Below the pieces are notes generated by a model. That model saw only the letters and a list, made by a program, of their open reading frames with translations, searched no databases and was not told the DNA's origin. From Granulosicoccus sp. (GTDB lineage: Bacteria > Pseudomonadota > Gammaproteobacteria > Granulosicoccales > Granulosicoccaceae), in assembly GCA_020627685.1 (NCBI GenBank), contig JAHDGK010000039.1, positions 1-46,009 on the forward strand: a DNA stretch of 46,009 nucleotides. The letters are read 5' to 3'. Positions 1-46,009 of the stretch are shown piece after piece. The number at the start of each line of letters is the position of its first letter. The stretch's first letter is position 1. Position numbers and translations under genes: made by a program.

Positions 1-563
1 TAGGTGTTCAGGTGCACGGTGGCATGGGTTTCATTGAAGAGACCGGTGCCGCTCAGTATCTGCGTGATTCCCGCATTGCACCTATTTATGAAGGCACTAC
101 AGCGATTCAAGCCAATGATCTTATCGGGCGTAAAACATCGCGCGATGGTGGTCAGGGTATGGGTGAGCTTATAGCAGACATGCGACTGACGCTTGATGAG
201 CTTAAAAAGCATGATAGCGATGAATTCAACGCTATCGTTAAGCGTTTTGAACCGGCTGTAGAGGCTGCGGAAACAGCAACTCAATGGTTGCTAGGTCAAA
301 ACGATGCAACATTGCCTGCGGCAACATCGGTTGAGTATTTAATGATGCAAGGTCGATTAGCAGGCGGCTGGATGATGGCCAGATCGGCACTGGCTGCACA
401 AGCTTTATTGAATGCAGGCGATTCAGATTCTGATTATTTAAACGCGAAAATATTACTGACTCGCTATTATGCGGAGAGGATGTTGCCTCTGGTTGAGTCT
501 TCGCTAACCATCATTACCGACAGCGCTCAGACCACAATCGCATTAGATCAAGCACTACTGTAG
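1..563 (+). CDS. acyl-CoA dehydrogenase, C-terminal part (5' truncated by window)
   Basis: The reading frame is open from the window edge (first full codon at 3) to TAG at 561-563. It begins with the family stretch GVQVHGGMGF, followed by RIAPIYEGTTAIQAND. The Glu of YEGTT is the expected catalytic base that removes the alpha proton from the acyl-CoA. Beyond it lies a long helical tail ending in a DSAQTT region. That tail resembles the extra C-terminal domain of the DmdC-like group (3-methylmercaptopropionyl-CoA dehydrogenase and relatives). Substrate cannot be told from this fragment. The enzyme is a cytosolic flavoprotein that passes electrons to ETF, and an ETF-QO gene lies at 17786-19444. 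It converges on the hydroxyisobutyryl-CoA hydrolase gene. The GTG at 12 is an internal codon, not a start. Confidence 0.9.
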   Translation, partial: GVQVHGGMGFIEETGAAQYLRDSRIAPIYEGTTAIQANDLIGRKTSRDGGQGMGELIADMRLTLDELKKHDSDEFNAIVKRFEPAVEAAETATQWLLGQNDATLPAATSVEYLMMQGRLAGGWMMARSALAAQALLNAGDSDSDYLNAKILLTRYYAERMLPLVESSLTIITDSAQTTIALDQALL

Positions 564-575
564 AGAGCTGTGTTG

Positions 576-602
576 ACAGTGGCGCAAATCTAGCGCCACT
601 GT
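576..602. terminator. stem-loop between convergent genes, spanning the HIBCH stop codon
   Basis: ACAGTGGCGC (576-585) pairs perfectly over 10 bp with GCGCCACTGT (593-602) around a 7-base loop. The loop contains the stop codon of the minus-strand gene (590-592). Neither side has a proper T-tract, so terminator function for the two convergent genes is an inference from position and stem strength. Confidence 0.55.
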
Positions 603-1585
603 GCTTTGTGGTCTTTATCTACTAGAACAGCCCTGACACCTTCTACAAGATCAGGGTGCGCGCAGGCTTCTTTTGCCAACTTCAATTCTGTTTCCAGGCA
701 GCGTCGCAAATCCATCTTGCGGGTTTCTTCAAAAAGAGCCAGCGTAATCGCGTAAGAATGTGGTGAGCCGCTCTCCAATTTTGCCAGTAAGGTTTGAGCG
801 TCTTCGTTGCCTGTTTCCGCCGCTAAACTGGTTTTGATGGTATCGATATTTCGTGATTCAAACCAGGTCGCACGAGCCTGAAGTTGAGCTTCAAATTCCG
901 CATCGGCGCTGTTTTTACAGTGGTTGTTAAGTAGTTGGCTAACGCGTTTAGTCGCCGATGTTAAATCGGTTTCGTGGTTGTCAAGGTGCAACGATTCCAG
1001 TTCTCCAACCAAGGTTGATAACTGTTCACGCTCGATGAAATGTGTCGCTAAGCCTGTCATGACGCATTGCTGTCCTCGAACAGCCATGGCCGTAAGCGCA
1101 AGCCAGATGCCGCAATCGTACGGAAGCCGTTGTAAGAAATAGCTGCCACCGACATCGGGGAAAAATCCGATACGCGATTCAGGCATAGCCATGATGGCTT
1201 TTTCAGTGACGACCCTGAATGAGCCGTGAACAGACAGTCCTAAGCCTCCACCCATCGCAACGCCATCGATAAGGCTGATGTAGGGTTTGGTGCATTCGGC
1301 AATTGCCAGGTTAAGCGCATACTCTCTAGTAAAGAATGCCTCAATGGTGTTGAGGTCGCCCTCTATGGCTAATTGCCGAACCTTTTTCATGTCGCCACCG
1401 GCGCAAAAGGCTCGGTCGGACTCAGAACGCAGCACAACTATATGCACCGATGAATCGTTTTCGTGTTGTTTTAATCCATCATGCAGTGCGTCTACCATGT
1501 CCATGGTTAGCGCATTCAACGATGCGGGCTGCGCAAGCGTTAGATAACCAACAGCTTCGCATCGCTCAACAACAATTCCAGTCAT
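590..1585 (-). CDS. 3-hydroxyisobutyryl-CoA hydrolase / enoyl-CoA hydratase-isomerase family
   Basis: Crotonase-fold protein of 331 residues, slightly shorter than typical HIBCH (about 350-380). HIBCH hallmarks are visible: AFCAGGDMKKV (oxyanion and CoA region), an EYALNLAIAECTKP helix, DGVAMGGGLGLSVHG (second oxyanion loop), and MPESRIGFFPDVGGSYFL with the catalytic Glu and Asp. Members hydrolyse 3-hydroxyisobutyryl-CoA in valine breakdown, releasing the free acid before its oxidation. The start ATG (1585-1583) overlaps the TGA of the upstream DUF952 gene in an ATGA arrangement, so the two are probably translationally coupled. A different short-chain hydroxyacyl-CoA substrate cannot be excluded. 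Confidence 0.85.
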   Translation of the reverse strand: MTGIVVERCEAVGYLTLAQPASLNALTMDMVDALHDGLKQHENDSSVHIVVLRSESDRAFCAGGDMKKVRQLAIEGDLNTIEAFFTREYALNLAIAECTKPYISLIDGVAMGGGLGLSVHGSFRVVTEKAIMAMPESRIGFFPDVGGSYFLQRLPYDCGIWLALTAMAVRGQQCVMTGLATHFIEREQLSTLVGELESLHLDNHETDLTSATKRVSQLLNNHCKNSADAEFEAQLQARATWFESRNIDTIKTSLAAETGNEDAQTLLAKLESGSPHSYAITLALFEETRKMDLRRCLETELKLAKEACAHPDLVEGVRAVLVDKDHKAQWR

Positions 1586-1926
1586 AAACTCAGTCCTTGT
1601 CTCTCTGTCGAGTTAATTCCAAATGGAACGGTGTCAATGACGGCTTCGCCGTTAATCGGCCCGTACACATGCGGGAATAATTCACTACCGCCAACCGTGT
1701 TCTCACGGATTAAGGCGGCAGTTATTTTGTCAGCATCCAGTAGCAGTAATACAACGTCATCTACGTCTTGGTAGTAACGCGACACGACACCGGCCAACTG
1801 GTTTCTATCACAGCAATGGATAAATCCTTCGGTGATCAATGATTCGCACCGGTACTCACCATTGTTTCGCATGGCGGCAACGTCTGTCGTGCTGGCTATA
1901 TGGAATATGCAGGGTTTTTCAGTCAT
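1582..1926 (-). CDS. DUF952 domain-containing protein
   Basis: Small protein of 114 residues that is almost entirely a DUF952 domain. Recognisable elements are the N-terminal IFHIAS, the SLITEGFIHCC motif near residues 29-39, and the C-terminal FPHVYGPIN near residues 84-92. The conserved His residues in FIHC and FPHVYGP suggest a small enzyme or ligand-binding fold. No biochemical role is established for the family to my knowledge. Its last four bases overlap the start of the hydroxyisobutyryl-CoA hydrolase gene, making it the first gene of a two-gene minus-strand operon. It is divergent from the enoyl-CoA hydratase gene at 2027, with about 100 bases between them for both promoters. Confidence 0.85.
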   Translation of the reverse strand: MTEKPCIFHIASTTDVAAMRNNGEYRCESLITEGFIHCCDRNQLAGVVSRYYQDVDDVVLLLLDADKITAALIRENTVGGSELFPHVYGPINGEAVIDTVPFGINSTERQGLSL

Positions 1927-2026
1927 CCGTGTACTTTAACTCAGTAAAGCGCGTTCTTGGGAAGCTTGACGGTGCAATGCTTGCCTGCAACGATAGCGCC
2001 TGATTCATCAAGAAGAAGAAAGGGCT

Positions 2027-2797
2027 ATGTCGTACGAAACAATACTTGCGAATGTACAAAACGGTGTAGGCACGCTCACGTTCAACAGACCTGAAGCACT
2101 CAATGCATTGAATCGAAAGATGATGGAAGAGGTTTATTCCGTTATCAAAGACTGGGAGCAGGACTCGGATGTGCGAGTGATCGTGGTCACGGGCTCGGCC
2201 AAAGCATTTGCGGCAGGTGCAGATATCAAGGAGATGGTGGACGTTAAGCACCTGGATGCTTTGAGTGAAAACTTCCTTGGCGATTGGAATTGCTTGGCTG
2301 AATGTGCAAAACCCACTGTCGCCGCGGTGTCCGGTTATGCCCTGGGGGGAGGTTGTGAGTTGGCTATGATGTGCGACATCATTCTCGCCTCTGAGACTGC
2401 GCAGTTTGGTCAACCGGAAATACGTATCGGAACCATGCCGGGTCTTGGAGGAACACAGCGACTCACGCGGTTGATTGGCAAATCGAAAGCGATGGATCTA
2501 TGTCTTACTGGCAGACTGATGGATGTAGACGAGGCTGAGCGATCAGGTCTCGTGGCAAGAAAAATTGAATCCGAGCAACTCTTAGCTGAAGCGCAGAAAG
2601 TCGCGGAGGGTATTGCCGGGTACTCGGCAACGGCTGTGCAGCTCGCAAGGGAGTCCGTGCAGGCAGCGTGGGAGAGTAGTTTGCAGCAAGGCTTGCAACT
2701 TGAGCGTCGCTATTTCTATTCTCTGTTCGGAAGCGCTGATCAACAGGAGGGTATGCGCGCTTTTTCAGAGAAGCGGGATCCGGTTTTTGAACGCTAA
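2027..2797 (+). CDS. enoyl-CoA hydratase
   Basis: A 256-residue crotonase of standard length. Both catalytic glutamates of a true enoyl-CoA hydratase are in place: one in GYALGGGCELAMMCD and one in FGQPEIRIGTMPGLGG. The first oxyanion-hole segment AFAAGADIKEM is also intact. It should hydrate trans-2-enoyl-CoA to (S)-3-hydroxyacyl-CoA in beta-oxidation or amino acid catabolism. The closest resemblance by eye is to the short-chain mitochondrial-type hydratase. ATG at 2027 follows AGGG with good spacing. Compare the minus-strand crotonase at 31587-32405, which lacks both glutamates. Confidence 0.93.
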   Translation: MSYETILANVQNGVGTLTFNRPEALNALNRKMMEEVYSVIKDWEQDSDVRVIVVTGSAKAFAAGADIKEMVDVKHLDALSENFLGDWNCLAECAKPTVAAVSGYALGGGCELAMMCDIILASETAQFGQPEIRIGTMPGLGGTQRLTRLIGKSKAMDLCLTGRLMDVDEAERSGLVARKIESEQLLAEAQKVAEGIAGYSATAVQLARESVQAAWESSLQQGLQLERRYFYSLFGSADQQEGMRAFSEKRDPVFER

Positions 2798-3133
2798 AAG
2801 TAACGTGTATTGCAAAAATTTTTAACTATCGCTCTGTCAATAGCCACATGGAATATTGGAATGGGGGCAGAGAGCTGTTTGAATTTTTTGACCATTTGGT
2901 CGGTTTAAATGTTGATATTTAACAGTAGGTTATGATCTCTTAGTGAGGGATCAACACCTGTGATCATTAAGCGCTAATTTCAGTAATGGGCCATGTGTCT
3001 TGCCGTTGATTATTAAATTCTCGAATCGGGTTCACGGTATTCAATCAGTTCATTGATTTTTGCTTCATATGTGGAGATACTTCTCGGGTTCCTTGAGATC
3101 AAGGCACTCTTCACACAACGACTTGGAGTTGAA
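2798..3133. other. intergenic leader before the taurine-type binding protein (336 bases)
   Basis: No credible coding sequence was found. An in-frame ATG at 3053 would extend the next gene by 27 residues, but those residues precede and would bury its signal peptide. The stretch holds a 12-base dyad (2890-2901) and AT-rich promoter-like sequence, including TATGAT at 2931-2936 without a well-spaced -35. A 5' untranslated region of about 190 bases is therefore possible. No recognised riboswitch was seen. Confidence 0.5.
2890..2901. promoter_or_regulatory. candidate operator, dyad GACCATTTGGTC
   Basis: GACCA and TGGTC form a perfect 5-bp inverted repeat around TT, upstream of the binding-protein gene and downstream of the enoyl-CoA hydratase. 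Dyads of this size and base content are typical of TetR-type operators. Assignment to a regulator is inference, since no TetR gene lies in the window. Confidence 0.4.
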
Positions 3134-4108
3134 ATGAATTTGCGTAAATCGGTAGTTCACGCTTTAACAGCTGCGGCTTTGACGGTTGCTGGTACAACTG
3201 CTCAGGCAGCTGACGAAGTAAATGTTGCATTCTTCCTTGAGTGGGCGACGCCTAATCAGGTTGCTAAAGTACTTAAGACGTACGACGACGAAATGGGTGT
3301 TCCAGTCAACTGGACTAACTTCGACGCTGGTACACAGATGACTGAAGCGATGCTCGCTGGTGACATCGACATCTCTTACAGCCAAGGCCTGGCTCCTTTC
3401 ATTAACGCTGTAAACGCAAACGCTCCCATCAAATTGGTTGCTATCGCGGTTCAGTACCCAGCAAACGATTGTGTTGTTCGTACTGGCGAAGGTATCGACA
3501 GCAGCAACGCTTCTGAATTAGAAGGCAAGGCAGTTGCAGTTCCTTTAGCGACAATGGCTGACTACAGCTTCCGCATGATGATGCGTGCTCTGGACGTGGA
3601 CGTTTCAGAAATCAACGTTATCGATCAGGTTCCTGCTGACGCTGCTGTATCACTAGCTGACGGTTCTGTTGCTATGGCATGTGGCTTCGGTGGAAACGCA
3701 ATGGCCAAGATGTTTGAATCAGGCGAAGCTCTCATGACACCTGAGCAAAAAGAAGAAGCTGGAATCATCAGCTTTGATGTTGTCTCAGTCACTGAGAAAT
3801 TCATGCAGGAAAACCCTGATCTCGTTAAGACTTTCCTTGACGTGACTGATGCTGCAAACCAAAACTTCACTGGTAGTGATGACGAGATGGCTGTTATCGC
3901 GGGTGACGCAGGTATGTCAGTTGAAGGCGCTCGAGCTCAAATGAAAGATTTTGTATTCCCGTCTGGTGCGGAGCAGTTAGAAAACTACTTCAACGAGAAT
4001 GGTCTGGCTAGCGCCGCCATTGCAGTTGTTGGTAACGCTTTCGCTACAGCTGAGAAGCCTGCACTGGAAGATTATTCGGTTACTATCGACACGTCTTTCC
4101 TTGAGTAA
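3134..4108 (+). CDS. ABC transporter substrate-binding protein, taurine/sulfonate type (TauA-like)
   Basis: A 324-residue secreted binding protein. The N-terminus is a clear Sec signal peptide (NLRKSVVHAL... ending TAQA/AD). The mature part begins VNVAFFLEWATPNQ, then has the TauA-like segments YSQGLAPFINAV and LEGKAVAVPLATMADYSFRMM. ATG at 3134 is preferred over 3053 because GGAG sits five bases upstream and the signal peptide starts there. Codon choice is strongly biased toward codons such as GCT, GAC and AAC, unlike most neighbours, which suggests high expression. No permease or ATPase gene is adjacent, so it is an orphan binding protein here. Ligand (taurine, sulfonate, or another small molecule) cannot be assigned from sequence alone. 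Confidence 0.87.
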   Translation: MNLRKSVVHALTAAALTVAGTTAQAADEVNVAFFLEWATPNQVAKVLKTYDDEMGVPVNWTNFDAGTQMTEAMLAGDIDISYSQGLAPFINAVNANAPIKLVAIAVQYPANDCVVRTGEGIDSSNASELEGKAVAVPLATMADYSFRMMMRALDVDVSEINVIDQVPADAAVSLADGSVAMACGFGGNAMAKMFESGEALMTPEQKEEAGIISFDVVSVTEKFMQENPDLVKTFLDVTDAANQNFTGSDDEMAVIAGDAGMSVEGARAQMKDFVFPSGAEQLENYFNENGLASAAIAVVGNAFATAEKPALEDYSVTIDTSFLE

Positions 4109-4125
4109 AACTTAAGTACTCACTG

Positions 4126-4150
4126 ACAACGATAAAATCTTTATCGTTGT
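4126..4150 (+). terminator. stem-loop after the TauA-like gene
   Basis: ACAACGATAAA (4126-4136) and TTTATCGTTGT (4140-4150) form an 11-bp perfect stem with loop ATC, starting 17 bases after the TAA. The stem is AT-rich and followed by only a short T run, so it may act together with the stronger terminator at 4161-4192. Confidence 0.55.
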
Positions 4151-4160
4151 TTGCTGGTAT

Positions 4161-4192
4161 AAAAAACGGCCAACTTATGTTGGCCGTTTTTT
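4161..4192. terminator. bidirectional rho-independent terminator
   Basis: AAAAAACGGCCAAC (4161-4174), loop TTAT, and GTTGGCCGTTTTTT (4179-4192) form a 14-bp perfect stem with a GC-rich core. There is a T6 run on the plus strand and, through the A6, also on the minus strand. It sits between convergent genes and should terminate both the binding-protein gene and the racemase-family gene. Confidence 0.93.
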
Positions 4193-4217
4193 ATTTCCCA
4201 TTTGAAAATTTGGCCTT

Positions 4218-4943
4218 TTATACCGGGAATCTTTTGGCCACTAGTCCTGCCTGAAACCAATTGATAAACGTATAGATTGAAAAAACCGGTAGCCCAGTGC
4301 TTAGTTGTATATCGGCAGCATAGGGCACCATATTGGTACATTCCAATACGATGGCACCAATGTTGTCATGCTTGCTTATCAATGCTTGTGCTGCTTGCAG
4401 GTTGTCCTTACGAGCCGCAGCAATATCCATCCGTGTCTCATCATTAAGAATGACTCGGGTAAATTCGCTGCCATGCTCCGTCCCCTCGACAGGTGTATCT
4501 ATGGCAGCACCTGCAGCGTGCAGATGTTCAGTTGTGAGGTTGTTAGCGTGCACGGTCAGCACACCCACGCGTTTACCGTCCGGCAAGAGTGATTGAACCC
4601 ATGGTACTTGCATCAATGAGGAGGCTGCTACCGGTGCATTAATTGCCGCGCTCAGTTCTCTTTGCATGAGCGACAGAAAACCACAACTCGTCGTGATACC
4701 GTCTGCACCGTTTGCGACGAGCTCCTGACCTGCAACAATAAAGGAATCCAGTAGTGCCTTGCTCTCTGCTCCGAGTGCTTTGGGTGCAGATGCGCCTTTG
4801 ACGATGGCGTACTGCACCGGAAAATCCCAGCTGGCTGCATTGCCCAGGTCGCCAAGTATTCTGGGAAATTGAGTCTCGAGCATTAGAATGCCAACGCTGG
4901 CTTTCCGTTGCTGCTCACTTTTGTTTTGCTGCTTATTCACCAT
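4218..4943 (-). CDS. aspartate/glutamate racemase family protein
   Basis: A 241-residue protein with the two-cysteine pattern of PLP-independent racemases and related Asp/Glu/hydantoin racemases and maleate isomerases: TTSCGF (Cys87) and ECTNM (Cys202), each at the end of a beta strand. The frame stays open to 5183. The extra 80 codons would run into the divergent oxidoreductase gene and look non-protein-like (Pro/Cys-rich), so ATG at 4943 is chosen. Only 55 bases separate its start from that of the FAD oxidoreductase, so the two probably share a control region. A racemase feeding a D-amino-acid dehydrogenase is a plausible pathway, but the substrate is unknown. Confidence 0.82.
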   Translation of the reverse strand: MVNKQQNKSEQQRKASVGILMLETQFPRILGDLGNAASWDFPVQYAIVKGASAPKALGAESKALLDSFIVAGQELVANGADGITTSCGFLSLMQRELSAAINAPVAASSLMQVPWVQSLLPDGKRVGVLTVHANNLTTEHLHAAGAAIDTPVEGTEHGSEFTRVILNDETRMDIAAARKDNLQAAQALISKHDNIGAIVLECTNMVPYAADIQLSTGLPVFSIYTFINWFQAGLVAKRFPV

Positions 4944-4998
4944 GCGTTTACCATAGCAGCTACAGTGAAGCTGATGACCCACCGGTATAAATAGACCT

Positions 4999-6252
4999 AT
5001 GAGTACGCAAAATTCTGAACCGCATACGGTTATCGTCGGCGCTGGAATAGTAGGCGTCGCAACAGCCGTTTGGCTGCGGCGTGCCGGACACAAAGTCACG
5101 CTAGTCGATCGACAAGCACCCGGGGAGGGAACATCGCATGGTAATGCCGGTGTTTTAGCCTCGTGTGCAATGGTTCCTGTCACAACGCCAGGGCTATTAT
5201 GGAAAGCGCCGAAAATGCTGTTCGATAAGGACTTTCCATTGTTTATGCGATGGTCTTATTTGCCCAAGATAGCTCCATGGCTTTTTCAGTACTTATCATT
5301 TGCTAACCCGTCAGATACGTCAAGAATTTCCGAGCGCTTGAACTTCATTGTTGGTGATAGTGTCGAGCAGCATCAGGACCTTGCGGGTAACACGGTAGCC
5401 GATCAATGGCTTGTGCCCTCTGAATATCAATTTGCCTATACCGATAGGCAAGCCTTTGAAGCAGACAGCTACGTCTGGAGTATTCGTCGAGAACACGGAT
5501 TCGTACCGGAATTGATAGAAGGTGGTGCTGTACAGGAAAAGGAGCCTGCATTGGCAGGCTCTATCGGTTGTCTGGCGGTACTACAAGAACATGGTCATAT
5601 ACGTAGCCCGGGTGGCTATGTGAAATCACTGGCTGAAGTTTTTTTATCCTTAGGCGGGGAATTCCTTGAAGCTTCGGTTGACGATATCGAACTCGTTGAC
5701 GATAAGGTCACCGCTGTACTCACCCAATCAGGCCGCATAGCCTGCGATTCCGTTGTTCTGGCAACGGGTGTTTGGTCTGCACCGTTAGGGCGCAAATTAG
5801 GTTTAAAAGTGCCCTTGGAAGCGGAGCGAGGTTATCACGTTATATTTAAAAACCCATCGCAAAGCGTCAGTTGCCCGACCATGATCGCCTCCGGAAAATT
5901 CGTTGCGACCCCGATGGCGGATGGCTTGCGATGCGCTGGAATCGTCGAGTTTGGCGGCTTGGATGCAGGACCTTCCAAAGCGCCTATAGAATTCCTAATG
6001 AGGAAATTCAAAGCGACATTTCCTGATGTGTCGTATACCGAAACTGTTGAATGGCTGGGTCATCGACCTGCACCAACAGATAGCTTACCGTTTATCGGGC
6101 AGATCCGTTCAACCGGCATATACACAGGTTTTGGCCACCAGCATATCGGCCTAACCGGTGGGGCTAAAACGGGACGCATCATTGCGGGTCTGATATCCGG
6201 TGAGCACGATGAGAGTGGACTGGAGGCGTTTCGGCCTGATAGATTCAGCTAA
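4999..6252 (+). CDS. FAD-dependent oxidoreductase, D-amino-acid dehydrogenase (DadA) type
   Basis: A 417-residue DAO-family flavoprotein. The N-terminal dinucleotide-binding motif VIVGAGIVGVATA (about residues 11-23) is followed by the acidic strand end LVDR and the FAD-contacting GEGTSHGNAG. The C-terminal half carries RGYHVIF and a closing FGHQHIGLTGGAKTGR segment that contacts FAD. Such enzymes oxidise D-amino acids or secondary amines to keto acids or imines, with electrons going to the quinone pool rather than to oxygen. It lies divergent from a racemase-family gene and 182 bases upstream of a TRAP transporter, which suggests a shared catabolic route. Substrate could also be a glycine-betaine-like or hydroxyproline-like compound. 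Confidence 0.85.
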   Translation: MSTQNSEPHTVIVGAGIVGVATAVWLRRAGHKVTLVDRQAPGEGTSHGNAGVLASCAMVPVTTPGLLWKAPKMLFDKDFPLFMRWSYLPKIAPWLFQYLSFANPSDTSRISERLNFIVGDSVEQHQDLAGNTVADQWLVPSEYQFAYTDRQAFEADSYVWSIRREHGFVPELIEGGAVQEKEPALAGSIGCLAVLQEHGHIRSPGGYVKSLAEVFLSLGGEFLEASVDDIELVDDKVTAVLTQSGRIACDSVVLATGVWSAPLGRKLGLKVPLEAERGYHVIFKNPSQSVSCPTMIASGKFVATPMADGLRCAGIVEFGGLDAGPSKAPIEFLMRKFKATFPDVSYTETVEWLGHRPAPTDSLPFIGQIRSTGIYTGFGHQHIGLTGGAKTGRIIAGLISGEHDESGLEAFRPDRFS

Positions 6253-6434
6253 TACCTTCTTAGTGTGCTTCCTAATTAGTTTCTTTCCTTGTCAGGCAAG
6301 GGTAGGATAAGCGTAGTGCCGAGGTGTGCGTAGCTATAGAAAAATAACGATTCCTTATCAGTGGGCTCTTTGTTTTTCGACGGTGTTGTTCATCGGCTCT
6401 GAAAACATTTCGCTTATTTCTTGGAGGATCTACC

Positions 6435-7424
6435 ATGTCGAAGTTGCGTCTTAAATCCGGACTGATAGCAAGTATTGCTGTGTCTGGAATTTGCCTTGCG
6501 GGCACTGTACAGGCTGAGAAATGGGATATGCCTATGGCTTATTCTGCTACTAATTTTCATTCGCAAACGGGTGCCCAGTTCGCGCAATGTGTCACTACAG
6601 GCACAGCAGGTGACATTGAAATTGTCACGCACCCTAGCGGTAGTTTGTTTAAAGGGGGTGATATCAAGCGCGCTATACAAACCGGTCAGGCACCTATTGG
6701 TGAGCGTTTAATGTCAGGCCATCAAAATGAGAATGCTGTGTTCGGTTTCGATTCGGTTCCATTCCTGGCGACATCATTTGATGACTCTGCAAAATTATAT
6801 GCAGCCGCTAAACCTACGATGGAAAAATTGTTGGACGAGCAAAACCTTGTTCTGCTATATGCGGTTGCATGGCCACCTCAAGGCTTGTATTTCAAAAAAG
6901 AAGTTAATTCTGTTGCAGACATGAAGGGTGTTAAATTCCGCTCATACAACAATGCGACGGCTCGTTTAGCTGAATTAACGGGAATGCTTCCGGTCAGCAT
7001 TGAAGCTGCTGAAATTTCTCAGGCATTTGCTACTGGCGTTGCTGAGTCAATGGTGTCATCAGGTGCTACAGGTTATGACCGTAAAGTGTGGGAAAGCCTC
7101 ACTCATTTCTATGAAGTAGATGCATGGCTTCCGTACAACTACGTCATGGTCAACAAAGACGTATGGAATGACACTAGTGATGCGAACAAAGCCGTCATAA
7201 GAGGCTGTGCTGCTGTTGCTGAATACGCTGGAGAGTGGCGCTCTAAAGAGTACACGGGATTTACCATGGCAGGCTTGGCCGCTGGTGGCATGCAAGTTGG
7301 TCCTGCAGGTGACGTTCTTGTTTCCGAACTCAAAGCAATTGGTGAAACAATGACAGCAGAGTGGCTGGACGCAGCTGGAGAAGACGGTAAAGCCATTTTG
7401 GAAGCGTTCAACGCGTCCAAGTAA
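6435..7424 (+). CDS. TRAP transporter substrate-binding protein (DctP family)
   Basis: A 329-residue periplasmic receptor with a Sec signal peptide of about 27 residues (cleavage near VQA/EK). Family features are PSGSLFKGGDIKRAIQTGQ in the first lobe and VNSVADMKGVKFRSYN with the carboxylate-binding Arg of the DctP signature. The segment following it, ARLAELTGMLPVS, also fits. GGAGG stands eight bases before ATG at 6435, an excellent ribosome site. It begins the transporter operon with the small and large membrane subunits downstream, and a stem-loop after it may lower their expression. The Arg implies an organic acid or amino acid ligand. Confidence 0.93.
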   Translation: MSKLRLKSGLIASIAVSGICLAGTVQAEKWDMPMAYSATNFHSQTGAQFAQCVTTGTAGDIEIVTHPSGSLFKGGDIKRAIQTGQAPIGERLMSGHQNENAVFGFDSVPFLATSFDDSAKLYAAAKPTMEKLLDEQNLVLLYAVAWPPQGLYFKKEVNSVADMKGVKFRSYNNATARLAELTGMLPVSIEAAEISQAFATGVAESMVSSGATGYDRKVWESLTHFYEVDAWLPYNYVMVNKDVWNDTSDANKAVIRGCAAVAEYAGEWRSKEYTGFTMAGLAAGGMQVGPAGDVLVSELKAIGETMTAEWLDAAGEDGKAILEAFNASK

Positions 7425-7430
7425 ATGGAT

Positions 7431-7496
7431 AGGGCAGCGGCATGCCTTTGTGGGCGTGTCGTTGCCAGAATTGCCCTCGTTTGTTGTTTGTTTTTT
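7431..7496 (+). terminator. candidate attenuator between TRAP receptor and membrane subunits
   Basis: AGGGCA (7431-7436) pairs with TGCCCT (7472-7477) and GGCA (7439-7442) with TGCC (7463-7466), giving a nested stem followed by a T-rich run to 7496. In such operons the binding protein is needed in excess, so partial termination here would make sense. The stem is interrupted and its efficiency is unknown. Confidence 0.45.
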
Positions 7497-7531
7497 ACGC
7501 GTCCACACTCTGTGAAATAAAAGGTTGCTGT

Positions 7532-8050
7532 ATGTCGTTATACCAACGCTTTTGTAAATTCTTAGATGCACTGTATTTGGGAGGAGGTGTGCTCGCATCG
7601 CTCTTTCTCATCGCCATCCTCGTACTTATCGTGATACAAATGTTGGCACGATGGACGGGGCAGGTGTTTAGTGGTGCTCCCGACTATGCGGGTTACTGCA
7701 TGGCTGCAGCGTCTTTTTTAGCGTTTGCTCATGCATTAAATCGTGGTGCCCACATCCGGGTAAGCATTGTTTTGAATGCTTTGGGTAGTAAGCGCTACTG
7801 GCTTGAAGTCTGGTGTTTTGCACTCGGTGCGGCCGCTGCTACCTACCTTGCTTGGTATGCCGTAAAAGCGACAAGTTGGTCGCATAAGTTTCACGATATC
7901 AGCCAGGGACAGGACGCTACTCCGCTGTGGATACCGCAGTTGGGTATGAGTATTGGCGCTGTGCTTTTAGCTATCTGTTTTTGGGATAACCTGCTGCGTC
8001 TCATTATCACTAAGAAGCACGCCATGCAGGCTGAGCTTGTCCAGCATTAA
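7532..8050 (+). CDS. TRAP transporter small permease subunit (DctQ family)
   Basis: A 172-residue inner-membrane protein with four hydrophobic segments: about residues 18-40, 55-72, 92-115 and 136-155. This is the usual DctQ topology. The segment NRGAHIRVSIV after the second helix is a DctQ hallmark. The frame opens at 7442, but the Cys-rich extension overlaps the stem-loop region and lacks a ribosome site. ATG at 7532 has AAGG seven bases upstream and begins the conserved MSLYQRFCKFLDALY. The protein pairs with the large subunit 48 bases downstream to form the sodium-coupled membrane unit. Confidence 0.9.
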   Translation: MSLYQRFCKFLDALYLGGGVLASLFLIAILVLIVIQMLARWTGQVFSGAPDYAGYCMAAASFLAFAHALNRGAHIRVSIVLNALGSKRYWLEVWCFALGAAAATYLAWYAVKATSWSHKFHDISQGQDATPLWIPQLGMSIGAVLLAICFWDNLLRLIITKKHAMQAELVQH

Positions 8051-8098
8051 TGGATGAGCGGTACCCACACTTTTTCTCATTAAGCTAGAGATTCTCCG

Positions 8099-9412
8099 AT
8101 GGATGAGATAGGCGCGATTAGCATATTCCTTTTCGTATTGTTCCTGCTGCTCGGCTCAGGCGTTTGGGTTGGTCTTGCCCTGTTGGGGGTGGCGTTTGTG
8201 GGCATGACCCTGTTTACGTCCAGACCGCCGGGTGATGCAATGATCACCACCATATGGAGTGCGTCATCTTCCTGGACGCTGACAGCACTTCCGTTGTTTA
8301 TATGGATGGGGGAGATACTTTATCGAACCCGGCTCTCAGAGGATATGTTTCGTGGCTTATCCCCTTGGATGGCCCGACTACCGGGTGGTTTAGTGCACAC
8401 AAATATTGTCGGTTGTGCGGTTTTTGCAGCTGTCTCCGGATCCTCCGCAGCAACGCTTACGACCGTTGGCAAAATGTCCATACCTGAATTGAGGCGTCGG
8501 CATTACCCTGAAAACATGGTGATTGGTACATTGGCAGGGGCAGCGACACTTGGTTTGATGATCCCTCCGTCTCTTACCTTAATTGTCTATGGCGTGACGA
8601 TTAACGAATCTATTCGCAAGCTCTTTCTTGCCGGTGTTTTACCAGGGCTAGTGCTGGCGTTAATGTTTATGGCGTATGTGGCCATCATGTCAAAGGTTTC
8701 CAAAAATTTTAATCCTGACCCGGAACCGCGCATGACCTTTGGGCAGAAAGTTGCTAATAGCCGCTACTTGATACCCGTCATCTTGCTGATCATGCTGGTT
8801 ATAGGGTCTATGTATGCAGGGCTTGCAACGGCAACTGAGGCTGCCGCATTCGGTGTTATCGGCGCGCTGCTTCTGGCAGCCATGCAACGCTCTTTAAACT
8901 GGGAGACTTTTACCACGAGTCTGATGGGGGCAACACGTACCTCTGCAATGATTGCATTGATACTTGCCGGAGCAGCTTTTTTGTCGCTGTCTATGGGATT
9001 TACAGGCTTGCCAAGAGCACTGGCCGATTTTATAGCTCAGCTGAATCTTTCCCAGTTCGAATTGCTTATGGCTTTGCTGGTGTTCTACATCATTCTCGGC
9101 TGCTTTCTAGACGGAATCTCGTCTGTCGTATTAACGATGGCAGTGGTTGAACCTATGATTCGTCAGGCGGGAATTGACGTTATATGGTTTGGTATATTTG
9201 TGGTGGTTGCCGTTGAGATGGCGCAGATCACACCACCTATTGGCTTCAACCTGTTCGTTTTACAGGGTATGACGAATCATGAAATGGGCTACATCGCCAA
9301 AGCGGCATTGCCGATGTTTATGATTATGGTGCTGATGGTATTCGTCTTAATAGGGGTGCCAGAGATTGCCACCTGGCTACCGGACACTATGCGGGCAAAC
9401 CCGCTGGGGTAG
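8099..9412 (+). CDS. TRAP transporter large permease subunit (DctM family)
   Basis: A 437-residue polytopic membrane protein of normal DctM length with about a dozen hydrophobic helices. Recognisable stretches include SGSSAATLTTVGKMSIPEL, GAATLGLMIPPSLTLIVYG and the C-terminal ITPPIGFNLFVLQG. All three are conserved substrate/sodium-pathway regions of the family. It completes a three-gene TRAP system with the receptor at 6435 and small subunit at 7532. Substrate is not determined. The nearby racemase-family and DadA-like genes point to an amino-acid-like compound. Confidence 0.94.
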   Translation: MDEIGAISIFLFVLFLLLGSGVWVGLALLGVAFVGMTLFTSRPPGDAMITTIWSASSSWTLTALPLFIWMGEILYRTRLSEDMFRGLSPWMARLPGGLVHTNIVGCAVFAAVSGSSAATLTTVGKMSIPELRRRHYPENMVIGTLAGAATLGLMIPPSLTLIVYGVTINESIRKLFLAGVLPGLVLALMFMAYVAIMSKVSKNFNPDPEPRMTFGQKVANSRYLIPVILLIMLVIGSMYAGLATATEAAAFGVIGALLLAAMQRSLNWETFTTSLMGATRTSAMIALILAGAAFLSLSMGFTGLPRALADFIAQLNLSQFELLMALLVFYIILGCFLDGISSVVLTMAVVEPMIRQAGIDVIWFGIFVVVAVEMAQITPPIGFNLFVLQGMTNHEMGYIAKAALPMFMIMVLMVFVLIGVPEIATWLPDTMRANPLG

Positions 9413-9448
9413 TGTGAGGGCGAGTGGTGTTGCGCGCTAGTAAGACTT

Positions 9449-12235
9449 CTACGCTGCCTTTTGAAACTCGGAAGGTAGCAACGCTATGGCTTCTTCTATC
9501 GGGATGGGTTTGCCGATATGGTATCCCTGAGCATAGTGGACACCAATCTCCGAGAGCACATCAACGATGTCTTGGTCTTCAACAAATTCTGCAACAGTTT
9601 TAATACCCATAGACATACCCACCTGGTGAATGGCTCGCACCATTTCTCGATCTATTGGGTTTTTAGCAATTTCTTTAACGAATTGGCCATCAATTTTCAG
9701 AATATCTACCGGTAGATTTTTAAGATAGCCGAAAGAGCTCAGACCTGATCCAAAATCGTCCAACGCAACCAATGATCCCAAGCTCTTAATGCTGTTGATC
9801 AAATCTACCGCCACAGAGAACTGCGAAATAGCAGCGGTTTCTGTCAGCTCAAACCAGATCATTGTCGGGTCAACTTCATACTGAGCTAACTTCTCTTCAA
9901 TAAAGCTCTTAAGCGTTGGGTCCGCCGCAGATTGTCCTGACAAATTTATCGAAAAGCTGCAATTACTTCCAGGGCCGTCTCCGAGTGCAGCTACGGTTTT
10001 AAATGCATTCTCGATGACCCATCGATCAATCTCGGTCATTAAGTCGTAGCGTTCAGCCGCCTGTATAAACTGCCAAGGTGTGCTGATGCTGCCGTCTTCA
10101 TTTTGCAAACGCAGTAAGAATTCGTAGTGTTCTACTGCGTAGTCATTATTTTTTCGCAAACCTTCTACTGAGGCCACTGCTTGCACCACCAGTTTAAATT
10201 CATCTTGCTCTATGGCCTTCCTCAGGCGAGGCAACCAACCGAGTTCTGCTGAACGTTCGGCTATCGTGTCATCGGTTTTGGAATAAACGTAAAGGCTGTT
10301 ACGGCCCGAGTCTTTGGCTGCGTAGCAAGCCATGTCAGCAGATGCCAACACATCTTTCATGTTGTTGCACGACTGGTCTATGTGAACCACGCCAATACTG
10401 GCTCTCACAGCAAATGCTTTGTTTTCGTAGTTGAAAACATAGTTTTGGAAAAAGTCGTATACGCGTTGAGAGCGTTCCTTAACTTCCTCTTCAGTCACAT
10501 TCAGGAAGAGAAGACCGAACTCGTCGCCGCCCAATCTGGATAATATGTCGCCTTCATGAGTGAGCAGTCTGATGTTTTCAGTTAAGTCAGTCAGTAGCTG
10601 ATCACCGGCAACGTGGCCGCAAGTATCATTAATGACCTTAAATTGATCCAAGTCTAAGTAGCACAGCGCATGGTTCTTATCAGATTCTGGTAGGCCATCA
10701 ATAAGATCGCTTAACGTATTTTCAAAGTAATGTCGGTTAGTGCAACCGGTCAATGCATCATGGTTAGCTTGATACGCTAGTTTTTTCGCAAGTTGGCGCT
10801 CGTGGCTTATGTCACGCAGAACAAGTACATGTCCGGTAACACGTCCTTCTGGCGTCACAGAACTCGTTAGTGTCAAACGCAATACGAAGTCCGGATCATC
10901 CATGTCAAATGGCGTGACGTCAAATTCGTCTACGGCGTTTTCGCCCATGTTCTCTAATGCCAGTTCTACATTGAATGCAGAGTAAATATCACTGACTTGT
11001 CTGAATTTGACATAGTTGTCGAGGATTAATCCGACCGCCTCAGCAGGTGATAACTTAAACTGACGGGCAGCAGCAGGGTTTATGTGAACCACACGCATGT
11101 CAGAATCAAGAGCAATAATGGCATCTTGTACCGTGTTCAATGTCTTTTCAGCTTTGGCTCTCTCTTTCAGTAACGCATCTTGAGAATTAATTCGTTGTTG
11201 AATAGCCGTTTGTCTAGCGACGATGTAGATGGTGAACAAGGCGGTAACAGCCAGAATGCCAAACAGGGCTGTGAAAAAATACACCAAGGCGTTTTTGCTG
11301 AAGCCGACATCTTGTTGGAAGGTGAACCTCATACTTGAGTCGCCGGTATTCCATTCGGCGTCGACAACCTTTCTTAAATAAAGAGATTTCAAATAGGTTG
11401 GTTCTATTTCTTGTCCTAGACGGCCGTACAACATGGTTGTTGTCTCAGCGGTATGTATACGAGCTGTTACGTCAAACGCATTTATGCTTTGATTAATTCC
11501 AGCAAGTAACGCTTCAGTATCAATACTTATCCAGAAGCCGCCTGCAGATTGCACCTTTCTTGATTCAGCTGAGGCAGGCGCTGCCATACCTCTATAGACA
11601 GGTGCAAATAATACAAGGTCGCCACCGCTGGGCCAGCGCTCAGGAAATGTGGCAAGCAGTGGCTTGTTATTTTCCGATATCTTATCTAGCTTACGCCCTA
11701 AACTATTCACTGCAGCTAAGTCTGCACCCAATAAGCGTGCATTACCCGGCTTCAACGGTTCTAACATTGAAATAGGGTAGTACGATGAGGACTCCGGGCG
11801 CTCCTCCGACAACCCTTTTATATTGATGTCAGAGATTTTGAAATTGAATAGGCCTTGTTCACCCATGCGCTCTTCAAATGCTTCGCGATCCTTATGGGTA
11901 ACGTATTCATAGCGGCCAATACCGGTAATGAAGTCAACCTGTTCCCTGAGTTGTTCAGCGAATAGGTTCATCTCCTGACTTCCAGACGCGCTGGATGCAT
12001 AGTGAAGGCCGGTCAGTGAAGCCATGACAGTTTTGACTTCAGCGATACGGGTACTGATGTCCTGGGTGATTAAATTTGCATCTTCTTCGATGCGTGTATT
12101 TTGGTCGTGATAGTTGAGCGTGTACGTGGTGTACATCAATGCAGGTACTGCGGCAAACACCAGAAACGCTATTGAAACGAGCAGGGGTGAGCCCACAGAG
12201 TTTATCAATAGCGTTAATGGCGAGTACCTGGTCAC
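9449..12235 (-). CDS. CHASE-PAS-GGDEF-EAL sensor, c-di-GMP turnover
   Basis: A 928-residue membrane sensor. A first helix at about 18-40 and a second at about 316-341 enclose a periplasmic region. That region contains the CHASE-like stretch FITGIGRYEYV... (residues 102-135). A PAS domain (about 365-480) precedes GGDEF (motif at 569-573) and EAL (about 670-925). The cyclase site RLGGDEF is intact. The inhibitory RxxD site is replaced by HEGD (560-563), so product inhibition may be lost. The EAL signature reads EFL (705-707), but ELTE (796-799), DDFG (826-829) and the late AEFVED Glu are present, so phosphodiesterase activity is possible. The start is GTG, immediately after the TAA of the upstream binding protein, so the two are probably translated together. 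Confidence 0.92.
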   Translation of the reverse strand: MTRYSPLTLLINSVGSPLLVSIAFLVFAAVPALMYTTYTLNYHDQNTRIEEDANLITQDISTRIAEVKTVMASLTGLHYASSASGSQEMNLFAEQLREQVDFITGIGRYEYVTHKDREAFEERMGEQGLFNFKISDINIKGLSEERPESSSYYPISMLEPLKPGNARLLGADLAAVNSLGRKLDKISENNKPLLATFPERWPSGGDLVLFAPVYRGMAAPASAESRKVQSAGGFWISIDTEALLAGINQSINAFDVTARIHTAETTTMLYGRLGQEIEPTYLKSLYLRKVVDAEWNTGDSSMRFTFQQDVGFSKNALVYFFTALFGILAVTALFTIYIVARQTAIQQRINSQDALLKERAKAEKTLNTVQDAIIALDSDMRVVHINPAAARQFKLSPAEAVGLILDNYVKFRQVSDIYSAFNVELALENMGENAVDEFDVTPFDMDDPDFVLRLTLTSSVTPEGRVTGHVLVLRDISHERQLAKKLAYQANHDALTGCTNRHYFENTLSDLIDGLPESDKNHALCYLDLDQFKVINDTCGHVAGDQLLTDLTENIRLLTHEGDILSRLGGDEFGLLFLNVTEEEVKERSQRVYDFFQNYVFNYENKAFAVRASIGVVHIDQSCNNMKDVLASADMACYAAKDSGRNSLYVYSKTDDTIAERSAELGWLPRLRKAIEQDEFKLVVQAVASVEGLRKNNDYAVEHYEFLLRLQNEDGSISTPWQFIQAAERYDLMTEIDRWVIENAFKTVAALGDGPGSNCSFSINLSGQSAADPTLKSFIEEKLAQYEVDPTMIWFELTETAAISQFSVAVDLINSIKSLGSLVALDDFGSGLSSFGYLKNLPVDILKIDGQFVKEIAKNPIDREMVRAIHQVGMSMGIKTVAEFVEDQDIVDVLSEIGVHYAQGYHIGKPIPIEEAIALLPSEFQKAA

Positions 12236-13222
12236 TTATTTGTGCTTCTTTGCGTTGATCAACGTCGACTGATTCAGGTTGACCTCAGCAGCTTCCAGTA
12301 GGGGTTCGTTGATCCAAGTATCCCAACGACGATTGGTCACTAACGGAATATCAACCGCTCGAACACCATTGAGGATGGCAATCGTAGAGTCCGCTGCCCA
12401 TTCGCCATGTTCTTCCGGCACTTTGGTGTAACCAATTGCGGAGAAAGGCATCATCCATTCATGGTTAGTCATACTCAGCTTTTCGGTGTTTTCTAACACC
12501 CAATCGGTGGCCGCATCAGCATCGAACTGAGCGATACCCGAGTTACTGCCCATAACCACCATGTCGTAGTCTTGAGCCAGAAGATAACCTTCTTTCCAAT
12601 CATCGAAGTCTTCTGCAAGAATTCTATCAACAGTGATCTCTAGTTTTTCGGCGATTGATTTAACACGGTTGTAGTTTTTTATCTCGCTTAGCGTGCTTGC
12701 CCCTAAGTAGACAGCACGTGCGGCTTGATCGATAGGTAGTTTCGAAGCAAGCACACCTTCCATAAGCATGGGCTTAATCGGTGCTATCTCCACAATGCCT
12801 GTGATGTTGCTAGCCGGGAATCCGTATTCTTCTACGGTCCAGTTAATGCCAGAGAATACTACCGGTACATCTGCATCAACTAGGTGTGGAACAATCAGAT
12901 ACTTCGCGGCGTTGTCATCAGAGGTTATAACAACGTCTGGCTTAGTGTCCTGAATGAGCTCATAAGCAGCTTGTCCTGCAGCAACCTTGTTTTCAGTGGA
13001 CTTTTTCCTTTTGGTGTCCATGTAAAACTCGGTGATGTTGCACTGCTCTGCTAAACGGTCTTTAAGGCCGCGCTCTACACCGTCAGACCATGCATATCCG
13101 ACATGGTAGGAGGCCACATACAAGCAGGTTGGCTTGTTACTACTTTGGGCAAGGGTAGGGGCACTGAACACACCACACAAAGCCAATACGGAGGAAACAC
13201 CGCCAATAAATCGATTTCTCAT
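12236..13222 (-). CDS. periplasmic binding protein of the ABC-substrate-binding (COG2984-like) type
   Basis: A 328-residue protein with a Sec signal peptide (MRNRFIGG... cleaved near LAQ/SS). A two-lobed binding fold follows: CLYVASYHVGYAWSDGVERGL, then PDVVITSDDNAAKYLIVPH and VPVVFSGINW, as in the family of uncharacterised ABC substrate-binding proteins. A start at 13255 is open too, but the 11 extra residues would precede the signal peptide. No permease or ATPase is nearby. Its TAA directly abuts the GTG of the CHASE-GGDEF-EAL gene. This suggests it is a ligand receptor that reports to that sensor rather than a transport component. Confidence 0.8.
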   Translation of the reverse strand: MRNRFIGGVSSVLALCGVFSAPTLAQSSNKPTCLYVASYHVGYAWSDGVERGLKDRLAEQCNITEFYMDTKRKKSTENKVAAGQAAYELIQDTKPDVVITSDDNAAKYLIVPHLVDADVPVVFSGINWTVEEYGFPASNITGIVEIAPIKPMLMEGVLASKLPIDQAARAVYLGASTLSEIKNYNRVKSIAEKLEITVDRILAEDFDDWKEGYLLAQDYDMVVMGSNSGIAQFDADAATDWVLENTEKLSMTNHEWMMPFSAIGYTKVPEEHGEWAADSTIAILNGVRAVDIPLVTNRRWDTWINEPLLEAAEVNLNQSTLINAKKHK

Positions 13223-13412
13223 ATTTTCTGACTCACATCTAAGGTCGAACCTCACGGTGAGGCGACAATGAGTCAGATATCGGCTAATTTCGAAAAGGGT
13301 GTATAACTTTTGGGTATCTTCTGAGCCGAAATTGAGTGAAAATACTATACTAAAGTTGAATTTGTGATGTAATTCTAGCTTTTAGGGCAGTATTCGTTCG
13401 ACCAAGTAACCC

Positions 13413-13640
13413 TCAGCCTTTAGAAAAAGAATCAATTCCCGCTTTGAACGCGGTACTTACCCGTCTACCAAAGGCTGCAATGGTCTCTGGGCGGCTGAGA
13501 TCAAGGTTCACTTTGTGCCCGCCCAGTACGTAGGCCAGGAAGATTAGGGCCATTACCCACGAGAACATAAACAGCAACACGAGAATTACAATGTTGACTG
13601 TGCTCCAGCCCGGAGCGAGTTGTTGTTTGAGGTCATCCAT
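13413..13640 (-). CDS. small membrane protein of unknown function
   Basis: I do not recognise a family. The 75-residue product has a polar amphipathic N-terminus (MDDLKQQLAPGW), one long or two short hydrophobic segments at about residues 14-42, and a basic, possibly amphipathic C-terminus. ATG at 13640 is preferred to the ATG at 13649. AGGA (13650-13653) lies nine bases from the former but directly touches the latter. It lies 109 bases downstream of the universal stress protein gene on the same strand and may be the last gene of the SulP-Usp operon. Real coding status is supported by membrane-protein character and the ribosome site. Confidence 0.6.
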   Translation of the reverse strand: MDDLKQQLAPGWSTVNIVILVLLFMFSWVMALIFLAYVLGGHKVNLDLSRPETIAAFGRRVSTAFKAGIDSFSKG

Positions 13641-13749
13641 CTTAGTCATCCTGCAACTGTCTGATCTGAGGCGTCTCTGCGGTGAATTAACGCTCGAGCC
13701 TGCCTGTTTTACTTGATCTCAATATAGAGACTGATGGACAAATTCCAAC

Positions 13750-14604
13750 TCAACGAAACAAAAGGACAGGGACTTTGCAAGATCGGATCATCTCCGTGGT
13801 CGTCGAGCCGATAATTAGATTGCGTATTCTAGAGTGACCGTAGGCTCCCATTAACAGCATATCGATGCCGGCCGATTCCACTTTCTCTGCAATAACGTTT
13901 TCCGCTTGGCCGGGTAGAATCTCGCCGGTGACGGTATATCCGCCCTCACGCAAAGTTGCCACGGCACCTTCTAATTGCCGCCTTAGCTCAGTGGAGTCTG
14001 AACCGACGCTGAGTACATGGCAATCTAGGGCGTTGTACTGTGGCTGGGATGCAAAATGCTGCACAGCCTTTAGTGAGCTTGGGCCTCCATCAAATGCAAC
14101 CAGTACTTTACTAATAGGTTTGAAGCTTCTCGATGCGACGAATACAGGGAGGCGGGTAGAGCGTACAACACGTTCTATATTGGAGCCCAGGTGTCCGGTG
14201 TCGAAATCCGCGGCTTCGCCACGTTTGCCGATGACAATGAGTTGGGCGTCATTTTCCAGAGCCTGAACGGTTTCTACAATTTCACCGTTGCGAAGTTTGG
14301 TAGAGACCTTGAGAACACCGCGCTCCTTTAGCAATGTTTCTGCATCCTCCAGGATAGCTCGACCTCTTTTTTGCGCCAGACGTGCCTTCTGCGCGTCCAG
14401 TTCGGCGAGTTCTTCCAGCAATGCGGAGCGAGCTCCCAGCCCGATACTGCCACTCAGGTTGGAGGGTTCGCTTGATACATCTCGGCGCCCTAACACATGA
14501 ACAACTTCAATATCCGTAGGTGACTGTTCAGCTATCCACGCAGCATGCTCACACACGCTTGCTGAGTAAATTGAACCGTCTATAACCGCCAATAGTTTCG
14601 ACAT
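13750..14604 (-). CDS. universal stress protein, two tandem UspA domains
   Basis: A 284-residue protein made of two Usp folds. Domain 1 spans residues 1-152: KLLAVIDGSIYSASV, VIGKRGEAADFDTGHLGSNIERVVR, LPVFVAS. Domain 2 spans 160-284: KVLVAFDGGPSSLKAV, LLMGAYGHSRIRNLIIGSTTTEMI, VPVLLFR. Both domains carry a G-x-xG(9-10)GS/T-like nucleotide-binding region, so ATP binding is likely (family knowledge). An Ala/Glu/Arg-rich helix at about residues 55-90 is an insertion in the first domain. The gene starts 15 bases after the SulP transporter stop, so it is almost certainly cotranscribed and may regulate transport. Confidence 0.92.
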   Translation of the reverse strand: MSKLLAVIDGSIYSASVCEHAAWIAEQSPTDIEVVHVLGRRDVSSEPSNLSGSIGLGARSALLEELAELDAQKARLAQKRGRAILEDAETLLKERGVLKVSTKLRNGEIVETVQALENDAQLIVIGKRGEAADFDTGHLGSNIERVVRSTRLPVFVASRSFKPISKVLVAFDGGPSSLKAVQHFASQPQYNALDCHVLSVGSDSTELRRQLEGAVATLREGGYTVTGEILPGQAENVIAEKVESAGIDMLLMGAYGHSRIRNLIIGSTTTEMIRSCKVPVLLFR

Positions 14605-14619
14605 GTTTATTGTCCCTGG

Positions 14620-16110
14620 TTAATGACTCATCATATCGTCAAGCGCGCCCGGTTTGTCGTGAACTGCTAGCTGATCCACAATTGTTTCGCTAGCTTCATT
14701 CAAACCGATAATTTCTACTTCACTGCCTTCGCGACGGAATTTCATAACCACCATGTCGAGCGCCTGAACGCTACTGATGTCCCAGATATGCGCCAGACTG
14801 ACATCAATCACGACAGTATCCAGAGCTTCTTTAAAATCAAAAGAGGCGGTGAACTCATCGCTGGATGCAAAAAACAATTGACCTTCCACGAGATAGGTGC
14901 GTTTCAGTCCATCCTCTGAAAGCGTGCTGGTAACACGAAAAATCTGTGAGATCTTCCAGGCGAAAAAGATACCTGAAAATAGAACACCGACCAGTACGCC
15001 GATGGCCAGGTTATGGGTGGCGACAACAACAATTACGGTTGCCAGCATGACGATCGATGAGCTTCGAGGATGATCCCTGAGGTTCAGTAGTGACGACCAG
15101 CTGAACGTTCCAATGGATACCATGATCATTATGGCGACCAGTGCTGCCATGGGAATTTGTTTAACCCAGTCGCCAAGAAATACGATCATGAGCAACAAAA
15201 ATAATCCGGCGCAGAAAGTGGATAAACGACCTCGGCCACCTGATTTCACATTAATGATTGACTGGCCGATCATTGCGCAGCCTGCCATACCACCGATAAA
15301 ACCGGTGGCTGTATTAGCAATCCCCTGACCGATACATTCGCGATTCTTATCGCTTCGCGTGTCAGTGAGTTCGTCAACAATAGATGCTGTCATCAGGGAC
15401 TCTAATAAGCCCACGGCGGCAACTGCTGCGGAGTAAGGCAGGATAATTTGTAGAGTTTCCAGATTCAAAGGAATATCTGGCAACAAGAAAATGGGCAGGC
15501 TATCTGGCAGCTCTCCCATATCACCCACGGTTCGAATATCCAGTCCCATTGCAAGAGACACTGCTGTGAGAACAATGATGCAAATAAGAGGGGATGGCAC
15601 TACTGAGGTTACCCTCGGGAGCAAATAAATAATGGCCAAGCCTGCGGCTACCATGATGTACGTTAAATTCGGTACATCGATAAGCTCAGGCAGTTGAGCC
15701 ATAAAAATGAGTATGGCAAGCGCGTTAACAAACCCGGTCATTACCGATCGGGACACAAAGCGCATGACAGCACCCAGCTTTAATAAGCCTGCGACAATTT
15801 GCAGAAGACCCGCCAATACCGTGGCTGCCAGTAAATACTGCAGTCCGTGGTCCTTGACTAGCGTTACCATAAGCACGGCGGTCGCCGCCGTCGCTGCCGA
15901 GATCATTCCGGGACGGCCGCCCGTGATGGATACGATGACCGCAATAGAGAACGAGGCATACAGGCCCACTTTAGGGTCTACGCCGGCAATGATAGAAAAG
16001 GCGATAGCTTCTGGGATAAGCGCAAGCGCTACAACCAATCCTGCGAGGATATCGGCTCGAATATTGCCAAACCATTCCAATTGCCAACGGGCGATAGAAT
16101 CTGTATTCAC
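14620..16110 (-). CDS. SulP family inorganic anion transporter with STAS domain
   Basis: A 496-residue inner-membrane protein. About ten to twelve hydrophobic helices occupy residues 15-390. Family motifs are [21 protein letters not shown] near the N-terminus and a central [22 protein letters not shown]. The C-terminal STAS domain is at about 400-490 ([22 protein letters not shown]). SulP proteins move sulfate, bicarbonate or other anions by proton or sodium symport, and which one applies here is not evident. The start is GTG at 16110 with no obvious Shine-Dalgarno sequence. The next gene is a tandem Usp protein only 15 bases downstream. Confidence 0.92.
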
Positions 16111-16512
16111 GATAGGGTTCTGTACTCGAAATGTTGTGTAATGCTATGCACGCTGCAGGCCTTGATGGGCATTTGGACGACAACGGCGGTGTGCAAAGCC
16201 ATCAATACTCATAAATAAGCAATAAAAGGCTGGCCTGTCGTATACTTAGAGTTAGTAGGTCACTGCAGAGTTGTGGGACACGGACTGTAGCGCATAGATG
16301 CGTGTTGTGGTGAGACCTGAGAGCGATTGACCTTTGCCTGAGAGGTAATGCAGCCAGAAATCTAAAAAGATCACTGGATTTGCTTGGAAGTCGCGTTACA
16401 TGGCGGGATGGTGCCGCCCCCTTTATTACCCATTCCGTGGTGCTAAGCATCAGACGGCTTAATGGCATCAAATGTACGAAAGTTATAGAAAACTCAAGGT
16501 GATAGAAGACGT
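16111..16512. other. 402-base divergent region with possible structured leader
   Basis: No convincing gene on either strand. A minus-strand open frame here (16202-16585) has no family resemblance and runs into the next gene. On the plus strand TATACT (16241-16246) could be a -10 box. Downstream, several complementary segments could fold: AGGTC 16257 region with GACCT 16314-16318, ACACG 16278-16282 with CGTGT 16301-16305, and GGCGG 16402-16406 with CCGCC 16414-16418. No known riboswitch or small RNA was recognised. Confidence 0.45.
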
Positions 16513-17718
16513 ATGACGAACAGTGAGTTGCCGGCTTCGGAGTCCAATTCGGGCGGAAGATCAGCGGAAGGTCAATCAGAATCATCTTCGGGAAATAACC
16601 CGCAGCGTCGCAATCAACGTGGCCGGAATCGTCAGAACAATAACGGCGGGCAGCGTGCGGAAGGTGGAAATAACCGCAACAGAAACAAGCGGAATCCGCG
16701 CAACAATCGAAATCGCCCTCGCGATAACGACGATATCGGTAATCGCATCGGCCCTGGTAACAGGGCGCTGAGACCGCCTCGCGAAATTACCGAAGAGATG
16801 GATAACATCGGCAACCGAGCGTTGCCTGAGCCTGCAACGGCAATCGAATACGACGACGATAATTTCGGTAATCGCGATCATTTCAATGTTAATAATCGTT
16901 TTCCATCCGATAGCAATCTCATTGGCATGGAAGATCCCTACCAAGTCGGTAGCTTAGTGATGGGGGGCAATTCCCGCTCGCAAGGTAACCGTGGCAAAGG
17001 TCGCGGTAATCAAAATCGGCGACAGCAGGGCCAGGGGCAAGGGCAGGGTCAGCAACGCGGCCAGAGAAACAATCAGGCGCGTACCAATAATCGCAATAAT
17101 CAGAATAGGAATAATCAAAACCGGAACAAGCAGCGCGCTGCTGGCTCCGAAGACGGCCAAGGCGGCAATCAAAACCCCGGACAGAACCGGAACCGCAACC
17201 AGAATCGCAACCGTAATCAGAACCGCAATAGAAATCAAAACCGGAATCCTCGTTCGCAGAATGAGGCGAATTCTGAGTCGGGTCCGACCTCTGGAACGTC
17301 GGCGTCATCAACTCCTGAACAAGCATCAAACACGGCTCCAGTGCAAAATAGCAGCAACGCTGTTGTGTCGTCGCCAGCCAACACGCCGGTAACCTCGGTT
17401 AAGTCGCCGGCACCGGCCACCGCGCCCAGTGCTCCAACTGATGCAGCTGGCGCGCCGGTGAAAAAGCCGCGCGCACCTAGAAAACCCAAGGTTGCTGCCG
17501 AGGCCTCCGAGAGCGCTAAACCTGCTGCAAAAAAGACACGGGCAAAAGCTGCAACGGCTGCAACTGATACGTCTGCCGAAAGCGCACCGGTTAAAAAGAC
17601 AAGGGCAGTGAAGAAGAAAGCCAGCACTAAGGCTGCCTCTTCAGACGGCGCTAAGACTAAGTCGAAAGTTGCTGCGAAGCCAAGAGCAAAAAAGCCCCCT
17701 GCGGATACCACTGAGTAG
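16513..17718 (+). CDS. low-complexity Asn/Arg-rich protein with Lys/Ala histone-like tail, unknown function
   Basis: A 401-residue protein, predicted by eye to be almost wholly disordered. Residues 1-75 are Asn/Arg/Gly-rich. Residues 75-150 are more acidic and contain three GNR units (DIGNRIGPGNRAL, DNIGNRALPEP, DNFGNRDHF). Residues 155-250 are Gly/Arg/Gln/Asn repeats with QNRNRN units. A Ser/Thr/Pro/Ala linker follows to about 310. The last 90 residues carry repeated KKxRA/KPRAPRKPK blocks like bacterial histone-H1-like tails. There is no signal peptide or membrane segment. Strong positive charge suggests binding to RNA or DNA (inference). Resemblance to disordered arms of RNase E or Rho is only compositional. 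It has no same-strand neighbour and a 402-base upstream region. Confidence 0.75.
   Translation: MTNSELPASESNSGGRSAEGQSESSSGNNPQRRNQRGRNRQNNNGGQRAEGGNNRNRNKRNPRNNRNRPRDNDDIGNRIGPGNRALRPPREITEEMDNIGNRALPEPATAIEYDDDNFGNRDHFNVNNRFPSDSNLIGMEDPYQVGSLVMGGNSRSQGNRGKGRGNQNRRQQGQGQGQGQQRGQRNNQARTNNRNNQNRNNQNRNKQRAAGSEDGQGGNQNPGQNRNRNQNRNRNQNRNRNQNRNPRSQNEANSESGPTSGTSASSTPEQASNTAPVQNSSNAVVSSPANTPVTSVKSPAPATAPSAPTDAAGAPVKKPRAPRKPKVAAEASESAKPAAKKTRAKAATAATDTSAESAPVKKTRAVKKKASTKAASSDGAKTKSKVAAKPRAKKPPADTTE
17182..17247 (+). repeat. QNRNRN-coding tandem repeat
   Basis: Three 18-base units and one partial 12-base unit encode QNRNRN three times and then QNRN (residues 224-245 of the disordered protein). Arg is written as CGG, CGC, CGT and AGA and Asn as AAC and AAT across units. 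The repeat is therefore better kept at protein than at DNA level. Confidence 0.85.
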
Positions 17719-17749
17719 GTCCGAAGAGGGCTTGACGTAACGATAATGT

Positions 17750-17783
17750 TTAAACGGGCGTTGAGTGACGAACGCTCGTTTAA
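17750..17783. terminator. stem-loop between convergent genes
   Basis: TTAAACGGGCGTT (17750-17762) and AACGCTCGTTTAA (17771-17783) form a 13-bp stem with one G-T wobble and an 8-base loop. It lies between the stop codons of the disordered protein and ETF-QO. There is no T-tract on either side, so its termination role is inferred from position. Confidence 0.5.
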
Positions 17784-17785
17784 GT

Positions 17786-19444
17786 CTACATATTAGGGTA
17801 GTTTGGACCGCCGCCGCCCTCAGGCACTACCCATGTGATGTTCTGAGCAGGATCTTTAATATCGCAAGTTTTGCAGTGTATGCAGTTTTGCGAATTAATT
17901 TGAAAGCGCGGAGTTTCTTCCTCGATGATTACTTCGTACACACCAACCGGGCAGTAACGTTGTGCAGGCTCTGCGAATTGAGGCAAGTTGTCTCTTATTG
18001 GTAATTCGCTATCGCTAAGCTTTAAGTGAACGGGCTGATTCTCTTCGTGGTTGGTATTGGATAAGAATACGGAAGAGGGCTTGTCAAAACTCACCACACC
18101 ATCCGGCTTCGGGTAATTTGGTGGATTGCATGCGTCAGCTCGCTTTAAACAAGCATGGTCCGGTATTTCATCGCGAAAATTGAAAGGAAGTTTTCCACCG
18201 AAAAAGTTTTGATCGATGTAATTGTAGGCACCGCCTAAATACATACCGAACTTATGTAGGGCAGGGCCCCAGTTGCGTGAACTCTTTAATTCTTGACCCG
18301 CCCAGCTATCAAGGTAGGCGTCGGTGAATTCAACTAATTCACGTCCTTCATCACCGTTTGCCAATGCGGCAGCGATGGTCTCGGCCGCCACCATGCCTGA
18401 TTTCATGGCCGTATGAGTGCCTTTGATTTTAGAAAAATTCAAAGTGCCGGCGTCGCATCCGACTAGTAAGCCGCCTGGCATGCTCATGCGTGGCAAGGAG
18501 TTCAATCCACCTTTAGCAATGGCTCTAGCGCCATAGCAAATTCGTTCACCGCCCTCCAGCACCTCTTTGATAACAGGGTGTTGTTTGAACCGTTGAAATT
18601 CATCGAATGTGCTTAGGTGTGGATTGGAATAATTCAAATCAATGATTAATCCGACGACCACTTGATTGTCCTCTAGGTGGTACATAAAAGCCCCACCGGT
18701 TGAGGAAGTTTCTGATAAAGGCCATCCAGCACCATGCACCACAACTCCTGGCTCATGCTTGGCAGGGTCTATCTGCCAGAGCTCTTTTAAACCGATGCCG
18801 TAATGTTGTGGTGACTTGCCCTCATCGAGTTTGAATTGACTGATGAGCTCTTTACCTAAATGTCCGCGGCAACCTTCCGCAAAGACTGTGTATTTGGCGT
18901 GCAACTCCATGCCACGTTCGAATCCGTCTTTAGGATTGCCTTGCTCATCTAATCCCATATCACCCGTGGCAACACCTTTAATACGTCCGTCTTCGTGGTA
19001 CAAAATTTCAGCGGCTGCAAAGCCTGGAAATATCTCTACGCCTAGTGCTTCGGCTTTCTCACCTAACCAGCGAGTTAAATTCCCGAGGCTTGCAACGTAG
19101 TTACCATGATTGTGCATGGTCTTTGGAGACATGAAGGCAGGCATTCGAATGGACTTTTCCGCACTGGTGAAGAACATGATGTCATCACGTGTCACTGCGG
19201 TTTTCAGAGGAGCGTCTTCTGCTTCCCAGTCGGGGAAAAGCTCTGTCAACGCACGCGGCTCGATTACCGCACCTGAGAGAATATGAGCTCCGACTTCCGA
19301 GCCTTTTTCAAGCACGACGACGCTGATTTCTTGTTCTTTTTCTTGTGCCAATTGCATTAACCGACAAGCCGTAGAGAGACCGGCAGGGCCAGCCCCGACC
19401 ACTACGACATCAAACTCCATCGATTCTCGTTCTTCACTGCTCAT
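17786..19444 (-). CDS. electron transfer flavoprotein-ubiquinone oxidoreductase
   Basis: A 552-residue protein of full family length. The N-terminal FAD motif VVVVGAGPAGLSTACRL (about 12-28) is followed by GAHILSGAVIEPRAL, typical of ETF-QO. Mid-protein GIGLKELW, MYHLEDNQVVVGLI and GGLNSLPRMSMPGG correspond to the ubiquinone-binding and FAD domains. The C-terminal 4Fe-4S ligands lie in RYCPVG and NCIHCKTCDIKDP. It is a peripheral membrane enzyme that takes electrons from reduced ETF and reduces ubiquinone. It therefore links the acyl-CoA dehydrogenase and amino acid catabolic steps in this window to respiration. It is monocistronic as far as can be seen. Confidence 0.97.
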   Translation of the reverse strand: MSSEERESMEFDVVVVGAGPAGLSTACRLMQLAQEKEQEISVVVLEKGSEVGAHILSGAVIEPRALTELFPDWEAEDAPLKTAVTRDDIMFFTSAEKSIRMPAFMSPKTMHNHGNYVASLGNLTRWLGEKAEALGVEIFPGFAAAEILYHEDGRIKGVATGDMGLDEQGNPKDGFERGMELHAKYTVFAEGCRGHLGKELISQFKLDEGKSPQHYGIGLKELWQIDPAKHEPGVVVHGAGWPLSETSSTGGAFMYHLEDNQVVVGLIIDLNYSNPHLSTFDEFQRFKQHPVIKEVLEGGERICYGARAIAKGGLNSLPRMSMPGGLLVGCDAGTLNFSKIKGTHTAMKSGMVAAETIAAALANGDEGRELVEFTDAYLDSWAGQELKSSRNWGPALHKFGMYLGGAYNYIDQNFFGGKLPFNFRDEIPDHACLKRADACNPPNYPKPDGVVSFDKPSSVFLSNTNHEENQPVHLKLSDSELPIRDNLPQFAEPAQRYCPVGVYEVIIEEETPRFQINSQNCIHCKTCDIKDPAQNITWVVPEGGGGPNYPNM

Positions 19445-19557
19445 ATTGCGTTCTCTTGTTGTCCTAGGCTGTAGCCTGCATCGTTTGCAAGCTCAGTGTG
19501 AATATTCGTTTAAATCTGTGTTTTTCAGCAACCGCGTACTCGTTATCAAACGACGTA

Positions 19558-20970
19558 TTAGCGACCAAATGTATCCAAAGCCAGTAAGTTTGTGGACTTT
19601 CCGCGTTTTGCCGGTATGGCTGTCGCGTTGCATTCGTTTTTAAGACGGGTGCTCAAAGCATCCATGGCCTTTCTTTCACCGTGTACCAGCAATGCCGGTG
19701 GTGAGTTTTCGAAACTTCGGTACCAGTCGACCATGCCTTGTTGATCGGCATGAGCGGACAAGCCGCCCACCGTATGGATACTGGCCCGCACTTGTATTTT
19801 GTCGCCCCATATTTTTACGCTCTTAGCACCATCTACCAGTTTACGTCCCAATGAGCCCGGCGATTGATAGCCTGAGATGATGACGTGGGCATCTTGCCGC
19901 CACAGATTGTGCTTGAGGTGGTGCATGATGCGTCCGCCTGTGCACATGCCACTGCCTGCGATGACGATAGCGCCTGAAGCCATCTGATTGATAGCTCGCG
20001 ATTCGTCAGCAGTTTGAGAGAACTTAAGGTTGGGCATGGCTAGTAGTGGACCGTTCTTACGGTAATAAGCGGCGGCTTCCTCGTCATATAAGTTGGTATG
20101 TTTTAAATAGACTTCGCTTGCCCGGATTGCCATTGGGCTGTCCAGAAAAATATTCCAGCGACCCAAATCCCACTCGTCAAAATACCGCGCCATGGTGTAG
20201 AGAATCATCTGACTTCGACCGACGGAAAAAGCCGGAATCAGAATATTACCGCGCACACTGCTAAGAGCACTGGCAATTTCGCTCACCTCCACTAACGTTT
20301 CCGACCAATCGCGATGTAAACGATTGCCGTAGGTGCTTTCCATCAGCACCATGTCCGCATTTTTTAAATAACTGAAATCACGAAGGATAGGTGAGCCTCG
20401 ATGACCCAGGTCTCCACTAAAGACCACCGTTCGAGTGTTTTGGCCGTTGGTTAATGTCAGCTCAACCATCGATGAGCCCAGAATATGCCCCGCATCAAAT
20501 AGTCGGATGGAAACTCCGTTGGCAATCTCCCGAGGCGTTTCGTATTCCAACGCTTCGAGTCGATCCATGGTGTTTTCAACATCACTCTGGTCGTATAGAG
20601 GCTTTAACAGGGGTTTGCCCGATCGGCGTCGGCGTTTGTTTCTGTATTCCACATCACGGGCGTTTAGGTGAGCTGAGTCTTTTAGAAGAATTTGTACTAA
20701 ATCGCAGGTGGCTATGTGGGTATGGATTTTTCCCGTGAAGCCCTGATCGATAAGCATGGGTAAACGGCCGCAATGATCAATATGTGCATGGCTGAGAACG
20801 ACAGCATCCAGTTCGGCCGGATTAAACGGGAAACCGTCGTGATTTCTCAGTTCGTCCTTTTTCCTACCTTGTATGAGGCCGCAGTCGAGTAAAATCTTAG
20901 TGTTGCCCAGCTCTATAAGATGGCAAGAGCCTGTGACTTCCTCCGCGGCACCGTAACTTGTCAGTTTCAT
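19558..20970 (-). CDS. MBL-fold metallo-hydrolase with beta-CASP and RMMBL domains (RNA-processing type)
   Basis: A 470-residue protein. The metallo-beta-lactamase core has HAHIDHCGRLP (metal-binding HxHxDH, about residues 61-66), FDAGHILGSSMVEL and VVFSGDLGHRGSPIL with the later His and Asp ligands. The beta-CASP insert follows (NILIPAFSVGRSQMIL, MCTGGRIMHHL). The C-terminal HTVGGLSAHADQQGMVDWY and PALLVHGE match the RMMBL region. Members of this CPSF73-like family are zinc-dependent RNA endonucleases or exonucleases. Some bacterial copies have no known substrate. The flanking genes do not specify a pathway. Confidence 0.92.
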   Translation of the reverse strand: MKLTSYGAAEEVTGSCHLIELGNTKILLDCGLIQGRKKDELRNHDGFPFNPAELDAVVLSHAHIDHCGRLPMLIDQGFTGKIHTHIATCDLVQILLKDSAHLNARDVEYRNKRRRRSGKPLLKPLYDQSDVENTMDRLEALEYETPREIANGVSIRLFDAGHILGSSMVELTLTNGQNTRTVVFSGDLGHRGSPILRDFSYLKNADMVLMESTYGNRLHRDWSETLVEVSEIASALSSVRGNILIPAFSVGRSQMILYTMARYFDEWDLGRWNIFLDSPMAIRASEVYLKHTNLYDEEAAAYYRKNGPLLAMPNLKFSQTADESRAINQMASGAIVIAGSGMCTGGRIMHHLKHNLWRQDAHVIISGYQSPGSLGRKLVDGAKSVKIWGDKIQVRASIHTVGGLSAHADQQGMVDWYRSFENSPPALLVHGERKAMDALSTRLKNECNATAIPAKRGKSTNLLALDTFGR

Positions 20971-21104
20971 GGCGTTTAATCAGCCGCCGGGATAAGGCGC
21001 GGCATAGGTTTCCCCGTATACAATGGGCATTGTATCCAAGACAGAGCCGTTTGATCCTTCCGGGCAGCACTGTTGTTACGTGAATTTTAATTTACCCATA
21101 GGTT

Positions 21105-23402
21105 TTGAAGCATTTGTCGAATTTTTCTACACCGTTGAGCTCCGCCCTGATCACTGAAAACACTGAGCTTTACGCAACCTGTGGTACCGGACTAGAGCGG
21201 TTACTGGTCGAGGAATTTAAAGCGCTGGGTATAGAGGGTGTGCAGAGCGCCGGTGCCGGTGTCCGGTTTCTGGGAGGGCTTAAGGCCGGCTATACAGCGT
21301 GTCTATGGTCCCGCATCGCTAATCGAGTGATACTGCCCATCCATTCTGGGCCTGCGGCGACACCCGAAGAGCTGTATTCCCTGGTTCAGGAAATTAGCTG
21401 GGCAGATCATGTTGATGTGGACGGAACTCTTGCCGTGGATTTTTATACGGCTAAATCTGCCATTACCCATTCGCAATACGGTGCACTCAAGGTCAAGGAT
21501 GCTGTCGTTGATCAGTTTCGCGAGACAACGGGCCGGCGGCCGAATGTTGAACGCGATACTCCTGATTTGCGAATCAATGTCTACTTGTTTCGAGACAAAG
21601 CGCGAATTGCTATCGATCTGTCGGGCAGCAGCTTGCACCGTCGTGGCTATCGAGACGCACAGGGGTTGGCTCCACTTAAAGAGAACCTGGCTGCTGCGTT
21701 GTTATATGCCTGCGGATGGCCGCAGGCTTTGGAAGAAGGTAAAACCCTAGTAGATCCTATGTGTGGATCAGGTACGTTATTGATAGAAGCGGCCATGATG
21801 GCTTGTCGAATAGCCCCGGGAATACACAGAGATTACTTTGGATTCGAAGGATGGAAAGGCCATGATGAGGCGCTTTGGAACAACTTGCTAGAAGAGGCGC
21901 TTGATCAGCGACGGGATAGTCCAGCCTTAGTTGCCGGTGCTGATCAAGACGCCTTAGCCGTCGACAATTGCCAGCACAATATTATGCAGGCGGATTTGCA
22001 AGATGCCATCGTTGTAGAGCGATTAGCGTTAAGCGCCGGTCGTCCGGCGAGCATAGGGAATATCGGAGAGGGTTTACTGATAACGAACCCGCCATATGGA
22101 GAGCGCCTAGCCGCTGATAAAGCGTTTTACAGCTCGTTAGGTACTGACATCAGTCGCTTTTACGCGGGTTGGCAGTGCGCTTTATTTACTGCAACTGCGG
22201 CACCGTACGCCCGTGCAAGACTACCTTTGTCACAAACGTTGTTGGTACGCAACGGGGGTATCGACTGCGTTTTACTCACCGGGGACATCCCGAGTAGCGG
22301 TATACAGCGTAAGAGCACTGCTGAATCAGCTGCCATCGAAGATGAAAAGGATGAAGCGCATCCGCAGGCAGCGTTATATCGTGGCAAGCAAGAGTTTGAT
22401 GAAAAGCCTGGTGAGCCCGCTGGAATCGATGCCACGGCGTTTGTAAACCGGCTGAATAAAAACAGAAAAGCTCTGAAAGGGTGGATCAGGCAGAATGAAA
22501 TTACCGCGTATAGGGTGTACGACGCCGACTTGCCGGAATTTGCCGTGGCCATCGATATTTATCAAAGCGACACGACTCATTGTGTCGTGCAAGAGTATCA
22601 AGCCCCAGCGACAGTCAATCGTGCCATGGCTGAAGCCAGGCTCGACGCCATCATGAAGGCCATGCCCGATATATTGAATATCGATGCGGCACAGGTTCAT
22701 CTGAAAGTCCGGGAAGTTCAATCCGGTTTGCAACAGTACGAAAAACAGAAAGCCAGCCAAAGTCTCACGGCAACCGTGACCGAATTTGGGGCGCCATTGG
22801 AAGTCAACTTCACGGACTATCTTGATACTGGTTTATTTCTGGATCATCGCCCGGTTAGGCGCTATTTGTTCAAGAATTCAAAAGGTAAACGGTTTTTAAA
22901 TTTGTTTGCTTACACGGCTTCCGCAACTGTTGCAGCTGTCGCAGGTGGCGCGGCAAGCAGTGTGTCTGTTGACACGTCAAACCGATATTGTCAGTGGGCC
23001 ATGAGAAACCTAGATCGCAACAATGCAGCTCAACAGAAACACGAGGTGGTGCGGCAAGACGTGCTCGCTTGGTTGGATGGTGCGGCAATAGGTATCCGTG
23101 ACGAATCAAAATTTGATCTTATACTGCTCGATCCGCCGACGTTTTCAAACTCAAGTGCTTTGGACGATGACTGGAACGTTCAGCGTGATCATGTCAAAGC
23201 CATCGATGCTTGTTTGAAGCTCTTAGCTCCCGGTGGAACGCTCATTTTTTCCAACAATTTTCGAAGATTTAAAATGGATGCTGCACTGTTGGAAGACACG
23301 ACTCGCGGTATTCGTGTCGAAGATAAAAATCGTTGGTCCATCGATCGGGACTTCCAGAGAAATGCCCGGATTCATCAATGTTGGTTCATTCATAAAGAGT
23401 AA
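21105..23402 (+). CDS. rlmKL: fused 23S rRNA methyltransferase RlmKL (m2G2445 and m7G2069)
   Basis: A 765-residue two-headed methyltransferase. The N-terminal THUMP region (about 20-170) leads to the RlmL domain, with DPMCGSGTLLIEAA near 217 and the NPPYGERL catalytic motif at 328-335. The RlmK half begins with NRLNKNRKALKGWIRQNEI near 445. It includes DYLDTGLFLDHRPVRRYL, then FLNLFAYTASATVAA (SAM site) and LILLDPPTFSNS near 670. The fused architecture is typical of gammaproteobacteria. The start is uncertain: TTG at 21105 is the longest option, and a TTG at 21114 or 21134 would also keep the THUMP fold. A terminator follows directly. Confidence 0.95.
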   Translation: MKHLSNFSTPLSSALITENTELYATCGTGLERLLVEEFKALGIEGVQSAGAGVRFLGGLKAGYTACLWSRIANRVILPIHSGPAATPEELYSLVQEISWADHVDVDGTLAVDFYTAKSAITHSQYGALKVKDAVVDQFRETTGRRPNVERDTPDLRINVYLFRDKARIAIDLSGSSLHRRGYRDAQGLAPLKENLAAALLYACGWPQALEEGKTLVDPMCGSGTLLIEAAMMACRIAPGIHRDYFGFEGWKGHDEALWNNLLEEALDQRRDSPALVAGADQDALAVDNCQHNIMQADLQDAIVVERLALSAGRPASIGNIGEGLLITNPPYGERLAADKAFYSSLGTDISRFYAGWQCALFTATAAPYARARLPLSQTLLVRNGGIDCVLLTGDIPSSGIQRKSTAESAAIEDEKDEAHPQAALYRGKQEFDEKPGEPAGIDATAFVNRLNKNRKALKGWIRQNEITAYRVYDADLPEFAVAIDIYQSDTTHCVVQEYQAPATVNRAMAEARLDAIMKAMPDILNIDAAQVHLKVREVQSGLQQYEKQKASQSLTATVTEFGAPLEVNFTDYLDTGLFLDHRPVRRYLFKNSKGKRFLNLFAYTASATVAAVAGGAASSVSVDTSNRYCQWAMRNLDRNNAAQQKHEVVRQDVLAWLDGAAIGIRDESKFDLILLDPPTFSNSSALDDDWNVQRDHVKAIDACLKLLAPGGTLIFSNNFRRFKMDAALLEDTTRGIRVEDKNRWSIDRDFQRNARIHQCWFIHKE

Positions 23403-23406
23403 TCAT

Positions 23407-23426
23407 AAGCACTAAACAGTGCTTTT
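23407..23426 (+). terminator. rho-independent terminator after rlmKL
   Basis: AAGCACT (23407-23413), loop AAAC, and AGTGCTT (23418-23424) form a 7-bp stem followed by TTATT. It begins five bases past the rlmKL stop codon. Confidence 0.75.
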
Positions 23427-23495
23427 ATTGTCAAAGCGCGATGATGAATTATTCATCGTATAGTTCGGTATAAACAACAAAAATCAGAGGTTTTC

Positions 23496-24599
23496 GTGGC
23501 TGAATTTTTTTATGAGTATGGGTTGTTCTTTCTAAAAGCCCTGACGTTTGTCGTGGCTGCCGTGGTCATTATTATGTCCATTGTTGCTGCTGCGATGAAA
23601 AGTCGGGAGGCGGGTGGTGGATCCGATTCCGGGCACATTGAAATTAAGAAGTTTAATGAACGTCTCGAAGATATGCAGGAATCACTCTCGTTCTCTTTAC
23701 TGTCTCCGGAAATGCGAAAGCAAGCGGAGAAAGATAAGAAAGCGGCTGAAAAAGCGGAGCGCAAGGCCGCGAAAGCGGCGGCTAAAAAGGCCAAGAAACA
23801 GCGTGGTGAAGGCGAGACCATCGTGCCTGAAAAAACAACGACTCGGTTGTACGTCATGGATTTTGACGGTGATATCAGAGCCAGTGCGGTGGAGCGACTC
23901 CGTCGTGAAATCACAGCCGTGCTGACAACCGCAACGCCTGAAGACGAAGTTTTAATTCGATTGGAAAGCGGCGGGGGGATGGTCACCTCATACGGACTAG
24001 CCGCTTCTCAACTTGATCGCATTCGAGATAAGAAAATTCCACTCACCATTTGTGTTGATAAGGTGGCAGCGAGTGGTGGGTACATGATGGCGTGTGTAGC
24101 AGATAAGTTGGTTGCAGCGCCGTTTGCTGTTCTGGGATCCATCGGTGTGGTAGCGCAGATACCTAACGTGCATCGCCTGCTTAAGGATATGAAAATAGAT
24201 TTTGAAATGCTCACTGCCGGAAAGTACAAACGTACGTTGACGGTATTCGGTGAAAACACCGATGAAGGGCGTCAGAAATTTATTGAAGACATTGAACGTA
24301 TTCATGCGCAGTTCAAACAATACGTTGTTGAGCGCCGTCCCCAATTGGATATCGAAGCTGTCGCAACCGGTGAAATCTGGTCCGGGCAGGACACGCTGGA
24401 TTTGAAACTAGCCGATGAGCTTGCGACCAGTGATCAGTACATGATCGATGCCTGTGAAGAGCGGGAAGTATTGCTGCTTGAATACAAGGAGAAGAAAGGC
24501 ATGTTTGATCGCTTATCTATCGGCGTTCAAAGCACGATAGACGGGGTCTTACTGAAGTGGTTTGACAGGCTGATGAAGAGTCGTTTTTCAATTGGTTAG
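23496..24599 (+). CDS. sohB: SohB-type signal peptide peptidase, serine peptidase family S49
   Basis: A 367-residue inner-membrane protease. One N-terminal membrane segment at about 13-33 is followed by an Ala/Lys/Glu-rich charged helix (about 74-105). The peptidase domain comes next. The catalytic Ser193 lies in DKVAASGGYMMAC, with the general-base Lys245 in TAGKYKRTLTVF and the S49 motif LGSIGVVAQIPN between them. S49 enzymes degrade cleaved signal peptides and other membrane peptides, working as oligomers on the periplasmic face. GTG is the start, and the codon after it begins the conserved AEFFYEYGLFFLKA. The length agrees with gammaproteobacterial SohB (about 350). Confidence 0.95.
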   Translation: MAEFFYEYGLFFLKALTFVVAAVVIIMSIVAAAMKSREAGGGSDSGHIEIKKFNERLEDMQESLSFSLLSPEMRKQAEKDKKAAEKAERKAAKAAAKKAKKQRGEGETIVPEKTTTRLYVMDFDGDIRASAVERLRREITAVLTTATPEDEVLIRLESGGGMVTSYGLAASQLDRIRDKKIPLTICVDKVAASGGYMMACVADKLVAAPFAVLGSIGVVAQIPNVHRLLKDMKIDFEMLTAGKYKRTLTVFGENTDEGRQKFIEDIERIHAQFKQYVVERRPQLDIEAVATGEIWSGQDTLDLKLADELATSDQYMIDACEEREVLLLEYKEKKGMFDRLSIGVQSTIDGVLLKWFDRLMKSRFSIG

Positions 24600-24620
24600 C
24601 GTGTAGTCAGACCTTGTTCC

Positions 24621-24639
24621 GGCCCACAGAATGTGGGCC
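24621..24639 (+). terminator. stem-loop after sohB
   Basis: GGCCCACA (24621-24628), loop GAA, and TGTGGGCC (24632-24639) form a GC-rich 8-bp stem 22 bases after the sohB stop. No T-tract follows directly, although TTTT occurs at 24651-24654. Confidence 0.5.
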
Positions 24640-24769
24640 CGAAACGCCCGTTTTGGGTGATCCAGACACAGATATGAGTGCTGCTTCTCCAATGTAACCC
24701 GACTCTCTTACTATCGCTATGTTACGTGCCGCTACCCCTATTGGTGACGTTGTTTATCAGGGTAGTTTC

Positions 24770-25615
24770 ATGCAAGCGGAGAGGAAACGTAGTTTTGCGT
24801 CAGTCATGGCTGACTCCTTTCAGTTTAATGACGGCAAGTTGCCTTCTTTGCCCAATGCCGTTGTTTATCTTGAAAAGGCGATGCGAGATGATTCTGTAGG
24901 CCTCTCAGAACTCTCCGAATTATTGTCAAAAGATCCTGTCCTTGCTGCCCGTCTTGTGCGGGTCAGTAACAGTGCGTACTACAGGGCCATGTCTCCAGCT
25001 GAAACTGTTCCCGCTGCCGTCACCCGAATCGGGTTTAAAGCGACTCGCAATATAGCGCTGGGATTATTGCAAAATTCCTTTGTTGCTCGAAACGATGTTA
25101 TCGCTGCGATGATTTCAGAGCTTTGGATGGAATCGTTGAGAACAGCGGCCGTGGCGCAAGCGCTGGCAGCACATTACACCTTAATGGATTCACAGAAAGC
25201 CTTACTGGGCGGGTTGATGTACAACGTCGGTCCGATGCTTCTTCTTACCAAAATCGATGACAATACGGATTCCATTGAACGTGCGGATGCTCACCGATTG
25301 ATTGATATGCATGCGGTGGAATTTGGGGTCATGCTTTTGGAATACTGGGAGATGGATACCGAAATGATTGAAGTGGCGGCCAATCGGAATCATTGGACTC
25401 GAGACCATGGTGGCGCCCCCGATCTGGCCGACCTTGTTCTGGTGGCACGAAGTTGTATCCCTGATTTGGAAGGCCGACGCCCGGACTTTCAACAATGCGA
25501 GAACTTACCCAGTTATCAGCGTATGAAAAATTATCTGCGATTAACTGAGTCGTTGGAGAGTATTGTTGACGATGCTGAGGAATCAATTGCTCAAACACTT
25601 GACATGTTCTTTTAG
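24770..25615 (+). CDS. HDOD domain signal-transduction protein
   Basis: A 281-residue protein that is mostly one HDOD domain (about residues 12-205). The segment KLPSLPNAVVYLEKAMRDD leads to LSKDPVLAARLVRVSNSAYY, and AVTRIGFKATRNIALGLL follows, all typical of HDOD. The domain resembles HD phosphohydrolases but usually lacks the catalytic His-Asp pair and acts as a signalling scaffold. An ATG at 24719 is also open. The ATG at 24770 is chosen because AGGG lies seven bases before it, while nothing similar precedes 24719. Its neighbours share no pathway with it. In other bacteria HDOD proteins often connect to c-di-GMP and motility regulation, and two GGDEF-EAL genes occur in this window. Confidence 0.85.
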   Translation: MQAERKRSFASVMADSFQFNDGKLPSLPNAVVYLEKAMRDDSVGLSELSELLSKDPVLAARLVRVSNSAYYRAMSPAETVPAAVTRIGFKATRNIALGLLQNSFVARNDVIAAMISELWMESLRTAAVAQALAAHYTLMDSQKALLGGLMYNVGPMLLLTKIDDNTDSIERADAHRLIDMHAVEFGVMLLEYWEMDTEMIEVAANRNHWTRDHGGAPDLADLVLVARSCIPDLEGRRPDFQQCENLPSYQRMKNYLRLTESLESIVDDAEESIAQTLDMFF

Positions 25616-25617
25616 CC

Positions 25618-27300
25618 TTAGACCTCTTTAGCCCATTCTCTAAGTTTAAATTTCTGAATTTTTCCGGTAGAGGTTTTAGGTAGTTCTCTGAAGACAATTG
25701 TTTTTGGGCATTTGAAGTGGGCCAGTTTTTCACGACACCAATCAATGAGCTCTTGCTCACTGGCAGACTCCCCATTCTTTAACGCAACAAACGCGCACGG
25801 TGTCTCTCCCCATTTTTCGTCAGCTTTTGCGGCTACCGCCGCTTCCAGCACTGACGGGTGTGCATAGAGTGCATCTTCTATTTCTATGGAAGATATGTTT
25901 TCTCCCCCCGATATGATGATGTCTTTAGATCTGTCCATGATTCTGACGTAGCCGTCCGGGTCCATTACCGCAAGATCACCGCTATGAAACCAACCACCCC
26001 GGAATGCGTCTTCATTGGCTTGCGCGTTTCGATAATATCCGCGCATAACGATATTGCCCTTGAACATGATTTCGCCAATGGTTTTACCGTCCCGTGCAAC
26101 GGGTGCTAAGGTTTCAGGATCAAGCACGTCAAGTTGATCGAGAACCTGATAGCGAACACCTTGTCGCGATTTCAATTTAGCGCGTTCGGTGTCATCTAAT
26201 GCATCCCATTCGGGTTTCCACGCACACATCACAGCGGGCCCGTAGGTTTCAGTGAGTCCGTATGTGTGGGTAATGTGGAATCCTAACGCCTCTATGGCAA
26301 GTAACACACTGGCGGGCGGTGGAGCCGCGGCCGTCATGATATTCACCGTGTGTGGTAGAGGCTTCACAATAGATTTATCGGCGTTGACAATAAAATTTAA
26401 AATGATGGGGGCACCGCAAAAGTGCGTCACGCCATGAGCCTCAATGTTGTGGTAGATGGCTTCAGCCGTGATGGTTCTCGTGCAGACACTTGTGCCCGCA
26501 TTAGCAGCTAACGACCAGGGAAAACACCAGCCATTGCAGTGAAACATGGGTAATGTCCACAAATAGACAGGGTGGGGCCCCATGTGCCAGCCAGTGATGT
26601 TGGACAGAGCATTCATGGTGGCTCCGCGATGGTGATATACAACGCCTTTGGGTTTTCCGGTAGTACCCGAGGTATAATTAAGTGAAATGGATTGCCATTC
26701 GTCTTCAGGTAGTGACCATTTCCAGTTTGCATCAATAGCGGGTAGCTCATCACGAAGGTAAGACGCATCGATGAAGCTCTCGTATTCGATAGCTGAGATA
26801 GCATCGCCCGTCGCCTCACCATCATCGATACTGATAAGCAGTGGAGGCTCAGACATTGTTTTTATAGCGTCCGTAACAACGGCCGTTGAGTCTTTATCCA
26901 CGAACAATACTTTTGCACCACCGTGCTCAAGTATGTGGGTGATGGTCGCAGCTTCTAATCGGGTGTTAATAGCATTGAGGATGGCACCGGTCATCGGAAC
27001 CGAAAAATGTAGTTCGAACAAGGCTGGAATATTGGGTGCTATGACCGCGACCACATCCCCGGTTGAGATGCCCAGTGCAGCCAGGCGCGCCGCTCCTGAC
27101 TGACATCGCTGATAAGATTCAGACCATGTGTATTTTAAATCGCCGTGTATTACGGAGAGTTGATCCGGGTAGACTTCCGCACTGCGCGCAATAAAGCTTA
27201 ACGGGCTGAGCGGGGTATAGTTTGCGCTGTGAGCAGGCAGTGGAACATCGCCGTCACCGGGTTGTCTGGCTTGTGGGATAGTGGGGTGGTAACCGGACAT
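25618..27300 (-). CDS. AMP-dependent acyl-CoA synthetase (medium-chain / DmdB-like)
   Basis: A 561-residue member of the adenylate-forming family. The P-loop-like motif YTSGTTGKPKGVVYHH is intact. Later motifs are HTYGLTETYGPAV (A5), GWFHSGDLAVMDPDGYVRIMDR (A7-A8), SGGENISSIEIED, and the C-terminal PKTSTGKIQKF with the catalytic Lys of A10. It activates a carboxylic acid to acyl-AMP and then acyl-CoA. By overall pattern it resembles DmdB and other short/medium-chain ligases. The frame extends to 27348, but ATG at 27300 avoids overlap with the divergent CoA-transferase and starts the natural MSGYHP N-terminus. Start codons of the two genes are only 24 bases apart. Confidence 0.92.
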   Translation of the reverse strand: MSGYHPTIPQARQPGDGDVPLPAHSANYTPLSPLSFIARSAEVYPDQLSVIHGDLKYTWSESYQRCQSGAARLAALGISTGDVVAVIAPNIPALFELHFSVPMTGAILNAINTRLEAATITHILEHGGAKVLFVDKDSTAVVTDAIKTMSEPPLLISIDDGEATGDAISAIEYESFIDASYLRDELPAIDANWKWSLPEDEWQSISLNYTSGTTGKPKGVVYHHRGATMNALSNITGWHMGPHPVYLWTLPMFHCNGWCFPWSLAANAGTSVCTRTITAEAIYHNIEAHGVTHFCGAPIILNFIVNADKSIVKPLPHTVNIMTAAAPPPASVLLAIEALGFHITHTYGLTETYGPAVMCAWKPEWDALDDTERAKLKSRQGVRYQVLDQLDVLDPETLAPVARDGKTIGEIMFKGNIVMRGYYRNAQANEDAFRGGWFHSGDLAVMDPDGYVRIMDRSKDIIISGGENISSIEIEDALYAHPSVLEAAVAAKADEKWGETPCAFVALKNGESASEQELIDWCREKLAHFKCPKTIVFRELPKTSTGKIQKFKLREWAKEV

Positions 27301-27324
27301 TGAAACTAACCTCTTGGATGGATC

Positions 27325-28542
27325 ATGGATACACAGAACACCGATCAACGTAGCCTACCGCTCTCGGGTATCCGAGTGTTGGAGATGGGCCAGCTGATAG
27401 CCGGACCATTCGCAGGTCAGATGCTAGCCGCTTTTGGCGCTGAGGTCATTAAGATTGAACCTCCGGGAAAAGGTGATCCGCTACGTACCTGGCGAGAATT
27501 GGATGAAGACGGTTGCTCTTACTGGTGGCGCAGCATTGCCCGTAACAAAAAATCGGTCACACTTAATTTGTCAAAGCCTGCGGGTTGCGATATTGCGCGC
27601 CGATTGCTTCAACATGCCGATATTTTAATAGAGAATTTTCGACCGGGACGCATGGAAAGCTGGGGTTTGGGTCCGGACGATATAAAGAAAATTAATCCAG
27701 AACTTATCTACACGCGTGTATCCGGTTACGGCCAAACCGGACCGTATTCGTCACGCCCTGGTTTTGCCTCTGCTTGCGAGGCAATGGCGGGGTTGCGCTA
27801 TGTTAACGGGCACCCCAATGAAACACCGGTGCGTTTGAATTTAAGTCTTGGCGATACACTCGCAGGTATGCACGCGACCGTGGGAGCATTGTTGGCGCTA
27901 ATAGCACGGCAGCGACTCGGTAATGGTGGGCAGGCAGTTGATGTGTCTATCGTGGAATCCGTATTTAATATGCTCGAAGGCGTGTTACCCGAATTCGATG
28001 GAGCCGGTGTTGTTCGTGAACCATCAGGGTCAACAGTAACGGGCATCGTCCCCACCAATACGTATCGTTGCCACGATGGACGTTACATCGTCATTGGTGG
28101 GAATGGCGACTCCATTTTTAAGCGACTTATGACGAGCATCGGACGTTCAGACATGGCTGAAGACCATCGTCTATCCAACAATCAGGGCAGAGTCGCTCAT
28201 GAGGCGGAGATAGACGAAGTCTTAGCCGAATGGTGCTCGGGGTTAACATCAAGTGATGCTCTGGCCAAACTTGATGACGCAGATGTTCCCGCGGGTCCGG
28301 TCAACTCTATCGCTGATATCGCACAGGACCCTCATTTTGAGGCACGTGGCGCCTTCGAAAGTTTACCTGTTAAGGGGGTTAACCGTCAGATGCCTGCGGT
28401 GCATCCGCGTTTGCAAGATACGCCAGCGCAGTCCCGCTGGGCTGGCCCGGAACTCGGTGAGCACACGTCTGACGTACTTGAGAGCTGGCTTGATGTCGAC
28501 AAGGATCAGCTAAGTCTTTGGCGGAAAGAAGAAATTATATAA
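27325..28542 (+). CDS. CoA-transferase family III (CaiB/BaiF)
   Basis: A 405-residue class III CoA-transferase of standard length. It opens with LSGIRVLEMGQLIAGPFAGQMLAAFGAEVIKIEP, the CoA-binding segment. It continues with FRPGRMESWGLGPDDI and SGYGQTGPYSSRPG. The catalytic Asp177 lies in LSLGDTLAGMHA. These enzymes move CoA between carboxylic acids through an aspartyl anhydride, without an ATP cost. The gene is divergent from an acyl-CoA synthetase with only 24 bases between the two start codons. Both may thus act on the same acid by two activation routes. Substrate is unknown. Confidence 0.95.
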   Translation: MDTQNTDQRSLPLSGIRVLEMGQLIAGPFAGQMLAAFGAEVIKIEPPGKGDPLRTWRELDEDGCSYWWRSIARNKKSVTLNLSKPAGCDIARRLLQHADILIENFRPGRMESWGLGPDDIKKINPELIYTRVSGYGQTGPYSSRPGFASACEAMAGLRYVNGHPNETPVRLNLSLGDTLAGMHATVGALLALIARQRLGNGGQAVDVSIVESVFNMLEGVLPEFDGAGVVREPSGSTVTGIVPTNTYRCHDGRYIVIGGNGDSIFKRLMTSIGRSDMAEDHRLSNNQGRVAHEAEIDEVLAEWCSGLTSSDALAKLDDADVPAGPVNSIADIAQDPHFEARGAFESLPVKGVNRQMPAVHPRLQDTPAQSRWAGPELGEHTSDVLESWLDVDKDQLSLWRKEEII

Positions 28543-28578
28543 GGCGCGCAAAACATAGTGAGCGCTAAATCGCCTTAT
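28539..28578 (+). terminator. hairpin at the end of the CoA-transferase gene
   Basis: ATAAGGCG (28539-28546, including the TAA stop) pairs with CGCCTTAT (28571-28578). A further CGC/GCG pairing lies inside the 24-base loop. There is no T-tract, so this may be a 3' stabilising structure rather than a terminator. Confidence 0.4.
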
Positions 28579-28645
28579 CGATGCGTTAAGTTGTCTGGAT
28601 GAGCGTCGATACAAAACGGAAGAGAGGTGCGTTAGGAATTTAATT

Positions 28646-29023
28646 TTGAAAAGTTCGCCTGTTATTAGGCTAAGCATGGCTGCTGGAACCTACTGGATGC
28701 TTATGTGGGGTTATTTGGTCCTACCTTCCGGGCAGTGGTTCGCCGCTTTTTTAGCGATAATGATGAGCATCATGCTCGTTTTTTGGGTTACTGAAGCGAC
28801 CGAGGCGACGCAGGCCACAATTCATTCCGAAGGTGCGCCCGATAACGACGTTTCAGCCGAAGCTTTGGCGGCAGCACCCAGCCTGGAAGACTCAGTTTTG
28901 CGACTTGATTCACTAAAATCAGAGTTGAAGGCCCAGTACGCTCAGTTCGGCCGCGACCAGTCGCTATTAAACAGTAAGAGCTTAGGCTCCTGGCACAGAA
29001 CACGTAACCCGCGGACTCGATAA
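28646..29023 (+). CDS. small membrane protein upstream of a phosphorelay, unknown function
   Basis: A 125-residue protein with two closely spaced hydrophobic segments (about 12-26 and 30-48). An acidic Ala/Thr-rich linker and a short helical, charged region (LEDSVLRLDSLKSELKAQY) follow, and the end is basic (NPRTR). I recognise no family. TTG at 28646 is supported by AGGA eight bases upstream. ATG at 28676 would cut into the first membrane segment. The stop is one base before the GTG of the Hpt gene, and that gene overlaps the response regulator start, so all three are likely cotranscribed. Its role might be anchoring or sensing for the phosphorelay, which is inference from position only. Confidence 0.65.
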   Translation: MKSSPVIRLSMAAGTYWMLMWGYLVLPSGQWFAAFLAIMMSIMLVFWVTEATEATQATIHSEGAPDNDVSAEALAAAPSLEDSVLRLDSLKSELKAQYAQFGRDQSLLNSKSLGSWHRTRNPRTR

Positions 29024-29024
29024 A

Positions 29025-29384
29025 GTGACTGTATCGATCGATGAAAACGCGTTAAAGGCGATAGCCGCCTTACAGCGCCCCGGAAAACCGGATCTCCTGA
29101 CTCGCATAGTGGGCCTATTCAAATCTGAATCCCCGAAGACTATCGCAAGTATGTTAGAAGGTATTGATTCAGCTGATATGGAAGCTGTCAGGGTGGCTGC
29201 TCATACCCTTAAGTCTTCCAGTGCCTATGTAGGTGCCTTAGAACTATCAGAGCGGTGCAAAGAGTTAGAACGTGCAGCCCATGATCAAAACTTCCCGGCT
29301 TGTATGGCTTTGGGAGACTCTGTAGAAGATTTATTTCAGGGCAGTGTAAACGCATTGGATCAAAGGATAAGCAAGGCTGCCTGA
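29025..29384 (+). CDS. histidine phosphotransfer (Hpt) domain protein
   Basis: A 119-residue free-standing Hpt protein. The phosphorylatable His60 lies in the motif VAAHTLKSSSAYVGA, with the conserved Lys at +3 and Ser/Gly-type small residues after it. The rest is a four-helix pattern: LLTRIVGLFKSESP before it, ALELSERCKELERAA after it. It has no kinase domain, so it must receive phosphate from another protein. Start is GTG at 29025. The stop overlaps the downstream response regulator start by one base (TGATG), a sign of translational coupling. The receiver domain encoded next is the obvious partner. Confidence 0.9.
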   Translation: MTVSIDENALKAIAALQRPGKPDLLTRIVGLFKSESPKTIASMLEGIDSADMEAVRVAAHTLKSSSAYVGALELSERCKELERAAHDQNFPACMALGDSVEDLFQGSVNALDQRISKAA

Positions 29385-31573
29385 TGACCCCCGAGCTTTC
29401 TAAAAGCATGCAAATGGTTGCGCCCGGTATGCAGCGTGAGCGGCCTATCGTCCTCCATGTGGATGATGATATCGCGAGCTTGATGATGGCTGAAGGCGCG
29501 CTTGAAGACGCAGGTTTTGACGTCATTCAAGCTGCTGATGGCCAAGAGGCTATTGAGCGTTTCAAAGAGCATGAGCCTGATCTGATCATCATGGATGCGG
29601 TTATGCCGGTCATGGATGGTTTCGAAGCCATTAGCACTATCAGAGAACTCAGTATCGGTGCACACGTACCCATACTAATGATTACAGGTCTTGATGATCT
29701 TGATTCAATTACACGTGCCTACGATATCGGTGCGACAGATTTTTTAACCAAGCCCATCAACTTTTTTATTCTGCCGCATCGTGTTCAATACATGCTGCGG
29801 TCAAAGCTTACCGCAGATGCGTTGAGATCAAGTCAATCCAAGCTTGATAACGCTCAGCGTATTGCGCGACTGGGTAACTGGGACTGGTGTTTATGCACAA
29901 ATGAACTCTCGTGGTCTCGTGAGTTCGGGCGAATTCTGGGCGTGGAAGAGGGTGCTGGAATTGCTACCTGGGCAGAGTTCATCAATTGTATTGAGGAGCC
30001 TGATAGAACCAATGTGCGTCTGCTTAGTGAGCAGTCTGTTGAGGAAAAGCTGCCCTTCAACGTAGAGTTTTCAGTGGTTAGCCGCTTCGATGATTCTGTG
30101 CGCAGGATCCGTCTGGAAGCTGAGCCTCATGCCCAAGAGAGTGGTGAATGGGCGTATATGCTCGGCACGATCCAAGATATCACTGAGCGAACCAATGCGC
30201 AGAAACAAATACATAACTTAGCGTACTACGATCTTGTGACCGGTTTGCCTAACCGAGCGCAGTTAACGGAACAACTTCGATACACGCTCAAATCATCGAA
30301 GCGAAACGATACTAAGTTTGCAGTACTGTTTTTAGACTTAGATCATTTTAAGCAGGTCAATGACACGCTGGGCCATGATGCAGGCGACGATCTATTGCTA
30401 CAGGTCGCAAACCGACTGACAAGCGTTGTTCGCGAATCAGACATGATCAGTAGCAACGATAATGATCCCGAGTCACAGCATACCGTTGCACGTCTGGGTG
30501 GTGATGAATTCGTTGTATTGTTGGGTGTAATTAACCGGGTTGAAGATGCAGCACGGGTGGCCGAGCGTATTGCACAAAGTATCAGTGTGCCTTATGACAT
30601 AGGCAGCTCCACCGTAACCGTGACTACGACAATCGGAATCAGTGTGTATCCAGCCGATGGAGATGACACTGAGTCGATGATGAAGTCTGCTGATGTTGCG
30701 ATGTACCACGCTAAAGAATCTGGTCGCAACGGTTACCAGTTTTATTCCCGCGATATTCACGAGCAAGCACTGTCTCGATTTTCATTGGAGGCGGATTTAC
30801 GATCTGCCATCGAGAACAAAGAACTAACGCTAGCCTTTCAACCTAAGGTTGAAATGTCGACAGGTCGCCTGGCAGGGGTCGAAGCTTTAACTCGCTGGAC
30901 ACATCCCGAGCGAGGGTTGATGAACCCCGGTGAGTTTATCCCACTGGCGGAAGAAACAGGCTTGATCATAGAGCTTGGTCGCTGGGTGCTCAGAGAGTCA
31001 TGCAAGCAAATGCAACTTTGGATAGAGGCAGGTTGGCCTCCAATGACCATCGCGGTTAACTGCTCATCAGTGCAGTTTACGAAAAGTGATGTTATTGAAG
31101 ATATTAACGAGGCTATTCAGTACAGTGGTCTGGATCCGAGGTTGTTGGAAATTGAACTCACTGAAAGTTTGTTGCTTCAGGATGGTGAGAAAGGTATCCA
31201 GATTCTCAGCGATATGAAAGCACTGGGAATTCAAACGTCAATCGATGACTTTGGAACAGGATTTTCATCGTTAAGTTACTTAAAGCGATTGCCGGTTGAT
31301 AAGCTTAAAATCGACCAGTCTTTTGTCAAAGACCTCGATAAAGATTCCGGCGATGCAGCCATTGTTACTGCCATCATTACGTTGAGCCACAATTTGAATT
31401 TAACAGTCGTGGCGGAAGGTGTAGAGACACAGGAGCAGTTTGATATTCTCAGGGGCTTTAAGTGCAACGAGGCACAGGGCTATCTCATAAGCTACCCTCT
31501 GGATATTGAGCAATTTAGTCTATGGCTGGATTCCTATCGCGAGCAAATTTTGCAAAAAGTATCGGGCTTGTAG
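29384..31573 (+). CDS. response regulator with PAS, GGDEF and EAL domains
   Basis: A 729-residue cytosolic protein. The receiver domain (about 20-140) has VDDD near the N-terminus, phosphoacceptor Asp71 in IIMDAVMP and the LTKP Lys. A PAS-like domain (about 160-270) ends in GTIQDITER. GGDEF (motif RLGGDEF at 370-376) and EAL (EAL at 500-502, IELTE, SIDDFGTG, EGVET) follow and both look catalytically complete. The RESD inhibitory site (350-353) is separated from GGDEF by 18 residues instead of the usual 5, because of a polar insertion. The frame opens at 29300. ATG at 29384 is preferred since it overlaps the Hpt stop. Phosphorylation by way of the Hpt protein probably controls c-di-GMP synthesis or breakdown. 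Confidence 0.93.
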   Translation: MTPELSKSMQMVAPGMQRERPIVLHVDDDIASLMMAEGALEDAGFDVIQAADGQEAIERFKEHEPDLIIMDAVMPVMDGFEAISTIRELSIGAHVPILMITGLDDLDSITRAYDIGATDFLTKPINFFILPHRVQYMLRSKLTADALRSSQSKLDNAQRIARLGNWDWCLCTNELSWSREFGRILGVEEGAGIATWAEFINCIEEPDRTNVRLLSEQSVEEKLPFNVEFSVVSRFDDSVRRIRLEAEPHAQESGEWAYMLGTIQDITERTNAQKQIHNLAYYDLVTGLPNRAQLTEQLRYTLKSSKRNDTKFAVLFLDLDHFKQVNDTLGHDAGDDLLLQVANRLTSVVRESDMISSNDNDPESQHTVARLGGDEFVVLLGVINRVEDAARVAERIAQSISVPYDIGSSTVTVTTTIGISVYPADGDDTESMMKSADVAMYHAKESGRNGYQFYSRDIHEQALSRFSLEADLRSAIENKELTLAFQPKVEMSTGRLAGVEALTRWTHPERGLMNPGEFIPLAEETGLIIELGRWVLRESCKQMQLWIEAGWPPMTIAVNCSSVQFTKSDVIEDINEAIQYSGLDPRLLEIELTESLLLQDGEKGIQILSDMKALGIQTSIDDFGTGFSSLSYLKRLPVDKLKIDQSFVKDLDKDSGDAAIVTAIITLSHNLNLTVVAEGVETQEQFDILRGFKCNEAQGYLISYPLDIEQFSLWLDSYREQILQKVSGL

Positions 31574-31586
31574 TATCAGCTGTGCG

Positions 31587-32405
31587 TTAGCGATTCTTCC
31601 AGCTAGGCTCTCGTTTTTCGAAGAACGCATCGATTCCTTCTTTGACATCATCAGACATCATGTTGCAAGCCATCGCATTTCCAGCTAGTTCGTAAGCTTC
31701 ATCCAGTGGTTTTTCCAGTTGCTTGTAAAAAAGTGTTTTACCGGTGGTCACGGCCACTTGGGATTTTTGACAAATTTGGTTGGCCAGCAAATTAACCTCA
31801 GCATCTAGAGCATCAGCAGCCACACATTTGTTGAGTAAGCCCCAGTCGACAGCTTGCTCTGCACTGATAAAGTCTCCCGTCATCAGCATTTGAAACGCAC
31901 GCTTTCGCGACAGATTGCGTGACAGTGCTACTGAAGGCGTGCTGCAGAAGAGGCCTAAATTTATTCCTGAAACTCCGAATTTGCATTCGTTAGCTGCTAT
32001 CGCAAGATCACAGTTTGCGACTAGCTGACAACCAGCTGCCGTAGCTAAACCTTGAACTTTGGCGATGACCGGTTGAGGAATGTTGATGAGCGTTTGCATA
32101 AACCCACTGCATTTTTTGAATAGATCTCGTTGCCACTGTTCGCCGCCATTCTCAGCGTCTGCATGTGCGCGCATTTCATGTAAGTCATGACCAGCACAGA
32201 AAGCTTTGCCGCGAGCTTCGATGACGACGACCCGCGCTTGTGAGTCCAGGTTGTCCAGCGCGTTTTGAAGTGCGTCCAGCATGGCCTCACTAAGTGCGTT
32301 GAACTGTGCTGGTCTGTTTAAGGTGAGCGTAAAAATACCCTGATCATTCAGATTGCTTAATAGAATCGGGTCTGCAGACTTGTCTGTTTCTTGGCTCATC
32401 GTCAT
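31587..32405 (-). CDS. enoyl-CoA hydratase/isomerase family protein, ECHDC3-like, lacking both catalytic Glu
   Basis: A 272-residue crotonase. The first oxyanion region KAFCAGHDLHEMRA is typical. GLATAAGCQLVANCD has Gln where the hydratase has Glu144. FGVSGINLGLFCSTPSVAL has Gly in place of Glu164. Both substitutions match the ECHDC3 branch of the superfamily, whose reaction is not settled, so simple hydration is unlikely. Start codons at 32405 or two codons later (MSQETD) are equally possible. The gene converges on the response regulator with 13 bases between the stops and is divergent from a PaaI thioesterase, so CoA-ester metabolism is plausible. Confidence 0.88.
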   Translation of the reverse strand: MTMSQETDKSADPILLSNLNDQGIFTLTLNRPAQFNALSEAMLDALQNALDNLDSQARVVVIEARGKAFCAGHDLHEMRAHADAENGGEQWQRDLFKKCSGFMQTLINIPQPVIAKVQGLATAAGCQLVANCDLAIAANECKFGVSGINLGLFCSTPSVALSRNLSRKRAFQMLMTGDFISAEQAVDWGLLNKCVAADALDAEVNLLANQICQKSQVAVTTGKTLFYKQLEKPLDEAYELAGNAMACNMMSDDVKEGIDAFFEKREPSWKNR

Positions 32406-32553
32406 CTCCTGCCACTAAGGCTAATACGGCGCAGCGGCGAACGCTGTCAAATCCACCGCTTATATCAGTATACGTGCAGACAGGAATCTTATAGAGTATT
32501 GCGATAAAAATTTACTTCCCAAATGGCGGAAGTCATTTAAGGATGCGGATTCT

Positions 32554-33015
32554 TTGAAAGACGAAAACACCATACCTGACGGTTTACTCATGAGCGTCGC
32601 GCAATTTCGGGACATCATGGATGCTCGTCTGCCATTTGCAGATTTGCTAGGGCTCAAAGTTGACCACTTCATGAGCGACCATGTTCGTTTGCACGCTGAG
32701 TACAGTGAGCGTTTTCTCAGGCCCGGCGGCACTATCGCGGGTCCCGTGATGATGGGGTTGGCAGATGCAGCTTTGTATGCGTTGGTTCTTTCGCGTATTG
32801 GTCCTGTTGAACTTGCTGTGACCACCCAGTTGTCAATTAATTTCCTGCGAAAGCCGGCTCCGGGCGATGTTATTGCCGATGCAAGAATGTTAAAGCTGGG
32901 GAAGCGATTAGCGGTAGGCGAGGTTTCTCTCCTTAGTGCATCCGAACCAAGCGGTGAGCCGGTAGCCCATGCGACGGGCACGTACTCGATCCCAACGCCC
33001 GATAAACGGAGTTAG
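32554..33015 (+). CDS. PaaI-family hotdog thioesterase
   Basis: A 153-residue single hotdog-fold protein. The active-site helix segment GGTIAGPVMMGLADAALYALVL carries the Asp used by 4HBT/PaaI-type enzymes. ELAVTTQLSINFLRKPAPGDVIADARMLKLGKRLAVGEVSL is the beta-sheet half and is very close to family consensus. It should hydrolyse an acyl- or aryl-CoA to the free acid and CoA. The true start may be the first codon (32554) or ATG at 32590 (MSVAQFRD). It is followed four bases later by a haloacid dehalogenase-type gene, likely in one operon. Confidence 0.88.
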   Translation: MKDENTIPDGLLMSVAQFRDIMDARLPFADLLGLKVDHFMSDHVRLHAEYSERFLRPGGTIAGPVMMGLADAALYALVLSRIGPVELAVTTQLSINFLRKPAPGDVIADARMLKLGKRLAVGEVSLLSASEPSGEPVAHATGTYSIPTPDKRS

Positions 33016-33019
33016 TGTC

Positions 33020-33709
33020 ATGACCCACCCAGCGTTTGCGCACACACAAGCCTGTGTCTTTGATGCCTACGGGACACTGTTCGATGTCAATTCAGCCGTC
33101 AGCCGGATGAGGGATCGAGTTGGTCCGCAATACGGTGAAATTTCTGCGGCGTGGCGAGTGCGTCAGCTTGAATACACGTGGCTACGAAGCCTGATGAAGA
33201 GCCATACCGATTTCTGGCACCTGACCTCTGATGCATTAGCGGTGACACTTCGTACATTTTCCATCGACGATGCACAGTTGCACGAGGAGCTTATGCAAGC
33301 CTATTTAAGCTTGAATGCGTTCTCGGAAGTGTCCAGTGTTTTGCATCAGCTAAAGCAGGCGGGCATGCAAACCGCAATTTTGACGAACGGCTCTCCAGCC
33401 ATGATCACCTCTGCTGTGTCCAACGCCGGCATAGATGAGGTCATAGATCGCCAGCTATCCGTAGAATCTGTCGGTGTGTTTAAACCGGACGAGCGCGTCT
33501 ATCAATTGGCAGTTGATGAGCTGAATGTTGAAGCCGGGAATATCGCGTTTCTCTCATCAAATGCTTGGGATGCCGCAGGCGCTGCGCATTTTGGGTTTAA
33601 TGTCGCCTGGGTAAACCGTTACGGTCAACCGTCAGAGGCGCTGCCGGGGACGCCATCGGCAATGTTGGCAGACTTATCTGAATTACCAGCTTTGTTAGGT
33701 ATTTGCTGA
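33020..33709 (+). CDS. HAD hydrolase, haloacid dehalogenase type II
   Basis: A 229-residue protein of the size of (S)-2-haloacid dehalogenases. The nucleophile Asp lies in CVFDAYGTLFDVNSAV, followed by the Ser/Thr motif ILTNGSPAM, the Lys in VGVFKPDERVYQLA, and FLSSNAWDAAGAAHFG. These match all four type II signature blocks. The reaction is hydrolytic removal of halide from 2-haloalkanoic acids, although some members act on phosphate esters. ATG at 33020 is chosen because GGAG precedes it by eight bases and the longer frame (from 32969) overlaps the thioesterase gene. The 3' end overlaps the convergent DUF1289 gene by 85 bases. Confidence 0.9.
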   Translation: MTHPAFAHTQACVFDAYGTLFDVNSAVSRMRDRVGPQYGEISAAWRVRQLEYTWLRSLMKSHTDFWHLTSDALAVTLRTFSIDDAQLHEELMQAYLSLNAFSEVSSVLHQLKQAGMQTAILTNGSPAMITSAVSNAGIDEVIDRQLSVESVGVFKPDERVYQLAVDELNVEAGNIAFLSSNAWDAAGAAHFGFNVAWVNRYGQPSEALPGTPSAMLADLSELPALLGIC

Positions 33710-33876
33710 CGTTCAATGCAGGCTGTAAGGACAGATAATTTCTGATCGCTGTCCATTCTTGACCAACGTGTAATTTCGTCAATAGTTCGCATGCAGCCTT
33801 CGCACAACTGAGAAGGTTCGTCGATGCGACAAACGCCTTTGCAAGGCGATGGGATATTAAGTAGATGGTCACTCAT
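33625..33876 (-). CDS. DUF1289 domain-containing protein
   Basis: An 83-residue protein with the DUF1289 four-cysteine core: PSPCKGVCRIDEPSQLCEGC followed by RTIDEITRWSRM. The Cys spacing suggests a small metal-binding or Fe-S-type fold. The function is not established. The C-terminal tail (about residues 55-83) is outside the domain and is read opposite the last 28 codons of the dehalogenase. ATG at 33876 starts just before the domain, and a longer frame to 33945 would enter the HMG-CoA lyase gene. Its start lies seven bases after that lyase's stop, so it is probably the second gene of that operon. Confidence 0.85.
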   Translation of the reverse strand: MSDHLLNIPSPCKGVCRIDEPSQLCEGCMRTIDEITRWSRMDSDQKLSVLTACIERQQIPNKAGNSDKSANIADGVPGSASDG

Positions 33877-33883
33877 TCGAAGC

Positions 33884-34789
33884 TTATCCTTTGAGGCTAA
33901 GAGCACGACCTGCACGAGATTGAGACTCTCGACCAAGCTCTGCACAGATATATTGGCTGGCTTTCAATAAAGCCTCGGGCTGCACCCCATGCTCGATGCC
34001 CAGTCCGTCTAGTAGATACACAACATCCTCGGTTGCGACATTTCCTGTTGCACCCACTGCATAGGGGCACCCTCCCAAACCCGCTACAGACGAGTCGATA
34101 GTGGCGACACCGTGTTGTAGAGCAACAACGATATTTGCCAGAGCCTGGCCATAGGTATCGTGGCAATGCACAGCCAGCTGATGTGCAGACACACCACTGC
34201 CGAGAATGACGTCCAGTAAACGCGTCATGCTGCCTGCGGTTCCGGTACCGATGGTGTCACCCAAAGAGACCTCGTAGCAGCCGGCCTCTAGCAATTGCAG
34301 GGTCAGATCACTTACAACGCGCGGGTTGACTTCCCCTTCATACGGGCAGCCCAGTACGCACGAGAGATACCCCCTGACTGGAAGTTGTTTGTCGGCAGCC
34401 ATGTCTAGAACCGGTTGGTATCGATCAAACGTTTCGGCAATGCTGGCATTCAGGTTCTTTTTAGAAAAACTTTCCGTGACCGCAACGAACACAGCCACTT
34501 CGCTCACGTTGGCGGCTATCGCGTCTTCTAATCCTCGTAAGTTTGGCGTAAGCGCACTGTATCTGACGCCGTCTCGTCGGCTGATGGAATCAAAGACTGC
34601 CGTGGAGTCTGCCATTTGAGGTACCCAGCGCGGCGAGACGAAGGATCCAGTCTCGATGACCTTCAGACCCGCTTCTGACAGGTGGTTGACCAAGTTGCTT
34701 TTTTGCTCAACAGTCAGTGCCGTAGCTTCGTTTTGCAGGCCATCACGGGGGCCTACTTCTACCAGACATGCCTCGGTAGGGTAGTTCAT
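33884..34789 (-). CDS. hydroxymethylglutaryl-CoA lyase
   Basis: A 301-residue HMGL-like TIM-barrel enzyme of full length. The N-terminal VEVGPRDGLQNEA has the metal- and substrate-binding Arg-Asp. A mid-barrel segment GSFVSPRWVPQMAD and the strand EVSLGDTIGTGTAG follow, then the metal-binding HCHDTYGQAL (His-x-His). The signature loop GLGGCPYAVGATGNVATEDV carries the catalytic Cys. It cleaves HMG-CoA into acetyl-CoA and acetoacetate, the last step of leucine degradation. The methylcrotonyl-CoA genes that usually accompany it are not in the window. DUF1289 follows seven bases downstream. Confidence 0.96.
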   Translation of the reverse strand: MNYPTEACLVEVGPRDGLQNEATALTVEQKSNLVNHLSEAGLKVIETGSFVSPRWVPQMADSTAVFDSISRRDGVRYSALTPNLRGLEDAIAANVSEVAVFVAVTESFSKKNLNASIAETFDRYQPVLDMAADKQLPVRGYLSCVLGCPYEGEVNPRVVSDLTLQLLEAGCYEVSLGDTIGTGTAGSMTRLLDVILGSGVSAHQLAVHCHDTYGQALANIVVALQHGVATIDSSVAGLGGCPYAVGATGNVATEDVVYLLDGLGIEHGVQPEALLKASQYICAELGRESQSRAGRALSLKG

Positions 34790-34910
34790 CGGGGGTAGTC
34801 TCTAGGTTGGCAGCTGCGTGATTCTACCCAAATTACTACCCTTGGTGGAGTGAAGCTGTCACGCTGTTACACTTTGGCCTCTGACAGGCAGAATTCTTAG
34901 CGATTGCGTA

Positions 34911-35795
34911 ATGACGGTTTACAATTTCGGCTCTATCAACATTGATCTTATCTATCGGGTGCCCCATCTGGTTAAACCGGGTGAAACCTTATCAAGCCGC
35001 TCGATGGATACCGTTCTGGGTGGCAAGGGTGCGAATCAGTCGGTGGCTGTTGCCCGTGCCGGTACGTTGGTCAAGCACGTCGGTCGAATTGGCGGCAGTG
35101 ATCAATGGGCGGTCCAGCAAATGGCAGACCTTGGCGTCGATGTCTCATTGGTGGAGGTCATCGAAGGTCCAAGTGGTCACGCGATTATTCAAGTAGACGA
35201 TGCGGGCGAAAATTCGATCATTTTGCACGGTGGTGCGAATCAGTCGTTTAGTCGAGACGTGTTGGAAAATCATTTGGTGAATGCCAATGAAGCAGATTGG
35301 CTGCTAATACAAAACGAATGTAATAATTTGGCTGAAGCATTTGATATCGCCATAGCCAAGGGAATGCGTATAGCCTTTAACCCTGCACCCATGACGGCAG
35401 ATGTCCGTGATCTGCCATTGCACAAATGCGATGTTTTGATTGTGAACGAGACGGAGGCTGAGCTTCTTTCAGGGTTGACCGACCCGGATGCTGTCCTCGT
35501 TGAATTAGCTAAACGTTATCCGCAAACACAATTAGTCATGACTTTGGGATCCAAGGGCGCGCTGCTGCAGTCAGAGAGTCAGGTATACCGGCGCGACGCA
35601 ATGAGTGTAGAAGTCGTTGATACCACTGGAGCAGGGGATACCTTTGTAGGGTATTTTCTCGCCTCGCTTATTGATGGTCTTGATCATGAGGCTTGTTTAA
35701 ACAGAGCGTGTGCAGCTGCTGCACTGTCAGTGACAAAAGCAGGCGCAACGCCAAGTATTCCTGCGGCGGCAGAGGTCGAGGCTTTGCTTCAATAG
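34911..35795 (+). CDS. rbsK: ribokinase / PfkB-family sugar kinase
   Basis: A 294-residue PfkB kinase. It begins with YNFGSINIDLIYRVPHLVKPGET. The substrate-binding loop VLGGKGANQSVAVARAG carries the first PfkB signature. The second signature VDTTGAGDTFVGYFLASL near residue 240 includes the catalytic Asp of the GAGD anion hole. It phosphorylates ribose (or a close sugar) to the 5-phosphate. The nucleoside hydrolase 32 bases downstream would release ribose, which supports ribose as substrate. The gene is divergent from HMG-CoA lyase. ATG at 34911 is used, and no strong Shine-Dalgarno sequence was seen. Confidence 0.88.
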   Translation: MTVYNFGSINIDLIYRVPHLVKPGETLSSRSMDTVLGGKGANQSVAVARAGTLVKHVGRIGGSDQWAVQQMADLGVDVSLVEVIEGPSGHAIIQVDDAGENSIILHGGANQSFSRDVLENHLVNANEADWLLIQNECNNLAEAFDIAIAKGMRIAFNPAPMTADVRDLPLHKCDVLIVNETEAELLSGLTDPDAVLVELAKRYPQTQLVMTLGSKGALLQSESQVYRRDAMSVEVVDTTGAGDTFVGYFLASLIDGLDHEACLNRACAAAALSVTKAGATPSIPAAAEVEALLQ

Positions 35796-35827
35796 CAACG
35801 ACGCGAAATTCAACGTAGACGAAGACT

Positions 35828-36859
35828 ATGAAAAAAATAATTCTGGATACTGATCCGGGTGTAGACGATGCGATGGCTATTGCGTATGCATTGACGCATC
35901 CAGAGATCGAGTTAATGGCGCTCACGGTCGTGTTCGGCAATATCAATATCGATTTCGCAACCAGAAATGCTCAGTACATACTCAATGAGCTGGGTGCAAC
36001 AGATGTCGCTGTGGCCAAAGGTGCTGCGATCCCTAGTGTGCAATCGCCGCTGCCACATGCTGATTTTGTGCATGGTGCCGATGGGCTTGGAAATGTCTAT
36101 CCAGGCAGCCGTCCCGGAATCCCTGCGACGACCGCTGCCAGCCTGAACCCTGATGCTAAGCACGCGAAAGTCGATGCTCTGGATGCCGCGGATTTCATTA
36201 TTAATGCGGCAAAAGAAAACCCTGGTGAGATCACTCTGGTAGCGGTAGGTCCACTAACCAATATCGCCGAGGCATTACGCCGTGAGCCGGAGCTTCCCGG
36301 CCTGGTTGCGGGTCTTGTCATCATGGGTGGAACCGTTGATGAGCCAGGCAATGTTTCCCCTGTTGCTGAGGCTAATTTTCTTAATGATCCTCACGCGGCA
36401 GATGCCTTATTTGCAGCCGATTGGCCGACCACTATTGTCGGTTTAGACGTGACGCATAAAATAATGCTTGGCGACAGCCATCTTAAGTCTCTAGATGACA
36501 GGGCAGGTGAGTCTGGCAAGCTTATCTGGGAAAGCAGCCGGTTCTACGTTGACTTCTATACCAACAGTGGCGCAGCAAAAGAGGCTGCCGAACAAGGAGC
36601 TGAGCCACAATGTGCAATGCACGACGCCGCTGCGATAGCGGCGGTCATTATCCCCGATGCATTCACCATGGTGCGTGGAGCAGCTCGAGTGGTGCATGAC
36701 GGAATTGCAATCGGGCAGCTCGCCTTGGACCGTAAAGGGTATGCTTATGCTATTCCTCATTGGAATAATCGCCCGCCAACCTCCGTTTGTATGGATGTCG
36801 ATGACGTACGGGTCAGAAATCATTTTCTTCAAACTCTCATTGATCATCATTTGAGGTGA
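35828..36859 (+). CDS. nucleoside hydrolase (inosine/uridine-preferring family)
   Basis: A 343-residue enzyme. The diagnostic Asp cluster DTDPGVDDAMAIAYAL (residues 6-21) binds the catalytic calcium and ribose. Further family motifs are LVAVGPLTNIAEAL, VIMGGTVDEPGNVSPVAEANFLNDPHAAD, and the late CAMHDAAA that supplies the last Asp ligand. It cleaves the N-glycosidic bond of ribonucleosides to base and ribose. It follows ribokinase in the same direction, and a BMP-type nucleoside ABC transporter lies 4.4 kb downstream. The stop TGA overlaps the region just before the lipoprotein gene. Confidence 0.93.
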   Translation: MKKIILDTDPGVDDAMAIAYALTHPEIELMALTVVFGNINIDFATRNAQYILNELGATDVAVAKGAAIPSVQSPLPHADFVHGADGLGNVYPGSRPGIPATTAASLNPDAKHAKVDALDAADFIINAAKENPGEITLVAVGPLTNIAEALRREPELPGLVAGLVIMGGTVDEPGNVSPVAEANFLNDPHAADALFAADWPTTIVGLDVTHKIMLGDSHLKSLDDRAGESGKLIWESSRFYVDFYTNSGAAKEAAEQGAEPQCAMHDAAAIAAVIIPDAFTMVRGAARVVHDGIAIGQLALDRKGYAYAIPHWNNRPPTSVCMDVDDVRVRNHFLQTLIDHHLR

Positions 36860-36867
36860 ACAAAAAC

Positions 36868-38283
36868 GTGAAGACTCGTACGGGTGTTTTGTTGTCAACG
36901 GCGTTGTTGTGCCTGTCGCTCTCGGCATGCGATTGGGTAGATTCAACGGGCGCTCAATCCGCATTACCTAGTAGGACAGAGGTGTTTCTTGATGACACGC
37001 CTATCGGCAGCGCCAATGCCATCAATGAAAAAACAGTGGTTGAAATCTCAGCGAACCGAAATGCAGCGGCTGCAGATGGGACTACCTACAGTTGGAGTGA
37101 CAGTCCGATTGATCAAGGAGATTTGGCCACCTGTGCAGGTTTGTCGGGTTTTAATGTGGATATTGCAGCGACCTCACTGGAATCCGCTTGTTCCACCGAT
37201 GCAATCTGCAGTGTTGCATTTGAACCGGATGAAGACTCCCTTAGTGGCGCGGATTTCACTTTTTTAGCGCCTGAACTAAAAGCTTCTGTCGGGTTACGGT
37301 ACGCATTGACAACGACAACTGCCGCAGGGTCGAGCAGCACTCGAGAGTACGATTTCTGCTTAATCGCAATTAATGAGGCACCCGATGCCAACGACGATAC
37401 ATTTGTTATTCGAGAAGGTGTGCGAGAAACGATTCCCGCCTCAGGAATTAATTTGTTAAGCAACGATACCGATGATGAAGATGTTAGCAACCAAGCTTTA
37501 ACCGTAAATCCGGACGCCGTAGTTCTTCCACAGAGCGCAGCTTTTTTCCAGCTGGGTACCGATGGCTCCTTTACTTACGAATCCGAATTGGAGAATATTC
37601 TCACCGATCAGTTTGACAGCTTCGAGTATGAAGTGAGTGATGGTATTTCTAAGTCAACCGCACGAGTTTCACTACGGGTGGTTGCGAGTAATCAGGCACC
37701 AGAGCAAATCGACGCCGTCCCGAACTTAAGAGCTGCCTTAGGGGTTGTGTTTACTGAGAACCTTTCTTTGTATTTTTCCGATCCTGAGCAAGGGGATCTG
37801 ACTTATTCGCTTGCGCCCGGGTTTGACCTACCTGAGGCTAGCGGCATAAGCTTGCAAAGCAACGGTATTTTGTCTGGAATTCCAGTGTTAGCTGACGTCG
37901 GCAGTTACTCATTGAAGCTGGTCATAAGTGATGGCGGCCAGGAAATAGAGACATTGTTTGCGCTTACGGTCAGTGGTGTCGCAGCAGGCTCACGAAACTC
38001 CATTCCGGAGTACGTGGAAGGTTCAGTGGCTGATCGCACCTTATTTTTAGGGGCTGCACTTACGCCAATAACCCCTGAGTTTACTGATGAAGATGACGAT
38101 ACACTGACCTATTCCCTTTCTGATGGCGTTGAGTTGCCAGCAGGAGTAACCATCGACGATGAAACGGGTGTGATATCTGGACGTCCTTTAGCACGAACTT
38201 GGGTGCGCGATTTGCGTGTAATAGCGACTGATCCCTTAGGATTCGCTGCTATATCCGAATCCTTCTTCATTCGAGTTAGGTAA
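36868..38283 (+). CDS. putative lipoprotein with cadherin-like / Ig-like repeats
   Basis: A 471-residue secreted lipoprotein. The signal peptide ends in the lipobox LSAC (Cys about 21), so it should be lipid-anchored. Residues about 170-290 form a bacterial cadherin-like domain (EAPDANDDTFVIREG, then NLLSNDTDDED, DGSFTYES, FEYEVSDG). Two putative Ig (He_PIG-like) repeats follow: DLTYSLAPGFDLPEASGI...GILSGIP and TLTYSLSDGVELPAGVTI...GVISGRP. It is acidic with many Asp-rich calcium-binding-like turns. GTG at 36868 has GAGGTG nine bases upstream. GTG at 36856 would also be in frame. Role is probably cell-surface adhesion or binding. It follows the nucleoside hydrolase directly. Confidence 0.82.
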   Translation: MKTRTGVLLSTALLCLSLSACDWVDSTGAQSALPSRTEVFLDDTPIGSANAINEKTVVEISANRNAAAADGTTYSWSDSPIDQGDLATCAGLSGFNVDIAATSLESACSTDAICSVAFEPDEDSLSGADFTFLAPELKASVGLRYALTTTTAAGSSSTREYDFCLIAINEAPDANDDTFVIREGVRETIPASGINLLSNDTDDEDVSNQALTVNPDAVVLPQSAAFFQLGTDGSFTYESELENILTDQFDSFEYEVSDGISKSTARVSLRVVASNQAPEQIDAVPNLRAALGVVFTENLSLYFSDPEQGDLTYSLAPGFDLPEASGISLQSNGILSGIPVLADVGSYSLKLVISDGGQEIETLFALTVSGVAAGSRNSIPEYVEGSVADRTLFLGAALTPITPEFTDEDDDTLTYSLSDGVELPAGVTIDDETGVISGRPLARTWVRDLRVIATDPLGFAAISESFFIRVR

Positions 38284-38290
38284 TTTTTTA

Positions 38291-38995
38291 ATGAGTGCCA
38301 ATGTTCCGGGGCGTTACCTGTTTGTTAAACATTCTGAAAATTGGAATGTGGACAGGTGTACGCGCTGGATGACGGAAAATCAATTTGACGTTGATTGGTG
38401 TTACCCAGTCAGTGATGAAGAATTTCCAGACCCGTCCGAATACGCAGGTGTCATGGTTTTTGGCGGGGCCAACTCAGCGAACGATTGCAGTTGCCACGAT
38501 TGGGTGCGACGCGAACTCGTGTTTGTCGAAAAGTGTCTGAAGCAGGAAACCCCGTTTTTTGGAATCTGCTTAGGGGCGCAAATGCTGGCTCGCGTGCTGG
38601 GCGCGACTGTACGTCCGCACGACAATGAAATCAAAGAAGTCGGTTTTTGCCGTGTCGACCCGGTACCTGAGCAAGAAGACTTCTTAGCAAGTCCGTTAAC
38701 GGTTATGCAGTGGCATTCGGAAGGCTTTGATCTCCCTTCGGGCACTCAGTTGATCGCAACGGGTGAGGAATTTCCCAATCAGGCCTATAGCTATAGTGAG
38801 AAGGTGTTAGGGGTGCAGTTTCATCCTGAAGTGAACGCGGAAGTGCTGGCTATCTGGCACGAGCGTAATAGAGAGAGACAACCGAACTACCTTACTGATG
38901 AGCAGCGTGCGAATATGATGCGTGATGCGCACACGCATGATGCGTCGGTGACCGCTTGGCTGGATGGTTTTCTTGCGCGCTGGACGGCGTCGTGA
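38291..38995 (+). CDS. class I glutamine amidotransferase-like protein
   Basis: A 234-residue protein resembling the free-standing GMP-synthase-type amidotransferase. The nucleophile elbow FFGICLGAQMLARVLGA carries Cys93. VLGVQFHPEVNAEV carries the catalytic His and the following Glu. The intervening QWHSEGFDLPSG segment is also as in the family. It probably releases ammonia from glutamine or hydrolyses a gamma-glutamyl amide for a purine, polyamine or other substrate. No synthetase partner is adjacent. The ATG lies seven bases after the lipoprotein stop, so the genes may be cotranscribed. Confidence 0.88.
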   Translation: MSANVPGRYLFVKHSENWNVDRCTRWMTENQFDVDWCYPVSDEEFPDPSEYAGVMVFGGANSANDCSCHDWVRRELVFVEKCLKQETPFFGICLGAQMLARVLGATVRPHDNEIKEVGFCRVDPVPEQEDFLASPLTVMQWHSEGFDLPSGTQLIATGEEFPNQAYSYSEKVLGVQFHPEVNAEVLAIWHERNRERQPNYLTDEQRANMMRDAHTHDASVTAWLDGFLARWTAS

Positions 38996-38998
38996 TTG

Positions 38999-39022
38999 CC
39001 AGAGCTTGACGGAGAGCTCTGG
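38999..39022 (+). promoter_or_regulatory. hairpin presenting the ribosome site of the antiporter gene
   Basis: CCAGAGCT (38999-39006) pairs perfectly with AGCTCTGG (39015-39022). The 8-base loop (39007-39014) contains GGAG, the Shine-Dalgarno sequence seven bases before GTG at 39022. The first base of the start codon is the last base of the stem. This could control initiation, or simply be a fortuitous dyad or terminator without a T-run. Confidence 0.45.
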
Positions 39023-40713
39023 TGGATGATTCCAATAGTCTCCTTTTAAATATTTTTATCTACCTGCTTGCAGGATTGTTGGCAGTCCCCAGTGCAAAGC
39101 GCTTAGGTTTAGGTCCGGTTTTCGGTTATTTATTTGCCGGTATTCTTGTTGGCCCTTGGGGGCTTGCGCTTATTCGTGACGCTGAACATATTGAATTGTT
39201 CTCGCGCTTCGCTACCGTCGTATTACTGTTCTTAGTGGCAATGCAGGCAACGCCTGCGCGTGTTCATCGTCTGTTGGGTGATCTCATCTCCTTAGGCGTA
39301 CTGCAGTTTTGTTTAACGACGTTGGTTATCACGCTGGTTGGAATGCTGCTTGATCATCCTTGGCACCATGCATTGGTGGCGGGGTTGGCGTTGTCAATTT
39401 CATCCGAAGCGGTAGCCAGGCATGCGTTTAACGAACGTTATCCAACCGGTTCACCACTTACCGAGACGGGTCATCAGTTGCTGTTGACTCAATCGATGGC
39501 TTTGGTGCCAGTTATTGTATTTTTACCTTTGCTAGGGTTCGATGCGGTTGCCACGCAGGGAAGTCCTTGGCCACCGGTTGTCATGGGCTTGTTGGTGCTT
39601 TGCGCTTTCGGAATTTTTGGTCATTTGCTGCTTCGCAGTGTATTTAGATATGTAGTGAGTGTGGGCTTGAACGAAGTCTTTGCTGCCTTTGCGTTGCTAC
39701 TTATCGTTGGCATGCTATTGCTGGTGGAAGCCTTAGACTTGCCATTGGAGCTGGGTGCTTTATTAGGTGGGCTTTTGTTAGTCCGGTCCGAGTACGGATC
39801 AGCTATCCGAATTGCTATTTATCCTTTTAGTGGATTGCTGGTAGGTATGTTTTTCATCTCTACGGGTATGCAAATTGACTTTGCGACGTTCTTTAAGAAG
39901 CCTTTAGAGACTTTTGCCCTGGTGGGTTTGTTGGTGTTTGTAAAGGCTTGGATAGTGCGCAATATTTTGCGCTATTCTGCAGTTCCCAGGCAGCAACGAA
40001 TCTGGTTGGCCACTGTATTAGCGCAAAGTGGTGAGCTTGCGTTTGTCGTCATCGCAATGGCAATAACCTATCAGGCTATTCCTGAAAAACTTGCAGCGCA
40101 GTTGGTTTTAGTCGTGGCTTTGTCCATGCTGACCACACCCATACTATTATTCTTCGCCGCACGTCGAGACAAGCTGCCAGCCCGGCAACAAACTGATACG
40201 GGGATACAGCAAGGTGCTACTGCTGATTCCCAGGTGATTGTTGCAGGCTTCGGTCGAGTGGGTAGGGTGGTGGCCCGTATGCTTCGGGATAACGGTTTTC
40301 GAGCCGTTGTCATCGATCACAATCCGGATCGTTTCGCGGAGCTTCGGGCAGATGGATTCGTTGGTTTCTACGGCGACGCTTTGAGGCCCGACTTATTGGA
40401 GGCGGCTGGAGCATCGCAGGCTGCCATTGTTGTCATCGCTATTGATGATCCTGAAGCATCCGTCGATCTTCTTAAGCGCGTTAAGCGGGAATACCCTCAC
40501 TTAATTATCTTATCTCGAGCACTGAATACCGCCGGTCAGAAGCGCTTGCTCAGTGATGGTGCAGATCGCGCTTATCGTGAAACCTTTGAGACGGCCCTGC
40601 TGATGGGGGAGGATGTCCTCGAGCTGGTTGGGATGAGTCCTTTGGATGCACAGGCTTTCGCTGAAGGCTATCGTGATACCGCATTTGAGTCGGTTCAGCC
40701 TCAGAAAGACTGA
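39022..40713 (+). CDS. monovalent cation:proton antiporter of the CPA2 (KefB/KefC-like) family
   Basis: A 563-residue inner-membrane transporter. About twelve hydrophobic helices fill residues 5-380, with the CPA2 features GYLFAGILVGPWGL and a later LAQSGELAFVVIAMAI. A cytosolic TrkA-N (RCK) domain follows at about 400-540. Its Rossmann motif VIVAGFGRVGRVVARML should bind NAD(H). The family exports K+ or Na+ in exchange for protons and is often controlled by redox state or electrophiles. The start GTG has GGAG in a hairpin loop just upstream (38999-39022). Family members are typically 550-650 residues, so the length is normal. Confidence 0.92.
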   Translation: MDDSNSLLLNIFIYLLAGLLAVPSAKRLGLGPVFGYLFAGILVGPWGLALIRDAEHIELFSRFATVVLLFLVAMQATPARVHRLLGDLISLGVLQFCLTTLVITLVGMLLDHPWHHALVAGLALSISSEAVARHAFNERYPTGSPLTETGHQLLLTQSMALVPVIVFLPLLGFDAVATQGSPWPPVVMGLLVLCAFGIFGHLLLRSVFRYVVSVGLNEVFAAFALLLIVGMLLLVEALDLPLELGALLGGLLLVRSEYGSAIRIAIYPFSGLLVGMFFISTGMQIDFATFFKKPLETFALVGLLVFVKAWIVRNILRYSAVPRQQRIWLATVLAQSGELAFVVIAMAITYQAIPEKLAAQLVLVVALSMLTTPILLFFAARRDKLPARQQTDTGIQQGATADSQVIVAGFGRVGRVVARMLRDNGFRAVVIDHNPDRFAELRADGFVGFYGDALRPDLLEAAGASQAAIVVIAIDDPEASVDLLKRVKREYPHLIILSRALNTAGQKRLLSDGADRAYRETFETALLMGEDVLELVGMSPLDAQAFAEGYRDTAFESVQPQKD

Positions 40714-40835
40714 TAGAGGGCATTACTCGTGGTATTTTTAGTTAGGGGTCCCTGTGTCGGAGCAATTGCATAGACACCGGGAAATGCCGTTGAGATAGTC
40801 TTTTGTGTTCTACAGAATTTGTAAGGCAGACAGTT

Positions 40836-41132
40836 ATGAAAGGTAATGATGTAGAGGCGATCACTAAGCTGCTAAAAGAGCACGAAGTGGGTTTGTCGGC
40901 GGTCAAGGCTAATAAGCTGATGTTGAAAATCGGTCTTCTAGTGGAAGCCACTCGCGAGAGCTCTACTCGCCCGGGTGTGATGAAAAAATACAAAGTGCTG
41001 AGTGAAAAGGGCCTTGACTACGGTGTCAATGAAGAGAATCCGCAAAGCCCTGACCAGACCTCGCCATACTATTACAAGGATAGTTTTCCTGAACTGGCCA
41101 AAATCCTCTTGGAGGCGGATCAAGCCGAATAG
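40836..41132 (+). CDS. small conserved-looking protein, unknown function
   Basis: A 98-residue protein I cannot assign to a named family. It has a helical N-terminus (AITKLLKEHEVGLSAVKANKL), a central block LMLKIGLLVEATRESST and basic KKYKVLSEKGLDYG. An Asn/Pro-rich turn (NEENPQSPDQTSPYY) is followed by a last helix (FPELAKILLEAD). The layout is reminiscent of a small winged-helix or phage-antirepressor-like fold, which is only an impression. ATG at 40836 is chosen over 40803 because AAGG lies about nine bases upstream. It lies between the antiporter and the BMP binding protein and has no membrane segment. Confidence 0.6.
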   Translation: MKGNDVEAITKLLKEHEVGLSAVKANKLMLKIGLLVEATRESSTRPGVMKKYKVLSEKGLDYGVNEENPQSPDQTSPYYYKDSFPELAKILLEADQAE

Positions 41133-41282
41133 GCCCTAATCCAGTGCAGCTGTTTTCCCAACGGCGCTTTTGCTACTTCTGTGTCAAAAAAGGTTCGTGA
41201 TACACTCGAGACAGGCGGCCGCTGATGCTTTGAGGCTGCGCGTCTGCGTCCGAAATAAATTGTACAATCGAGGAAAAACACT

Positions 41283-42278
41283 ATGACAATCACACGCTTG
41301 GGTGTCGTCGCTGGAATGCTGCTGGCAGCATCTTCGGCCACTGCAGCTGACATTTCTCCCGCCGTCGTATTCGACATGGGCGGTAAATTCGATAAGTCTT
41401 TCAACCAAGGCGTCTACGATGGTGTAGAGCGTTTCAAGGCTGAATCAGGCATTGAATACCGCGAGTTCGAAGTCACTAATGAAACTCAGCGCGAGCAGGC
41501 ACTCCGCCGTATGGCTCAGCGTGGCGCCAACCCAATATTGGGTGTTGGTTTTGCACAAGCCGGCCCAATGGAAACTGTCGCTAAAGAATTTCCTGATACA
41601 AAATTCACCATTATCGATGGTGTCGTAAATCTGCCAAATGTACAGTCAGTCGTTTTTAAAGAGCATGAAGGCTCTTTCTTAGTGGGTCTTTTGGCTGCAA
41701 TGGCTTCAGAAAGCAACATGGTAGGATTTGTTGGTGGAATGGACATTCCTCTTATCCGTCGTTTCGCCTGTGGTTACGAGCAAGGTGCTAAGCACGCAAA
41801 CGCAACGGTAGGTGTTGTCCAGAACATGACAGGTACTACGCCTTCTGCTTGGAATGACCCAGGTCGTGGTAGCGAACTTGCCAAAGGTCAATTCGATCGT
41901 GGTGTTGATGTCATCTATGCTGCTGCTGGCGGTACCGGTGTTGGTGTATACCAGGCAGCAAAAGACGGTGGAAAATTAGCAGTAGGTGTTGATTCCAATC
42001 AAAACTACTTGCATCCGGGCACTATGCTGACTTCCATGCTTAAGCGTGTTGATGTCGCTGCATACAATGCGTTCAACGAAGTTATGAACGGCACATGGGA
42101 GCCTGGCTTTAAAGTATTGGGTCTTGCTGAAGAAGGTGTTGGTTGGGCTTTAGACGAAAACAACCAAAGCCTTATCTCAGATGATATGAAAGCTGCCGTA
42201 GAAGCTGCATCAGCTGCGATTGTTGCAGGTGAAATCAACGTTCATGACTACATGAGCGACAACACCTGCACATACTAA
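41283..42278 (+). CDS. BMP-family nucleoside ABC transporter substrate-binding protein
   Basis: A 331-residue periplasmic protein with a Sec signal peptide (cleavage near ATA/AD). It has the BMP/PnrA-type core: VVFDMGGKFDKSFNQGVYDGV near residue 27, LGVGFAQAG and a KEHEGSFLVGLLAAMAS block. DVIYAAAGGTGVGVYQAAK carries the ligand-contacting Gly/Ala-rich turn, and GVDSNQNYLHPG completes the site. The family binds purine nucleosides such as guanosine and inosine. GAGGA precedes the ATG. Codon choice is strongly biased, as in the TauA-like gene, which suggests high expression. The ATPase and both permeases follow in order. Confidence 0.94.
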   Translation: MTITRLGVVAGMLLAASSATAADISPAVVFDMGGKFDKSFNQGVYDGVERFKAESGIEYREFEVTNETQREQALRRMAQRGANPILGVGFAQAGPMETVAKEFPDTKFTIIDGVVNLPNVQSVVFKEHEGSFLVGLLAAMASESNMVGFVGGMDIPLIRRFACGYEQGAKHANATVGVVQNMTGTTPSAWNDPGRGSELAKGQFDRGVDVIYAAAGGTGVGVYQAAKDGGKLAVGVDSNQNYLHPGTMLTSMLKRVDVAAYNAFNEVMNGTWEPGFKVLGLAEEGVGWALDENNQSLISDDMKAAVEAASAAIVAGEINVHDYMSDNTCTY

Positions 42279-42340
42279 TAGGTTTTTGTAGTGTTGTTTA
42301 AAACGGGTAGGGTATCTGGCATGTACTGTTTTCAATCACG

Positions 42341-43954
42341 ATGACCATACCCGTTCAAAACCAAGATGAGGCTGCAGACGCAGCCTCATCTGATTTATCC
42401 GTTCAGCGTGCATCAGCGAAATACGCTATCGAATTGCGCGGGATATCAAAGCGGTTTGGTGCAGTTCGGGCCAATAAAGATATCGATCTAAAAGTAAAAC
42501 CCGGCACTATCCACGGCATCGTTGGGGAAAACGGTGCGGGTAAATCTACCCTCATGAGTATTCTCTACGGCTTTTATCAAGCCGATACCGGAGAAGTGCT
42601 CATCAACGACAAAGTCGTTTCAATCAATAGTTCGCGTGATGCCATAGACGCGGGCATCGGTATGGTCCATCAACATTTTATGCTGGTGGATACATTCACC
42701 GTACTCGAAAACGTCATGCTGGGCGCCGAGGAACACTCTTTGCTGTCGCGCAGTGCCGCAGACGCCAGAACGGTTCTCAACAGGCTTGCTTCCGAATATC
42801 AAATGACGGTTCAGCTTGACGCGCTTATCGCTGACTTGCCGGTAGGTGAGCAACAGCGCACGGAGATTCTAAAAGCTTTATATAGAAACGCCGAAATTCT
42901 TATTCTCGATGAACCAACGGGTGTGCTTACCCCACAAGAGGCTGATCAACTCTTCAGGGTGCTAAAAGCGCTTAAGGAGCGGGGTGTTACCGTCATCCTC
43001 ATAACGCATAAACTGCGTGAAATCATGGACATCACAGACACAGTGTCAGTTCTTAGACTGGGCGAGATGGTGTCTCATTTGAACACTGCAGACACCAGCA
43101 TGAGTGAGCTGGCAGAGCTCATGGTCGGCAGAAAACTTGAAACTAAAAATTACCATCGTGACGAACCCTTGCCGTTAGATACCGAGACGGGTATCGAAGT
43201 TACTGATCTTGGAATGGTGGATCGAACCGGCAAGCAACGATTAAAGAACTTATCGTTCTCCGTTAAACGCGGAGAAATTCTGGGTGTGGCAGGTGTGGCC
43301 GGAAATGGCCAGACGATGTTGCTTGAAGTATTGTCCGGAATTACGCCGCCATCCTCTGGAAGCTTTACGATAAATGGTCAAGTTGTGACACCTGATAGTT
43401 TGGTGGGGCCTGCTCAAATGCGCGATTTGAAAGTTCAGCATGTGCCTGAAGACAGATTGAAGCTGGGCTTGGTCAAAGCGTTTACAGCCGCTGAAAGCTC
43501 AGTGCTGGGGTATCAACGTGCCGGCAAGTTCAATCTTCGCGGATTACTTCAATTGCGGACTATACGTGAAGCATGTCGACGCCTTATGAACGGGTTTGAC
43601 GTTCGTCCGGGCGACCCTAAATTAAAATCGGCGTCGTTTTCAGGTGGGAACCAGCAAAAGCTAATATTGGCCCGTGAGTTAGAGAAATCGCCTGAGGTGC
43701 TTTTAGTGGGGCAGCCCACCCGTGGCGTAGACATCGGTGCCATAGAGCTCATTCATGAAAAAATTATTGAAATGCGTGACAGTGGGTGCGCGGTTTTACT
43801 GGTGTCAGTAGAGCTTGATGAAATCATGGCGCTGGCTGATCGCATAGTCGTTATGTACGAAGGTCAAATCGTGGCTGAGGTCAGCGGTCGCGAAGCTAAC
43901 AAAACTCAGCTGGGCTTGATGATGGCCAATGCTCATACGGATTCAGCGGCATGA
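42341..43954 (+). CDS. nucleoside-type ABC transporter ATP-binding protein (two ABC domains)
   Basis: A 537-residue protein with two fused nucleotide-binding domains. Domain 1 (about 28-260) has a canonical Walker A GENGAGKST (62-70). Its Walker B is ILILDEPTGVLT, its signature-like region is LPVGEQQRTEILKAL, and its switch His lies in LITHKLRE. Domain 2 (about 285-525) has a divergent Walker A, GVAGNGQTMLLEVLSG, without the usual Lys. Its FSGGNQQKLILAREL signature is good, and LLVGQPTRGVD has Gln in place of the catalytic Glu. This asymmetry is normal in the BMP-type family. The start is 62 bases after the binding protein stop. The stop overlaps the permease start by four bases. Confidence 0.95.
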   Translation: MTIPVQNQDEAADAASSDLSVQRASAKYAIELRGISKRFGAVRANKDIDLKVKPGTIHGIVGENGAGKSTLMSILYGFYQADTGEVLINDKVVSINSSRDAIDAGIGMVHQHFMLVDTFTVLENVMLGAEEHSLLSRSAADARTVLNRLASEYQMTVQLDALIADLPVGEQQRTEILKALYRNAEILILDEPTGVLTPQEADQLFRVLKALKERGVTVILITHKLREIMDITDTVSVLRLGEMVSHLNTADTSMSELAELMVGRKLETKNYHRDEPLPLDTETGIEVTDLGMVDRTGKQRLKNLSFSVKRGEILGVAGVAGNGQTMLLEVLSGITPPSSGSFTINGQVVTPDSLVGPAQMRDLKVQHVPEDRLKLGLVKAFTAAESSVLGYQRAGKFNLRGLLQLRTIREACRRLMNGFDVRPGDPKLKSASFSGGNQQKLILARELEKSPEVLLVGQPTRGVDIGAIELIHEKIIEMRDSGCAVLLVSVELDEIMALADRIVVMYEGQIVAEVSGREANKTQLGLMMANAHTDSAA

Positions 43955-45078
43955 AAATCAACACCAGCGGAATCGCATTACCGGCATGGCTTGAAATCGG
44001 TGTTATACCGGTTCTCAATATCATCATGGCCTTGTTCTTCGCCGGTCTTATTATGCTCACGATAGGGGTTAATCCTATCGAAGCCGTGGGCATCATGATC
44101 AATGGCGCATTTGGTTACGATGAGGCGATTGGTTACACCCTGTACTACACCACCAACTTTATTTTTACAGGTTTGGCCGTAGCCGTTGCCTTTCACGCAA
44201 GCCTTTTCAACATCGGTGGTGAAGGGCAGGCCTATATTGGCGGACTTGGGGTTGGGCTTGTATTTTTAGCTCTAGATAGTTATCTGCCTACGCTGTTGCT
44301 GATTCCTTTAGGCATCATTGCAGCCGGCCTGTTTGGAGCTCTTTGGGCGTTTATACCAGCCTGGCTGCAGGCTTATCGTGGTAGTCATATCGTTATCACC
44401 ACTATCATGTTTAACTTTATTGCGGCAGCAATCATGGTGTATCTGCTGGTAAACGTACTTATTAAGCCTGGGCAAATGTCGCCGGAGTCACGTGTGTTTG
44501 AAGAAGCTGCCTGGCTTCCATTTATGCACGAATTTCTAGGCTGGTTTGGTATGGAAGTCACGCGCAGCCCGCTCAATATGTCGCTGTTTTTTGCGCTGCT
44601 ATGTTGCTTGTTGGTTTGGATTTACATCTGGCGCACGCGTTGGGGTTATGAGCTTCGCACTGCAGGATTCAGTGAAGATGCCGCCCAATACGCCGGTATT
44701 CGTCCTAAGACTGTCATTGTCAGTGCTATGTGTTTATCCGGTGCCTTGGCAGGTTTTGTTGCTGTCAATGAAATCATGGGCGTGCATCATCGACTCTTGC
44801 TCAACTTCACAGCGGGTTATGGGTTCACCGGTATCGCTGTGTCTCTAATGGGACGCAATCATCCGGTTGGCATCATCATGGCCAGTTTGTTATTCGGAGT
44901 TCTGTATCAAGGGGGTGCTGAGCTCGCGTTTGAAATTCCGAAAATCACCCGTGAGATGGTTGTTGCCATTCAAGGCTTAATTATCTTGTTTTCCGGTGCG
45001 TTGGCTCTAATGCTGCGGCCGTGGGTTGTGCGCCTATACCTTAAGTTTCGTTCAGTCGATGAGGTGGCGTCGGCTTGA
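43951..45078 (+). CDS. nucleoside-type ABC transporter permease, first subunit
   Basis: A 375-residue membrane protein of the branched-chain-amino-acid/nucleoside permease family. About nine hydrophobic helices are visible. GLAVAVAFHASLFNIGGEGQAYIGGLG near residue 72 is the diagnostic cytosolic loop. FSEDAAQYAGIRPKTVIVSAMCLSGALAG is the EAA-like coupling segment that contacts the ATPase. Later FTAGYGFTGIAVSLMGRNHPVG is typical as well. It overlaps the upstream ATPase by four bases and the downstream permease by one base (TGATG), so all are translated from one mRNA. Confidence 0.94.
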   Translation: MKINTSGIALPAWLEIGVIPVLNIIMALFFAGLIMLTIGVNPIEAVGIMINGAFGYDEAIGYTLYYTTNFIFTGLAVAVAFHASLFNIGGEGQAYIGGLGVGLVFLALDSYLPTLLLIPLGIIAAGLFGALWAFIPAWLQAYRGSHIVITTIMFNFIAAAIMVYLLVNVLIKPGQMSPESRVFEEAAWLPFMHEFLGWFGMEVTRSPLNMSLFFALLCCLLVWIYIWRTRWGYELRTAGFSEDAAQYAGIRPKTVIVSAMCLSGALAGFVAVNEIMGVHHRLLLNFTAGYGFTGIAVSLMGRNHPVGIIMASLLFGVLYQGGAELAFEIPKITREMVVAIQGLIILFSGALALMLRPWVVRLYLKFRSVDEVASA

Positions 45079-46009
45079 TGGATATCTTAAGTGGCTTCTT
45101 TGCGATACTTGATGCGACCTTGCGAGTCTCTACACCTCTGATACTGGCTGCTATGGCCGGTTTGTTTTCAGAGCGATCGGGAATTGTAGATATCAGTCTT
45201 GAAGGCAAGATGCTCGCTGCGGCTTTTGGTGCAGGCGCGGTTGCCGCTGTTACCGGCAGTGCCTGGTTGGCACTAGGAACCGGAATTCTTGTAGGGGTGG
45301 TGTTAGGACTGGTTCACGGCTTTGCGTGTATTACACATCGAGGAAACCAGGTGGTGAGCGGATTGGCTATTAATATTCTTGCGTCGGGTTTGACTGTCGT
45401 ATTGGGTATCGCCTGGTTTTCACAAGGTGGGCAAACGCCATCGCTTACATCCGAATCCCGGTTCATGCCCATCGACCTACCGTTTGCCGAATCAGCAGCG
45501 GAGGGTATCCCGGTGGTAGGGCAGTTTTATAGCGAAGTGATTAGCGGGCATAACTTACTGGTGTACGTTGCATGGTTCGCTGTTTTCGCAACCTGGTGGA
45601 TTGTCTATCGAACGCGTTTTGGCCTGCGTATTCGAGCGGTGGGTGAAAATCCGCTGGCGGTCGATACGGCGGGTTTGTCGGTTAGCGGTTTACGATTTTC
45701 TGCTGTTGCCATCTGCGGTGGTCTAGCCGGTGTAGCTGGCGCCTACTTATCAACCGCCCAGAATGCGGCTTTCGTCCGCGAAATGACGGCTGGGCAAGGC
45801 TATATCGCTTTGGCTGCGCTGATATTCGGCAAGTGGAAGCCTCTGCCGGCCATGCTCGCCTGTCTAATGTTCGGTTTTCTGGATGCAATGGCTATCCGTC
45901 TACAAGGTGTTGTACTCCCAGTCATCGGCGAAGTCCCTGTCCAGGCCATTCAAGCCTTGCCATACGTTCTCACCGTCATTCTCCTGGCCGGCTTCATAGG
46001 CCGCGCCAC
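45078..46009 (+). CDS. nucleoside-type ABC transporter permease, second subunit (3' truncated by window)
   Basis: The frame runs open from ATG at 45078 to the window edge with no stop, about 310 codons. It starts MDILSGFFAILDATLRVSTP and continues with the subfamily block GLFSERSGIVDISLEGKML. GLRIRAVGENPLAVDTAGLS is the coupling loop that contacts the ATPase, and GQGYIALAALIFGKWKP completes the family pattern. Family members are about 305-330 residues, so only a short C-terminal tail is missing. Together with the preceding binding protein, ATPase and permease this gives a complete nucleoside importer. The TGATG overlap with the first permease indicates translational coupling. Confidence 0.93.
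   Translation, partial: MDILSGFFAILDATLRVSTPLILAAMAGLFSERSGIVDISLEGKMLAAAFGAGAVAAVTGSAWLALGTGILVGVVLGLVHGFACITHRGNQVVSGLAINILASGLTVVLGIAWFSQGGQTPSLTSESRFMPIDLPFAESAAEGIPVVGQFYSEVISGHNLLVYVAWFAVFATWWIVYRTRFGLRIRAVGENPLAVDTAGLSVSGLRFSAVAICGGLAGVAGAYLSTAQNAAFVREMTAGQGYIALAALIFGKWKPLPAMLACLMFGFLDAMAIRLQGVVLPVIGEVPVQAIQALPYVLTVILLAGFIGRA

Follow-up and report, generated by a model that had tools for sequence, protein, structure and literature searches.

What can a protein do that has no folded domain and no enzyme attached to it? The question is raised by an open reading frame of a Granulosicoccus genome, located at 16513-17718 on the plus strand of the window (the whole analysed stretch of DNA, 46,009 nucleotides). 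The frame, whose coordinates include the stop codon, begins with ATG and runs through 401 codons without internal stops, and orthologues of it were found. An earlier note on this DNA had described a frame of 401 residues with an Asn/Arg-rich N-terminus, GNR units, a QNRN repeat and a Lys/Ala tail; the open frame was confirmed, and all of these parts were located in the translation. The protein is real, conserved, clade-restricted and disordered, and it carries a motif module tied to poly(A) polymerase.

A disordered protein with a conserved acidic core

The commonest residues of the protein are Asn (15.5%), Ala and Arg (11.5% each), Ser (9.5%) and Gly (9.0%), and Lys and Arg together number 70 against 34 for Asp and Glu. 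GNR units lie at residues 76, 82, 100 and 119, with one more at 158. QNRN occurs six times in residues 197-242, and KK[PT]RA or KPRA blocks are found at residues 317, 340, 361 and 389. The protein matched no family of Pfam or NCBIfam at E ≤ 0.001. The PF01743 head and the PcnB family models gave no match in these two collections, nor did the RNase E/G catalytic domain PF10150 in Pfam, and the protein belongs to neither RNase E nor PcnB. AlphaFold2, given an alignment of eight sequences (the protein and seven orthologues), produced a model with a mean pLDDT of 44.5 in which none of the 401 residues reaches 70, and the secondary-structure program returned nothing on this model. Charge and hydropathy put the whole chain on the disordered side, and likewise every region apart from the Ser/Ala/Thr linker. 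A search of solved structures with the core gave no match at E ≤ 10. The absence of a folded domain, which had been claimed from the start, is thus borne out by the family searches and the model, and no known folded family was recovered.

In nine orthologues (36 pairs, with pS near saturation throughout at 0.74-0.80), pN/pS is below 1 in every region and equals 0.108 in a net acidic core module, residues 72-150 (16726-16962, plus strand), versus 0.48-0.78 in the other regions. The core is a cluster of acidic-x-GNR motifs followed by NVNNRFPSDSNLIGMEDPYQVGSLV. Its GNR array, residues 72-106 (16726-16830, plus strand), comprises DDIGNR, GNRAL and MDNIGNRALPE, has a pN/pS of 0.101 and gives the best match to the PcnB tails described below. 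The second block, residues 117-150 (16861-16962, plus strand), reads NFGNRDHFNVNNRFPSDSNLIGMEDPYQVGSLVM and is the most constrained part at 0.052; residues 107-116 have 0.330. This contrast indicates that selection is strongest on the acidic-x-GNR array and on NFGNRD-x-x-NVNNRFPSDSNLIGMEDPYQVGSLV. In the alignment of the nine orthologues the core is free of gaps at the window positions, and a stretch slightly wider than residues 72-150 has a mean column identity of 83% over 10 genomes. The chain had been taken to be composition-biased throughout; this does not hold for the acidic GNR part, which is a sequence-specific core. A stretch that stays conserved within a disordered chain usually marks a short linear motif by which a partner is bound.

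The charged blocks of the protein are under weaker constraint. All on the plus strand, they are the N-terminal Asn/Arg/Gly region (residues 1-68, 16513-16716; net charge +9, pN/pS 0.486) and the Asn/Arg/Gln/Gly region with the QNRN repeats (residues 151-250, 16963-17262; net charge +20, pN/pS 0.487), both presumed to bind RNA, and the Lys/Ala/Pro tail with the KK[PT]RA blocks (residues 313-401, 17449-17715; net charge +18, pN/pS 0.483), in which KPRAPRK is invariant in eight aligned sequences. The Ser/Ala/Thr/Pro linker (residues 251-312, 17263-17448, plus strand) is the least constrained, with a pN/pS of 0.782 and a pooled pairwise identity of 20%. Orthologous open frames in eight other genomes are 436-478 aa long and contain no stops. 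Together with a pN/pS below 1 in each region, this indicates that the 401-aa frame is more than a chance one. Two diverged proteins, in genomes G003 and G017, have 343 codons open and keep DDRGNRL and NINNRFPSDSNLL, with little else of the core; N[VI]NNRFPSDSNL is retained in both.

Upstream of the gene, a candidate -10 box TATACT at 16241-16246 (plus strand) was aligned by eye in seven of nine upstream regions, and TACAAT replaces it in the other two. With this box the leader would measure about 260 nt; TATACT at this position was not among the promoters listed by the scan. The pattern GTGAGACCTGAGAG-GAT--ACCTTTGCC (16310-16338) is kept in five of the nine upstream regions and not in the other four, the five having been hand-picked for a second alignment. 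A known RNA in the leader was considered and rejected: Rfam gave no match in the window at gathering score, and the hits within 16080-16560 have E-values of 0.78 and 5.3. A structured leader was rejected too, with a fold z-score of -0.29 and 74 of 200 shuffles folding as well.

The core module in poly(A) polymerase tails

That the protein is not attached to a known enzyme, as had been stated, is true of the clade to which the source genome belongs, but elsewhere a homologous module is carried by the poly(A) polymerase PcnB. Genes of the poly(A) polymerase family (PF01743) were found in 14 genomes. In all four genomes of a second clade (G002, G009, G021 and G025), PcnB ends in a low-complexity tail with the module. 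Counted from the landmark LA[DE]WWT, these tails are 283, 307, 314 and 349 residues long, respectively (that of G025 was found by a module profile), and their composition suggests that they are disordered. The enzymes of G002, G025 and the source genome were identified as PcnB by TIGR01942 above its cut-off, and those of G009 and G021 by PF01743. Downstream of the PcnB genes lie folK-like and nucleoside kinase-like genes (named by eye). The profile search found no free-standing match in the four PcnB-tail genomes.

Three motifs follow one another in the PcnB tails: D-[DN]-x-GN[RQ], then H-[ED]-NWD-[DE]-DN-[FR]-GNRA-[LVI]-P-[ED]-E, and then IYD-[DE]-IQP-x-x-N-x-NRD-x-x-EL-[LF]-G. Their order fits that of the free core, namely GNR, about 20 residues, DN-x-GNRALPE, an acidic stretch, NRD and L-x-G. 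The tails also carry a KKT[AS] stretch and additional basic arms. We aligned A2, a profile of free-standing cores only (10 rows), with A4, the alignment of PcnB tails. It turned out that hhalign gave a score of 37.9 (P 1.2e-6) over 52 columns, ending before NNRFP. Column shuffles of A4 scored 10.7 on average and 24.1 at most, and none of the 200 was as good as the real alignment. Single PcnB tails scored 41.8, 31.6, 36.0 and 26.8 at the module. For comparison, six RNase E tails from the same family, which are N/R/G-rich, were cut into 72 windows, and these scored at most 14.2. By sequence comparison, the free core and the PcnB tail module are homologous, beyond any likeness of composition. NNRFPSDSNL is faint in the PcnB tails, where it appears as NRD..EL.G, and it lies outside the hhalign match; the shared part is thus chiefly the GNR array.

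Across 48 family genomes, no enzyme other than PcnB was found to carry the module. A tail with the module is absent from the PcnB of the source genome (on contig C65) and from that of G014, G023, G003, G017, G015, G031, G029 and G040; the N/G/K-rich tail of the G005 PcnB, though long, contains a lone GNR and no module. In the PcnB frame of the source genome (L242, 337-1998), a Lys/Ser-rich stretch precedes the catalytic head, which begins at codon 121. RNase E was surveyed as a second carrier. The module was not seen in seven RNase E proteins (one per genome), in which the last 620 residues were inspected and GNR was counted over the whole frame, the protein of G009 ending at the contig edge. 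Since N/R/G-rich tails are also found on RNase E in the genus, the composition of the arms is not specific. Five of these RNase E tails (L234, L235, L237, L238 and L239) share RQPS[QE]LK[SG][TS]VRSLA by eye, and further on [FL]AS[RK]K-x-[PA]D occurs in four of the five and in the RNase E tail of L236; both may be uncharacterised partner-binding motifs. Among the matches listed in literature searches on Granulosicoccus disorder, on polyadenylation and RNase E, and on PcnB disorder and the degradosome, no description of the GNR motif was found.

Occurrence and neighbourhood of the gene

A pattern search of the genome collection returned 184 matching stretches, eight of which encode a relative, and all relatives found are labelled Granulosicoccus. 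These eight are the same records as eight of the genomes in the later searches and are not independent of them. With A2, matches at E ≤ 0.001 were obtained in 15 of the 48 family genomes: 11 close free-standing orthologues (E 1.6e-51 or lower) and four weaker ones, which are the diverged free-standing proteins of G003 and G017 and the PcnB tails of G002 and G028. On 369 genomes of the class, A2 matched three, all Granulosicoccus, with the source genome among them. A further profile, A3, was built with the two diverged proteins and the G002, G009 and G021 tails among its sequences; its matches to these five genomes therefore arise by construction. The only new PcnB finds with A3 were G025 (E 7.3e-16) and G028, which belongs to another genus (E 0.006). 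In G028 the GNR motifs stand at the end of the PcnB tail (E 9.3e-5 with A2), a stop lies inside both matches, and the genome is counted among the A2 matches and outside the genus tally given below.

At E ≤ 0.05, A3 matched the same three Granulosicoccus among the 369 class genomes, plus G269 and G144. The last two were rejected: G269 (E 0.019) has stops in frame, and G144 (E 0.049) is a long frame without the GNR module. Also dropped, as low complexity or chance, were 30 residues of the NRN region in G020 (E 5.8e-4) and matches in G033 (E 0.48) and G034 (E 0.68). No relatives were present among 187 examined stretches of viral contigs, and plasmids gave no match to the protein. Within the source genome, a GNR pattern had 50 matches, three of them in this gene, against 40 for a control pattern, so the count is near chance. 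Thirty of the matches came with loci and 20 were fetched, the GNR-reading ones being inspected in frame; among those listed and fetched, only this gene reads GNR in an N/R-rich, disordered-looking frame (by eye). A stricter pattern had two matches, one being this gene, and its controls had one and three.

In the A3 search of 27 genus genomes, the module was free-standing in 13, in a PcnB tail in four, in both forms in none and in neither in ten; the profile search opens with a loose first look, so these absences are not absolute. Eight of the ten genomes with neither form are less than 90% complete. With ten of 27 genomes having neither form, the function is dispensable or served in another way. 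In a tree of ETF-QO from 30 genomes (one gene, midpoint-rooted), the 13 free-standing genomes form one clade (100/99) and the four PcnB-tail genomes another (100/100). Eight of the ten genomes with neither form group with the 13 and not with the four; from G007 and G016, which also have neither, no ETF-QO was obtained, and they are outside the tree. The non-overlapping distribution thus rests on two clades, that is, on few independent events. The earlier note had named missing or disrupted copies in close relatives as a sign against the gene. All 13 clade genomes carry it with no stop within the match; in the other 14 of the 27 genus genomes, the profile search did not find the free-standing gene.

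The neighbours of the gene, whose constancy had also been proposed as a check, are the same on one side and mostly so on the other. In the window, a SulP permease gene lies upstream and is divergent, and SulP adjoins the gene, or a helicase gene next to it, at all 12 other free-standing loci checked. A convergent ETF-QO gene was found on the other side at nine of these 12. At loci L009 and L150 further genes stand between the protein gene and ETF-QO, and at L149 the coordinates place ETF-QO just beyond the region examined. Two loci, L006 and L008, are without ETF-QO; it is on the same contig some kilobases off in G001 and on a different contig in G019. In G003 and G017, a helicase gene lies between SulP and the protein gene, directly upstream of the latter and on the same strand. 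RhlE is the best NCBIfam match of these helicases, below the cut-off (595.5 and 608.2 against 743). At the ten loci besides the window, G003 and G017, the gene immediately upstream is SulP and not an RNA gene, and around the orthologous helicases of eight other genomes the gene of the disordered protein was not found within 1.5 kb or less on either side.

Among 20 ETF-QO-adjacent regions from other genomes, the gene is present only in G003 and G017, the regions of G020 and G002 being too short to judge. Of the 18 regions from genomes that lack the gene, 15 were compared again (the three short ones being left out), and in none of these does SulP adjoin ETF-QO; the SulP/ETF-QO arrangement is thus particular to the free-standing clade. 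When L149 and L150 are set beside L152-L168, the SulP/ETF-QO block seems rearranged between the clade and other genomes. Some further genes were noticed. A Beta-CASP/RMMBL metallo-hydrolase beside ETF-QO in the window (19558-20970) has as its best NCBIfam matches type VII Cas14 (392.8, cut-off 800) and aCPSF1 (268.9, cut-off 580.2), and its product is probably an ordinary beta-CASP nuclease. On the minus strand at 9449-13255, the gene of an ABC_sub_bind protein comes immediately before that of a CHASE-PAS-GGDEF-EAL protein, and the two are perhaps a ligand-sensing pair. Near the ETF-QO of G028 (L160, 392-4864) there is a large CheB/CheR-type PAS histidine kinase fusion, named by eye.

Possible role and comparison with known systems

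We propose, with a probability of roughly 0.55, that the protein is a free-standing, fully disordered adapter of RNA decay, whose arms would hold RNA and whose core would dock a partner. Judging from composition, the Asn/Arg/Gln- and Lys/Ala-rich arms may hold RNA, and the acidic-x-GNR/NNRFPSDSNL core may be an array of short linear motifs that docks a partner from the machinery of polyadenylation-dependent decay. In the PcnB-tail clade, the module lies beyond the arginine-rich domain of PcnB and would act in cis; in the free-standing clade, the tails of the PcnB proteins inspected are short and basic, and there the module would be supplied in trans. The likeliest partner would be a shared hub such as RNase E, an RhlE-type DEAD-box helicase or PNPase, and docking on it would bring RNA, PcnB and helicase together. 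PcnB itself is also among the candidate partners. The adapter reading is supported by the strongly constrained core inside a loosely constrained disordered protein and by the linkage to the RhlE-like helicase gene in G003 and G017. A link to RNA decay had been suggested in the earlier note, and the PcnB-tail module and this upstream helicase gene lend it independent support. Condensate formation, likewise raised there, may occur. Proteins fused in one lineage and separate in another are a pattern from which functional partnership is inferred. In a simple history, the module would have belonged to the tail of an ancestral PcnB, would have disappeared from that enzyme and would persist in one clade as a gene of its own; the move may also have gone the other way.

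Binding of this kind is known from RNase E and PAP I. According to excerpts of PMC4435900, residues 501-843 of E. coli RNase E bind PAP I, residues 791-843 bind CsdA, SrmB and RhlE, and the noncatalytic region is ANR-/RNQ-rich. PAP I carries binding regions for RNase E, RhlB or Hfq (PMC9764084, in excerpt). In P. aeruginosa RNase E, the short motif NDPR binds PNPase and AR1 binds RhlB, and RNA is bound by the AR1, AR4 and REER repeats, which also drive foci (PMC11964227, in excerpt). One PcnB domain bears the Pfam name 'Probable RNA and SrmB- binding site of polymerase A'. PAP I may also bind RhlE and SrmB directly, but this forms no part of our argument. To our knowledge, the known degradosome scaffolds are enzyme tails, chiefly that of RNase E. 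It is conceivable, at somewhat less than even odds, that the GNR module is a transferable docking array of short linear motifs, which as a PcnB tail or as a gene of its own yields a trans scaffold without a catalytic domain, a second one beside RNase E and linked to polyadenylation. If this is true, docking arrays can be detached and act in trans, here with a poly(A) polymerase tail module as its own gene, and there is a concrete handle on the coupling of bacterial polyadenylation to other RNA decay. Because fused and free forms replace one another in nature, the hypothesis can be tested directly.

It is possible, if rather unlikely, that the GNR array is an address tag shared by PcnB and this protein, which binds RNase E, PNPase, Hfq or the ribosome, and that the protein acts as an RNA chaperone or condensate scaffold of a general kind, with no special tie to polyadenylation. 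One module in two proteins is the outcome to be expected from such a tag, the gene in G003 and G017 adjoins a helicase and not pcnB, and the arms resemble in composition the ANR-rich RNase E tails described in the excerpted PMC4435900. However, PcnB is the only module-bearing enzyme found in the 48 family genomes, and no genome was found with both forms, which fits replacement better than independent clients of one hub.

Two other readings seem improbable to us. The core could bind PcnB itself, folding back on the catalytic head in cis and doing likewise in trans, and the protein would then be a regulator of poly(A) polymerase, an activator or a brake, and not a bridge. Fusion in one clade and separation in the other is a classical sign of direct interaction, and the two forms do not overlap in their distribution; the additional basic arms of the tail, however, exceed the needs of an autoregulatory peptide. 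The other reading is a nucleoid or DNA-binding protein, whose Lys/Ala/Pro tail compacts or organises DNA in the manner of histone H1-like or AlgP-type proteins. Nucleoid organisation, raised in the earlier note, is unproven, and the Lys/Ala tail, with its KK[PT]RA/KPRA blocks, its net charge of +18 in residues 313-401 and the invariant KPRAPRK, is the sole point in its favour. This tail is weakly constrained (pN/pS 0.48), whereas the constrained part is the acidic core, and no Pfam family was matched. Moreover, the module is common to the RNA enzyme PcnB, and the KKT[AS] of the PcnB tails means that such a stretch occurs on an RNA enzyme. Although the linker and arms evolve fast (pN/pS 0.48-0.78) and the gene was not found in 14 of the 27 genus genomes, a neutral or decaying spacer, that is, a functionless disordered frame left after a PcnB tail was cut off, is very improbable: the core is constrained (0.108 overall and 0.052 in residues 117-150), which already speaks against such a spacer, and no stop occurs within the match in the 13 clade genomes.

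The adapter reading can be set against three known systems. With AlgP and histone H1-like proteins the protein shares a basic Lys/Ala/Pro-rich tail, no Pfam or NCBIfam model being matched, but only the last 89 residues are of this type, and the constrained part is acidic. With the PcnB tails it shares the homologous GNR module at similar spacing, the N/R-rich arms and KKT[AS]. The tail, in contrast, belongs to an enzyme at least about 675-690 residues long, and in the free-standing protein GNRAL and NNRFPSDSNL elements come in addition and the Lys/Ala tail is longer. In gamma-proteobacteria, the noncatalytic arm of RNase E, as far as the excerpts of PMC4435900 and PMC11964227 describe it, is likewise disordered and ANR-/RNQ-rich (the top residues of our protein are N, A and R), with short conserved motifs amid variable repeats and basic stretches that possibly hold RNA. 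Unlike this arm, the 401-aa protein is not attached to a nuclease, RNase E with a tail of its own is encoded elsewhere in the source genome (two PF10150 genes, on C62 and C65), and none of the RNase E tails inspected showed the GNR/NNRFP core. The RNase E arm binds RNA and partners through short linear motifs, and the conserved core of the 401-aa protein would be compatible with this mode of binding. The protein probably works like a detached degradosome arm.
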